Origin: Pseudobdellovibrionaceae bacterium
GTDB lineage: Bacteria > Bdellovibrionota > Bdellovibrionia > Bdellovibrionales > Bdellovibrionaceae
Reading direction: 5' to 3'
Length of the DNA stretch: 47,333 nt
Assembly: GCA_019637875.1 (NCBI GenBank)
Contig: JAHBUW010000021.1
Location: 1-47,333, forward strand
The translations under genes were made by a program, and so were the position numbers. The notes under the pieces were generated by a model. That model was not told where the DNA came from and made no database searches. It was given only the letters and a program-made list of their open reading frames with translations. Below, one piece after another: positions 1-47,333 of the stretch; positions within the stretch are counted from its first letter, which is position 1, and every line of letters begins with the position of its first letter.

Positions 1-873
1 TGACTTCCTCGGTAAGACAGTGAGCGGATTGATCCACTTGCCATTTTTGATCAGTTCGAAATGAAGATGCGGTCCGGTCACGGCCCCCGTCGCACCCACG
101 CAGCCGAGGGGGGCGCCTTGGGCGACGCGGGCGCCACGGGCGGGGAGGCGGCAGCCGGGACTCAGGTGAAGATAGCGTGTTTTCGTTCCGTCGCCATGAT
201 TAATCGTGATCATATTTCCCGCGCCGCCGTTGCAGGAGCTGCGCCCATTGCGGCAACCGCCGGCGGAGACCTCGATGACGCCCGCTTTGGCCGCGCGAAC
301 CGTCGCTCCGTTGTTGCGTGAGATGTCCGTTCCACGATGAAGCTTAACCACGCCCTTGATCGGATGGCGTCGGTATCCGAAACCACTCCTCACCACTCCC
401 GAAACGGGCCAGATAAAGTTGGACTTTGAATTTGTCGCGCGGGCGATGGCTGAAAGATCCTCGGTGGCGCGGCGGGTGGCCGTGGCGGGCTCGGCGCAGT
501 TGGTGCATCCGACCCGTGCTTCGGTTCGGCTCTCACGGGGCTGGTCCGCTTCGACGGGTGTTTCGATGGGGGTGAAAAAACGGGCGTTTACCCATCCGGT
601 GCTCACCTGTTTGACCCCGTTGGGTGAACGCACGATCTGGACGCGGTACCAAGTTTCGCCGTTACGCAGTTTACGGGTACGCAGAACTTCGATCTCTTCA
701 TAGCGTTTCACTTCACCGAGAACCTCGTGACCCGTCCGGCCCGCGCCATTCCAGAAGCGCACATCGGTATGGTTGGTTTTCACCGTATGTCCCATCGCGT
801 TTTGGAACACGCCGAATCCCGCGATCACGATGAGGGCATGGAGCAGGATGTGGTCGTATTTCCGCAAGGCCAT
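1..873 (-). CDS. SH3b-like / M23 family murein peptidase, 3' end outside window
   Basis: This gene is read leftwards from an ATG at 873 and stays open for 291 codons to the window edge, so the C-terminus is missing. Residues 9-26 are a hydrophobic signal or anchor segment. Residues 30-100 look like an SH3b-type domain. A linker with a CTNC motif (residues 123-126) follows. The M23 (LytM) domain runs from about 155. Its metal and catalytic residues are visible: H179 and D183 in 'LHRGTD', H236 in 'RYLHLS', and H269/H271 in 'GPHLHFEL'. All M23 ligands are present, so an active zinc endopeptidase that cuts peptidoglycan cross-bridges in the periplasm is likely. It stands alone, downstream of and codirectional with the metal operon but about 100 bp from it. 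The family call is firm; the substrate is inferred from the family. Confidence 0.88.
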   Translation of the reverse strand, partial: MALRKYDHILLHALIVIAGFGVFQNAMGHTVKTNHTDVRFWNGAGRTGHEVLGEVKRYEEIEVLRTRKLRNGETWYRVQIVRSPNGVKQVSTGWVNARFFTPIETPVEADQPRESRTEARVGCTNCAEPATATRRATEDLSAIARATNSKSNFIWPVSGVVRSGFGYRRHPIKGVVKLHRGTDISRNNGATVRAAKAGVIEVSAGGCRNGRSSCNGGAGNMITINHGDGTKTRYLHLSPGCRLPARGARVAQGAPLGCVGATGAVTGPHLHFELIKNGKWINPLTVLPRKS

Positions 874-976
874 GGCCTATGGAATTGCAGACGGGGTGCC
901 AGATGTAACTCATTTGAAGGCGTTCCAATTTTCCTTGAAACGCCCAAATGTTTTTCGGGTGGCCAGCGTGGAAAGG

Positions 977-3184
977 CTATCGATCCTTGGTCCGCAGCAG
1001 CCGAAGCGCGTTCAATGTGACAAGGACGGAGGCGCCCAGATCGGCGGCCACCGCCAGCCAGAGGTTCGAGAGGCCGACGATCGCAAGGACCAGGAATGCG
1101 GCTTTGGTCGCGATCGCGAAGGCGATGTTGAACCGGATCACATTCAGTGCCCGTCGCCCCTGCTGAATCGCGCGGGGAAGTTGGGCGAGGTCGTCCTGCA
1201 TTAAGCTGATATCGGAGGTCTCGATCGCGGCATCCGTCCCGGCCGCTCCCATCGAGATGCCGACACTGGCGTTCGCCAAAGCCGGAGCGTCGTTGACTCC
1301 ATCGCCGACCATACCGACATAGGTGTAGCGGGCGGTGAGATTTTTGACGGCCTCCACCTTCGCTTCCGGAAGGAGATCTCCCTTTCCTTGATCGATCCCG
1401 GTCTGCGCGCAGATCGCGTCGACCGTCCTCTGATTGTCGCCGCTCAGAACGACGACATGCTGAATTCCGACCCGGTGAAGTTCCGCGATGGCCTCTTTCG
1501 CGTTCTTCTTGACGGTGTCACCGAGTCCGAAGATGGCCAAGACTTCGCCCGGTCGCCCGCCTTCGTTCAGCCGACCGAGGATCACGACGGACATGGATTG
1601 CTGTTCCAGGGAAATCAGATGGGCTTCAATCTGGGGATTGCATAAACCCAGCTCATGAGTCATGCGGTGATTGCCGACAAAGTAGGGGCGGCCATCGATA
1701 TGTCCCTGGGCCCCGCGGCCCGCAATGACACGATAGTCGGTGATTTCCTTCAGCGGCCCCCGTGGGCCGCCTTGATAAGCCATGACCGCCTTGGCGAGCG
1801 GATGCGAAGACAGACTTTCGAGGGCGTAAGCGAAGTGAAGGGCTTCGGTTTCGTCCTTTGCGCCATAAAGGCGGAAGCTTTGAACTTGGAACCGGCCTTC
1901 GGTGAGGGTTCCTGTTTTGTCGAGGGCCACGGCCTGGAGGCGTCCCAGAACTTCGAGGTACTTTCCGCCTTTGACCAAAACTCCGCGCCGCGCGAGGGAG
2001 GCCAGTGCGGAGACGACCGAAATGGGGGTCGCGAGAACTAATGCGCAGGGGCAAGCGATCACGAGTAGAACCAGCGCGCGGTAAAACCAAACATCGAACT
2101 CTCCACCCAGAATGAACGGGGGGACCGTGGCGACGAGCACGGCCACCAAGAACACGATCGGGGTGTAGATCCGCGCAAACCGGTCGACGAATCGTTCCGA
2201 TGGAGATTTCTGATCTTGGGCCTCCTCGATCAGACGCATGACTCTTGATATTTTTGTATCTTGGAAGGCCTTGGTCACCTGAACGGTCAGCCCGCCCTGC
2301 TCGTTGAGAGTGCCCGCGAAGACGCTGTCGCCGGGGCCTTTTTCGACGGGGACGGATTCTCCCGTGAGTGGGGCCTGATTCACGCTGGATGTGCCCTCAG
2401 TGACGGTTCCGTCTAGGGGGAAACTGTCTCCCGGGCGAACGATGATGAGGTCTCCGAGACCAACTTGCGCCACTGGCAGGGCCACGATCGCACCATCGCG
2501 TTTGACTTGCGCGATTTGGGGCGTCAGCTTCAGGACCGCGCGAATGGCTTGGCGTGCTCGGGCGACACTGAAAGCCTCAAGCAGTTCGGCCAGCGAGAAC
2601 AAAAACACGACGGTCGCGCCTTCCGAATACTCTTGGATGGCGAAGGCTCCCGCCGCCGCGATCGTCATCAAAAAGTTCATATCGAGGGATCTTTGTTTCA
2701 CCGCCCGTAGAGCTTTCGGAAACACGAGGGCCCCGCTGAGGGCCGTCGAGAGTCCGAAGACGGCGAAGGCCATCATGGGCGAGAGATTTTCACTCCAATC
2801 CAGAGCGAGTCCCGCGACCAAAAGAACTGCGGAGAGGGAGAGGAGGGCGATGCCTTTACGGTGGCTGACAAAAAATCCAGGCGCTTCGTTTTCGACCACG
2901 CGCACGCCGGTTTTTTCGATTTGCGCCCGGACCTGGTCTTCCCGAATTGACTTCGGGTATTGAACGGTCGCCGTGGACGCGATCAAATTGACCGCGACGG
3001 AGGTGATCCCCAATTCGGCGAGAGATTTGGTGATGGCGTTCACCTCGTCCGAGCAGTCCGCCCCCGAAATGTGAAAGACACTTTCGTTCTCGCCTTCCCG
3101 CGCGGCGCCGAGCGCCGGTGCGGGAGATTCCTCGGAATGGCAGTCGTGGCAATGCGAGGTGTGTGATCCTGGATGCGAACTCAT
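977..3184 (-). CDS. Heavy-metal P1B-type ATPase, Zn/Cd/Pb type
   Basis: This inner-membrane ATPase exports soft divalent cations from the cytoplasm. Visible motifs in order are a His/Cys-rich N-terminus (HTSHCHDCHSEES), a degenerate HMA domain, the actuator TGES, the membrane CPC motif that marks P1B-1/P1B-2 pumps ('CPCALVLATPISV'), the phosphorylation site DKTGTLTEG, the SSHPLA nucleotide-binding motif, and the hinge GDGVNDAPAL. The HMA has GADCS where GMxCxxC is usual, so only one cysteine of the pair remains. I chose the ATG at 3184, one base after the RND pump's stop codon and preceded by GGAAAGG. An ATG 36 bases further upstream would overlap the pump gene. Product is about 735 aa, normal for ZntA/CadA. 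It is the last gene of the metal operon, moving metal to the periplasm, where the RND system can take it over. Zn/Cd is the likely substrate; copper is not excluded. Confidence 0.93.
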   Translation of the reverse strand: MSSHPGSHTSHCHDCHSEESPAPALGAAREGENESVFHISGADCSDEVNAITKSLAELGITSVAVNLIASTATVQYPKSIREDQVRAQIEKTGVRVVENEAPGFFVSHRKGIALLSLSAVLLVAGLALDWSENLSPMMAFAVFGLSTALSGALVFPKALRAVKQRSLDMNFLMTIAAAGAFAIQEYSEGATVVFLFSLAELLEAFSVARARQAIRAVLKLTPQIAQVKRDGAIVALPVAQVGLGDLIIVRPGDSFPLDGTVTEGTSSVNQAPLTGESVPVEKGPGDSVFAGTLNEQGGLTVQVTKAFQDTKISRVMRLIEEAQDQKSPSERFVDRFARIYTPIVFLVAVLVATVPPFILGGEFDVWFYRALVLLVIACPCALVLATPISVVSALASLARRGVLVKGGKYLEVLGRLQAVALDKTGTLTEGRFQVQSFRLYGAKDETEALHFAYALESLSSHPLAKAVMAYQGGPRGPLKEITDYRVIAGRGAQGHIDGRPYFVGNHRMTHELGLCNPQIEAHLISLEQQSMSVVILGRLNEGGRPGEVLAIFGLGDTVKKNAKEAIAELHRVGIQHVVVLSGDNQRTVDAICAQTGIDQGKGDLLPEAKVEAVKNLTARYTYVGMVGDGVNDAPALANASVGISMGAAGTDAAIETSDISLMQDDLAQLPRAIQQGRRALNVIRFNIAFAIATKAAFLVLAIVGLSNLWLAVAADLGASVLVTLNALRLLRTKDR

Positions 3185-3185
3185 A

Positions 3186-6100
3186 TTAGTGGGCGACCTT
3201 TCCTTTGAAGCGATTCTCAAAAAGGGAGTAGAGGATTGGCAGTACGATCAGAGTCAAAAGCGTGGAGGAAACGATGCCGCCGATCACGACCGAGGCCAGC
3301 GGTCTTTGCACTTCCGCGCCGACGCCCGTGGAAAGCATCATCGGCAAGAAACCGAAAATGGCGACAAGGGCCGTCATCAAGACCGGGCGTAGTCGAATCA
3401 ATGTTCCGGTGAAGACGAGCTCTTTTCCCGTGTACCCATCCTGCTTGAGCTGGTTGAAATAGTTCACGAGCACGACCCCGTTCAACACCGCGATACCGGA
3501 AAGGGCGATGAAACCGACGCCGGCCGAGATGCTGAAGGGGAGCCCATTGAGCACCAGGCTGACGACGCCTCCGACGAGGGCGAACGGAACGCAGAGGAAG
3601 ATGAGAGCGGTCTGGCCCACGCTGCCGAAGGCCGCGTAGATCATCAAAAGCACCACGACCAATGAGATCGGCGTCAGAAGGAGCAGACGTGAACGCGCCT
3701 CCTGCAGATTTTTGAAGTTGCCTCCCCATTCGACGTAGTAACCCTGTGGCAGCTTCACTTCCTGCTCGACCCGTGCTCGCGCCTCTTGCACGAAACTCTC
3801 CGTGTCTCGACCACGCAAGTTGATGAGGACGGCGGAACGGCGGTTTGAGTCTTCCCGGTTGATGGACCCGAACGTTTCGCTGAATTCCGTTTGCGCGAGT
3901 TCCGCAAGCGGGGCGGTGACGTTCGTTCCGACAGCCACGGGCAGCCTTCGGATGGTTTCAAGATCCGAGCGTTCGTCTTCGGCGAGTCGTACCACGATCG
4001 GAAACTTCCGCTCTCCTTCGTAAAGGTATCCGGCCTCGCGGCCCCCAAGCGCGATGGCGATCGTGTCTAGAACGGCCACTTTGGGAGCTCCGTAGCGATC
4101 CATTCGCGTTTCGTCGGGCGTGACGCGCAGGACGGGACTCGTTCCCGCCAAATCGACTTCGACGTCGCCCGCGCCAGGCACCTTCGTCACGATGGTTTGA
4201 ATTTGCTTTGCTAGGTTCATATTCGTCTGCAAATCGGGCCCAAATACCTTCACCGCTACGTCCGCACGCGTCCCCTCGAGAAGTTCGTTGAAACGCATCT
4301 GGATGGGTTGGGAAGCGAGATAGTTTTGTCCGGGTAGCTCCTTTTCGAGTCGCGCGACGAGAGTGTTCACGAGGGACTCGTAACTGTGTTTGCCCGTTTC
4401 TTCGTGAGTGGGCCACTCTTTTCTTTCTTTGAGCATGATGTAAGTGTCCGAGACGTTCACGCCCATGGGGTCGGTGGCCACCTCGGATGTTCCGATCCGC
4501 GAGAACACGTTCTGAACCTCGGGGTACTGACGAATGATCCGTTCCGCCTTGACTTGGAACGCGATGGATTGATCCAAGCTAATATTGACGGGGCGGATCA
4601 TGTGGAAGGCGTAGGAGCCTTCGCTGAGTTGCGGCAAAAATTCCGCGCCCCGAGAGGCGAAAAGCGCGACTCCCACCATCACGGCCGCCACCGCGATCGA
4701 GAGCGTGGCGGCTTTGTACCTGAAAGTGGCCTCGAGAATCGGTTGATAAAGGCGCCGCACCCACTGCATCAGGCGGGGTTCGGATTCGTTGGCATGTCCT
4801 GAGAGCAGAAGCGAAGCCAGGGCCGGTGCGGTCGTAAAGGAAAGCACCAAGGCCGACGCAACGGCGATCGCGAATGTTGCCGCCATGGGGCCGAACATTT
4901 TTCCTTCGATACCGACGAGGCCGAAGATCGGCAGGAAAACGACCACGACGATGAGTTCGCCGAACCCGGCGGCGACCCGAACTTCGACGGCGGCGTCGTA
5001 AACGGCCTTCTGTAGCTCCTCTCGGCTCAACGGGCGACCGTATTTCTTCGCGAGGTCATTCACGTAGCGGACGCAGTTGTCGATCAAGATGACCGTTCCA
5101 TCGACGATGATTCCGAAGTCCAGCGCCCCGAGACTCATCAGGTTTCCCGAAATCCCAAGGGGTTTCATGATCAGAAAGGTCGCCATCAGAGAGAGGGGGA
5201 TCGTCACCGCCGTGATGAGGGCGGCGCGGACATTTCCGACCAACAGGAAGAGAATCACGATCACGAGCGTCGCACCCAACGCGAGATTGTGCTCGACCGT
5301 ACCGAGGGTCGCATTGACGAGGTTCGAGCGATTGTAGACCGTCGTCATCACGTACTCTTCGGGAAGGGATTTCGCGACTTCTTGCACCCGCGCTTCGACG
5401 CGGTTCGCGACGATTCTGCTGTTCTCGCCCAGCAGCATCATCACGGTTCCGAGAACGGTTTCGTTTCCGTTCACCGTCGCCGCACCGGTACGCAGCTCCT
5501 TGCCGAGTTTGATTTGTGCGATCTCCCCCAGCTTGATGATCTTGAACGAGTCGAGCTGTTTGACGGGGACGTTCGCGATATCGCTCGGACTTTTGAAGAG
5601 TCCTACGCCTTGAACGAGGAACTGCTCCGCGGTCTGTGAAATATAGCCGCCGCCGACATTTTTATTCGCTTTTTCGAGGGCGAGGGTGATGTCGTCGAAA
5701 TGAATCCCGTAGGTCACCATCTTCGCGAGATCGGGTTGGACGTGGTACTGACGCTCGAAGCCGCCGGTGGTGTTGATCTCGGCGATTCCCTCGACCGTCA
5801 TCAGTCGCGGTTTGACGTACCAGTCTTGCAAGGCCTTGACGTCCATCAACTGGCGGAGTCGCTCTTCGGGATCTTGTGCCGGATTTTTGACGTCCAGAGT
5901 GTATTGGTAGATTTCACCGAGGCCGGTTGAAATCGGCCCCAGGCGGGATTCAGCCCCTTCCGGCAAATCCCCGATCACGCTCTGTAGGCGCTCCGAGACC
6001 ATTTGACGAGCGCGGTAAATGTCGATCCCGTCTTTGAATACGATCGTCACTTGCGAGAGGCCGAAACGCGTGACGGAGCGGACCTGGGTTACGCCCGCGA

Positions 6101-6326
6101 TTCCGCGCATCGCGCTTTCGGTGGGAAACGTGATCGTCCGTTCGATCTCTTCGGGTGCAAGGCCGGCGATGCTGGTGTTGACCTGAACCTGATTGTTGGT
6201 GATGTCCGGGACCGCATCGATCGGAAGGTTCTGAAAGGCGACCAGACCGGCGATCGCCATCGCGAAGGTCAGCAGCAGAACAATCCCGCGGTTATAGACG
6301 GAAAAATGAATAATTTTGTTGATCAT
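3186..6326 (-). CDS. HME-family RND efflux permease (CzcA/CusA type)
   Basis: This is a proton-driven inner-membrane pump of about 1046 aa, the usual length for heavy-metal RND permeases. The start 'MINKIIHFSVYNRGIVLLL' gives the typical first transmembrane helix. The motif 'DFGIIVDGTVILIDN' in TM4 carries the two Asp of the proton relay; the third acidic position, usually Glu in CzcA, is Asp here. Two large periplasmic domains and 12 helices are apparent from the hydrophobicity of the translation. The start at 6326 is supported by AAGGATG eight bases upstream; a longer in-frame ATG at 6410 lies inside the previous gene. It is encoded between the small adaptor and the P-type ATPase. Export of Zn, Co, Cd or Cu/Ag is expected; the sequence alone does not settle which. 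Confidence 0.93.
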   Translation of the reverse strand: MINKIIHFSVYNRGIVLLLTFAMAIAGLVAFQNLPIDAVPDITNNQVQVNTSIAGLAPEEIERTITFPTESAMRGIAGVTQVRSVTRFGLSQVTIVFKDGIDIYRARQMVSERLQSVIGDLPEGAESRLGPISTGLGEIYQYTLDVKNPAQDPEERLRQLMDVKALQDWYVKPRLMTVEGIAEINTTGGFERQYHVQPDLAKMVTYGIHFDDITLALEKANKNVGGGYISQTAEQFLVQGVGLFKSPSDIANVPVKQLDSFKIIKLGEIAQIKLGKELRTGAATVNGNETVLGTVMMLLGENSRIVANRVEARVQEVAKSLPEEYVMTTVYNRSNLVNATLGTVEHNLALGATLVIVILFLLVGNVRAALITAVTIPLSLMATFLIMKPLGISGNLMSLGALDFGIIVDGTVILIDNCVRYVNDLAKKYGRPLSREELQKAVYDAAVEVRVAAGFGELIVVVVFLPIFGLVGIEGKMFGPMAATFAIAVASALVLSFTTAPALASLLLSGHANESEPRLMQWVRRLYQPILEATFRYKAATLSIAVAAVMVGVALFASRGAEFLPQLSEGSYAFHMIRPVNISLDQSIAFQVKAERIIRQYPEVQNVFSRIGTSEVATDPMGVNVSDTYIMLKERKEWPTHEETGKHSYESLVNTLVARLEKELPGQNYLASQPIQMRFNELLEGTRADVAVKVFGPDLQTNMNLAKQIQTIVTKVPGAGDVEVDLAGTSPVLRVTPDETRMDRYGAPKVAVLDTIAIALGGREAGYLYEGERKFPIVVRLAEDERSDLETIRRLPVAVGTNVTAPLAELAQTEFSETFGSINREDSNRRSAVLINLRGRDTESFVQEARARVEQEVKLPQGYYVEWGGNFKNLQEARSRLLLLTPISLVVVLLMIYAAFGSVGQTALIFLCVPFALVGGVVSLVLNGLPFSISAGVGFIALSGIAVLNGVVLVNYFNQLKQDGYTGKELVFTGTLIRLRPVLMTALVAIFGFLPMMLSTGVGAEVQRPLASVVIGGIVSSTLLTLIVLPILYSLFENRFKGKVAH

Positions 6327-6336
6327 AAGGTCATCC

Positions 6337-6810
6337 TTAGTGTGAGTGGCCTTCGGCCATGCCGCCGGTGGCGGCGAGTTCCGCGATCCGCACGAAGCCG
6401 AGTCCCGCAATCAGGATCTCGTCTCCGGGTCGCAAGTCCTTTGAAGAAACGCGAATCGTTTCGCCGGACTGGCTCGCAGGGGTGAAATCGATACGTTTGA
6501 TGAATCCCGCGCGTCGCCGATAGAGGCTCACTTCGCTGCCTGATCGGACGGTCGCCATTTTGGGCAGCGTCCAGGGACCGGCATCCTTCAGCACGATGGC
6601 CCGGATTTCGAAGTTTTTCTCGGCCTCTGGAGACAGTTTGAATCCGTCGTGATCGTCGATGGCGACAATCCCTTTCTCGGGGCCCACGTTTTCGGGCGTT
6701 TCGGAACGTTCTTCAGTGTGGTCGGGGCCGTGCTCATCGTGTTCATCCGCGCTCCAGGCCGGGGGCGTGATCAGCAGAAAGCAAACGAGAATCCAGATCT
6801 TGTTTTTCAT
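6337..6810 (-). CDS. Very short CzcB/CusB-like periplasmic adaptor
   Basis: This 157-aa exported protein has a signal peptide (residues 1-20, ending WSA) and an acidic His-rich stretch ('DEHDEHGPDHTEE'). The line 'FKLSPEAEKNFEIRAIVL' is typical of the region before the core of CzcB-type adaptors. The last 70 residues resemble the membrane-proximal beta domain ('LRPGDEILIAGLGFVRIAEL') with a terminal GHSH. The barrel-sandwich and alpha-hairpin domains of a normal 380-500 aa adaptor are absent. There is no internal stop or frame break, so it reads as a compact gene rather than debris. Its ATG overlaps the TolC-family stop codon by four bases, and the pump starts 10 bases after it. It may bridge pump and channel in a reduced form or act as a metal-binding cofactor. 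Relationship is moderately sure, function is inferred. Confidence 0.68.
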   Translation of the reverse strand: MKNKIWILVCFLLITPPAWSADEHDEHGPDHTEERSETPENVGPEKGIVAIDDHDGFKLSPEAEKNFEIRAIVLKDAGPWTLPKMATVRSGSEVSLYRRRAGFIKRIDFTPASQSGETIRVSSKDLRPGDEILIAGLGFVRIAELAATGGMAEGHSH

Positions 6811-8039
6811 GTTCCGACCTCCGGTAAGATGCCGTCGAGAATCTGCGCTTCCAGCAAACTGTCGATGGCGGTGGCCTCGCGCTCATTGCGGCTGCGCTCC
6901 AGTTCGAAATGCGTACGGTGTGACTCGATCACGAGGGCGCTTGGAATCATTCCGCGGCCGAAGAGTCGGTCCACCGCTTTGTGGCGCTTCTCCATGTCCT
7001 GGTGGCTCGGGCCTTCGTTCAGGGCCTTGACGGATTGGCGGTAAATCCGCGCCAATTCTTCGCGCTGAATTCCTTGCTCGCGAAGGCCGGTTTGGCGTCG
7101 ATTTTCTTGCAGCCGTAGGGCTGCTTGCGAGGCCGCTTTCGCGCCGCCATTCGTATTGAAAATGGGAAGGGGAAGGCTCAGGTTCATGCCGAAGAGTTGA
7201 TTGGAGCGATTCGCCTCTCGCTGCACTTTGACGCTCGGGCCGATCGCCAAAATGGGCCACGCTTCGCTGCGGGCCACGTCAAGGTCGGCTTGGGCTGCCG
7301 CGATCTCGGCATCGAAAAGTCGCGCTTGCGAGGACGGCGCGGGAGACGCTGGCCGTTTCATTTCGGGCCACGATTTCGGGGCGGGGGGGAGAAGGCGGCG
7401 CAAGTTTGGACCCGTCGTTCCGGCTTTGCTTCGGAAGAAGGCTTCGAGGCCCGCGATCTCGTCGGCGAGCGCGACGGCTTTGAACTGAAATTCGCCGTAG
7501 GCCGACTGAAACAGCGACAGGGACACCTCTTGCTCGGGATTGAGTCCGGGGCGTCGCGCGTACTGTGAAATCAGCTTCGCGTAGCTCTGCAGGGTCTCGT
7601 CGACGATCTCGATCTCGTGAGCCGTTTGCCGCAAACGATGCAGTCTGAGAATGGATTCGCGACGGAGTTCCGCGCGGGCGAGTTGATGGCGAAGTTCCGC
7701 GATCCGGACTTGGCTTTCCGCGACGGAGCGGCGCGCGGCGCGCCGCGCGCCGAGTTCAAGGGGGATCGCGAGGGAGAGATCGGTTTCGCTTTGGCGAGTG
7801 CCGTCGGCGTCCCCTTGAAAAGTCTCTGCGGAGAACTCGGGATTTTTCCATTGTTCGGCGGCGCCGATTTGTGCCTTGTTTCTTTCGACTTCAAGGCGGC
7901 TCGACTGCAGTTCGGCGGACTGTTCTTCGAGACATGCGAAGAGTTCATTGATGGATGTCGGGGATGGGCACTCCGCGCGTGCGGTCGATATTGCGCACGT
8001 GAGCGCGAGCAGTCCCGTCAGGGAAATAAGACGATTCAC
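6807..8039 (-). CDS. TolC-family outer-membrane efflux channel (CzcC type)
   Basis: This 410-aa protein has a signal peptide (MNRLISLTGLLALTCAISTA) followed by the paired long amphipathic helices typical of TolC/OEP proteins, as in 'RRESILRLHRLRQTAHEIEI' and the second-half 'FPLPIFNTNGGAKAAS'-like turn seen here as 'LPLPIFNTNGGAKAAS'. Length is normal for CzcC/CusC. It would form the outer-membrane duct for the RND pump encoded two genes downstream. The start is a GTG at 8039 with GAGG seven bases upstream. Its end overlaps the adaptor start by four bases, which suggests translational coupling. Confidence 0.88.
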   Translation of the reverse strand: MNRLISLTGLLALTCAISTARAECPSPTSINELFACLEEQSAELQSSRLEVERNKAQIGAAEQWKNPEFSAETFQGDADGTRQSETDLSLAIPLELGARRAARRSVAESQVRIAELRHQLARAELRRESILRLHRLRQTAHEIEIVDETLQSYAKLISQYARRPGLNPEQEVSLSLFQSAYGEFQFKAVALADEIAGLEAFFRSKAGTTGPNLRRLLPPAPKSWPEMKRPASPAPSSQARLFDAEIAAAQADLDVARSEAWPILAIGPSVKVQREANRSNQLFGMNLSLPLPIFNTNGGAKAASQAALRLQENRRQTGLREQGIQREELARIYRQSVKALNEGPSHQDMEKRHKAVDRLFGRGMIPSALVIESHRTHFELERSRNEREATAIDSLLEAQILDGILPEVGT

Positions 8040-8113
8040 GTCAACCTCGTTGGTGAGATGTAAGTTTAAATGGGCAAAGACGGCCGCTCACCGCGATCGC
8101 GGCGGGCTTAAAA

Positions 8114-8479
8114 CTAGGCGAGGCGAGGAGGACGACGTCGAGCTTCGAGATCCGGCGCCGCCAGGAGATGGCGTTCCGCAAAGCGATTGCTTTTCGCAAA
8201 ATGGACCATAAGGTTGCTGTCCGCTACGGGCGCTGACGTGAACAGACAGTGTCCGAAATGGGCATGCCCCGAATGGCAAGGGTCGCCGCAGGACTCTTGA
8301 TCGGTGGTCTGGGGGGACGCGGAGTGTTCGGTCAGAATGGATCCGGAACCGACGCATTCTTGCTGATGTGACAGGGAGACGTCCGCGTCATGGGGTTTGA
8401 CTTGAAGGGCACCGGAAATCAAAACCGTTCCCAACAGGGTCACGAGCATCAAAATGAGAAAACGCCCCAGTGCATTCAC
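8114..8479 (-). CDS. Small exported Cys/His-rich protein, CzcI-like position
   Basis: This is a 121-aa protein with an N-terminal hydrophobic segment (residues 6-25) and a putative metal-binding cluster 'CGDPCHSGHAHFGHC'. I do not recognise a precise family. Position and composition resemble CzcI, a small periplasmic His-rich protein encoded ahead of czcCBA operons in beta-proteobacteria. It is the first gene of the metal operon, 74 bp before the TolC-family gene. A GTG at 8479 is the likely start. No good ribosome-binding site is visible, and a promoter-like pair (8486-8514) would place transcription start almost on this codon, so a leaderless message is possible. A role in periplasmic metal sensing or buffering is inference. 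Confidence 0.6.
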   Translation of the reverse strand: MNALGRFLILMLVTLLGTVLISGALQVKPHDADVSLSHQQECVGSGSILTEHSASPQTTDQESCGDPCHSGHAHFGHCLFTSAPVADSNLMVHFAKSNRFAERHLLAAPDLEARRRPPRLA

Positions 8480-8485
8480 GCCTTC

Positions 8486-8514
8486 AATTTATCGGATCCC
8501 GTTGGAGTTGACAA
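8486..8514 (-). promoter_or_regulatory. Candidate promoter of the metal-export operon
   Basis: On the minus strand TTGTCA (8514-8509) and TAAATT (8491-8486) are separated by 17 bases, matching sigma-70 boxes at 5/6 and 4/6 positions. Initiation would fall near 8479, on the GTG of the first gene. No operator palindrome is seen around it. Confidence 0.35.
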
Positions 8515-8546
8515 GGGAAGCTTTGGCATCCCTCATGTCCGCGTTC

Positions 8547-8578
8547 GGAAGTCCCGGCCGACTCAGGCCGGGACTTCC
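8547..8578 (-). terminator. Perfect 13-bp inverted repeat downstream of katG
   Basis: GGAAGTCCCGGCC (8547-8559) and its exact reverse complement (8566-8578) flank a six-base loop. It lies 26 bp past the katG stop codon and about 65 bp ahead of the metal operon. No T-run follows on the katG-sense strand, so it is either a stem-only terminator or an mRNA 3'-end stabiliser. It insulates the two transcription units by position. Confidence 0.6.
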
Positions 8579-8603
8579 ATTCAGATAAGAAGGAAAATTC
8601 TCG

Positions 8604-10880
8604 TTACTTCTTACCGACTTGCAGATCAAAGCGATCGTTGTTCATGACTTTGTTCCAAGCGGCGACGAAATCACTCAAAAACCTCTGCTGTCCATCGTTC
8701 GCGGCGTAGAGTTCCGCGAGCGCGCGCAGCTCCGAATGCGAGCCGATCAGCAGGTCGACGGGAGTCGCCGTCCACTTGACCGCACCGGTCTTGCGATCGA
8801 CACCTTCATACATTCCGGCGGTTTTCGCTTTTTGCCACTTGGTCGACATATCGAGAAGGTTCACGAAAACGTCGTTGGTCAACTGACCCGGACGATTCGT
8901 GAACACTCCGTTTTTCGAACCGTCGGCGTTGATGTTGATGGCGCGCAGACCGCCCATCAAGACCGCCGCTTCCGGAACGCTCAATCCTAACATGTACGCG
9001 CGGTCGACGAACGAGTCCACCGGGGACAGATAGTTGCCCGGACCGAAGTAGTTGCGGAACGCGTCCGCTTTCGGCTCGAGGAAGGCGTAGGACTGAACGT
9101 CCGTCTGCTCTTGAGTCGCGTCGCCGCGACCCAAAGTCACGGGAACCGTGATCTTTTGTCCCGCGTCTTGCGCCGCTTTTTCGATGCCGGCCGCGCCGCC
9201 GATGACGATCAGGTCCGCCATTGAAACCTTCTTGTTGCTCCAAGCCGACTTGTTGAAGTCGTTCTGGATCTTCTCGTAGGCCGCGAGCACCTTCGCGGTG
9301 GCCGCGGGGCTGTTCACCGCCCAGTCTTTCGCGGGAGCTAGACGCAGACGCGCGCCATTCGCGCCGCCACGCATGTCGGTCTTGCGGTAAGACGCCGCCG
9401 AAGCCCACGCCGTGCGCACGAGATCCGAAGTCGAAAGTCCCGCGTCCAGGATCTTTTTCTTCAAACCATTCGCGTCGCTTTCGCTGATCTGTTTGTAGTC
9501 GGGGGTCGTGATGGGGTCTTGCCAGAGCAGAACCTCGGCCGGAATTTCGCTGCCGACGTAACGCGCGCGCGGTCCCAGATCACGGTGCGTGAGTTTGAAC
9601 CAGGCCTTCGCGAAGGCGACTTCGAACTCGCGCGGATGCTCGAGCCAGCGCCGGGTGATTTTGCCGTACTCGGGATCCATCCGCAGCGCCATGTCCGTGG
9701 TGAACATGATCGGTGCGTGACGTTTCTTCGGGTCGTGCGCATCGGGCACCATCGAGGCACCTTGGCCGCCCGAGGGGATCCACTGCGTGCCGCCCGCGGG
9801 ACTTTTGCTTTTCACCCAGTCCCACGCGTAAAGGTTCGCGAGGAATTGGTGTGTCCACTGCGTCGGCGACGCGGTCCATGCGCCTTCGAGGCCCGAGGTC
9901 GTTGCGTCGGCGCCAACGCCGGTGCCGCATTTGTTCTTCCAACCCATGCCTTGCTCTTCAACACCGGCGGCGCCGGGCTCGACGGCCACGCATTTGTCGG
10001 GACGATGACGGCCGTGCGCTTTACCGAACGTGTGTCCACCCGCGATCAATGCGACGGTTTCTTCGTCGTTCATCGCCATGCGGCCGAAGGTCTCGCGGAT
10101 GTCTTTTCCTGCCGCGATGGGATCGGGATTACCGCCCGGGCCTTCCGGATTGACGTAGATCAAACCCATTTGGACTGCGGCCAGAGGGCCGTCGAGTTTG
10201 CGGGCTTTTTTGTCTTTGTTTTCTTTGTAACGCTCGTCCGCGAGCCACTTCTTTTCCGGGCCCCAGTAAACGAGGTCCGCTTCCCAATCGTCGGTGCGGC
10301 CACCGGCGAAGCCGAAGGTTTTGAAACCCATGGATTCGAGGGCGACGTTGCCGGTGAGGACCATCAAGTCCGCCCACGACAGCGCGTTGCCGTACTTTTG
10401 TTTGATGGGCCAGAGCAGACGGCGCGCTTTATCGAGGTTCGCGTTGTCGGGCCAGCTGTTCAGCGGCTCGAAACGTTGTTGGCCGCCGCCGGCGCCACCA
10501 CGCCCGTCAACCGTGCGGTAGGTGCCCGCACTATGCCACGCCATACGGATGAAGAACGGACCGTAGTGTCCCCAGTCCGCGGGCCACCAGTCTTGCGACG
10601 TTTTCATCACCTTCTCAATATCGGCTTTCACCGCTTTGAGATCGAGTTTCTTGAACTCTTCGGCATAGTTGTAATGCGCGAGGGGATTGGATTCGATCCC
10701 GTGTTGGCGCAAAGGACTCAGGTCCACGCGCTCGGGCCACCAGAACTGATTCGACATCGTTTGCACGATGGTGGTGGTGTGGGCAGCGGTACTTTTCAGT
10801 TGTCCCTCTTTTTGCGCGTAGGACGTGAGGGGGAGGGTCAACGCGAGCAGCGCGATCCCTTGAATTTTCAGTCGAAGCAT
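8604..10880 (-). CDS. katG: Catalase-peroxidase with export signal
   Basis: This bifunctional haem catalase-peroxidase removes hydrogen peroxide. Distal-side residues are in '[11 protein letters not shown]' (Arg, Trp, His) and the proximal His is in '[12 protein letters not shown]'. The Tyr and Met of the Met-Tyr-Trp cross-link specific to KatG are in '[11 protein letters not shown]' and 'RMAMNDEE'. Both the active N-terminal and the degenerate C-terminal peroxidase halves are present, 758 aa in total. I chose the ATG at 10880 because residues 1-23 ('[19 protein letters not shown]', then SYAQ) form a clear signal peptide and GGAGA lies upstream. Most KatG are cytoplasmic, so a periplasmic location like that of KatP-type enzymes is predicted here. 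It is monocistronic, with a terminator-like hairpin after it and a possible OxyR site before it. Confidence 0.96.
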
Positions 10881-10974
10881 AGGCTCTCTTTCTCCGGTTG
10901 AAAGGTTGGGGTTTTCGTCTTTGAACGACGCTTCACGATGCCGCCCCCGTCCGGATTCGTACAATACTTAAAAC

Positions 10975-10999
10975 CTATCGCGGGATAGAGGATGTCTAT
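10975..10999 (-). promoter_or_regulatory. OxyR-like CTAT/ATAG array upstream of katG
   Basis: CTAT (10975-10978), ATAG (10985-10988) and CTAT (10996-10999) are spaced by 6 and 7 bases. OxyR sites have ATAG-N7-CTAT units with 7-base spacing between them, so this is three of four half-sites with one spacing off by one. On the katG strand, TATTGT (10970-10965) could be the -10 element, and the array would cover a poor -35, as expected for an activated promoter. The rest of the 500-bp gap to the kinase gene holds only the two hairpins listed next. Confidence 0.35.
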
Positions 11000-11190
11000 T
11001 CTGTTTCCGCATGCGCGGGAAAATCCGTGCGGGAGAAGCATGAGCAGTGAGTCACGCCCATCTGTTCTCCCGTGGCGCGCACTTTTCCGCCTTGGCGCCG
11101 CTGTGCTTCATTCCATATTAAACTTTGCTAAGCGGCTTCGCCGACGAGTTCAGCAGAGACGTCTTTTTCTCCTCAAAATCTGAAATCGAT

Positions 11191-11223
11191 GCGGGATATT
11201 TTCCCGCTTCAGCAAAGAAGCGG
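11191..11223. other. Two overlapping, mutually exclusive stem-loops
   Basis: GCGGGA/TCCCGC (11191-11196 and 11202-11207, loop of five) and CCGCTTC/GAAGCGG (11204-11210 and 11217-11223, loop of six) share bases 11204-11207, so only one can form at a time. They lie about 160 bp before the kinase start. Function is unknown; a leader-RNA switch is possible but no T-run follows. Confidence 0.3.
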
Positions 11224-11382
11224 CCATCGAAATCGCTCCCTAATTTCCTCAATTTCTGAAGAAAGTTGTAAGCGCCACTTTTGCAGGCGAATAGAAAATC
11301 TTCGCTTTTTAGCGTCGATCACATTGAAGTGAGCGACTGAAATTTTGATCGAGATCGTTAAACCGGATCAATGGAGGATTCG

Positions 11383-13980
11383 ATGGAACGAGTCGTTGTC
11401 GTAGGAAAACCCAAATCCAAAGGGAAAGCCTCGAATAAACCTCTGCCTGCTCCGAGGGGCGCGGACGTCGGCCCTTCGCTGAGTGAATCCTCGCGCCTCA
11501 GCTCCCCAGACCTGCGCACCCAACTTCGCGATTTACATAAAGTCGTCAAGGCCGTTCGTAACGGTGATTTCTCTGTACGGATGAGTGTCGAGTCGGAGGG
11601 GATCGTCGCCGAGATCGGCGAGGTCTTAAACGACATCATCGAACACAACGAAAATATGGCCAATGAATTCGTCCGCGTTCGGAGCATCATCGGTCTGGAA
11701 GGCCGCATGACCGAGCGGGTGAATATGGGGTCGGTCAAGGGATCGTGGGCGACTTCGGTCGACTCGGTGAACTTGATGATCTCGGATCTGGCGCACCCGA
11801 CAACGGAAGTCGCGCGGGTCATCACCTCCGTCGCCAAAGGGGATTTGTCGCAAAAGATGTATCTCGAAGTCGACTCGCGCCCCGTGAAAGGGGAGTTTTT
11901 GCGGATCGGAACCACGGTGAACGCCATGGTCGATCAGCTGAACTCGTTCGCGTCGGAGGTGACCCGGGTCGCGAAAGAGGTCGGAACCGAAGGAAAGCTC
12001 GGCGGTCAGGCGAACGTCGGCGGCGTGAGCGGGGTTTGGAAAGATCTGACGGATAACGTGAACGTCCTTGCGGGAAACTTGACGGATCAGGTCCGGAATA
12101 TCGCGAAGGTCACCACCGCCGTTGCGAAAGGCGACTTGTCGCAAAAAATTACGGTCGACGCCCGCGGCGAGATCATGGAACTCAAAAACACGATCAACAC
12201 GATGGTCGATCAGCTTTCGTCCTTCGCTTCGGAGGTCACGCGGGTCGCGAAGGACGTCGGTACCGAAGGAAAGCTTGGCGGTCAGGCGAACGTCAAAGGG
12301 GTCAGCGGCGTCTGGAAAGATCTGACCGATAACGTGAACGGTCTGGCCGATAACTTGACGGCGCAGGTTCGTAACATCGCGAAGGTGACGACCGCGGTCG
12401 CGACGGGCGACTTGTCGCAGAAAATTACGGTCGACGCCCGTGGCGAGATCATGGAACTGAAAAATACGATCAACACGATGGTCGATCAGCTGCGGTCCTT
12501 CGCGGCCGAGGTCACCCGGGTCGCGAAAGAGGTCGGTACCGAAGGACGACTGGGCGGACAGGCCGACGTCAAAGGGGTCAGCGGAACTTGGAAAGATCTG
12601 ACGGATAACGTGAATGGTCTTGCGAACAACTTGACCGCGCAGGTTCGTAACATCGCGAAGGTGACCACCGCGGTCGCGAACGGCGACTTGTCACAAAAGA
12701 TCACGGTCGACGCCAAGGGCGAGATCTTGGAGCTCAAAGATACCATCAACACGATGGTCGATACGCTGCGCTCGTTCGCCGCGGAGGTGACCCGGGTGGC
12801 GAAGGAAGTCGGTACCGAAGGGAAACTCGGCGGTCAGGCGGACGTCAAAGGCGTCAGCGGAACGTGGAAGGACTTGACCGATAACGTGAACGCCATGGCC
12901 TCGAACTTGACGGTCCAGCTTCGTGACGTCTCGAAGGTCGCGACCGCCATCGCGACGGGGGACTTGTCCCAGAAGATCACGGTCGACGTGAAGGGCGAGA
13001 TCCTGCAGATCAAAGACGTGATCAACAAGATGGTCGATCAGCTGGGGTCTTTCGCGGCCGAGGTCACGCGGGTCGCGAAGGAAGTCGGTACCGAAGGAAA
13101 GCTCGGCGGTCAGGCGGACGTCAAAGGCGTCAGCGGAACGTGGAAAGATCTGACGGACAACGTGAACGTCCTTGCCGGAAACTTGACGGATCAGGTCCGG
13201 AACATCGCGAAAGTGACGACGGCGGTCGCAAAGGGCGACTTGTCGCAAAAGATCACGGTCGACGCCCGGGGCGAGATCTTCGAGCTGAAGAATACGATCA
13301 ACGTCATGGTCGATCAGCTGAACTCGTTCGCCGCCGAGGTCACGCGGGTCGCGAAGGAAGTCGGAACCGAAGGAAAGCTCGGCGGTCAGGCGGACGTGAA
13401 GGGCGTCAGCGGAACGTGGAAGGACTTGACCGATAACGTGAATCAGCTGGCCGGAAACTTGACGAGTCAGGTCCGGAACATCGCGAAGGTCACGACGGCC
13501 GTCGCGAACGGGGACTTGTCGCAGAAGATCACGGTCGACGCGAAAGGCGAGATCTCGGAACTTAAAAATACGATCAACGTCATGGTCGATCAGCTGAACT
13601 CGTTCGCCGCGGAGGTCACGCGGGTCGCGAAAGAGGTCGGTACCGAAGGAAAACTCGGAGGCCAGGCGGAAGTCCGCGGGGTCAGCGGAGTCTGGAAGGA
13701 TTTGACCGATAACGTGAACTTCATGGCCCTCAACCTGACGAAACAGGTCCGGGGGATCGTGAAGGTCGTCACCGCGGTCGCCAACGGCGACCTCAACCAG
13801 AAGTTCGTCATCGAAGCGAAAGGGGAGGTCGCGGCCCTCGCCGAAACGATCAACTCCATGACCGATACGCTCAGGACTTTCGCGGATCAGGTGACCTCGG
13901 TCGCCCGCGAGGTCGGTATCGAAGGAAAGCTCGGCGGTCAGGCGAAGGTTCCGGGGGCGCGGGAACGTGGAAGGATTTGA
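11383..13980 (+). CDS. Poly-HAMP hybrid histidine kinase, N-terminal part (frameshifted)
   Basis: This is the sensor half of one large kinase gene. After about 50 residues it is an uninterrupted chain of HAMP modules. Modules marked '[12 protein letters not shown]' alternate with modules marked '[11 protein letters not shown]', about 46 residues each. I count roughly 19 HAMP modules in the whole protein, with no transmembrane helix, so it is probably cytoplasmic. The layout resembles fungal Nik1/group III osmosensing kinases and their bacterial relatives. The start at 11383 is preferred over the ATG at 11371 because GGAGG sits five bases before it. The frame ends at a TGA (13978-13980) after '[12 protein letters not shown]', where the HAMP pattern demands '[11 protein letters not shown]'. 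That continuation is present in the +2 frame, so a single base is missing near the G5 run at 13953-13957. The intact gene would span 11383-16001, about 1539 aa. Confidence 0.85.
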
Positions 13981-14140
13981 CCGACAACGTGAACCAGCTG
14001 GCCGGAAACTTGACGAGCCAGGTCCGCGCGATCGCGGAAGTCTCGACGGCGGTGACGAAAGGGGATCTGACCCGGTCCATCACGGTCGAAGCCCAAGGCG
14101 AGGTCGCCGCACTCTCGGATAACATCAACCAGATGATCTC
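11934..14140 (+). repeat. Eight tandem 276-bp repeats encoding HAMP pairs
   Basis: The DNA repeats with a period of exactly 276 bp (92 codons, two HAMP modules). The anchor coding for VGTEG recurs near 11981, 12257, 12533, 12809, 13085, 13361, 13637 and, as VGIEG, 13913. Nucleotide identity between neighbouring units is high over long stretches, which favours unequal recombination and assembly collapse. The eighth unit carries the frameshift. Confidence 0.85.
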
Positions 14141-16001
14141 GAATCTGAAAGACACGACGTCGAAAAACACCGAGCAGGATTGGCTGAAGACGAACCTGGC
14201 GCGATTCTCGGGCATGATGCAGGGGCAGCGCTCGATCACGGCGGTCGCCCAGCTGATCATGTCGGAATTGACTCCGCTGGTGGACGCCCGTCACGGGGCC
14301 TTCTTCATGGCGGAAAACGACAAGGACGAAATGTCTTTGAACTTGGTGGCGAGCTACGCGTTCACCGAGCGCCGGACGGTTTCGAACAAATACCGCATGA
14401 AGGAAGGTCTGGTCGGTCAGTGCGCGTTCGAGAAAAAACGCATCCTGATCGTGCAACCCGAAGACAACTACGTTCGTATCAGCTCGTCTTTGATCGAAAT
14501 CACGCCGAAGAACTTGATCGTTTTGCCGGTGCTTTTCGAGGGCGAACTGAAAGCCGTCATCGAACTGGCCTCGCTGAAGCCCTTTACGCAGAACTACCTG
14601 AGCTTCTTGGATCAGCTGATGGATTCCGTCGGCGTCATCTTGAACATGATTTCGTCCAACATGCGGACGGAAGAGCTGCTGCAAGAGCTGAAGCGCTCGA
14701 ATGCGGAGCTGGAAGATCAGGCGCTCGAACTCGAGGACAAAGCGAAGCTGCTTGAAATCAAAAACCAAGAGGTCGAGCTAGCCTCGCGGTCTTTGGAGGA
14801 AAAAGCCGAGCAGCTGTCCTTGATCTCGAAGTACAAGTCGGAATTCTTGGCGAATATGTCCCACGAGCTACGGACGCCGCTGAATAGTCTGCTGATTCTG
14901 TCGAAGACCTTGGCGGACAACAAAGACGGCAACTTGTCGCTGGATCAAGTGAAGTACGCCCGTACGGTGCATTCGGCGGGGAACGATCTGCTGGGATTGA
15001 TCAACGAAATCTTGGATCTGTCGAAGGTCGAAGCCGGCAAAATGCAGGTCACGCCGAAAGAGGTGGAGGTCACCGGCATCCGCGCTTATTTGGAGCAGAC
15101 CTTCCGGCCCGTTGCCGAACACAAGGGGCTGGATTTCGCGATCGAGGTGGGCGCGGGAGTTCCGAAGCTCCTGCTCACCGACGAGAGCCGCCTGCAGCAG
15201 ATCCTCAAGAACTTGCTGTCGAACGCCTTCAAATTCACCGAGCGCGGTTCGGTCCGCTTGAACATCCTGCGCACGATGGCGGCGAGTGGCCAGGGACAGA
15301 TCGTGTTCGCGGTGACCGATACGGGGATCGGTATTCCGTTCGACAAACAGAAACTGATCTTCGAGGCCTTCCAACAGGCCGATGGCACCACCAGCCGGAA
15401 GTACGGTGGCACCGGACTGGGACTGACGATCTCGCGTGAAATCGCGCGGCTCTTAGGGGGCGCGATCGAAGTCGAAAGCGATCCCGGTCGCGGTTCGGTC
15501 TTCCGTTTACAACTTCCCGAAAAGTACATCGGGCCGGACGTCACCAGCGCGGTGGACGAACGTGAAACACTGCCGCCGCGGGCCGCGCTGCCCGAAGCCG
15601 CGGATTTCACCGGGCGTCGCGTTTTGATCGTCGATGACGATATCCGCAACATCTTCGCGGTGAATAGCGTTTTGAAAGCGCGGGGCATGAATGTCATGCA
15701 CGCCGAGAACGGGAAACAAGCGCTCGAGATGCTGGACCGTTATCCGGGTTTCGAAGTCGTCCTGATGGACACGATGATGCCCGAGATGGACGGCCTTGAG
15801 GCGACCCGCCATATTCGGAGCCACAGCGCGCATCGGATGATTCCGATCATCTCGTTGACCGCGAAAGCGATGAAAGGGGACCGCGAGAAGTGCCTCGAGT
15901 CGGGAGCGACGGACTACCTGACGAAGCCGGTCGATGAGGACAGCTTGCTGTCGGCCATTTTCCAGTGGCTCCCGGCTAAGGAAGAAGCGCGTGCTGAATA
16001 G
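13977..16001 (+). CDS. Poly-HAMP hybrid histidine kinase, C-terminal catalytic part (frameshifted)
   Basis: This is the output half of the kinase started at 11383. The frame opens mid-HAMP at a TTG that overlaps the upstream TGA; I do not think this is a natural start. Counting from that TTG, the last HAMP occupies residues 1-60, a GAF domain about 80-225, and a coiled coil 230-285. The HisKA box '[12 protein letters not shown]' has phospho-acceptor H296. The ATPase follows with '[13 protein letters not shown]', 'DTGIGIP' and '[19 protein letters not shown]'. The receiver domain is about 545-665, with 'VLIVDDD' and phospho-acceptor D598 in '[11 protein letters not shown]'. All catalytic residues are present, so the enzyme would work if the frame were restored. 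The next gene overlaps its end by 11 bases. Confidence 0.88.
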
Positions 16002-18018
16002 ACGCACGATCGACATCCTGATCGCCGACGACCGCGAGGACGGGCTGATCGCCCTCGAAGCGGTCCTTGGCGACGAAAAGAATTACCGCCTGGTGAAGGC
16101 GCGATCGGGGCGTGAAGCTTTAGAGCTCGTGCCCGAATACGATTTCGCGATGCTTTTGCTGGACGTGCAGATGCCCGAGATGGATGGCGTGCAAACTGCC
16201 GACGCCATCCGGCGCGTCCCGGGCTATGAAGCCGTGCCGATTCTTTTTGTCACCGCGATCAACAAAGACGAGCAACACGTCTACCGCGGCTATGAAGTGG
16301 GCGCGGTGGATTACATCTTCAAGCCCTTCGACCCCATCATCCTGAAGTCGAAGGTCGCGTTCTTCGCCGAACTGCACCGTCGAAAAATCATGATCATGGA
16401 ACAGGCGCAGAAGCTCAGCGAAGCCGAGCAGCGCACGCGCGAGTTGCAGATCCAAAAAATCGAGATCGAAAACCAACGCCGCTACCACAATCTAGCCGAC
16501 GCGATCCCGCACATGGTGGTCAAAGCCAATGGCGACGGCGAGGTCGATTACCTGAATCAGCAGTGGACCGCCTACACGGGGCTGGGCCTGGAGGCGATGG
16601 GACGTGGCTGGTTCCGCGCGCTTCATCCGGACGATCGCGAACGTGTCGTGACGGAGTGGCGCTTCGCCGTCGCGCAGGGACGTGCCTTCGAGGCCGAGGC
16701 CCGCCTGCGCCGACACGACGGCGTGCACCGTTGGCATCTGGTGAAGTCCGAGCCCGAAATGAACGCGGCCGGAAAGATCGTCGCTTGGTTGAGCACTTGT
16801 ACCGACATCGAGGATCGTAAACGTTTCGAAGAAGAACTCGTCGATGCCCGTCAAGCGGCCGAGGCGGCGAACAACGCGAAAACCCACTTCTTGGCGAATA
16901 TGAGTCACGAAATCCGCACGCCCTTGAACGCGGTCATGGGGTTTTCGGCTCTGCTTACCGATAGCGATATCTCGCTTGCGGACAAAATGAAAAGCGTCAC
17001 GATCGTACAGCGCAATTGCCAACAGCTCCTGCGCATCGTGGATGAGCTTTTGGATCTTTCTAAAGTGGAAGCGGGCGAACTGAGCGTCGAGAAGATCGAA
17101 ACGCCCGTCATTGAGCTTTTGCAAGAAGTGAAAACGGTCATGCTTGCCCAAGCGGTCAAGAAGGGCATCGCGCTTTCCATGACCCTTTCGAGCAGCGTAC
17201 CCGCGAAGATCGTCACGGATTTCACGCGGCTAAGACAGATTCTGCTCAATATCATCGGTAACGCGATCAAATTCACCAATGAAGGAACGGTCACCGTCGG
17301 GACGCGCTTTTACACCGACATGGGCGGGAAGTCCTATATGGAGTTTTCGGTGAGCGACACCGGGATCGGCATCGAAGAGGGCAGCTTGCACAAGATCTTC
17401 AAGCCGTTCTCGCAAGCGGACTCGACCACCACGCGTCTCTTCGGCGGCACGGGGTTGGGGTTGGCGCTCTCGCGACGGCTGGCGCGCGCGATGGGCGGTG
17501 ACGTCACGCTCGCCCGCAGTCAGCCGGGCGTGGGCAGCATGTTCGTCGTCAGTATCGAAGCCGAAGTCGTGCCCGAGTCATCCTGGTATACGAAAGCGCG
17601 CGAGGACTTCGCGCTCGAGGCCGCCGTCATCGCGCAAGATATGGAAAGCGATTGCCTGGCCGGGAAGCGCATCCTGTTGGTCGAAGACGCCGAAGACAAT
17701 CAAGTGCTGATTCAGTTCTTCTTAAACCATACGGGAGCGATTCTGGAGATCGCGCAAAATGGGGAAGAGGGGATCGATAAAGCGCTTCACAACGACTACG
17801 AGGCGGTCTTGATGGACATCCAGATGCCGCTCGTCGACGGTTACCAGGCGACCTCGCGTTTGCGGGCGGCAGGTTACGATAAGCCGATCATCGCCCTGAC
17901 CGCGCATGCGCTTCAAGAGCAGCGCGAGAAATGTATGGAGACCGGCTGCAATGGGCACCTGACGAAGCCCATCAGTCGGCGTCTGCTAATTGAATCACTG
18001 ATGAGGGTTACGAATTGA
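15991..18018 (+). CDS. Hybrid kinase, REC-PAS-HisKA-HATPase-REC
   Basis: This 675-aa cytoplasmic signalling protein has receiver 1 at 6-125 (D58 in 'LLLDVQMPEMDG'). A short coiled coil and a PAS domain with PAC-type end follow at about 166-276. HisKA has H306 in 'ANMSHEIRTPLN', and the ATPase has 'GNAIKFTNEG', 'DTGIGIEEG' and 'GGTGLGLALSRRLARAMGG'. Receiver 2 is near 555-670 with 'LVEDAEDN' and 'LMDIQMPLVDG'. I chose the GTG at 15991 because TAAGGAAG precedes it by eight bases and it gives a normal receiver N-terminus. It overlaps the preceding kinase by 11 bases, so the two are coupled. The first receiver probably takes phosphate from the poly-HAMP kinase, forming a relay; this is inference from linkage. 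Confidence 0.92.
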   Translation: MLNRRTIDILIADDREDGLIALEAVLGDEKNYRLVKARSGREALELVPEYDFAMLLLDVQMPEMDGVQTADAIRRVPGYEAVPILFVTAINKDEQHVYRGYEVGAVDYIFKPFDPIILKSKVAFFAELHRRKIMIMEQAQKLSEAEQRTRELQIQKIEIENQRRYHNLADAIPHMVVKANGDGEVDYLNQQWTAYTGLGLEAMGRGWFRALHPDDRERVVTEWRFAVAQGRAFEAEARLRRHDGVHRWHLVKSEPEMNAAGKIVAWLSTCTDIEDRKRFEEELVDARQAAEAANNAKTHFLANMSHEIRTPLNAVMGFSALLTDSDISLADKMKSVTIVQRNCQQLLRIVDELLDLSKVEAGELSVEKIETPVIELLQEVKTVMLAQAVKKGIALSMTLSSSVPAKIVTDFTRLRQILLNIIGNAIKFTNEGTVTVGTRFYTDMGGKSYMEFSVSDTGIGIEEGSLHKIFKPFSQADSTTTRLFGGTGLGLALSRRLARAMGGDVTLARSQPGVGSMFVVSIEAEVVPESSWYTKAREDFALEAAVIAQDMESDCLAGKRILLVEDAEDNQVLIQFFLNHTGAILEIAQNGEEGIDKALHNDYEAVLMDIQMPLVDGYQATSRLRAAGYDKPIIALTAHALQEQREKCMETGCNGHLTKPISRRLLIESLMRVTN

Positions 18019-18410
18019 CCACGGACGGAATCGGCGAGGACGTTCGCCAGTTCATATTCGAATCGATCGATTCGGTCGAGCAGCTCGAGGTCTTAATCTA
18101 CCTGCGGCATCATCCGGATACGAGTCACTTCCCGGAAGAGATCAGTCAGGTCATGCGGAGCACTCCCGAATCGGTCGCGGTGCGGATGCTGACGCTCGAA
18201 CGTCAGGGTTTTATCACCGGTGATCGTAAGCTCGGGTTTAAGTACCGTCCCGATTCGGGCGCCGATGATGTCATCGGTCGTGCGGAAGAGTCCTTCCGCA
18301 GTCGCCCCCACACCGTCATGGAAATGATATTTTCGCCGATGAAAAAAGCGCGTGGCTTTGCCGAGGCCTTTATCGTGAAGCGCAGAAAAAGTGAGGATCC
18401 CAATGGCTGA
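18015..18410 (+). CDS. Small winged-helix-like protein
   Basis: This 131-aa protein starts at a TTG that overlaps the kinase stop by four bases, with GAGGG upstream. Residues 15-75 fit a MarR/helix-turn-helix-like fold: 'IDSVEQLEVLIYLRHHPD', then 'EEISQVMRSTPESVAVRML', then the beginning of a wing 'QGFITGDRKLGFKYRP'. No dimerisation domain or ligand pocket is apparent. It is the only DNA-binding candidate in the signalling operon and could be its output or an adaptor. The fold assignment is pattern-based and the function is unknown. Confidence 0.7.
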   Translation: MTTDGIGEDVRQFIFESIDSVEQLEVLIYLRHHPDTSHFPEEISQVMRSTPESVAVRMLTLERQGFITGDRKLGFKYRPDSGADDVIGRAEESFRSRPHTVMEMIFSPMKKARGFAEAFIVKRRKSEDPNG

Positions 18411-18666
18411 TCTCGTTTACGTTCTTTGCGGTGTGACCTGCGTCGCTTGCGCGGTGCTGTTGTTCCGCGCGTATCGTCGGACGGGGACGCAACTTCTGAT
18501 GTGGAGTGCGCTCTGCTTCGGTCTTTTTGCTTTGAACAATTCGGTCCTCGTCATGGATGTCGTCGTCTTTCCCGAGCGGGATTTCCAGGGGCTTTTATGG
18601 CGTAATGCTTTAGGTTCGGGGGCCGGGGCGGTCCTTTTGTTCGGCTTGATCTGGGAGCTGACATGA
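18403..18666 (+). CDS. DUF5985-like small membrane protein
   Basis: This 87-aa protein has three hydrophobic helices. 'MADLVYVLCGVTCVACAVLL' starts it, followed by an 'RAYRRTGTQLLMWSALCFG' segment and 'LALNNSVL'-type core, here 'LFALNNSVLVMDVVVFPE'. I recall this pattern from the DUF5985 family, whose members often come in pairs, as here. ATG 18403 has GAGGA upstream and overlaps the winged-helix gene by eight bases. Function is unknown; co-transcription with a kinase pair suggests a membrane input or target. Confidence 0.7.
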   Translation: MADLVYVLCGVTCVACAVLLFRAYRRTGTQLLMWSALCFGLFALNNSVLVMDVVVFPERDFQGLLWRNALGSGAGAVLLFGLIWELT

Positions 18667-18962
18667 TCATGACCTTCACGCTCTTTCTTTCAGGCGTCAT
18701 GGGGACGACCTTCGCCGCTTCGGGAATCTTCTTCCTGAAGTTTTGGAAGGCCTCGCGTGATCCATTTTTCCTTTATTTCGCTTTCGCCTGTGAGCTGATC
18801 GCGCTGGAGCGCATTGCCGCCGTGACTCTGCACGCGGTCTACGGTCCGCACGATACGGTTCCGGATTTGCGGATGGGGATTTACATCATTCGTTTGGCGG
18901 CCTTCGTGTTGATGCTGGTCGCGATCGTGCAACGAAATCGCGCTTCGGGGCAGCGTTACTAG
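18663..18962 (+). CDS. DUF5985-like small membrane protein, second copy type
   Basis: This 99-aa protein has three predicted helices: one around residues 5-26 ('FFLKFWKASRDPFFLYFAFA' follows), one at 35-55 and one at 77-92 ('IYIIRLAAFVLMLVAIVQRN'). The FFLxFWxxxRDxFFLxFA and IRLxAFxxxxxAIVxxNR patterns match what I know of DUF5985. Its ATG overlaps the preceding stop by four bases. It is the last gene of the signalling operon and converges on the nuclease gene nine bases away. Function unknown. Confidence 0.72.
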   Translation: MIMTFTLFLSGVMGTTFAASGIFFLKFWKASRDPFFLYFAFACELIALERIAAVTLHAVYGPHDTVPDLRMGIYIIRLAAFVLMLVAIVQRNRASGQRY

Positions 18963-18971
18963 TCCTCCGGA

Positions 18972-20111
18972 CTATTCTTCGCCGTGCCCCAGCCGGGGCG
19001 CGGCTTTACGCTCGCGCGCGAGTTTCTTCGCGCTGACTTGGGTTTTCATTTCCGGACAACGGGCCGACTTCCATTGCGAGAGGGGCGTGATACGCGCGCT
19101 GGCTTTGCGGAAGAGCGCGAAGCCCGCGCGTTTTTCGACCTGCCGTGGGCTGACCTGCTGACGAAGGGGGAGCGTTCCGGACGGCGTATTCTGTTCGTAA
19201 ATAAACGCCGCGATTTTGCGCGGCGGAGTGTGGTCGACGATCACTTTGTAAAAGGCTTCGGGGATGGGGACCCGGCTCTTCAGGAGCTTCGGTTTCGCTC
19301 CCAGAAGGGGCCCCGTGATGATCGTGACCCGCTCTTCGCCGCAGGCCCAGTCGCGGGCGCGCTCCTCCAGAGACTTCCAGCTCTGCTGGTTGAGGCTGCC
19401 TTTTTGTGGAGCCATGTTCGACATGTAGAAGCTCGCAAAAAAAGCGTCGGCGTTGAAGCTCATGTCTTCGGCCGGGGCCAAGTGCCCGCGGTCGTAACCG
19501 CTCCGGGTGTAGGTGGCGTGGGTCGCGGCCGCCTCAGGCGCCGCGCTCAGAAGGAGCGGGTCGGGCGTGAAGGGGTTGGCATCGCGATGGATGAAGCGGG
19601 CGCGCAGATCCGCCGCCGTGAGCTCGTACTTCGCGTACAGCGCGATTTTTTGCTTTGTCGAGAACGCGATCTGCAAAACGCCGTGATCGAGCGCCAGCGC
19701 GCCCGGCGGAAATTGAACGGCGATGTCCTCAGGTTCGAGCGGCGGATCGGGATTTTCGTCCGGCGGCAGGGGGTCGAGCTGCTCCGGGGGCAGGTCGAGC
19801 GTCTCGGTGGGGATATTGTCTGGGACGCTGTCTGGGATATTGTCCGAAGGCGCGGGCGTCGTGCTTTCCGGTGTCGGGCTCGGTGTCGTGGTGGGGCCGG
19901 GGATGGGCGACGGCGACTCTTCCGGAGTGGGGGCCGGTGGCTTGCGGCGACGTTCCTTTTTCACGCGGGTTTTGGATCGCTCCGCGACTTGGGCCGACGG
20001 GGAGTCCGCCACGGGCGCCGCGGGCGTGACGGGGTCAGGCGTGGTTGCACAACCCGAAATAAAAACGAGGATCGTCGCGGTGGCGACGAAAGACAAAAAA
20101 CGCGCGCGCAT
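18972..20111 (-). CDS. DNA/RNA non-specific endonuclease lipoprotein (NUC1 family)
   Basis: This is a 379-aa lipoprotein: lipobox I-S-G-C with Cys21, then a Pro/Thr/Ser-rich tether to about residue 135. The beta-beta-alpha metal nuclease domain carries 'YDRGHLAPAED', the DRGH signature with general-base His, and 'MSNMAPQKGSLNQQSWKSLE', which supplies the metal-binding Asn. It would sit on the outer membrane and cut DNA and RNA outside the cytoplasm, for nutrient release, biofilm DNA removal or defence against DNA. The tether could be long enough to cross a murein layer. It converges with the DUF5985 gene and is followed by no obvious partner. Family is certain; the biological use is inferred. 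Confidence 0.92.
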   Translation of the reverse strand: MRARFLSFVATATILVFISGCATTPDPVTPAAPVADSPSAQVAERSKTRVKKERRRKPPAPTPEESPSPIPGPTTTPSPTPESTTPAPSDNIPDSVPDNIPTETLDLPPEQLDPLPPDENPDPPLEPEDIAVQFPPGALALDHGVLQIAFSTKQKIALYAKYELTAADLRARFIHRDANPFTPDPLLLSAAPEAAATHATYTRSGYDRGHLAPAEDMSFNADAFFASFYMSNMAPQKGSLNQQSWKSLEERARDWACGEERVTIITGPLLGAKPKLLKSRVPIPEAFYKVIVDHTPPRKIAAFIYEQNTPSGTLPLRQQVSPRQVEKRAGFALFRKASARITPLSQWKSARCPEMKTQVSAKKLARERKAAPRLGHGEE

Positions 20112-20268
20112 GAACCTGAATCCCCCTCAGGGTCCAGTGTCACGCGGGCACCGATCTTCAGGCAATGAGAAAAGTGGCTGACGCCGGAGGGAGGCCCGAC
20201 GCCAGCGCTCTCGTCGACATCGCAAAGGTCCAAGATCCATGCCGACCCCGAAGGGCCCAGATCCGGGG

Positions 20269-20841
20269 TTAAAAGGCTGACGCCGCCTCGTCCGTCGCGC
20301 CGTCTTCGCCCCGCGATTTCAGAATGTAAAAGAAGTCTTTACCGCTCAGTCCAATATTGAGCCAGAGCTCTTGTCCCTTACGCTCAAAGGGCACGGCGGT
20401 GGCGCGGCCGTTTTGCATATCCGGATCGCGGCCGCAGCTGGAGGCATTTTCGGGATTCACCCAGGTGACCCGTTGGCGAAGTTCCGTGCCGACGACTTCG
20501 TAGTCCGCCAGCCGTTCGCAGAAACCGGGCTCGTCTTTGCGTTCCCAGTAAAGGCGGCTGACGCCGTCCTCGCGAAATTGAAACTCCAGATCCAGGTCAG
20601 GGTTGGGATTGGGGTAGCGATGTCCCTCGTAGAAAAAACCGTCGTAGCGCCAGCGTCCGAGGACGGGTGCGAACTGCGAGGTTTGCGTGGCGGGAAGGCG
20701 AAGGACGCTCGGCCACAAATTTTGCGCGCAAATCATGACGTGCGCGTCGCCACCGGCGTTCAGCACCAAGGGGAGTGCGAACGCCGAAGGCGTGGAGAGC
20801 AGAAACACGGCCAGAATTTTTGCGAATGTCTTTCCGGCCAT
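20269..20841 (-). CDS. Exported protein of unknown function
   Basis: This 190-aa protein has a signal peptide (residues 1-22, ending AFA) and four cysteines in the mature part that could pair. 'RLYWERKDEPGFCERLADYE' and alternating strands suggest a compact beta-rich, lipocalin-like fold, but I recognise no family. The start has AAGGAG six bases upstream. It is followed after about 160 bp by the nuclease gene and preceded by another unknown exported gene on the same strand. Confidence 0.75.
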   Translation of the reverse strand: MAGKTFAKILAVFLLSTPSAFALPLVLNAGGDAHVMICAQNLWPSVLRLPATQTSQFAPVLGRWRYDGFFYEGHRYPNPNPDLDLEFQFREDGVSRLYWERKDEPGFCERLADYEVVGTELRQRVTWVNPENASSCGRDPDMQNGRATAVPFERKGQELWLNIGLSGKDFFYILKSRGEDGATDEAASAF

Positions 20842-20891
20842 CGGCTCTCCTTGAGAGATTTCGAAATTTCCGCGAAATCCCAGACCGAACC

Positions 20892-21275
20892 TTAGTGGAC
20901 GGTCAGAGTTTTTTCGAAGAAAGTGTCGTCACCGCTGATAAAGCGCAGAGTATGTACGCCAGCATCAAGCGGTCCCAGATTCACCTCTTTAGCGAACGGA
21001 ACCAGCACCATCAAGCACAGGCTGTTCGTTTGGACTTTCGCAATGGCCTTGATCTCGTGAATGAAGTCCACCGAGCGGACGACCGCACGATCGTAGCGGT
21101 AGCAACCATTGGGGAGGATTCCGGAAAGAACGATTTTGGCTTCGTCACCAGCCCGTAGATTGCTGGGAACGTAAACGTCGTTGACGGCGATGTTCACGTC
21201 TTTTGTGGTTTGGTCGGCGAAGGCCGGTGAAAAGCTGGCGAAGAGTGCAATAAAACCGATCAGGATGCGTGTCAT
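20892..21275 (-). CDS. Small exported protein of unknown function
   Basis: This is 127 aa with a signal peptide ('MTRILIGFIALFASFSPAFA') and an all-beta mature domain with two cysteines (in 'NGCYRYD' and 'NSLCLMVLVPF'). The end 'LGPLDAGVHTLRFISGDDTF' looks like an immunoglobulin-like sandwich. No enzyme motif is visible. It lies 50 bp upstream of the 190-aa exported gene, probably one transcript. Divergent from the exonuclease gene. Confidence 0.75.
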   Translation of the reverse strand: MTRILIGFIALFASFSPAFADQTTKDVNIAVNDVYVPSNLRAGDEAKIVLSGILPNGCYRYDRAVVRSVDFIHEIKAIAKVQTNSLCLMVLVPFAKEVNLGPLDAGVHTLRFISGDDTFFEKTLTVH

Positions 21276-21498
21276 GGAAGAACCCCCAAAGTAGCGCGAG
21301 CCTCATTGCTCGCAAGCGCTGTCCATTACACGAGCTGTGCCGAGCGTGGGGAGAAAATGGCGGGGGTCTGGGCGCGGAGCGCGGGACAAGACCGCCGATG
21401 GCGCGGTGCTCAAGTGTGACAGAATGTCCCGCCAGCCGCGCGCGTCAGCGGCCCGCAGGGGACCTGCATCGGTCGCGCTTTTCTGGCAAACTGGAGTG

Positions 21499-22494
21499 AT
21501 GCTGAACTTGGCCAAGGAAGGACTTTATTGCCGAGCGGGGGACTTCTTCATCGACCCGCGACGGGGCGTCAAAGACGCCGTGATTACGCATGCCCATGCG
21601 GATCACGCCCGTCGGGGCAGCGAGACCTACCATGTGGTCAAAAGCGGGGTGGATCTTCTGCTCGCGCGCCTGGGTCGCAAGATCAACGTGCGCGCCTACG
21701 ACTACGGCGAAGTTTTCGAGCTCGGCGCGGCCCGCGTATCCTTTCATCCGGCGGGACATATTCTGGGTTCGTGTCAGGTGCGCATCGAGGTCGGCGGCGA
21801 AGTGTGGGTGGCCTCGGGGGACTATAAACGTGAAGCCGATCCGACCTGCGAGCCCTTCGAGGTGGTGAAGTGCGACGTCTTCGTCACCGAGGCGACCTTC
21901 GGGACGCCCGCTTACCGCTGGCCGAAACAGGCCGACCTCGGCGGGCAGATCATGGAGTGGTGGCGCCGCAACGCCGCGCGCGGCGAGAACTCGGTGCTCT
22001 TCGGTTACTCTTTGGGAAAAACCCAGCGCATCCTCGGTGAATTGAGCGATTTGTCCGAGCGTCCGATCTACTGTCACGACGCCGCGGCCGAAATCAATCT
22101 CGCCTACCGACGTCAGGGCATCGCCCTTGCCGAGACGATCTGTTTGAGCGGCGTGGACGAGTCCACGCGTTTGGAAGGAGAACTCATCCTCGCGCCCCAG
22201 GCTTTTCTGAAATCCCCGCAGGCCGTGATTTTAGGGAATCGCTTCCGGACCGCGTTCGCCTCGGGCTGGATGGCGGGGGGACGCGCCTTCGGATACGATA
22301 CGGGCTTCGTGATGAGCGATCACGCGGATTGGGACGATCTGGTCCGCACCTGCGTCGAGACGGGGGCGAAACGCATCTACGTTCAGCACCGGGGGGCGGG
22401 CGCGCTCGTCCGTCATCTGCGAGAGCTCGGGATCAAGGCCTATCCCGAAGAGGAATTGACTCTCCAAAACCCCGATCAGATGGCGTTTTTCTGA
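21499..22494 (+). CDS. SNM1/Artemis-like DNA exonuclease (ligase-associated exonuclease family)
   Basis: This 331-aa metallo-beta-lactamase / beta-CASP protein has 'THAHADHARRG' (HxHxDH) near residue 31. Further ligands are likely in 'FHPAGHILGSCQ', 'ASGDYKRE' and the 'SDHADWDDL' near the C-terminus. It matches the bacterial ligase-associated DNA exonuclease group, often encoded beside an ATP-dependent ligase. Start at 21499 follows GGAG by a few bases and gives the family's usual N-terminus; the frame is open further upstream but that part does not look coding. Its stop overlaps the next gene's ATG by one base, so the two proteins are probably made together. Trimming of broken DNA ends is the likely role. 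Confidence 0.9.
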   Translation: MLNLAKEGLYCRAGDFFIDPRRGVKDAVITHAHADHARRGSETYHVVKSGVDLLLARLGRKINVRAYDYGEVFELGAARVSFHPAGHILGSCQVRIEVGGEVWVASGDYKREADPTCEPFEVVKCDVFVTEATFGTPAYRWPKQADLGGQIMEWWRRNAARGENSVLFGYSLGKTQRILGELSDLSERPIYCHDAAAEINLAYRRQGIALAETICLSGVDESTRLEGELILAPQAFLKSPQAVILGNRFRTAFASGWMAGGRAFGYDTGFVMSDHADWDDLVRTCVETGAKRIYVQHRGAGALVRHLRELGIKAYPEEELTLQNPDQMAFF

Positions 22495-24902
22495 TGAATA
22501 AGAAAATCATCCATCTTCCCATCACCGATTTCGCGATCCCGGCGCCCCGTCGCGGCTCGATCGACGCGCATTCTGGGCTCGGCCGCGCCTCGCAGGCGGG
22601 CATCGAGATCCATCAAAAAGTACAGCTCGAGCGCGCCCAGGATTTTTCGGATTACGAAGCCGAAGTCGCGGTCGAACACGAATTCGAAACCGAAGACTAT
22701 ATTTTTCGCGTCGGCGGACGGATGGACGGGGTTTTTCGCTCCGAGAAATCTTTTAAGATCGAAGAGATCAAAACGAGCTTCAACATCTTCGATCTCATGC
22801 ACAAGCTGCGCGAGTCGCAGGACGATCATCCTTACTGTTTGCAACTTCTGACCTACGGCTACATCCAGTTCCAAGCGAGTGGTCGCTTTCCGGAATTGCG
22901 TTTGCATCTGGTTTCGACCCGCAATGGGGAAACGGCGGATCTGAGCCTGCGTTTGAACTTGGACGAATACGAAGCCTGGTTGAAGCGGCGCCTGGGCGAG
23001 CTGGTCGATGAGGCGCATGCGGAGGAAAAACGCATCGAGCGTCGCAAGAAAGCGGCGGCGGCCTTTCAGTTTCCGTTCGAGCGTCCGCGGCCCGGGCAGG
23101 TCGAGCTGATCCAGCAGATCGAAGAGGGGATGAAGGACGCCCACCCCATGATGTTCCAGGCCCCGACGGGCCTCGGGAAAACCATCGGGGTCATGTATCC
23201 GACTTTGAAAGAGGCCTTGGCGCGCGGACAAAAGCTCATCTACATCACGCCCAAAAATAGCCAGCACGCGGTGGCCGAGGACGCGGTCACGCGGCTGCAA
23301 GAAGAGGGCGCGAAACTGAAGTCGCTGACGATCACGGCGAAGTCGAAGATGTGCATGAAGAATGAACCGCTGTGCAATCCGGACTATTGCGAGTTCGCGC
23401 GGGATCACTACACAAAAGTCAGCGAACATCGTTTGGTCGAAGAACTGCGCAAGAAACGCAAACTCACGGCCAAGACGTTCAAAAAGATCGCCGAGTCCCA
23501 TACCGTTTGTCCGTTCGAGCTTCAGCTCGACGCGGCCGCCGACGTGGACACGGTGATCTGCGATTACAATTACGTCTTTGCGCCGCGCTCGGCCTTCGGG
23601 CGTCTGGCGAAAGAGGGGCTGGTCATCAAGGGAAAGCCCAACCTCGTGATCGACGAGGCCCACAACCTGCCGGGCCGCGCGATCGACATGTACTCGCCGC
23701 AGCTTTCGGTTTTCGCGCTTTTGAAGTTGCGCGAAGAGGGCGGCAAACTTCCCGGAAAGTTCGCGGGCGAATTTTTGGCGATTCTGAACAGCTGCATCGC
23801 CGTGGTGCAAAGCTGCGGAAACCCCGGCCAAGCCAAGGCGCACGAGATCGAACCACCCATCGAGAGTTTCATGTTGCAAGACGTGGAGGTCCGGCAGTTC
23901 CTGTCCGCTTATCTGGCCAGCGACATCGAGATCCCCGCGCGGGACCCGGTGCTCAGCCTCGCGTTCAGCTGGTCCGAGTTCACCGGCGCTTTGGAGTACG
24001 TCATGCGCGGCAATGAAGCGGAGGGCGCGCCCCGTCGCTTCTTCACGACCTATACGCCCAATCCCGGAACGGTGAAGATCACCTGCTGCGACGCCTCGGC
24101 CTTTTTGCGCGAGTCCTACGACGACTTCGCCCAGGTCGTGGCGTTCTCGGCGACGCTGAAGCCCTTCGAGTACTACGCGAAGCTTTCGGGCCTGGAGGGG
24201 GAAGGTCTCAAGACCGCCGAGTTCGTCTCGCCGTTCGATCCCGTCCGGCGCAAACTTCTGGTCATCCCGCAGATCTCGAGCAAGTACAGCGAGCGTGAAC
24301 GGAATTATCCGCGCATCGCCGAAACCATCGCGCGGGTGGTGAAGCTGAAAAAGGGGAACTACGTCGCGTTCTTCCCGAGCTTCGATTTCATGGAGCGTAC
24401 GCTTGCGCAGTTCGAAGCGCCCGAAGGCTTCCGCTTGCTACGTCAAGAGCGCTTCATGAAACGGGACGACGTGGACGAGGTCCTCGAACGTCTGGCCGAT
24501 CCGGCCTTCGATCATCTGCTCTTCGCGGTGCAGGGGGGCGTTTTCTCGGAGGGCGTGGATTATCCGGGACGCATGCTGATCGGCGCTTTCGTGGTGGGGC
24601 CGCCGCTCCCGAGCTTCGATCTGGAGCGCGAAAAGATGCGCGAGTACTACGAGAAAAACTATCAGGCGGGTTTCGACTACGCCTACACCTATCCCGCCAT
24701 GGCGAAGGCCGTACAGTCGGCGGGCCGGGTGATCCGCTCCGAGACGGACCGGGGCCTCATCGTCTTGATGGACAATCGGTTTCTAGATGCGAGCTACTCG
24801 AAGTCGATGCCGTCGGATTGGTTTCGCACGCATCCGTCGGAGCTCGTTTCGAACCGCATCCTGGCCGAGATCCGCGAGTTCTGGGAGGGGGAGCACCCCT
24901 AG
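22494..24902 (+). CDS. PD-(D/E)XK nuclease fused to XPD/DinG-type Fe-S helicase
   Basis: This 802-aa fusion has a RecB-like nuclease domain at residues 25-170 with D78 ('GRMDGV') and E91-I-K93. It is followed by a superfamily 2 Rad3/XPD-type helicase. Walker A is 223-230 ('APTGLGKT') and the DEAH box is 387-390. The four iron-sulphur cysteines are C287, C294, C299 and C339. The arch and motif VI region 'KAVQSAGRVIRSETDRG' is intact. XPD/DinG helicases unwind 5' to 3' on DNA. With an attached nuclease, the arrangement recalls Dna2-like end resection. It is translationally coupled to the SNM1-like exonuclease before it, and its stop overlaps that of the convergent DUF6178-like gene by four bases. 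Domain calls are firm; the pathway is inferred. Confidence 0.9.
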   Translation: MNKKIIHLPITDFAIPAPRRGSIDAHSGLGRASQAGIEIHQKVQLERAQDFSDYEAEVAVEHEFETEDYIFRVGGRMDGVFRSEKSFKIEEIKTSFNIFDLMHKLRESQDDHPYCLQLLTYGYIQFQASGRFPELRLHLVSTRNGETADLSLRLNLDEYEAWLKRRLGELVDEAHAEEKRIERRKKAAAAFQFPFERPRPGQVELIQQIEEGMKDAHPMMFQAPTGLGKTIGVMYPTLKEALARGQKLIYITPKNSQHAVAEDAVTRLQEEGAKLKSLTITAKSKMCMKNEPLCNPDYCEFARDHYTKVSEHRLVEELRKKRKLTAKTFKKIAESHTVCPFELQLDAAADVDTVICDYNYVFAPRSAFGRLAKEGLVIKGKPNLVIDEAHNLPGRAIDMYSPQLSVFALLKLREEGGKLPGKFAGEFLAILNSCIAVVQSCGNPGQAKAHEIEPPIESFMLQDVEVRQFLSAYLASDIEIPARDPVLSLAFSWSEFTGALEYVMRGNEAEGAPRRFFTTYTPNPGTVKITCCDASAFLRESYDDFAQVVAFSATLKPFEYYAKLSGLEGEGLKTAEFVSPFDPVRRKLLVIPQISSKYSERERNYPRIAETIARVVKLKKGNYVAFFPSFDFMERTLAQFEAPEGFRLLRQERFMKRDDVDEVLERLADPAFDHLLFAVQGGVFSEGVDYPGRMLIGAFVVGPPLPSFDLEREKMREYYEKNYQAGFDYAYTYPAMAKAVQSAGRVIRSETDRGLIVLMDNRFLDASYSKSMPSDWFRTHPSELVSNRILAEIREFWEGEHP

Positions 24903-25981
24903 CCCCTCCACGAAGTCCAAGCCCTCCGAAAGGATTCAGGGAAAGAGGTGAAGGGATGCTGGGAGAGGTCTCTCTCGCAGACGTCCAATACGATTTCCAT
25001 GGCCTTCGCGGCGTGAGGGCTTCGGCCATTCCAGTTCCAGCCCGACATGAGGACGTTCGCGAGGTAGCCCAGCTGTTCGCTGAACAGGGGGAATTCTTCC
25101 GGATACTTTCGGAAAATTTCGAAAACCTTTTGGAATCGGTTCGCCTCTACGGGGATGGCGGGGATGAGTGGATTTTTTGGAGCAACCGCAGAGGGGGCTC
25201 CCGGTTTCCGTAAGAGTTGCGGTGGGGTGAGCCGATCCGGAGGGAAGGAGGGGGCTTCGCACAACTTCAAGAAGGCTCGGGCATTGGCCGGTGAGACAAA
25301 TCCCTCGGCCTCTCGACGTTTTTCTCGTTCGTGGGCGACGTCTTCGATCAATTGGTCTTCCGTCGTCAATAGGTCGTAGAGTCCTTCATTTTCGTCACCA
25401 GCTTGATCCATCAGTAGGCCCGCGCAGCGATCCAGAATGGGGGACAAGGTCGAGAAGTGATGTGTGTCGAGATCCGCAAGGATCGTGATGAGCGCGTCCC
25501 AGGCTCCATGATCGCGTGAGAAGAGCACGTAGTTTTCCAGTTCATAGCTCAGACTGGAATCGATCACTTTATCCAAGCGAGGATCGATTTCACACCCTTC
25601 TTGCAGCCAGCTCGAATCGGCGACCCAGGCGAGACTTGAGATGGCGAGCACCAAAAAATCCTCGTCCATTTCGGAAAGTTTATCCCCGGCTTTGCGGGGG
25701 CCGAGTTCGAGCAGGACTTCCAGCCAAACACCGAAACGGGCGGGGTCGAAGATTTCGTCGCTTCCCGCTTTCTGCGCTTTCCAAAGATCCAAATCGAAAA
25801 GATGTTCGAGCTGCTTGGAGCTGGCGAAGGCGACGATTTCCCCCGAATCTTCCAGTCCGACCTTTTCGATCATGCCCATGATTTCGGAAGCGTTCATCGC
25901 CTCGATTTTTTCGGGTAGATGGGGGTCGCTCAGAAGGCGCATCAAAATGGAAGTTGGATGGGTGGCGCGAAGGCTTTTCAC
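24899..25981 (-). CDS. DUF6178-like protein
   Basis: This 360-aa soluble protein has no signal peptide. 'MIEKVGLEDSGEIVAFASSK', then 'HLFDLDLWK' and 'FGVWLEVLLELGPRKAGDKL' recall DUF6178 proteins of delta-proteobacteria, which are usually longer (500 aa or more), so this may be a short form. Many Leu/Ala helices suggest an alpha-solenoid-like body. Starts with GTG overlapping the TetR stop, with GAGAGG upstream, so it is coupled to the regulator. Function is unknown in the whole family. Confidence 0.72.
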   Translation of the reverse strand: MKSLRATHPTSILMRLLSDPHLPEKIEAMNASEIMGMIEKVGLEDSGEIVAFASSKQLEHLFDLDLWKAQKAGSDEIFDPARFGVWLEVLLELGPRKAGDKLSEMDEDFLVLAISSLAWVADSSWLQEGCEIDPRLDKVIDSSLSYELENYVLFSRDHGAWDALITILADLDTHHFSTLSPILDRCAGLLMDQAGDENEGLYDLLTTEDQLIEDVAHEREKRREAEGFVSPANARAFLKLCEAPSFPPDRLTPPQLLRKPGAPSAVAPKNPLIPAIPVEANRFQKVFEIFRKYPEEFPLFSEQLGYLANVLMSGWNWNGRSPHAAKAMEIVLDVCERDLSQHPFTSFPESFRRAWTSWRG

Positions 25982-26631
25982 GGAGTTCCTCTCTGAGAGA
26001 GCTCTTCGAAATAGGATTTGAGACCCGGTAGATGGTAACTGCGAAGTCGTCGCAATTGGTGACGGTAGGACTTCTCCGTCGCCGCCTGCCGAAGGATTTG
26101 AAAACTATTTTCGACAAATGAGCGGTAGATCATCTGTAGCAGGCGACGCTCGGTTGCGTCCAAGTTTCGTCGACCGTGAACTTGTCGCAAGTAACGAATC
26201 GCCTGACGAACCAAGAGGGCCTCGAGCGTTTGGCGAAATCGTCTATGGGGGGATTGAGGGTCGGCGCTCAGCAAAATCAGAATGCGTTCCCGATTTTCAA
26301 AGAGGATCTGGATAAGATGTTCAAGGTGCGCCTGATATTCGCCCTCGGTTTTTTTGTAGAAGTCCACTTCGTGGGAGGCCAATATCATCAATTGATTGAT
26401 CTCGGTCTTTATCGACCGGATGAATTTGTCGGGCAAAATTTCGGCGAAGAGGGCCTCTTTGTCCCGATAGTAACGATAGATATTGCCAGTGGAGATTTTC
26501 GCCGAATGCGCGATATCCGACATTGAGGTTTCGGCGAAGCCTCTTTGGCAGAAGAGCTTGAGGGCCGTTGCGGCGATATTCATTCGGACGTCGTCTTTTT
26601 TGATCTGCACAATAATGAATATATCATTCAT
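25978..26631 (-). CDS. TetR/AcrR-family transcriptional regulator
   Basis: This protein is up to 217 aa. The helix-turn-helix lies at about residues 17-62: 'MNIAATALKLFCQRGFAETS', 'MSDIAHSAKISTGNIYRYYR', then 'DKEALFAEIL'. This is the classic TetR pattern. The C-terminal helical ligand/dimer domain has no recognised ligand. The exact start is uncertain. The ATG at 26631 lies inside a 25-bp palindrome, so a GTG at 26610 or ATG at 26583 may be used if that palindrome is an operator. It is coupled to the DUF6178-like gene by a four-base overlap, so that gene is its most likely co-regulated partner. Confidence 0.88.
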   Translation of the reverse strand: MNDIFIIVQIKKDDVRMNIAATALKLFCQRGFAETSMSDIAHSAKISTGNIYRYYRDKEALFAEILPDKFIRSIKTEINQLMILASHEVDFYKKTEGEYQAHLEHLIQILFENRERILILLSADPQSPHRRFRQTLEALLVRQAIRYLRQVHGRRNLDATERRLLQMIYRSFVENSFQILRQAATEKSYRHQLRRLRSYHLPGLKSYFEELSQRGTP

Positions 26632-26635
26632 TATT
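26611..26635. promoter_or_regulatory. AT-rich palindrome at the tetR start, candidate operator
   Basis: AATAATGAAT (26611-26620) and ATTCATTATT (26626-26635) are perfect 10-bp arms around ATATC. Its AT-richness stands out in a GC-rich region. Placement over the 5' end of a TetR gene fits autorepression. Confidence 0.55.
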
Positions 26636-26700
26636 GGCGGGTGTCAAAATGTCCAGAAATGCTTAACGATTTTAGGAAGTTGCCGGGTTTGGGGGAGGGG

Positions 26701-27570
26701 CTACACCTGCCAGCCCGGAACCCAAGCCGTAGTTCGACCACCGACCTCTTCGTGTCGGATCAGAAGCCCTTTCGAGGTGCGGGCGTTTTTCTTTTTCCCC
26801 CAGCGTTCGTGAAACAGCCAGGTCTTCGGGAAGCGTTCGTAATCCGCATTCACGGCCACCGCTTTTTTGACGACCTTCAGCACCGCGCGGTGAAGAGCCG
26901 TGATCTGCTTCGGGGTCAAGCGCGAGGCCAGGTGATGGGGACTCAAGCGCGCTTGGAATAAAATCTCGTCCGCGAGCCAGTTGCCCACGCCCGCGAACAG
27001 CGTTTGATCCAGCAGCACCGCTTTGATCGCCTTTTTCCGGCGAGCGAGTTTTTCGCCCAGAACCTTCGCCGTCGGAAAGTCGATCAACGGATCAAAACCC
27101 AACGCCTTGATGCGGGGATGTTCCCACGGATCCTCCGTGAGCCACATCCGCCCGAACCGGCGTGGATCCAGAAACGCGAATTCGAAACCTTTGTCGCATT
27201 TCAAGATCAAACGCGCGAACCACAGCCGCTCGCGCAGGTCCTTGTCGCCCTCGGACCAGAGCTTGGCGCCGCCCCAAACTTTTTCGTGTCCACGCGTGCG
27301 CGCGCTTGGATCCAGCAGCGCGATGTTGCCGCTCATACCCAGATGAAAGATCGGCCAGGGTTTTTGATCGAGTTCGAGCCAGAAGTATTTGCCCTTGCGG
27401 CCGGTACCGGTCACGCGGCGGCCCTTCAGCGCGCGGCGCACGGCTTAGGGTTTCACGAAGGCGAAAAGCCAACGGTCCTTCGCATCCAGGACGAGCTCTT
27501 GAATGCGGTGACCCTTCATACGTTTTTGGACTTGGCGACGGACGGCTTCGACTTCGGCGAGTTCAGGCAT
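26701..27570 (-). pseudogene. Fpg/Nei-family DNA glycosylase interrupted by an in-frame stop
   Basis: Formamidopyrimidine/endonuclease VIII glycosylases excise oxidised bases using the N-terminal proline. The ATG at 27570 gives 'MPELAEVEAVRRQV', with catalytic P2, E3 and E6, and the frame matches the family. Codon 42 (27447-27445) is TAA after 'FAFVKP'. The same frame continues with 'RRALKGRRVTGTGRKGKYFW', carrying the catalytic Lys loop, to the end at 26701. One base change (for example GAA to TAA) explains it. A protein started at GTG 27441 would lack Pro and Glu and could not work as a glycosylase. The C-terminal finger has no Cys ('HEEVGGRTTAWVPGWQ' where CPxC is usual), a zincless finger as in NEIL1-like enzymes. 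Full length would be 289 aa. Confidence 0.82.
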
Positions 27571-27622
27571 GACCGAGTTCTGCCGGAGCGCGGGGCGATT
27601 GTCCAGAGTCCCGCTGCGGGGA

Positions 27623-27760
27623 TTAAACCGCGCCGGAGCGACGGGGGAACTGCAAACGCGTCTGCTCTTCCTTGTTTTTCGCCGAGGGTTTCGGCACGGG
27701 ACGATTTTCTTCTTTGGATTTCGTCGCGGGCGGGGGCGTCTTTTTCGTGGAGCGGGTCAT
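27623..27760 (-). CDS. 45-aa basic protein of unknown function
   Basis: This short ORF begins 'MTRSTKKTPPPATKSKEENR' and is rich in Lys, Arg, Pro and Thr, so it is probably disordered. Support for expression is the strong GGAGG six bases before its ATG and its place 13 bp after the erythromycin-esterase-family gene on the same strand. Composition resembles small nucleic-acid-binding or stress proteins, but no family is recognised. Confidence 0.5.
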   Translation of the reverse strand: MTRSTKKTPPPATKSKEENRPVPKPSAKNKEEQTRLQFPRRSGAV

Positions 27761-27773
27761 CGTGGACCTCCGG

Positions 27774-29096
27774 TTAAAGGCCTTGGGGCCAGGTTTCGGG
27801 AATTTCTTTGCGGTCCACGCCATGGGGGATCGGCACGAGGGCGCTGGTCCGGTCCACAAACACGAACGTGTCGTAGCACCGGCGAAGCTCGGTGGGAACG
27901 TAGTTTCCGAAGCGTTCGGTCGCGGGATTGAAGACGACGCCGATCGCGCGGTGATCCACTTTCTGGTCGAAAATGTCCGGCGCCTTCCGTAGCGGCAGAT
28001 AAAACTGCGGGCTGCCGATCGCGTCGGCAACCGAGTGCAGGATGTCCTCGAGCGTGCCGGGCCTTGCGGCCGGGATCTTCATCACTTGGGTTTGGCCACC
28101 CCACGCGGCACCCGCGATGACTTCTCCTTTGAAGGTACCGAAGCCGACCAATCGGACTTCGTCTTCGCCCCACTTCATGCGCGCCAGGCCCCCGATGTTC
28201 ACGAGCCCCTCTTCCCGCATGTCGGTCGCGCGGTGATCGCCGATGTGGGTGTTGTGCGCCCAGACCACGGCGCGGGCGTCCTCCCCGCGGTGCTCGAGAA
28301 TCTGCTCGAGCGTCTCCAGCATGTGACGGTCACGCACGTTCCATGAGTCGTCGCCGCCGTGGACCATGGTGCGGTAGTAGTCTTCCGCGTTCGCCACGAT
28401 GCGCGCGTTTTGCCGCGCGCTGAAAAGCCGGTGGGACGAATCGGCATCGGGTTGGACGCGTAGCCTCAGGAGATCGCGCAAGATCGAGGTCACCTCGTCC
28501 GCACAGCCCTCGGGATACGGGATCAGACTTTTCGCGTAGGTGCGTTCATCTTTTTGAAAGGGCGCGAAGCAGTCATAACGTCCACGTACGGTCGCAGCCA
28601 GAAAGGGATCGAAGCCCCGTAAGTATTTGAGCGTTTCGTCGATGGATTCAAACAGCGAGTAGACGTCCAGCCCATAAAAACCCACGGGGCGCGCGCTGCG
28701 TTCGTTGTGCGCGCGTAGCCACTGCGTGAATTTGGCGACTTCGGTGTTGGCCCACATCCAGGTCGGCCAGCGCATGAATCCGCGCAAAGGGTCCGCGCCG
28801 ACGGGATCGCGACCTTGGACATAGTCGTCGATACGCTGACAGGCGGGCCAGTCGCCTTCCACGGCCACGATGTTGAAACCGTGATTCTGAATGAGCTCTT
28901 GGGTTAAACGGGCGCGAAGGGCGTAGAACTCCTGAGTTCCGTGGGTGGCCTCGCCCAGCATGACGACGCGGGCCTCGGCGAGTTCGCGGGCGACGGGGGA
29001 CAGATCCTGCTTCTCGCGCCAAGGACGGGCGAGTTTGACCGCGGCGGCGGCGAGATCGAGTTCGAAATGTTTCGCATCGGCCTCGCGGTATTTCAT
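27774..29096 (-). CDS. Erythromycin esterase family protein
   Basis: This 440-aa soluble protein has the family's 'MLGEATHGTQEFYALRARLT' (catalytic-type E-x-x-H) and 'VAVEGDWPACQRIDDYVQG' near residues 50-95. 'VVWAHNTHIGDH' near residue 280 supplies the second His. Full length for the family. Most chromosomal members are not macrolide esterases and have unknown substrates; several are encoded with phosphoribosyltransferase-hydrolase fusions, as here. Six bases separate it from the upstream exported gene, so it is in the operon that starts at 30871. Confidence 0.9.
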   Translation of the reverse strand: MKYREADAKHFELDLAAAAVKLARPWREKQDLSPVARELAEARVVMLGEATHGTQEFYALRARLTQELIQNHGFNIVAVEGDWPACQRIDDYVQGRDPVGADPLRGFMRWPTWMWANTEVAKFTQWLRAHNERSARPVGFYGLDVYSLFESIDETLKYLRGFDPFLAATVRGRYDCFAPFQKDERTYAKSLIPYPEGCADEVTSILRDLLRLRVQPDADSSHRLFSARQNARIVANAEDYYRTMVHGGDDSWNVRDRHMLETLEQILEHRGEDARAVVWAHNTHIGDHRATDMREEGLVNIGGLARMKWGEDEVRLVGFGTFKGEVIAGAAWGGQTQVMKIPAARPGTLEDILHSVADAIGSPQFYLPLRKAPDIFDQKVDHRAIGVVFNPATERFGNYVPTELRRCYDTFVFVDRTSALVPIPHGVDRKEIPETWPQGL

Positions 29097-29102
29097 GGCA
29101 TC

Positions 29103-29534
29103 CTACTCGCGGCGGTTGATCTCATCCGCGATCAGAAAGGCTTTCACTTCGCGAAAGCCGGTCGTGATCTGCGGAGTGAGGGTCCAAGTCCCGTCTTTGG
29201 TGACGTTGGACACGGGTTTAAGAAGCAGCGTTCCGGTGATCGTGAGCTTCGTATTTTTCGGGATGGTGGTCAGATCGGTGGGATCTTCGGGCGAGCCGAC
29301 CACGACGATCTCGTCGCTGATGATGCCGCCGCTGGAAAGGACGAAAGACTTCTTGTCGATATTCTCTTCGAGTTTGCCGTCGATCTGGATGCGGCGCCCG
29401 GAGTACTTGGATAGATCATCATTCAACGTTTCCACATCGGGAACGCGCATCGCCTCAACCGCCGGTAACTTCAGTGGCGTCACCAGCGGCATGCAGAGCC
29501 CCATCACGATGAGCGCGGTCCTCCGCCATTTCAT
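29103..29534 (-). CDS. Exported OB-fold-like protein
   Basis: This 143-aa protein starts at an ATG overlapping the upstream stop by four bases and has a signal peptide 'MKWRRTALIVMGLCMPLVTP'. The mature part, 'YSGRRIQIDGKLEENIDKKS' through 'DEIVVVGSPED' and 'NTKLTITGTLLLKP', has the strand order of a small OB-fold such as those in periplasmic stress proteins. No catalytic residues are visible. Its job is unknown; cotranscription with the fusion and esterase-family genes suggests a shared stress role. Confidence 0.7.
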   Translation of the reverse strand: MKWRRTALIVMGLCMPLVTPLKLPAVEAMRVPDVETLNDDLSKYSGRRIQIDGKLEENIDKKSFVLSSGGIISDEIVVVGSPEDPTDLTTIPKNTKLTITGTLLLKPVSNVTKDGTWTLTPQITTGFREVKAFLIADEINRRE

Positions 29535-30871
29535 GCGGGCCCTCCCGCGTGCAGCTCGGATACGAAGCTGGAAACGGGTTCGGCGTGTCGGCGATCGCGG
29601 GCCGGACTTAGCAAGTGACGCTCGACCCAACGCAAGCTCTCGCGCACGATCTCTTCCATTTGCAGATCGGTATCGATGAAGGCGCCCGCCTCGGGGATGG
29701 GGTGAAGTTGACGTTCGCCGTGCATTTGGATGAAGGACTCTTCGTGTAAATGTAAAACCGCGCGGTCTTTGGCGCCCACCAGAAAGAGAACCGGGACGCG
29801 CAGTTGCGGAAGCACCTCGGTCACCAGATCGGGACGTCCCGAACGGCTGACGAGGGCGTCGATCCGGTGGCCGGGCTGGGCCGCGACCATCAGCGCCGCC
29901 GCCGTGCCGGTGTGGGTCCCGTACAAGGCGAGCGGGATGTCCGCAAGTCGGGGGTCTTTGCGTGCCCAGGCGAGGCACGCCCGCAGGCGGTGCGCGAGAA
30001 GTCCGATCTCGAAGCGATTCAAATCGTCGTCGGCCTCTTCGGGAGTCATCAGGTCCACCAGCAAGGTCGCGAAGCCCTGACGATTGAAGGCCTCGGCGAT
30101 GTATTGATTCTTCGGACTTTGCCGACCGTGCCCGCTTCCGTGCGCGAAAACGACGAGGCCGCGGGGTTTCATGGGAAGACCGAGGGTCGCGTTCAGTTTG
30201 ACGCCGTCCTCGAAGACTTCGATCTCGCGGGGTGAAACGCGAAAAAATCCGCCGACCTCGGCATCCGAGACTTGGGCGAAGTTGTCGTAGTAGTAGCTGA
30301 CGGCGCCGAACTCCTCGGGCGTAAGTAAGGCGCGCACCTCGACGCCTTCGTCTTCAAGGCGCTGGACCGCCTGCGGACTCGCGACGGGAGTCGCCACGAC
30401 GATCTGGCGCACCTGCGCGCGCCGTAAAAATTCGATGGCGGCCAGCATGGTGGCGCCGGTCGCGATGCCGTCGTCCACGACGATGACGTCACGGCCGCGC
30501 AGCGGAACCGCCGGGCGACCGTTCGTGTAGTGCGCGCGCATTTCCCGCAGGCGCGTCGCGATTTTCGCGGCCTGTTCGGCGAGATCTTCCTCGATCATGC
30601 CGTTCTGCAAAGCGCCCGAGCCCAGAATGACGTCCCCGTTTTCCGTGACGGAACCCAGGGCGAACTCCGGATGTTGGGGATGACCGATTTTTTTGACGAG
30701 CACGAGGTCGAGATCGGCCTCTAGACGGTCGGCGATGATTTTCGCCATCGGCATCGCCCCACGGGGAATGCCCAGGACGACGGGTTTCAGCTCGCGCAGG
30801 TCTTCGAGCTGATCGGCAAGTTGTTGGGCGGCCACCGTTCGATTTTGAAAGCGGTTCTGAAAACGGTCCAC
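29531..30871 (-). CDS. Phosphoribosyltransferase / alpha-beta hydrolase fusion
   Basis: This is a 446-aa fusion. Residues 1-215 are a type I phosphoribosyltransferase with the PRPP loop 'VIVVDDGIATGATMLAA' (DDGIATGAT at 133-141) and a pyrophosphate-loop-like 'VKKIGHPQHPE'. Residues 225-430 are a dienelactone-hydrolase-like fold with 'VVFAHGSGHGRQSPKN' and a C-terminal His. The nucleophile elbow, normally G-x-S-x-G, reads G318-T-H320-T-G322, so the expected Ser is His and the hydrolase half may be inactive. The start is GTG at 30871 with AAGGAG eight bases upstream. First gene of a four-gene unit running to 27623. The fusion is known from other bacteria but its substrate is not. Confidence 0.88.
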   Translation of the reverse strand: MDRFQNRFQNRTVAAQQLADQLEDLRELKPVVLGIPRGAMPMAKIIADRLEADLDLVLVKKIGHPQHPEFALGSVTENGDVILGSGALQNGMIEEDLAEQAAKIATRLREMRAHYTNGRPAVPLRGRDVIVVDDGIATGATMLAAIEFLRRAQVRQIVVATPVASPQAVQRLEDEGVEVRALLTPEEFGAVSYYYDNFAQVSDAEVGGFFRVSPREIEVFEDGVKLNATLGLPMKPRGLVVFAHGSGHGRQSPKNQYIAEAFNRQGFATLLVDLMTPEEADDDLNRFEIGLLAHRLRACLAWARKDPRLADIPLALYGTHTGTAAALMVAAQPGHRIDALVSRSGRPDLVTEVLPQLRVPVLFLVGAKDRAVLHLHEESFIQMHGERQLHPIPEAGAFIDTDLQMEEIVRESLRWVERHLLSPARDRRHAEPVSSFVSELHAGGPA

Positions 30872-30985
30872 GGGCGGACTCCTTCCGTACTCCCGGGCAA
30901 AAGTACAAAAATTGTTCCATTGGGAAGCGGGGGAAGATGGGCGGCGATGGGGGAGTTCTGCCCCAAGTCTCGGTTAAGTCTTCGT

Positions 30986-32824
30986 CTACTTCAGCGCTCC
31001 GCGCACGGCCCACTGAGTGAAGCGTTCGTCCCAGCCACTTGGGGAAGCGAGCTCCAGACGGTGAATTTCTTCGGCGAAATCTGGAGCGCCGATCCCCCTC
31101 CAGACGTACCGCAGACGTGCGAGGGGCGAAGCTTCGCGCAGTTTGAGCAGCGCGGGTTTCAAACGATTCTCGACGGGCGTAAAGCTCGTTCCGAAAGGTT
31201 CGTCTTGAAAGTGCGCCCGGTGCTTTTCGACGAAGCTTCGAAGCTGCGTGGGCGTATTGGCCCGCGCGGCCTCGGGGACGCGGTACTGGGAGCTTAACTT
31301 TTTGTTCGCGATACCCCAGGCGGCGAGTTCGTCTTGAAATTCAGCGTCGGCGATGTGGATCAACGCCTGGATGCACTCTTCGTCGCTTTTGCCTTTCAGA
31401 TTCGCGATTCCGTACTCGGTCACCACCAGATCGCGCAGATGTCTTGGGATGGAGAGATGGCGCAGATCGGTCGTGATGTTCGATTCGCGTCGGCCCTTGT
31501 GGGTCCGGACCGAGCGCAGAAGTAAAACCGAATGCGCATCTTTGAGCTCGTGGCTCATCGCCACGAAATTGTATTGTCCACCGATCCCGCTGACGACCTG
31601 TCCGTCGTTCAGGGTGTCCGACATGGCGCCGCCCAGAAGCGAAACCTTCATGCAGGTATTGAAAAAGCGCGCGTGCTTGCGCTGGCGGCGCAAGGCCCAC
31701 TCGTTCGCGTCGTAGAGGTCGTTCACTTTCGAAACCCGGGTCATCGAAAGCCCTTCGTAGTCCGCTCCACTCAAGGTCCGTAACCAGCTGTAGAAGTCCT
31801 TCGAACCCAGAAAGAAGGCCGCGTGCATATAGCGTCGACGTTTTTCATCCAGATCGCAGATCTCGCGTTTCAAGATGCCGGCCTGGCGTAAATGCATGAA
31901 GCCGTCCATCATCATCTCGCTCGTGCCGTAGAGACCCTCCGCGAAGGTGCCCTCGTGAACGGGGACTGGCGGTGGGGGAACTTCGGCGGCGGCGGCCGAG
32001 TAGGTCGCATTCGCACGCTGACGCCAAAGTAATGAGGCGACCAGCGCATCCGACAGCGAACCGATCCCGACCTGCAACGTGCCGCCGTCGCGGACCAAAC
32101 GCGAGGCATGAAAACCGATCAAGTGATCGACGGGATCCAGGCTATTGAGTGGGAGCGCGAAAAGTTCGGGCTGCGGCCCTGGCGGCGTGTAGACGAGGTC
32201 GAAGAAGTCCGCACCGACTTCGGCGTCGCCGCCCAGAAACGGCAAGTCGGGATGAACGACCGCGATTTTGAACAACGGCTTTTCGGTGAAAAGGTCGTTC
32301 ACATCGAGCGTCAGGTCCGAGTTGCAGCTCAGGCTGAAGCGCGTGGGATCGTCCGGATGTCGCGCCACGAGCTGCACGAGGGCGTCCAGTCCACGTTCCT
32401 TCAGCGCGCGGGCGACGTGCGTGTAGTTCAGACTGACGTAATCGCGTTGGGCCATCGTCTTACCGAGGTAAGCGCCGGCCTGCGCGTAGAATTCGTGGAT
32501 ACGGATGTGTTCGGGAACGCGGCCCTTCTTCAAGTCCTCGACGAACTCCAGTCGGGGATAGTCCTTACCGAAGTGTCGGTCCAAAAACGGCTCTAAAAAA
32601 CGCCGCTCCAGATCCGAGCCCGGCGTCGGCGGATCCAGCGAAAGGGCGGTGAAGACCTCGAGCCGTTTCGGCGTAGCCGATGCCTGATCGCGGAACTTGG
32701 CGTACAGCGCGTTCAGCAAACGATTCGGTTTACCCAAGCCCAGCGGGGTGGCGATCCGAAGTTTGTCGGAGCGCAGATCCCACAGGGCTTCGAGGGCTTC
32801 TTCGAGACGATCGGTTTCGCGCAT
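30986..32824 (-). CDS. Acetyl-CoA hydrolase/transferase family protein
   Basis: This 612-aa protein of the family I CoA-transferase fold includes 4-hydroxybutyrate CoA-transferase and acetyl-CoA hydrolase. The glutamate that forms the CoA thioester is probably in 'GLYGTSEMMMDGFMHL'. The C-terminal domain signature is 'VSGIGGQYNFVAMSHELKD', then 'VVTEYGIANLKGKSDEE'. The last 60-70 residues exceed the usual family length. It lies six bases after the hemerythrin gene and is probably cotranscribed. It may move CoA between acyl groups under energy stress; the substrate is not readable. Confidence 0.87.
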   Translation of the reverse strand: MRETDRLEEALEALWDLRSDKLRIATPLGLGKPNRLLNALYAKFRDQASATPKRLEVFTALSLDPPTPGSDLERRFLEPFLDRHFGKDYPRLEFVEDLKKGRVPEHIRIHEFYAQAGAYLGKTMAQRDYVSLNYTHVARALKERGLDALVQLVARHPDDPTRFSLSCNSDLTLDVNDLFTEKPLFKIAVVHPDLPFLGGDAEVGADFFDLVYTPPGPQPELFALPLNSLDPVDHLIGFHASRLVRDGGTLQVGIGSLSDALVASLLWRQRANATYSAAAAEVPPPPVPVHEGTFAEGLYGTSEMMMDGFMHLRQAGILKREICDLDEKRRRYMHAAFFLGSKDFYSWLRTLSGADYEGLSMTRVSKVNDLYDANEWALRRQRKHARFFNTCMKVSLLGGAMSDTLNDGQVVSGIGGQYNFVAMSHELKDAHSVLLLRSVRTHKGRRESNITTDLRHLSIPRHLRDLVVTEYGIANLKGKSDEECIQALIHIADAEFQDELAAWGIANKKLSSQYRVPEAARANTPTQLRSFVEKHRAHFQDEPFGTSFTPVENRLKPALLKLREASPLARLRYVWRGIGAPDFAEEIHRLELASPSGWDERFTQWAVRGALK

Positions 32825-32830
32825 GAACCA

Positions 32831-33355
32831 CTATTGCATCAGCGGCGCGGGTTCCGCAACTTGCGGCTCGTCGGCGCTGGTGAGCATCGCGGTTTTCAAG
32901 CGCAAGAACTCTTCACCCAGCTGGCGGCGCTCGTCGACTTTCGATTGGCCGCGGTACTGGGGCAGCATCTCGTCTTCTTCCTCTTCGATGTGGTGCTCAA
33001 CGACTTCGGCCAGCACCTTCACGCGGGCCGACCATAGATCGCCGTCGTCGGTGTTTTTCGCCTCTTCCAGAAGCTGGTCGGAGATATGGTGTTCGACGTC
33101 GCCTTCCAGGCCTTCTTCGCGCATGTCACCCGATTTCATGGCGCGATACAAAGTCCGTTCTTCGGGTTTGGCGTGCAGCGGAAGCAGGATGCAGAACTCC
33201 TCGAAGGCCTGTGCACGCAGGGCCATGTCTTTGTCGGAGTCCTTCATGATTTTGATGCAGTCTTTGAGCGCTTTGTGATCTTCTAAAATGAGTTCGACGA
33301 TGTCCTGGCTATCCATGGACATCTTGCGGTCACTGCTTTTGCGATATTGAGTCAT
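32831..33355 (-). CDS. Hemerythrin-like HHE-domain protein
   Basis: This is a 174-aa cytoplasmic four-helix protein. Likely di-iron ligands are the His in 'ILEDHKALKDC', H and E in 'LPLHAKPEERTLY', 'EHHISDQLLEE' and 'VEHHIEEEEDEMLP'. The start at 33355 follows AAGGAG by seven bases; a longer open frame upstream does not look coding. HHE proteins bind oxygen, nitric oxide or iron and often belong to stress regulons. First gene of the pair with the acetyl-CoA hydrolase family gene, and divergent from the isochorismatase gene. Confidence 0.9.
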   Translation of the reverse strand: MTQYRKSSDRKMSMDSQDIVELILEDHKALKDCIKIMKDSDKDMALRAQAFEEFCILLPLHAKPEERTLYRAMKSGDMREEGLEGDVEHHISDQLLEEAKNTDDGDLWSARVKVLAEVVEHHIEEEEDEMLPQYRGQSKVDERRQLGEEFLRLKTAMLTSADEPQVAEPAPLMQ

Positions 33356-33533
33356 CGTTTTTCTCCTTGTACGGGAACTCGTCCTCGAGATCCGCAAAGA
33401 GCACGAGGCATGCCGGGGCGCGCTTTCGCACTTTCCTTGCATTTCCGGGAGTCGGTTCGGCGAATCTCCCTAAGAGCGGGGGAAAATGCGGACACGGTTC
33501 GCGGAGTGGGTCTTGCTATCCCCAATTCGCGGT

Positions 33534-34100
33534 ATGCGACACCGGGCCGCCCTCCTCATCTTAGATATGCTCAATGACTTCGATTTTCCCGAGGCCCCGC
33601 AGCTGATGCCCGCCGCGCGTCGGGCCGCACGCCACATCCGGGCTTTGAAAGCGCGGATGCGCCGATCACGTTATCCCGTCATTTATGTGAACGACAATTA
33701 CGGGGACTGGCGTATCGACGCGAATTCGCTTTTTCAACGGATGACCCGGCCGGAGTGCCCGGGCCGCGAGATCGCGACGCTGCTACGCCCGGAACCCGAG
33801 GACTATTTCGTCATCAAGCCGAAGCATTCCGGATTTTTCGAAACCCCGCTGCATCAAATGCTGCAGGATCTGCGTATCGACCATCTGGTATTGACCGGCA
33901 TCGCCGGAAACATCTGCGTGCTTTTCACCGCGCACGACGCGCACATGCGGGGCTACCGAATCACCGTGCCGTCCGACGCGATCGCTTCGAACCGGGCATC
34001 CGAAACCAAAACGACGCTCACGCAGCTGCGGGACGTCTTGCGTGCGTCGACGCCGAAGTCCTCGGGACTGCCGCGCGCGTGGCAAGGGAGGACTTCGTGA
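33534..34100 (+). CDS. Isochorismatase-family cysteine hydrolase
   Basis: This 188-aa enzyme has the family triad: D11 in 'LLILDMLNDF', Lys in 'VIKPKHSGFF' and Cys in 'GIAGNICVLFTAHDA', with the cis-peptide before it. Substrates in this family include amides such as nicotinamide, so the exact reaction is open. The start may instead be the ATG at 33486, which has a purine-rich GGGGGA before it; 33534 gives the usual N-terminus. Its stop overlaps the next start by four bases. First gene of the unit that leads into ku and ligD. Confidence 0.86.
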   Translation: MRHRAALLILDMLNDFDFPEAPQLMPAARRAARHIRALKARMRRSRYPVIYVNDNYGDWRIDANSLFQRMTRPECPGREIATLLRPEPEDYFVIKPKHSGFFETPLHQMLQDLRIDHLVLTGIAGNICVLFTAHDAHMRGYRITVPSDAIASNRASETKTTLTQLRDVLRASTPKSSGLPRAWQGRTS

Positions 34101-34576
34101 GTCTCAGTCAAACCGAAATGGATACCTTGGAAAACGAAGAGTTCCAGCGGAAGTCGTGGCTGTTTCAGCGTTGGATGTGGTGGCTCTTGGGATTTTTCAT
34201 CGCGGCGGCCGTGGCCGGATTTACGAGCTCGGCCTGGACGACCCGGCAGCGCGCCGAGGTTCCCGGCGGCAGCGCGGATTGGCCGCGGTTCGCGCGGCAG
34301 GGGGCGAGCTTCGAACTCGACGTGCGATTGCGGAGCGGGGACGCGTTCTGGGTGTCCCATGAATTTCTGGACGCTTTCGAGATCGTCGCGATCACGCCGC
34401 GTCCCGTGCGTGAAAGGGCGTTTGCGGACCGCGTGGAATTCGAGACCGTTCAGGCGACCGGGGGCGACGCCCGCGTGCGGCTGTGGCTGAAACCGGTGAC
34501 GTCGGGTTTCGTCACCGGCGCCTTGGGCTTCGGCGCGGACGATCAAATACACTTGGACCAGTTCGTTTACTATTGA
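34097..34576 (+). CDS. Single-pass membrane protein of unknown function
   Basis: This 159-aa protein starts at GTG 34097 with GGGAGGA five bases upstream and overlaps the isochorismatase stop. A helix at about residues 26-48 ('WWLLGFFIAAAVAGFTSSAW') is followed by a 110-residue beta-rich domain outside the membrane. It precedes the yetF remnant by 11 bp, and such a small membrane protein paired with a YetF/DUF421 protein is an arrangement I have seen in other genomes. Function unknown. Confidence 0.75.
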   Translation: MSLSQTEMDTLENEEFQRKSWLFQRWMWWLLGFFIAAAVAGFTSSAWTTRQRAEVPGGSADWPRFARQGASFELDVRLRSGDAFWVSHEFLDAFEIVAITPRPVRERAFADRVEFETVQATGGDARVRLWLKPVTSGFVTGALGFGADDQIHLDQFVYY

Positions 34577-34587
34577 AGGAGGCGGCG

Positions 34588-34840
34588 GTGGATTCAGTTC
34601 TACGCGCGGCGATGATTTACGCTTTCCTACTTTTACTGATGCGGATTTCCGGGCGACGCACGCTCGGAGAAATGACGGGTCTACCACGACCCCTTGTGGA
34701 AGGCTCGGCTGGAAGTCAGCGACATTCTGGAGTCCGCGCGCAAATGTCAGGGCGTCGCGTCCCTGCAGGATATTCGTCACGCGATCTTAGAGCGTGACGG
34801 CAACATTTCGATCATTCCCTTGGCGAAAAACGGAGGATAA
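34588..34840 (+). pseudogene. yetF/DUF421 membrane protein remnant with internal deletion
   Basis: The start is intact: GAAGGAGG five bases before GTG 34588, then 'MIYAFLLLLMRISGRRTLGE' as in DUF421 N-termini, up to about 34675. The family C-terminus then appears in another frame from 34682: 'ARLEVSDILESARKCQGVAS', 'LQDIRHAILERDGNISIIPL', stop at 34838-34840. The middle transmembrane and cytoplasmic part, roughly 80 residues in intact relatives, is missing, and the junction shifts the frame. A 69-aa nonsense-tailed peptide would result. The deletion leaves the Shine-Dalgarno for ku (GGAGG at 34832-34836) in place. Confidence 0.78.
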
Positions 34841-34845
34841 ATAAA

Positions 34846-35745
34846 ATGGCGAAGAAAAAAACGACGAAAAAAGCGGCTAAAAAAACGCGGTCAAGAAAAA
34901 CGACGAAGTCAGGAAAACCCGAACGTGGGCTATGGAGCGGCGCGATCAGCTTCGGCTTGGTGAACGTCCCGGTCCGGGTGGTCTCGGCCAAAGAGCAGCC
35001 CGATCTGCATTTCACGATGCTCGATCCGTCGAATCTGTCCCCGGTCGGGTACAAATACTACAACAAAGCGACGGGCGAAGAGATCTCCCGCGCGAAAACG
35101 GTGAAGGCCTTTGAACACGAAAAAGGCCGCTACGTCATCATGACCGAAGCGGACTTCAAACGCGCCAACCCCAAGGCGACCCAAACGATCGACATCGAAA
35201 GCTTCGCGAAGCTCGACGAAATCGATCCCGTTTTCTTCGAGCGCGCTTATTATCTGCTGCCGAACAAAGGAGGGCAGAAGGGATATAAGCTCTTGGTCGA
35301 TGCGCTTCGTAACACCGGCAAGGTGGCCATTTCGAAAATCGTTCTGCATACGAAGCAACACCTGGCCGCGCTGATTCCCCGCGGGGACTTTCTGCTTTTG
35401 GAGCTTCTGCATTTCGCCGAGGACGTGAAAGAGCTTTCCGAGTTGGGAGATTGGCGGGAAGAAGTGCCGGTTTCGAAGAGCGTTTCCAAAGAGGTCGCCA
35501 TGGCCGAGAGCTTGATCGAAGACATGACCGAACCTTGGAAGCCCAAGGAGTTTCACAATACCTACCGCGAGGACATCATGAAGGTGGTGAAAGCGAAGGT
35601 GAAATCCGGCAAGGCGACCGAAATCAACGAAGATTATGAAGAGTCGGGAAAAGAGGAAACCGGCCAGGTGTTGGATTTGATGCCGCTCCTTCGCAAATCC
35701 CTCGAATCCAAACGCGGCGGCAAAGCGAAACGCGCCGCCCACTAA
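34846..35745 (+). CDS. ku: Ku, non-homologous end-joining protein
   Basis: This 299-aa bacterial Ku homodimer subunit encircles DNA ends and recruits LigD. After a Lys-rich N-terminal tail (about 22 residues, unusual in Ku, where basic tails are normally C-terminal) comes 'GLWSGAISFGLVNVPVRVVS' and 'LHFTMLD', the Ku core start. 'ERAYYLLPNKGGQKGYKLLV' and 'ISKIVLHTKQHLAALIP' follow. The C-terminal 40 residues are also basic. RBS GGAGG lies in the end of the yetF remnant. ligD starts nine bases after it. Confidence 0.96.
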   Translation: MAKKKTTKKAAKKTRSRKTTKSGKPERGLWSGAISFGLVNVPVRVVSAKEQPDLHFTMLDPSNLSPVGYKYYNKATGEEISRAKTVKAFEHEKGRYVIMTEADFKRANPKATQTIDIESFAKLDEIDPVFFERAYYLLPNKGGQKGYKLLVDALRNTGKVAISKIVLHTKQHLAALIPRGDFLLLELLHFAEDVKELSELGDWREEVPVSKSVSKEVAMAESLIEDMTEPWKPKEFHNTYREDIMKVVKAKVKSGKATEINEDYEESGKEETGQVLDLMPLLRKSLESKRGGKAKRAAH

Positions 35746-35754
35746 GGAGCGTCC

Positions 35755-38157
35755 ATGAGTCTTCAAGAGTACCGGCGCAAAAGAAATTTTCGCCGCACGA
35801 CCGAGCCCACGCGCAGCCGCGCGTCCAAAGGGGGGCCGATCTTCGTCGTGCAAGAGCACCACGCTTCGCATTTGCATTACGATTTCCGCCTTGAAGCGTT
35901 CGGCACCTTGAAGAGTTGGGCGGTGCCGAAAGGGCCCTCCACCGCGCCGGGCGACAAACGGCTGGCCGTGGAGGTCGAGGACCATCCGATCAGTTACGCA
36001 AGCTTTCACGGCCGCATTCCGGAGGGGGAATACGGCGCGGGAGTGGTCAAGATCTGGGATAAGGGCGTGTGGGTCCCGCCGCCGCATTTGAAGGAGATGC
36101 TCGCGAAAGGGCATTTGGAGTTCGAGCTGAAAGGGAAAAAACTCAAAGGGCGGTGGATGCTCGTCCGCACAAAAAAGGGGGCCGCGAAACCCCAATGGCT
36201 ATTGATCAAACGGAGCGACGTCCCGGCGCCGACGCGCACCGCCCGGGAACGAAAGAAAACGGCGGGGGAAAAGGCGGCTTTTCCGACGGTCGCGGAGACG
36301 TCCCCGCAGCTTGCGCAGCTGACCGAAACCGTGCCCCCGGGGGCCGACTGGATCTTCGAGACGAAATTCGACGGTTACCGTACGCTGGTGCATAAACGCA
36401 ACGGGCGTTCCCTCAAGTTTTTCACGCGCTCGGGTCTGGATTGGTCCGCTCGGTACGCGCAGCTCGAGGGCGCATTCCGCAAACTGAAGGCTAAAAATTT
36501 CGTCATCGACGGCGAAATCGTGAGCGAGGATGAAAAGGGCCGCTCGAGTTTTTCGTTGCTGCAAGAGTCGCTCGAGAGCGGCGCGAAGACGGGTCTTAAA
36601 TTTCAGGCCTTCGATCTGCTGTACCTTGACGGCCGCGATCTGCGGGGCGAACCGCTCGAAGTTCGCAAACAGATTTTGAAGGATCTTCTGCGGGAGGCGC
36701 CCGCCGGGAAATTGCGCTTCAGCGAGCACGTGCGCGGGCAAGGGGAAGACGCGCTCCGCGCCGCCTGCCGGGCGGGTCTGGAGGGGATCATCGCCAAAGA
36801 CCGGGGAGCGCGCTACCGCGCGGGACGTTCGGACCTTTGGCGCAAAATCAAATGCACGAATCGGCAGGAGGTCGTCATCGGCGGCTTCACGGACCCCCGG
36901 GGAAGTCGTGCGGGGTTGGGTGCGCTATTGGTCGGCGTGCGGGAGGCGGGGGCCTTGAAATACGCCGGGAAGGTCGGCACCGGTTTCGATGATCGTTTGC
37001 TGAGGGACCTGCGAGCGCGCCTTGAGAGCATCGGGGCGCCGGAGTCTCCATTCAAAGGGGGCGCGCCCCCGCGCGGCGCCCACTGGGTCAAGCCCCGCAT
37101 GGTCGCCGAAGTGGAGTTCACCGAATGGACGCGCGACGGGCACATGCGCCACCCGGTCTTCGTCGGATTGCGCGAGGACAAATCCGCGACCGAGGTCGTC
37201 CACGAAAGACCCGTGGCCGCGAAGGAGCGGAAAAAGAAGCGGGGCGCGGTTCCGCCCGCGGCCGCGGGGTTCCGGATCACGCATCCCGAACGGGTCGTTT
37301 ACCCTGCGGACAACTTCACGAAACTGGACGTCGCGAACTATTACAAAAGCGTGGCGCCTTGGCTTCTGCCGCACATCGCGGACCGTCCGCTCGCACTCGT
37401 TCGCTGCCCGGCGCGCGCGGCCGCCCAGTGTTTTTTCCAGAAGCACGTCGACATCGAACGGATGAACGAGCTGCGCGAAACGATGATTCGGGATCAGAAG
37501 ACCGTATCCACTGACAGCGCGGACGGACTGCTCCAACTCGCGCAGTGGGGCGTGCTCGAGCTCCACGCGTGGCAAAACCACAATGATTCGCCGGAGCGCC
37601 CCGACCAGTTCATCATCGATCTGGATCCGGACGAAGGCGTGGCCTTCGCCCGCGTGAAAGAGACCGCGTTCCGGATGCGCGCGCTTTTGCGAGAACTCGA
37701 TCTGGAGTCTTTCGTGAAAGTGACGGGCGGGAAGGGGCTGCACGTCCACGTTCCGATCCGTCCGGACTATTCTTGGGATCAGATTAAAAACTTCGCGAAA
37801 AGTTTGGGGCAGCAGCTGGCCGAGGAGCACCCGGGCGAATACACGACGAAGATGTCCAAAGAGGGGCGCAAGGGGAAGATCTTCATCGACTATCTACGAA
37901 ACGGTTTCGGTGCGACGGCCGTCGCGCCTTACTCGCTGCGCTCCAAAGAGCATGCGACGGTCGCGGTGCCGGTGACCTGGGAAGAGCTGAAGGCCATGCG
38001 GCGGCTGAAAGTCTTCAGCCCGAAAGAGACCTTGAAGCGACTGGCATCCATGAAGAAAGAGGTCTGGCCCGGCTATTTCCAGCGGCGCCAAGAGATCGCG
38101 CTGCTTAAGACGCCTTCCCGCCGGCCGCGATCTTCGCGGTCAGGCGCTGGACGTTGA
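35755..38157 (+). CDS. ligD: ATP-dependent DNA ligase D (PE-LIG-POL order)
   Basis: This 800-aa NHEJ enzyme has three domains. The 3'-phosphoesterase (1-150) shows 'HHASHLHYDFRLE' and 'SFHGRIPEGEYGAG'. The ligase (190-490) has nucleophile K204 in 'ETKFDGYRT' and 'LEGIIAKDRGARYRAGRSD'. The primase-polymerase (515-790) has 'HPERVVYP', 'IIDLDPDEG' and 'TGGKGLHVHVPI'. The order matches the Pseudomonas type rather than the mycobacterial one. It forms an operon with ku. The last 53 bases run into the convergent HD-GYP gene, giving a basic tail 'TPSRRPRSSRSGAGR' that is probably not conserved. Confidence 0.96.
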   Translation: MSLQEYRRKRNFRRTTEPTRSRASKGGPIFVVQEHHASHLHYDFRLEAFGTLKSWAVPKGPSTAPGDKRLAVEVEDHPISYASFHGRIPEGEYGAGVVKIWDKGVWVPPPHLKEMLAKGHLEFELKGKKLKGRWMLVRTKKGAAKPQWLLIKRSDVPAPTRTARERKKTAGEKAAFPTVAETSPQLAQLTETVPPGADWIFETKFDGYRTLVHKRNGRSLKFFTRSGLDWSARYAQLEGAFRKLKAKNFVIDGEIVSEDEKGRSSFSLLQESLESGAKTGLKFQAFDLLYLDGRDLRGEPLEVRKQILKDLLREAPAGKLRFSEHVRGQGEDALRAACRAGLEGIIAKDRGARYRAGRSDLWRKIKCTNRQEVVIGGFTDPRGSRAGLGALLVGVREAGALKYAGKVGTGFDDRLLRDLRARLESIGAPESPFKGGAPPRGAHWVKPRMVAEVEFTEWTRDGHMRHPVFVGLREDKSATEVVHERPVAAKERKKKRGAVPPAAAGFRITHPERVVYPADNFTKLDVANYYKSVAPWLLPHIADRPLALVRCPARAAAQCFFQKHVDIERMNELRETMIRDQKTVSTDSADGLLQLAQWGVLELHAWQNHNDSPERPDQFIIDLDPDEGVAFARVKETAFRMRALLRELDLESFVKVTGGKGLHVHVPIRPDYSWDQIKNFAKSLGQQLAEEHPGEYTTKMSKEGRKGKIFIDYLRNGFGATAVAPYSLRSKEHATVAVPVTWEELKAMRRLKVFSPKETLKRLASMKKEVWPGYFQRRQEIALLKTPSRRPRSSRSGAGR

Positions 38158-39118
38158 CCAGGTTTTTCAGCGAAGAGAAAAGCCCTTTGTTGTAGGGCTG
38201 CCCCATGACGGCCTCGATGTAGACGATGGCGTCTTCGGCGCTGTACTGTTTGCCTTCGTTGTTTGAAACCAAATCGCAGAACTGATCGGCCAGGCCCACG
38301 ATCTTCGACATGGGATTGATACGTGCGTCGCGCAGACCCTTCGGGTATCCGTTACCATTGGACAGCTCGTGGTGCTCCGAGATGATCAGAAGGACTTCGA
38401 CCGACATTCCCTCGACGAAACGCAAAAGCTCGGCCCCCTGGATGCTGTGCTGCTGGTAGTGTTTGCTTTCTTCCGCGTTCCACAGGTGGCGCGGTTTACG
38501 CCGCAGTTCGGGCGGCAGCGTGCGCAGTCCCACGTCGTGCAAAAGCGCGCCCGTGACGAGTTTGTCTTGGTTCAGGGGCGAGAGCATCTTCGCCTCTTCG
38601 GCGAGCATGACCGACACCATGGCCGTCATCATGCCGTGTTTGGCGTCGTCGGCGCGTTGATGTTTCAGGATGTCCATCACGTCGTGAAGATTGCTCGCTT
38701 GTTTGCAGATTTTGATGACGAGCGAACCCACGCTTTTCAACCGCTCGACATTCGAGAACTTCGAATTTTCCAAGTCGTTGTAAGCGTCCGCCAGAAGGCC
38801 CGAGACGAACTGGGCCTTTTTATCCAGGCCGACCTGGGGGTTGTCCATCGCCCGGCGTGAGAGGTCTTCGATGTAACCGGTCAGGTAGGCTTTGTCTTCC
38901 GCGCGGACGAAAAGCTGGAAGCCTTCGTTCCGGAATCCTTTGAAGTTTTCGATCTGGGCCTTTTCGCCCTTCTTCGCGATCGTCAGGTACGTATTGGTTT
39001 TCAGTTTGACGTAGATCTGCACCGGCAGCATCAACCCCTCAAGAATGTAATTCTTCGGGATCGACGCCATTTCGGAATCGCTCAAATAACTCGTCTTCGA
39101 CGGATTCTCTTCGCCCAT
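38105..39118 (-). CDS. HD-GYP-type phosphodiesterase
   Basis: This is a 337-aa cytoplasmic protein. Residues 25-110 form a PilZ-like or DUF3391-like N-terminal domain ('MLPVQIYVKLKTNTYLTIAK'). The HD-GYP domain follows with 'LLHDVGLRTLP' and 'ISEHHELSNGNGYPKGL', then 'KIVGLADQFCDLVS'. HD, HHE and GYP elements are all present, so hydrolysis of cyclic di-GMP is predicted. No receiver domain is attached. Start at 39118 lacks a clear Shine-Dalgarno. It converges on ligD with a 53-base overlap of coding ends. Confidence 0.85.
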   Translation of the reverse strand: MGEENPSKTSYLSDSEMASIPKNYILEGLMLPVQIYVKLKTNTYLTIAKKGEKAQIENFKGFRNEGFQLFVRAEDKAYLTGYIEDLSRRAMDNPQVGLDKKAQFVSGLLADAYNDLENSKFSNVERLKSVGSLVIKICKQASNLHDVMDILKHQRADDAKHGMMTAMVSVMLAEEAKMLSPLNQDKLVTGALLHDVGLRTLPPELRRKPRHLWNAEESKHYQQHSIQGAELLRFVEGMSVEVLLIISEHHELSNGNGYPKGLRDARINPMSKIVGLADQFCDLVSNNEGKQYSAEDAIVYIEAVMGQPYNKGLFSSLKNLVNVQRLTAKIAAGGKAS

Positions 39119-39257
39119 GATGACGTATCGGGAAAAGCCCGCCCTTCATGTAGGCGAAACGTCTCGGTTTGAAACGGGATTGTTCCAAAATTCCAGTCTT
39201 TCGTGGAGCTTCGTCCGGCGCGGTGTTCGCAACCACCGAACGTGAGGGAGGTTCAGC

Positions 39258-39644
39258 ATGAAAAGCATCACCAGTCGATACATCCTGGCGGCCGCCTTAG
39301 GCATCGGAGGGGGCGTGGCCATGAGCGCCACGGCCGAGACCGCCGAACGCGCGAACGGCACCGAAAACGCCCTGAACGCCGTCGAAAGAAACCGGCGCTT
39401 GCCCTCGGCCGAACAGCAAGGCTTAAGCGCTCGCGAGGCCGAAACCACGCGCCGGATTCGCGAAGCGATCATGAACGACCCCTCGCTTTCGATGTCCGCG
39501 AAAAACGTGACCGTCGTCACCCGTGGGGAGACCGTCACTTTGCGGGGACGGCTCGTCTCGGAAGCCGAACGCACGCGGGTCGAACAAATCGCGAAACAGA
39601 AATCCGGAAATCACAACGTCGTGAACGCAACATCGATTCGGTAA
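39258..39644 (+). CDS. BON-domain exported protein
   Basis: This is 128 aa with a signal peptide (residues 1-24, ending MSATA). A single BON domain from about residue 58 shows 'TRRIREAIMNDPSLSMSAKN', 'VTVVTRGETVTLRGRLVSEA' and 'IAKQKSGNHNVVNATSI'. BON domains bind phospholipid surfaces and support envelope integrity, as in OsmY/DolP. GGGAGG six bases upstream sets the start. First of three codirectional envelope-stress-type genes. Confidence 0.9.
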   Translation: MKSITSRYILAAALGIGGGVAMSATAETAERANGTENALNAVERNRRLPSAEQQGLSAREAETTRRIREAIMNDPSLSMSAKNVTVVTRGETVTLRGRLVSEAERTRVEQIAKQKSGNHNVVNATSIR

Positions 39645-39659
39645 AAACGGGAGGTTTGC

Positions 39660-40241
39660 ATGAAACATGGAAATAAAGTGGTCTTTGGACTTTACGATTC
39701 GCGTGGGGAAATGGAAGAGGCCATCGAAAAGATGCGTCTGGAAGGTTTCCGCCGCGAGGACATCTCGGTCCTGACGCCGCAAGCGGGTGAGTTCGCGACC
39801 TTCGGTCACGAAAAAGGATCAAAGGCGCCCGAAGGCGCGGTCACCGGCGGCGGCGTCGGCGCGGTCCTGGGCGGCACGATCGGCTGGCTGGTCGGCGCGG
39901 GCGTCGTCATCGTGAACCCGGTGCTGGCGCCCTTGGTGGCGGCGGGTCCGATCATGGCGGCACTGGCGGGCGCGAGCGCCGGCGGCGTCGTTGGCGGATT
40001 GGGTGGTTCGTTGATCGGCGTCGGTTTCCCCGAGTACGAAGCCAAACGCTACGAGGACTTCATCAATCGTGGCGGGATCTTGCTGTCGGTCCACGCGGAC
40101 GACACCGAGTGGTCGGCGAAAGCGAAACGTATTCTGGAAGAAACGGGCGCCCACGACATTTCGAGCAGCACGGAAGAGGGACGTCCCTATCCGCGGCCCG
40201 ATATCGAGAACAAGGCTTGGACCCCGAACGATCAAATTTAA
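39660..40241 (+). CDS. Glycine-zipper stress protein (YflT/general stress 17M-like N-terminus)
   Basis: This 193-aa protein begins 'VVFGLYDSRGEMEEAIEKMR', then 'GFRREDISVLTP', like the heat-induced YflT/GSP17M domain. It continues with a long Gly/Ala/Val-rich pair of membrane-inserting segments (about 62-125) and a second small alpha-beta domain ('GGILLSVHADDTEWSAKAKR'). GGGAGG six bases upstream. It is 15 bp after the BON gene. It is probably a membrane-associated stress protein; the mechanism is unknown. Confidence 0.8.
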   Translation: MKHGNKVVFGLYDSRGEMEEAIEKMRLEGFRREDISVLTPQAGEFATFGHEKGSKAPEGAVTGGGVGAVLGGTIGWLVGAGVVIVNPVLAPLVAAGPIMAALAGASAGGVVGGLGGSLIGVGFPEYEAKRYEDFINRGGILLSVHADDTEWSAKAKRILEETGAHDISSSTEEGRPYPRPDIENKAWTPNDQI

Positions 40242-40256
40242 GTTTAGGAAATAGGA

Positions 40257-41291
40257 ATGACCAGAAAACAGAAGTGGGGCACGGCCCTGGGTGTCGTCAT
40301 CGTCGCGGTGATCGCGGTTCGGGCATTGGCGCCGGGATTTATACTCAGAAAAATCAATGCCGCCTTGGCCGAGATGTCCCCGCACTATTCCGCGCACATC
40401 GACGACCTGGATATTCACCTATGGCGTATGGCTTACGGTTTTGAAGGGATCACGGTCCGTCAGAAAAAACCGGACCGGCAGATTTTGTCCGTGCGTGAGG
40501 TCGACGTTTCGCTCGCTTGGCGTGAGCTGCTCGAGCGCCGGATCACGGTCGATATCGACGTGGACGGCGCGGATCTCAAGGTCGATCAGCCGATGCTCGA
40601 GCTGATGAACGACCGGAAGGTCGCGGAAAAAGGAAACGCGCAAGAGGCGAAGAAGACGCTGGTGCCGTTCAAGATCGAGCGGGTGCGCCTGCGCGATTCG
40701 CAGGTCGCCGTTCGCGACCTGCCCCAGATCCCGATCGAAGAGGCGCTCCGGATCACCGAGATCAACGCGACCTTGCGCAACCTGATCCCCTCGGCGAAGG
40801 ATCCGCAAACGGATTTCTCGGCGCGCGCGAAGGTCATGGATCGGTCCCCCTTGCGCGCGGAAGGCTCCGCCCGGTTAAGCGCGAAGCCGCTGCGTTGGGA
40901 AGGGCAGGCGGACTTGCGCGACTTCGACGTGCGCACGGTGAACGCGCTACTTTCGCGTTTGGTCCCGCTGAGTTTCGATCGGGGTGTGGTGGATGCCTAC
41001 GCCGTCGTCAAGGCGGTGGGCTCGAACATCGAGGGCTCCGTGCAACCCTTCGCCCGGGATTTGGAGTTCATCGGCGACAAACGCGATTTCAAAGGTTTGA
41101 AGCATCATTTGATCGAAATCGGCAGCGCGATTTCGTCGTGGATCGTGGAAAACCGTAAAGAGGGCACGATCGCGACCCAGGTGGACTTCAAGGTGGCCGA
41201 CGGGAATTTCAGCGTGGATGTGCGTAAAGCGATCGACGAAGCCCTGCGCCATCGTTTCCGCGAGCCCATGGAGCCGAAGCGCTTGAATTAG
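40257..41291 (+). CDS. DUF748/AsmA-like envelope protein
   Basis: This 344-aa protein has one N-terminal helix (residues 7-25) and a long beta-rich periplasmic part. 'EMSPHYSAHIDDLDIHLWRM', 'VREVDVSLAWRELLERRITV' and 'RVRLRDSQVAVRDL' match DUF748 proteins, relatives of AsmA/TamB bridge-like lipid carriers. It is 15 bp after the stress-protein gene, so BON, glycine-zipper and DUF748 proteins form a unit for envelope maintenance. A role in lipid transfer is inference from the superfamily. Confidence 0.82.
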   Translation: MTRKQKWGTALGVVIVAVIAVRALAPGFILRKINAALAEMSPHYSAHIDDLDIHLWRMAYGFEGITVRQKKPDRQILSVREVDVSLAWRELLERRITVDIDVDGADLKVDQPMLELMNDRKVAEKGNAQEAKKTLVPFKIERVRLRDSQVAVRDLPQIPIEEALRITEINATLRNLIPSAKDPQTDFSARAKVMDRSPLRAEGSARLSAKPLRWEGQADLRDFDVRTVNALLSRLVPLSFDRGVVDAYAVVKAVGSNIEGSVQPFARDLEFIGDKRDFKGLKHHLIEIGSAISSWIVENRKEGTIATQVDFKVADGNFSVDVRKAIDEALRHRFREPMEPKRLN

Positions 41292-41338
41292 GCGACATCC
41301 GGCTTGAATTTACGTCCGGCCTCCGCTAACTCGGGGGC

Positions 41339-41869
41339 ATGACGAAAATTCTCGCTTCGCTTCTGGTCGGACTCTGCTCGTTCTCGGCGCTCGCTCACCC
41401 TTTGGAAGGTTCTTGGACGGCCCGCGGTCCCGGCGGCCAGGCGGTGGAGTTCACGGTTTTCGGCAACGTGCTGACCGCGCAATCCCGCAGCTATTACGCG
41501 AGCGGCGAACCCTCGGACTACTTCTTCTCGTTTCTACTTCCCGAAGGGCGCGACGTCGAAATCGGCGAAATCGTTCCCGGTCGCTTGCGTTCGGTGGACG
41601 GGCTTTACGGTTGCCTGTTCGACGAAAAGGCCGAGCTGATGCTGACCGCCGACGGGGACATGAAAATTCACTTTCCGCTTTTGACCTTTCATCGTGAGTA
41701 CCGCTCGGTGCGCGAGAACCGCGGTTACCGTTATCGTCGTGTCGTCGACTGGACGGGTTGGGGCTGGGTCGAACGTGTCGGCTACTTCCCCATTGAAGAG
41801 TGGCGCGTGATCTCGAGCCAGTGCGTGATCGACGCCCGCAATCCCGTGACCCGCGTCCTTTACCGCTAG
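41339..41869 (+). CDS. Exported protein of unknown function
   Basis: This 176-aa protein has a signal peptide 'MTKILASLLVGLCSFSALA'. The mature part is beta-rich and aromatic, with an Arg/Tyr cluster 'EYRSVRENRGYRYRRVVDW' and two Cys that may pair. I recognise no family. It could fold as a small beta-barrel. It follows the DUF748 gene by 47 bp and may be cotranscribed. The 170 bp after it contain nothing I can name. Confidence 0.72.
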   Translation: MTKILASLLVGLCSFSALAHPLEGSWTARGPGGQAVEFTVFGNVLTAQSRSYYASGEPSDYFFSFLLPEGRDVEIGEIVPGRLRSVDGLYGCLFDEKAELMLTADGDMKIHFPLLTFHREYRSVRENRGYRYRRVVDWTGWGWVERVGYFPIEEWRVISSQCVIDARNPVTRVLYR

Positions 41870-42039
41870 ATCTTCGTCGCCCCTTCCGCACTGTCTAATT
41901 TTAAGACGCCTGCTCAGCGCTGGACGTTCGTCCCGATATGCGACGTCCGCGCAGGCCGGAACGTGGTTGAATAAGCTATTGGAATTACACCTGATTCAGG
42001 TGTTGGCTTGTGGGCCCGGCTTTGCACTTCTGTCTCATT

Positions 42040-43191
42040 ATGATGAGATGGATCTCAAGCTGGAAACGGCACCTACTTTTAATCGGGCTCCTGAGCCTTT
42101 CGCTGGGATTTACGGGGCATGAACGCTTCGTGGAACTCGAAGGCTATTTCAATGGCCGCTCCGAGGCGGACTTCCGCAAAGGCGTGCAAAACGTCCGGGC
42201 GGTGTTGCCGAAGGGCACTCGCGCCCAGATCTTGGCCTACGCGAAACTTCCCTCGGGTAATTACGCGCTTAAGGTCAAGACCGTGAACGGCGAAACCAAA
42301 GGCCAAGACTTCTGGATCTATTATGATTTGGAACGCAAATCCGTAAAGACGTTCGAGAATGCGCCCTCACACTGGGCTGAGAGACCTGCGGGGCGAGTCG
42401 CCGAGACCCAACGTGACGTTCCCGCGCTGGCCGAAACGCCCAGCGCGCGTGAAATCGTGAAAAGAACCGATCGTCTACAGACCGAAATCCGCGACGCCAC
42501 GGCTCCGCGGACCGAGTGCAGCCACTGCGTTGGTATCGACAATGTCCCGGTCCCCGAACCGCGTCCCGAACGTCGCGACCCCGTGCGGGGCGACCGCGAG
42601 CGTCCTCGTCCAGACGTTGCCGCGACCGGTGCGGACCGCGCAACGACGATCAAGCCGAGCCGTAATATGGAAATCGCATGCTACTCGATGATTCAGCAAA
42701 ACGGAAAGTACGGCGAGTGGGGACAACAGATGTCCTCAATCCTGAGGGAAGAGCGTTATCAATCGACGTACACGCGGGCGGGTGCTCTCGGAAAATTCTG
42801 TCCGCGCTTCGATTCGCTGTCGAAAGACGATAAGATCAAGGCTTGGGTTTGGTTCTGGCAATCGCTGGCTAAAGAAGAGTCGTCTTGCCGCTTGAGCGTC
42901 CGACACGGAACAACAACCGCGTCGGGTGCGATCTTGAATCCGCGGGAAGGTCACGGGCTGTGGGCGCTGGAAAAAGACCGCAATATTCGCCGTGATCGTG
43001 GCTCCGCGTGCGACAATATCAGTTCTTTCGCGGGCCAAGCGCGCTGCTCGATCGATATCATGTTCAAAACTCAGCTGCGTCGGGGCGACACCGCCTCGGA
43101 CAGTCGTTTGAAATACTGGGGCCCGACTTATAACCACCGGAATGATCGTCAGATCATGCCGCATATGCGGAGATTCACAGCATGTTTCTAA
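42040..43191 (+). CDS. Exported lysozyme-like protein with SH3b-like N-terminus
   Basis: This is about 383 aa. The signal peptide is 'MMRWISSWKRHLLLIGLLSL' and a small beta domain (about 25-105) resembles the SH3b part of the M23 protein at 1-873. A Pro/Arg-rich linker with a CSHC motif follows. The C-terminal 130 residues resemble a lysozyme-like transglycosylase: 'WQSLAKEESSCRLSVRHG' supplies a candidate catalytic Glu and 'EGHGLWAL' stands where GLMQ is usual. Several Cys could form disulphides. Predicted to cut peptidoglycan; the assignment is by pattern only. It overlaps the next gene by 10 bases. No clear Shine-Dalgarno precedes the chosen ATG; the next codon is also ATG. Confidence 0.68.
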   Translation: MMRWISSWKRHLLLIGLLSLSLGFTGHERFVELEGYFNGRSEADFRKGVQNVRAVLPKGTRAQILAYAKLPSGNYALKVKTVNGETKGQDFWIYYDLERKSVKTFENAPSHWAERPAGRVAETQRDVPALAETPSAREIVKRTDRLQTEIRDATAPRTECSHCVGIDNVPVPEPRPERRDPVRGDRERPRPDVAATGADRATTIKPSRNMEIACYSMIQQNGKYGEWGQQMSSILREERYQSTYTRAGALGKFCPRFDSLSKDDKIKAWVWFWQSLAKEESSCRLSVRHGTTTASGAILNPREGHGLWALEKDRNIRRDRGSACDNISSFAGQARCSIDIMFKTQLRRGDTASDSRLKYWGPTYNHRNDRQIMPHMRRFTACF

Positions 43192-43634
43192 TTCGTGTGC
43201 TCTTACTGCTGTCGGTGTCGTTCACGGGGGCGCTTTCATTCGCGCAGAATCCGCGTGAGTTTCCGGGGCTTGAGACGGGCAGCTATCGCCTGGTCGAAGG
43301 CAACGAAAAGTTGTGTCAGTCCTTTTCGATTCGCCCGAGCGATTTGAAAGAACGAATTATCAATGTCGGTGGTCGTTACCAGATGTTGATGCGGAACGCG
43401 AAACGCCAGGTCGAATCTGACTTGGATGCGAACTGCGAATTCGTGGAAGAAGCGACCAAGGAAACTTCGGATGTCGATACGGTACTGACTCGATCAAACA
43501 GTGAAGTCTGCGGCGGAGTCGCGAAAACCAAAACCGTATCGAAGTTTCTCTTCCGGGGCGATCGCGTGTGGCTCGACCACGCCATTCAAGACGGACCCCG
43601 GAACGTGTCGTATCGCTGCGCTTGGCAGCGTTAA
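43182..43634 (+). CDS. Exported protein of unknown function
   Basis: This 150-aa protein has a signal peptide 'MFLIRVLLLLSVSFTGALSF' and four cysteines in the mature part. Beta-rich, with no family recognised. Coupled to the lysozyme-like gene by a 10-base overlap, so it may be a partner or inhibitor of it; this is only inference. Its stop lies inside the first copy of a 27-bp tandem duplication. Confidence 0.72.
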   Translation: MFLIRVLLLLSVSFTGALSFAQNPREFPGLETGSYRLVEGNEKLCQSFSIRPSDLKERIINVGGRYQMLMRNAKRQVESDLDANCEFVEEATKETSDVDTVLTRSNSEVCGGVAKTKTVSKFLFRGDRVWLDHAIQDGPRNVSYRCAWQR

Positions 43635-43662
43635 TCAGTTAGCTGCGCTTGGCAGCGTTAAT
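43615..43662 (+). repeat. 27-bp tandem duplication with hairpin at a gene end
   Basis: GCTGCGCTTGGCAGCGTTAAT occurs at 43615-43635 and again at 43642-43662, shifted by 27 bases. Each copy has a stem CGCTGC/GCAGCG or GCTGC/GCAGC around a short loop, followed by TTAAT. It may be a duplicated weak terminator between the convergent genes ending at 43634 and 43665. Confidence 0.6.
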
Positions 43663-43664
43663 TT

Positions 43665-44093
43665 CTAGATATCGCAGCCCGGAACGACCTGTTCGATCAC
43701 TTTCGTTTTCTCATTCACGATGACGGCCGAGTTGCAGTCCGTTCCCAGACGCTCAAGCGCGATCGAAAGACGAGCGAGGACGTCGAGATCATCGAGTGGA
43801 ACGCCGGTCGAACGGTAGCTGCGGTTCGAGGCCGACACGTAAGAGTAAACGCGCGCGTTGAAGTCGATTTGCAGACGAACGACTTTGCCTTTCACCGACA
43901 AAAAGAACAGATCGCAAGATTGCGGGCGAACGTCGTTATCACACTGGGCGCCATTCAGCGGGATGACCGCGACGCCGGCTTGTTGGGCTTGGGGGTTCGG
44001 GTTCACGACACCGATCGCCATCGCGCTGGCTTGAGCGGCGAGACCAAGGACTGCAGAAAATAATACGGATTTCAAAATTGAATTCAAAGACAT
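43665..44093 (-). CDS. Exported protein of unknown function
   Basis: This is 142 aa with a signal peptide ('MSLNSILKSVLFSAVLGLAA', then QASA). The mature domain has four Cys ('AQCDNDVRPQSCDLFF' and two near the end). No recognised family. GAGGGG precedes the start. It is convergent with the 150-aa exported gene. Between this start and the fibre gene end (44094-44340) only the hairpin at 44314-44334 stands out. Confidence 0.72.
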   Translation of the reverse strand: MSLNSILKSVLFSAVLGLAAQASAMAIGVVNPNPQAQQAGVAVIPLNGAQCDNDVRPQSCDLFFLSVKGKVVRLQIDFNARVYSYVSASNRSYRSTGVPLDDLDVLARLSIALERLGTDCNSAVIVNEKTKVIEQVVPGCDI

Positions 44094-44313
44094 GTTTCCC
44101 CTCCCAGAGATCGGCTTCGGAGTTAGCTCCGGGCGGTGCGGGGGTCAAAGCTGTGAACGAACGAATGATTTGATCGGCCCCATAAGCGGAGTCGTGAACT
44201 TAGCTATCTCTTGATGATTGCAGCGGGATTTCCATTTTTAAGAACGAGAATCCGGAATTTCCCAATGATGTCGTGCCGTCGGGGTTCTGAAAATTTGCCA
44301 CGAGATGGCGGTT

Positions 44314-44334
44314 CGGCGGGCAGGGTGCCCGCCG
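44314..44334 (-). terminator. Strong hairpin after the fibre gene
   Basis: CGGCGGGCA (44314-44322) pairs perfectly with TGCCCGCCG (44326-44334) around a three-base loop. It begins six bases after the fibre gene stop. No T-run follows, so it is a GC stem terminator or 3'-end stabiliser. Confidence 0.55.
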
Positions 44335-44340
44335 GAGCTC

Positions 44341-47333
44341 TTACTTCGATTTCTCTTCGAGGAGTTTCTCGACGAGTTTTTCGAGGCGATCGACACGTTG
44401 TTTGAGGTCTTCGTTCTCGGCTTTGACCGACGCGATGTCGCGGGTGTTCTTCGCCGTTTGTTCGGCAAGTTGCGCCCACTGCTCTTTGGAAGCCTGGCAC
44501 AGACCGTAGAGTTCTTTCGTCGATTCGATCAAGGGCGCGACCAAGTTTCCGTACTTGACCGACTTTCTGCCGGTCGAATCGGTGACGACGAGTTCGGGGG
44601 CATACTCTTCGACCTCTTGAGCGATCAAACCGATTTCATTTTGATCGTTGGCCTTCCACTTAAAGCGATGTCCTTGCAGGTTCAGAATCAGCGCGAGTCC
44701 CTCGACGCCAACGATGTCTTTTTTCAAGCGACGATCCGAAGTGTACAGGAAGGCAGAAGAGGTCACACCGGTATTGTCGATCACGGCCACATCGCCAGAG
44801 TCCGCGGCGTTGGCGAAGGAGTATGAGCCCGCGCGGCTACTGATCCGGAAGGCGTTATTCCATCCCGCGGTAAAGTATCCATATTGTGTCGCCCCGCCGA
44901 GACGTGAGCGCATATTGATGCTCGCGTTGGCGTTGGCCGCCGAAGAAGTGATCTCGATGTTGGCGTCGCCGGATGCGGTTTCGAAGATCGCCGTTCCGTT
45001 ATCGAAACGCACTCCGGGCGTGCCGGCTTGATTCGCGAAGGTGTAAACTCCACCTTGGGATTCCATGTAGATTTCGCCGCCGGAGTTCGCCATGATCGCG
45101 GCGGGATAGGACGTCCCGTTCGAGCGACCGGTCAGGTTAATTCCCGCGTTCGTGTACTGACCCGCGCCTGACGTCGATTGGATATTGATGAAGGCTTCGC
45201 CGTTTTTACGAACATCGAGGGGCGCGACGGGACTGTTCGTCCCGATTCCGACCGAGCCGGTGTTGTAGTAGATGTTGCCCGCGTTCGTCGTCCACTGGCT
45301 CGTACCACCGCCAATCATATTCACCCAAGCCGCGCCCTCATAGGCCTCGAACTTGCTGGTCGTGGTGTTATAACGGATCAAGCCGGGGACGGGTGTCGGA
45401 CGATTCGTAGTGGTGTCCCGCGGAACGCGGATCGCCGAATAGGCGGCGCCGACGTGGTTGACGTCGAGGGCGTAGCTCGGGGAGTTCGTGTTGATACCGA
45501 GGACCAGCCCGTTGTTCGCGGTGAAGTGATAAGTCGCGATCGATCCGAGGTTGGTGCTCCAGCTGTTCTTACCGTAGAAGTTGCGCACGCCACCGTCATA
45601 GATTTGCATGTAGCTGTCGCCTTCGAGGAAGATGTTCCCGACGACGTGCAGGGCTTCGTCCGGGTTGCTGTTATCCGGGCTGTTGATCTTCACCCATTGC
45701 GGATCACGAGTTCCGATGTCGATGCCGTTCGCGGTATAAACCCACGACGTTCCCGCGCCGGTGTACGCCGAGCCGCCGATAAAGTCTTTCCAGCTGCCAC
45801 CCTCGCGGCCCTCGAACTTGTTGGTGTTTGAGTTATACCGGATCATCCCGTTCACCGGCGAAGTGGGACGGGCCGCCGTTGTCGCCACGGGGACGACGAG
45901 GGCCGAGTTCGACGACGTGGTGCCGACCAAGTGCAAGATGCCCGAGGGGGCGGTCGTTCCGATACCGACCCGGCCGCCGTTCTCGATCGTCATCAAGTCA
46001 TTGACGCCAGGACCGGGGGACGCCGCGGTCGCACCGATTTTGAACTTCCCACTGTCGCTCGCATCCACGCCCGAGTAGAACGATTGGAAGTTCCCCTGAT
46101 AGCGGATGAAAGAATCCGCGGCCGCGTGGGTCGCGTAAAGCATAAGGAAGGCGTTCGAACCGGACGTGTTGCTGTTGTTTTGGATAAAGATCGACGCGTC
46201 CGAGCTCGCGTTATAGTTCGCGACGTGCAGTCTTTGTTGGGGATCTTCGGTACCGATCCCGACGTAGCCATTTGTCTTCAGAGTCATGCCCGGAGGCTGA
46301 TTGTTCGTGAAGAAGCCCAAGTTGTGGTTCGTCCACGTTCCGAATTGACCCGAAAGCCCGATGGGTGACGTGTTACCGATCCACGACCCCACGATGACGG
46401 TGCCGTTGGTGTGCGTGAGACCGTAACGGTCGGTCGCCGTCTGCACGCTCAAAGCCGATGTCGGAGCGGTGGTGCCGATTCCGACTGCGCCGGCGTTCGT
46501 GATCGTCATCCGCGTGTTGTTGTTGGTTTCGAATGCCAACGCTTGGTTGTCGTTGGTACCGATGGTTCCGGTTTGACCGAACGAGTTCCCACCTTGTGCC
46601 CAGTTGGTTGTTCCGCCCGAGTTCGTCACCCACGAGAGGTTACCCGATGCGTCGGTTTGCAGGATCTGACCGTTCGTGCCGGTCCCCGCGGGCAGCGTGA
46701 GGGTGTAGTTTGAGGCCATCGTATCCGCCGCGCGAAGCGAAACGCTATTCGTGCCGTTGACGGCAAGCTCGCGCAGTTCGAGGCGACCCGAGTTGCCGGC
46801 GCCCGCGGCGACGGGGCCGGCGACGATCGCACCGCCCGCGACGTGCAGACGTCCCGAAGGCGCGGTCGTGCCGATTCCGACGTTGGCGGTCGCATTTTTG
46901 ATCGCGATCGCCGTATTCCAAGTGATCGCGTTCCCCGCGGTTCCGGGAGCCCCAACGTTGAACGAGAGCGAGTCATCCGTGTAGTTCTGGAAAATCCGCG
47001 AAGACGAGTCGGAAGTCAGGTATCTGTTCGTTGAGTTTCCGTCCGCGTTGAAGTTGATCGCGGGCCAGTTCGTTTCGAACGTGAGATCGGTGCCGACTTG
47101 GAAAACGGCGCTGGGGCTGGACGTGGCGATCCCGACGCTGCCGCCGCTGTTAATGAACATACGGGTGTTGTTGTTGGTTTCGAATGCCAACGCTTGGTTG
47201 TCGTTGGTACCGATGGTTCCGGTTTGACCGAACGAGTTCCCACCTTGTGCCCAGTTGGTTGTTCCACCCGAGTTCGTCACCCACGAAAGGTTGCCGGACG
47301 CGTCGGTCTGCAGAATCTGACCGTTCGTACCGG
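44341..47333 (-). CDS. Fibre protein with S74 chaperone domain, 5' end outside window
   Basis: The last 997 codons of a longer gene; the frame is open to the right edge. The body is made of repeated units such as 'GSVGIGTTAPSG', 'LHVAGG', 'QILQTDASGNLSWVTNSGG' and 'NTRMFINSGG', typical of trimeric beta-fibres. The C-terminal 150 residues are the intramolecular chaperone of the endosialidase type (peptidase S74): 'FLYTSDRRLKKDIVGVEGLA' with the self-cleaving Ser, 'NEIGLIAQEVEEYAPELV' and 'VKYGNLVAPLIESTKELY'. A terminal coiled coil 'ENEDLKQRVDRLEKLVEKLL' ends it. No phage gene lies nearby. Bdellovibrio encodes long trimeric surface fibres with such domains, used to bind prey, and this resembles them. 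A phage tail fibre is the alternative. Confidence 0.85.
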   Translation of the reverse strand, partial: GTNGQILQTDASGNLSWVTNSGGTTNWAQGGNSFGQTGTIGTNDNQALAFETNNNTRMFINSGGSVGIATSSPSAVFQVGTDLTFETNWPAINFNADGNSTNRYLTSDSSSRIFQNYTDDSLSFNVGAPGTAGNAITWNTAIAIKNATANVGIGTTAPSGRLHVAGGAIVAGPVAAGAGNSGRLELRELAVNGTNSVSLRAADTMASNYTLTLPAGTGTNGQILQTDASGNLSWVTNSGGTTNWAQGGNSFGQTGTIGTNDNQALAFETNNNTRMTITNAGAVGIGTTAPTSALSVQTATDRYGLTHTNGTVIVGSWIGNTSPIGLSGQFGTWTNHNLGFFTNNQPPGMTLKTNGYVGIGTEDPQQRLHVANYNASSDASIFIQNNSNTSGSNAFLMLYATHAAADSFIRYQGNFQSFYSGVDASDSGKFKIGATAASPGPGVNDLMTIENGGRVGIGTTAPSGILHLVGTTSSNSALVVPVATTAARPTSPVNGMIRYNSNTNKFEGREGGSWKDFIGGSAYTGAGTSWVYTANGIDIGTRDPQWVKINSPDNSNPDEALHVVGNIFLEGDSYMQIYDGGVRNFYGKNSWSTNLGSIATYHFTANNGLVLGINTNSPSYALDVNHVGAAYSAIRVPRDTTTNRPTPVPGLIRYNTTTSKFEAYEGAAWVNMIGGGTSQWTTNAGNIYYNTGSVGIGTNSPVAPLDVRKNGEAFINIQSTSGAGQYTNAGINLTGRSNGTSYPAAIMANSGGEIYMESQGGVYTFANQAGTPGVRFDNGTAIFETASGDANIEITSSAANANASINMRSRLGGATQYGYFTAGWNNAFRISSRAGSYSFANAADSGDVAVIDNTGVTSSAFLYTSDRRLKKDIVGVEGLALILNLQGHRFKWKANDQNEIGLIAQEVEEYAPELVVTDSTGRKSVKYGNLVAPLIESTKELYGLCQASKEQWAQLAEQTAKNTRDIASVKAENEDLKQRVDRLEKLVEKLLEEKSK
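46514..47265 (-). repeat. 101-bp perfect repeat within the fibre gene
   Basis: Bases 46514-46614 and 47165-47265 are identical over 101 bp, offset by 651 bp (217 codons), and remain similar beyond both ends. They encode 'NWAQGGNSFGQTGTIGTNDN' and following residues. Direct, in-frame repeats of this size allow unit gain or loss by recombination. Confidence 0.75.

Follow-up and report, generated by a model that had tools for sequence, protein, structure and literature searches.

A conserved exo–EndoDinG gene pair in Bdellovibrionota as a candidate two-gene strand-excision repair operon

Results

Organization of the exo–EndoDinG locus

The window, that is, the whole 47,333-nucleotide stretch of Pseudobdellovibrionaceae contig JAHBUW010000021.1 analyzed here, carries on its forward strand a beta-CASP nuclease gene (exo; 21499..22494, 331 aa), belonging to the EndoDinG-associated branch of TIGR04122, followed by a gene for EndoDinG (22494..24902, 802 aa), an XPD/DinG-type Fe-S helicase with an N-terminal PD-(D/E)XK nuclease. 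The exo gene starts with ATG at 21499 and ends with TGA at 22492-22494, and EndoDinG starts with ATG at 22494, its stop codon ending at 24902; the two thus meet in a TGATG stop/start overlap (22492..22496, forward strand) with one shared base, an arrangement pointing to translational coupling. An in-frame GTG is present upstream of exo at 21337, and alignment showed that homologues start at 21499 instead. Most other copies of the pair also have a 1- or 4-base exo/EndoDinG overlap. The one-base overlap, the coordinates and the strand given in an earlier sequence-only reading of this DNA were all correct. Comparison of pair loci showed that the genes flanking the pair are common to close relatives only, so that the conserved unit is, as far as can be judged from sequence, two genes only. 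A larger conserved operon was ruled out since the flanks vary between copies.

The surrounding genes include a DNA/RNA non-specific endonuclease (PF01223; 18972-20111) a short way upstream of the pair, on the opposite strand, and an Fpg/Nei-type glycosylase (26701-27441, reverse strand) matching its profile from about position 44, such that its N-terminus may be missing or its start may lie upstream. Also on the reverse strand (27774-30871), an erythromycin-esterase family protein is encoded beside a phosphoribosyltransferase-alpha/beta hydrolase fusion. On the forward strand (11371-13980), an 869-aa protein with at least seven HAMP repeats, in which no kinase domain was found, precedes two hybrid kinases, a HAMP-GAF histidine kinase and a PAS kinase, in a poly-HAMP signaling operon.

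The helicase-nuclease EndoDinG

EndoDinG matched the rad3/DinG/YoaA profiles and, in Pfam, Helicase_C_2 and DEAD_2. Its N-terminal nuclease domain gave no Pfam detection and is evident from the full-length match to Finegoldia magna DinG (PDB 9KQH; whole-chain sequence match, E 2.5e-82) together with invariant residues. Specifically, the nuclease motifs H40, E57, D78, E91-x-K93 and Q117xxxY121 (22611..22856), the Walker A motif APTGLGKT (residues 223–230; 23160..23183) and the Fe-S cysteines C287, C294, C299 and C339 (23352..23510) are invariant across 41 sequences, and the DEAH box (residues 387–390; 23652..23663) is conserved, all on the forward strand. The nuclease-helicase fusion put forward in the sequence-only reading is therefore borne out by the helicase profile matches, the full-length 9KQH match and the invariant catalytic residues. 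An AlphaFold2 model of EndoDinG (pLDDT 91) gave 9KQH as its best fold match (Z 31.5 over 728 residues, 29% identity). Among solved structures this Finegoldia magna protein is the closest, and the match extends to its nuclease domain; it comes from a Firmicute, unlike the EndoDinG of the window, and no paper on 9KQH was found in the literature searched. In its helicase core EndoDinG is similar to XPD, one such structure being XPD blocked by an interstrand crosslink (8REV).

The name EndoDinG comes from a 2025 review, which gives it to a subgroup of DinG represented by Bdellovibrio bacteriovorus HD100 and characterized by an N-terminal nuclease of the PD-(D/E)XK type bearing the residues H, E, D, E and K; the review mentions endonuclease activity of B. 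bacteriovorus EndoDinG as unpublished data and predicts a role in repair or replication (PMC11981726). The window protein fits this description (H40/E57/D78/E91/K93, a four-Cys Fe-S domain and an XPD-type helicase) and shares these features with the HD100 protein, which is from the same bacterial family. A search of the main text of the review for neighboring genes and lactamases found no partner described for EndoDinG (PMC11981726), whereas in the window its gene is translationally coupled with that of a beta-CASP nuclease. In Bdellovibrio, unlike in the window, EndoDinG adjoins a DEDDh-GIY-YIG protein.

The beta-CASP nuclease

The exo product scored 383 bits against the TIGR04122 profile (curated cutoff 325) and had no Pfam match at E 0.001. 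Its metal-binding motif HAHADH (residues 31–36; 21589..21606, forward strand), located by alignment, did not vary among the pair-type and Lhr-type exos checked, a single solo sequence having a gap at this place, and the conserved metal ligands H31, H33, D35, H36, H87 and D108 are all kept. With both nucleases and the helicase appearing intact by sequence, the earlier claim that unwinding and two nucleases are combined in one pair is sustained, and the data support exo and EndoDinG as a conserved functional pair, in which a single helicase goes with two nucleases that both look intact.

The AlphaFold2 model of exo (pLDDT 90) has a beta-CASP fold (Z about 28). Among the matches listed, the nearest solved relatives in both sequence and fold were of the CPSF73, TTHA0252 and aCPSF types; Artemis, as a chain of the DNA-PK complex 7SGL, ranked 41 in the fold search, and SNM1/Artemis were absent among the listed structure matches, which still leaves room for kinship. 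RNA-cutting beta-CASP enzymes have His at motif C and the DNA-type enzymes (SNM1/Pso2/Artemis) have Val. In exo, the putative motif C, assigned from the sequence pattern, is His297 (22387..22389, forward strand), and His occupies the corresponding position of 26/26 pair-type exos and of 7/7 Lhr-type ones. The description of exo as “SNM1-like” therefore holds for the beta-CASP fold, which exo has in common with SNM1/Pso2/Artemis, but is otherwise a loose label, CPSF73 and TTHA0252 being nearer among the matches listed and the putative motif C being His, not Val. This His and the RNA-cutting nearest relatives suggest that the substrate of exo may not be DNA.

Conservation of the pair

Across 291 genomes of the phylum, EndoDinG was present in 66 and TIGR04122 in 51, with both in 44. 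Adjacency in exo–helicase order recurred in 27 of the 291, confirming that the pair itself is not a product of chance. Pair-type exo occurred in 38 genomes, 34 of which carry EndoDinG, also where the two are unlinked: EndoDinG accompanied unlinked pair-type exo in 7/11 genomes as against 32/253 of the remaining genomes (p=2e-4, kinship not accounted for). Exo-linked EndoDinG was also found in records labeled Nitrosomonas supralitoralis, Elusimicrobia and Akkermansia, the latter two being MAG labels. No description of an exo–EndoDinG pair was found in the literature searched, in keeping with the earlier claim that the pair is undescribed, although both proteins belong to named families.

Exchange of the second nuclease

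The genes beside EndoDinG were compared at 80 named loci, some of them cut by contig ends. Exo lay upstream at 29 loci, a DEDDh-GIY-YIG protein was adjacent at 18, neither was present at 33 and both at none, a mutual exclusion with a Fisher value of 1.4e-4 (kinship not accounted for). The DEDDh-GIY-YIG partner, found in Bdellovibrio, Legionella, Melainabacteria and others, is a fusion nuclease, encoded in the three named groups directly downstream of EndoDinG (for example L139 8325-9899 and L071 5138-6709), and resembles PRK07883, the UvrC N-terminus and Cho, which points to strand excision. Each of the three contexts tends to cluster on the EndoDinG tree, with several changes from one to another. 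EndoDinG is solo in Geobacteraceae, and in the ten genomes first listed for this family neither TIGR04122 nor a partner in trans was found, so that exo would be accessory and not essential. EndoDinG thus looks like the core component, and we infer that the second nuclease is an exchangeable accessory.

Relation to the Lhr-associated cluster

A second TIGR04122 type, scoring mostly 450–487 bits, was never adjacent to EndoDinG, and all of its neighborhoods that were read consisted of the known PdeM-Lhr-ligase-Exo cluster, whole or truncated by a contig end. In a maximum-likelihood exo tree the Lhr-type sequences formed one clade (100/99), with the pair-type sequences outside. No Lhr (TIGR04121), PdeM (TIGR04123) or TIGR04120 ligase neighbors were found in the window or at the pair loci, and the genome of the window gave no Lhr match. 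The ligase-associated cluster (TIGR04120 ligase, TIGR04121 Lhr, TIGR04122 and TIGR04123 PdeM) has its exonuclease family in common with the pair and likewise combines a helicase, an endonuclease and a beta-CASP nuclease; in contrast, it also has Lhr, PdeM and a dedicated ligase, none of which is found beside the pair. The odds are about even that the pair corresponds to the Lhr repair module in a more compact form, lacking the ligase, and serves to excise damaged strands.

Discussion

Ku (34846..35745, TIGR02772, 281 bits) and LigD (35755..38157, TIGR02776, 650 bits) are both encoded on the forward strand of the window and are not part of the module. They lie 9.9 kb downstream of the helicase gene, close to the 10 kb previously noted, and the combination of unwinding and two nucleases within one operon had led to the proposal that the pair may resect or clean up double-strand breaks for end joining by Ku-LigD. 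Repair after desiccation or predation-related damage, raised in the same reading, is a purely hypothetical role; records labeled Nitrosomonas, Elusimicrobia and Akkermansia have the pair as well. The proposed survey of co-occurrence gave a mixed outcome. Ku was present in 46/291 genomes and the LigD_N domain in 59/291; LigD_N was associated with the pair (12/27 pair genomes against 47/264 others, p=0.004), and Ku occurred in 8/27 against 38/264 (p=0.05), leaving 19 of the 27 pair genomes without Ku. However, the association failed on specificity: among genomes with EndoDinG, Ku was rarer where the pair is present (8/27) than where it is not (26/39; p=0.005, kinship not accounted for), so that the Ku signal follows EndoDinG-bearing lineages and not the pair. 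No Ku or LigD was found in the fetched flanks of any other operon copy, and the distance from pair to Ku exceeded 1 Mb in both genomes having them on the same contig (G242 and G236). Some proximity was seen for unlinked pair-type exos, one of which, at locus L060, is 7 kb from a LigD, and another, a long-branch TIGR04122 exonuclease at locus L054 (5375-7088), stands head-to-head with a lone LigD_N (3'-phosphoesterase) domain. These loci give a weak hint of a Ku-LigD link; proximity of this kind would arise by chance, for one gene, at about 0.6% per genome, and the cases were noticed after the fact. An AddAB-like helicase-nuclease pair is encoded elsewhere in the genome of the window (L160 5508-11284), by which replacement of a missing resection machine was ruled out. 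AddAB/RecBCD combine a helicase with a PD-(D/E)XK nuclease, as does EndoDinG, but their motor is of superfamily 1, unlike that of EndoDinG, and the AddAB-like pair is separate in this genome. Given the co-occurrence, the flanks and the distances, a specific functional link to Ku-LigD was rejected, and a role in feeding end joining is improbable.

The kinship of exo keeps alive a different role, in which EndoDinG would unwind RNA-DNA hybrids (R-loops) where transcription and replication conflict, leaving the released RNA to be degraded by the beta-CASP enzyme. The closest solved relatives of exo (CPSF73, TTHA0252, aCPSF1, INTS11 and Cas14) all act on RNA, as the motif-C His of the pair-type enzymes would also suggest; CasDinG, a relative of DinG, unwinds RNA/DNA hybrids (PMC10450177) and Listeria DinG acts on rRNA (PMC12774634). 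On the other hand, the curated description of TIGR04122 is that of a DNA damage response exonuclease, the sister exo branch is encoded together with Lhr, PdeM and a DNA ligase, and the other partner occupying the same slot is UvrC/Cho-like, which together make R-loop processing rather unlikely. Defense against phages or plasmids by a mobile helicase-nuclease pair degrading invading DNA would be in line with the patchy occurrence and changing flanks of the pair, with the strong match of EndoDinG to the PADLOC model “typeIV_DinG” and with the presence of DinG-like proteins in type IV CRISPR and of Hna as a related defense helicase (PMC13381803). Yet the PADLOC match reflects general helicase homology, covering residues 185–782 and leaving out the nuclease domain, exo had no PADLOC hit, no CRISPR or defense gene was recognized among the annotated neighbors in the window, and coupled retention extends across many lineages, so that defense appears very improbable. 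Much the same low probability is given to two repair genes brought together by chance or history without a shared function: EndoDinG is often alone, and at locus L049 the exo next to an intact EndoDinG is internally deleted and only 170 aa long, but this is hard to reconcile with 27 adjacent pairs and co-retention when unlinked.

The reading preferred here, with a probability of roughly 0.5, is that exo and EndoDinG form a conserved two-gene repair operon that would excise damaged strands. It is favored by the adjacency in 27 genomes, the co-retention when unlinked, the separation from the Lhr branch and the alternation of partners. Excision is preferred over break resection because of the UvrC/Cho-like alternative partner and the resemblance to XPD; for resection, an AddAB-like pair is present. 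Counting against excision are the RNA-cutting nearest relatives of exo and its motif-C His, the occurrence of solo EndoDinG in Geobacteraceae and the lack of LexA-box enrichment: a search upstream of 53 genes with six patterns gave 1, 1, 0, 0, 0 and 0 hits, with 0.34, 0.28, 0.14, 0.14, 0.08 and 0.04 expected, and SOS regulation of the pair was rejected on this basis.

For such an excision operon, a plausible course of events is that EndoDinG loads onto single-stranded DNA at a lesion, gap or fork, where its XPD-type Fe-S motor would unwind, probably 5'-to-3', and its PD-(D/E)XK domain would cut one strand. The co-translated beta-CASP nuclease, possibly in a physical complex with EndoDinG, might then trim the displaced or nicked strand, with the housekeeping polymerase and ligase presumed to refill and seal. 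EndoDinG, as a fused helicase and endonuclease, together with exo would in this way parallel Lhr, PdeM and Exo in a system having no dedicated ligase. More tentatively, EndoDinG could be the core of an undescribed bacterial pathway of strand excision (or R-loop processing) in which the second nuclease can be swapped, being a beta-CASP enzyme in certain lineages, DEDDh-GIY-YIG in others and absent in Geobacteraceae.

EndoDinG, newly named and with its cellular role unreported in the literature found, thereby gains a conserved partner and a testable role. The exonuclease family of the Lhr damage-response cluster also serves with a different helicase, and the way partners alternate within one operon is suggestive of a repair machine built from modules.
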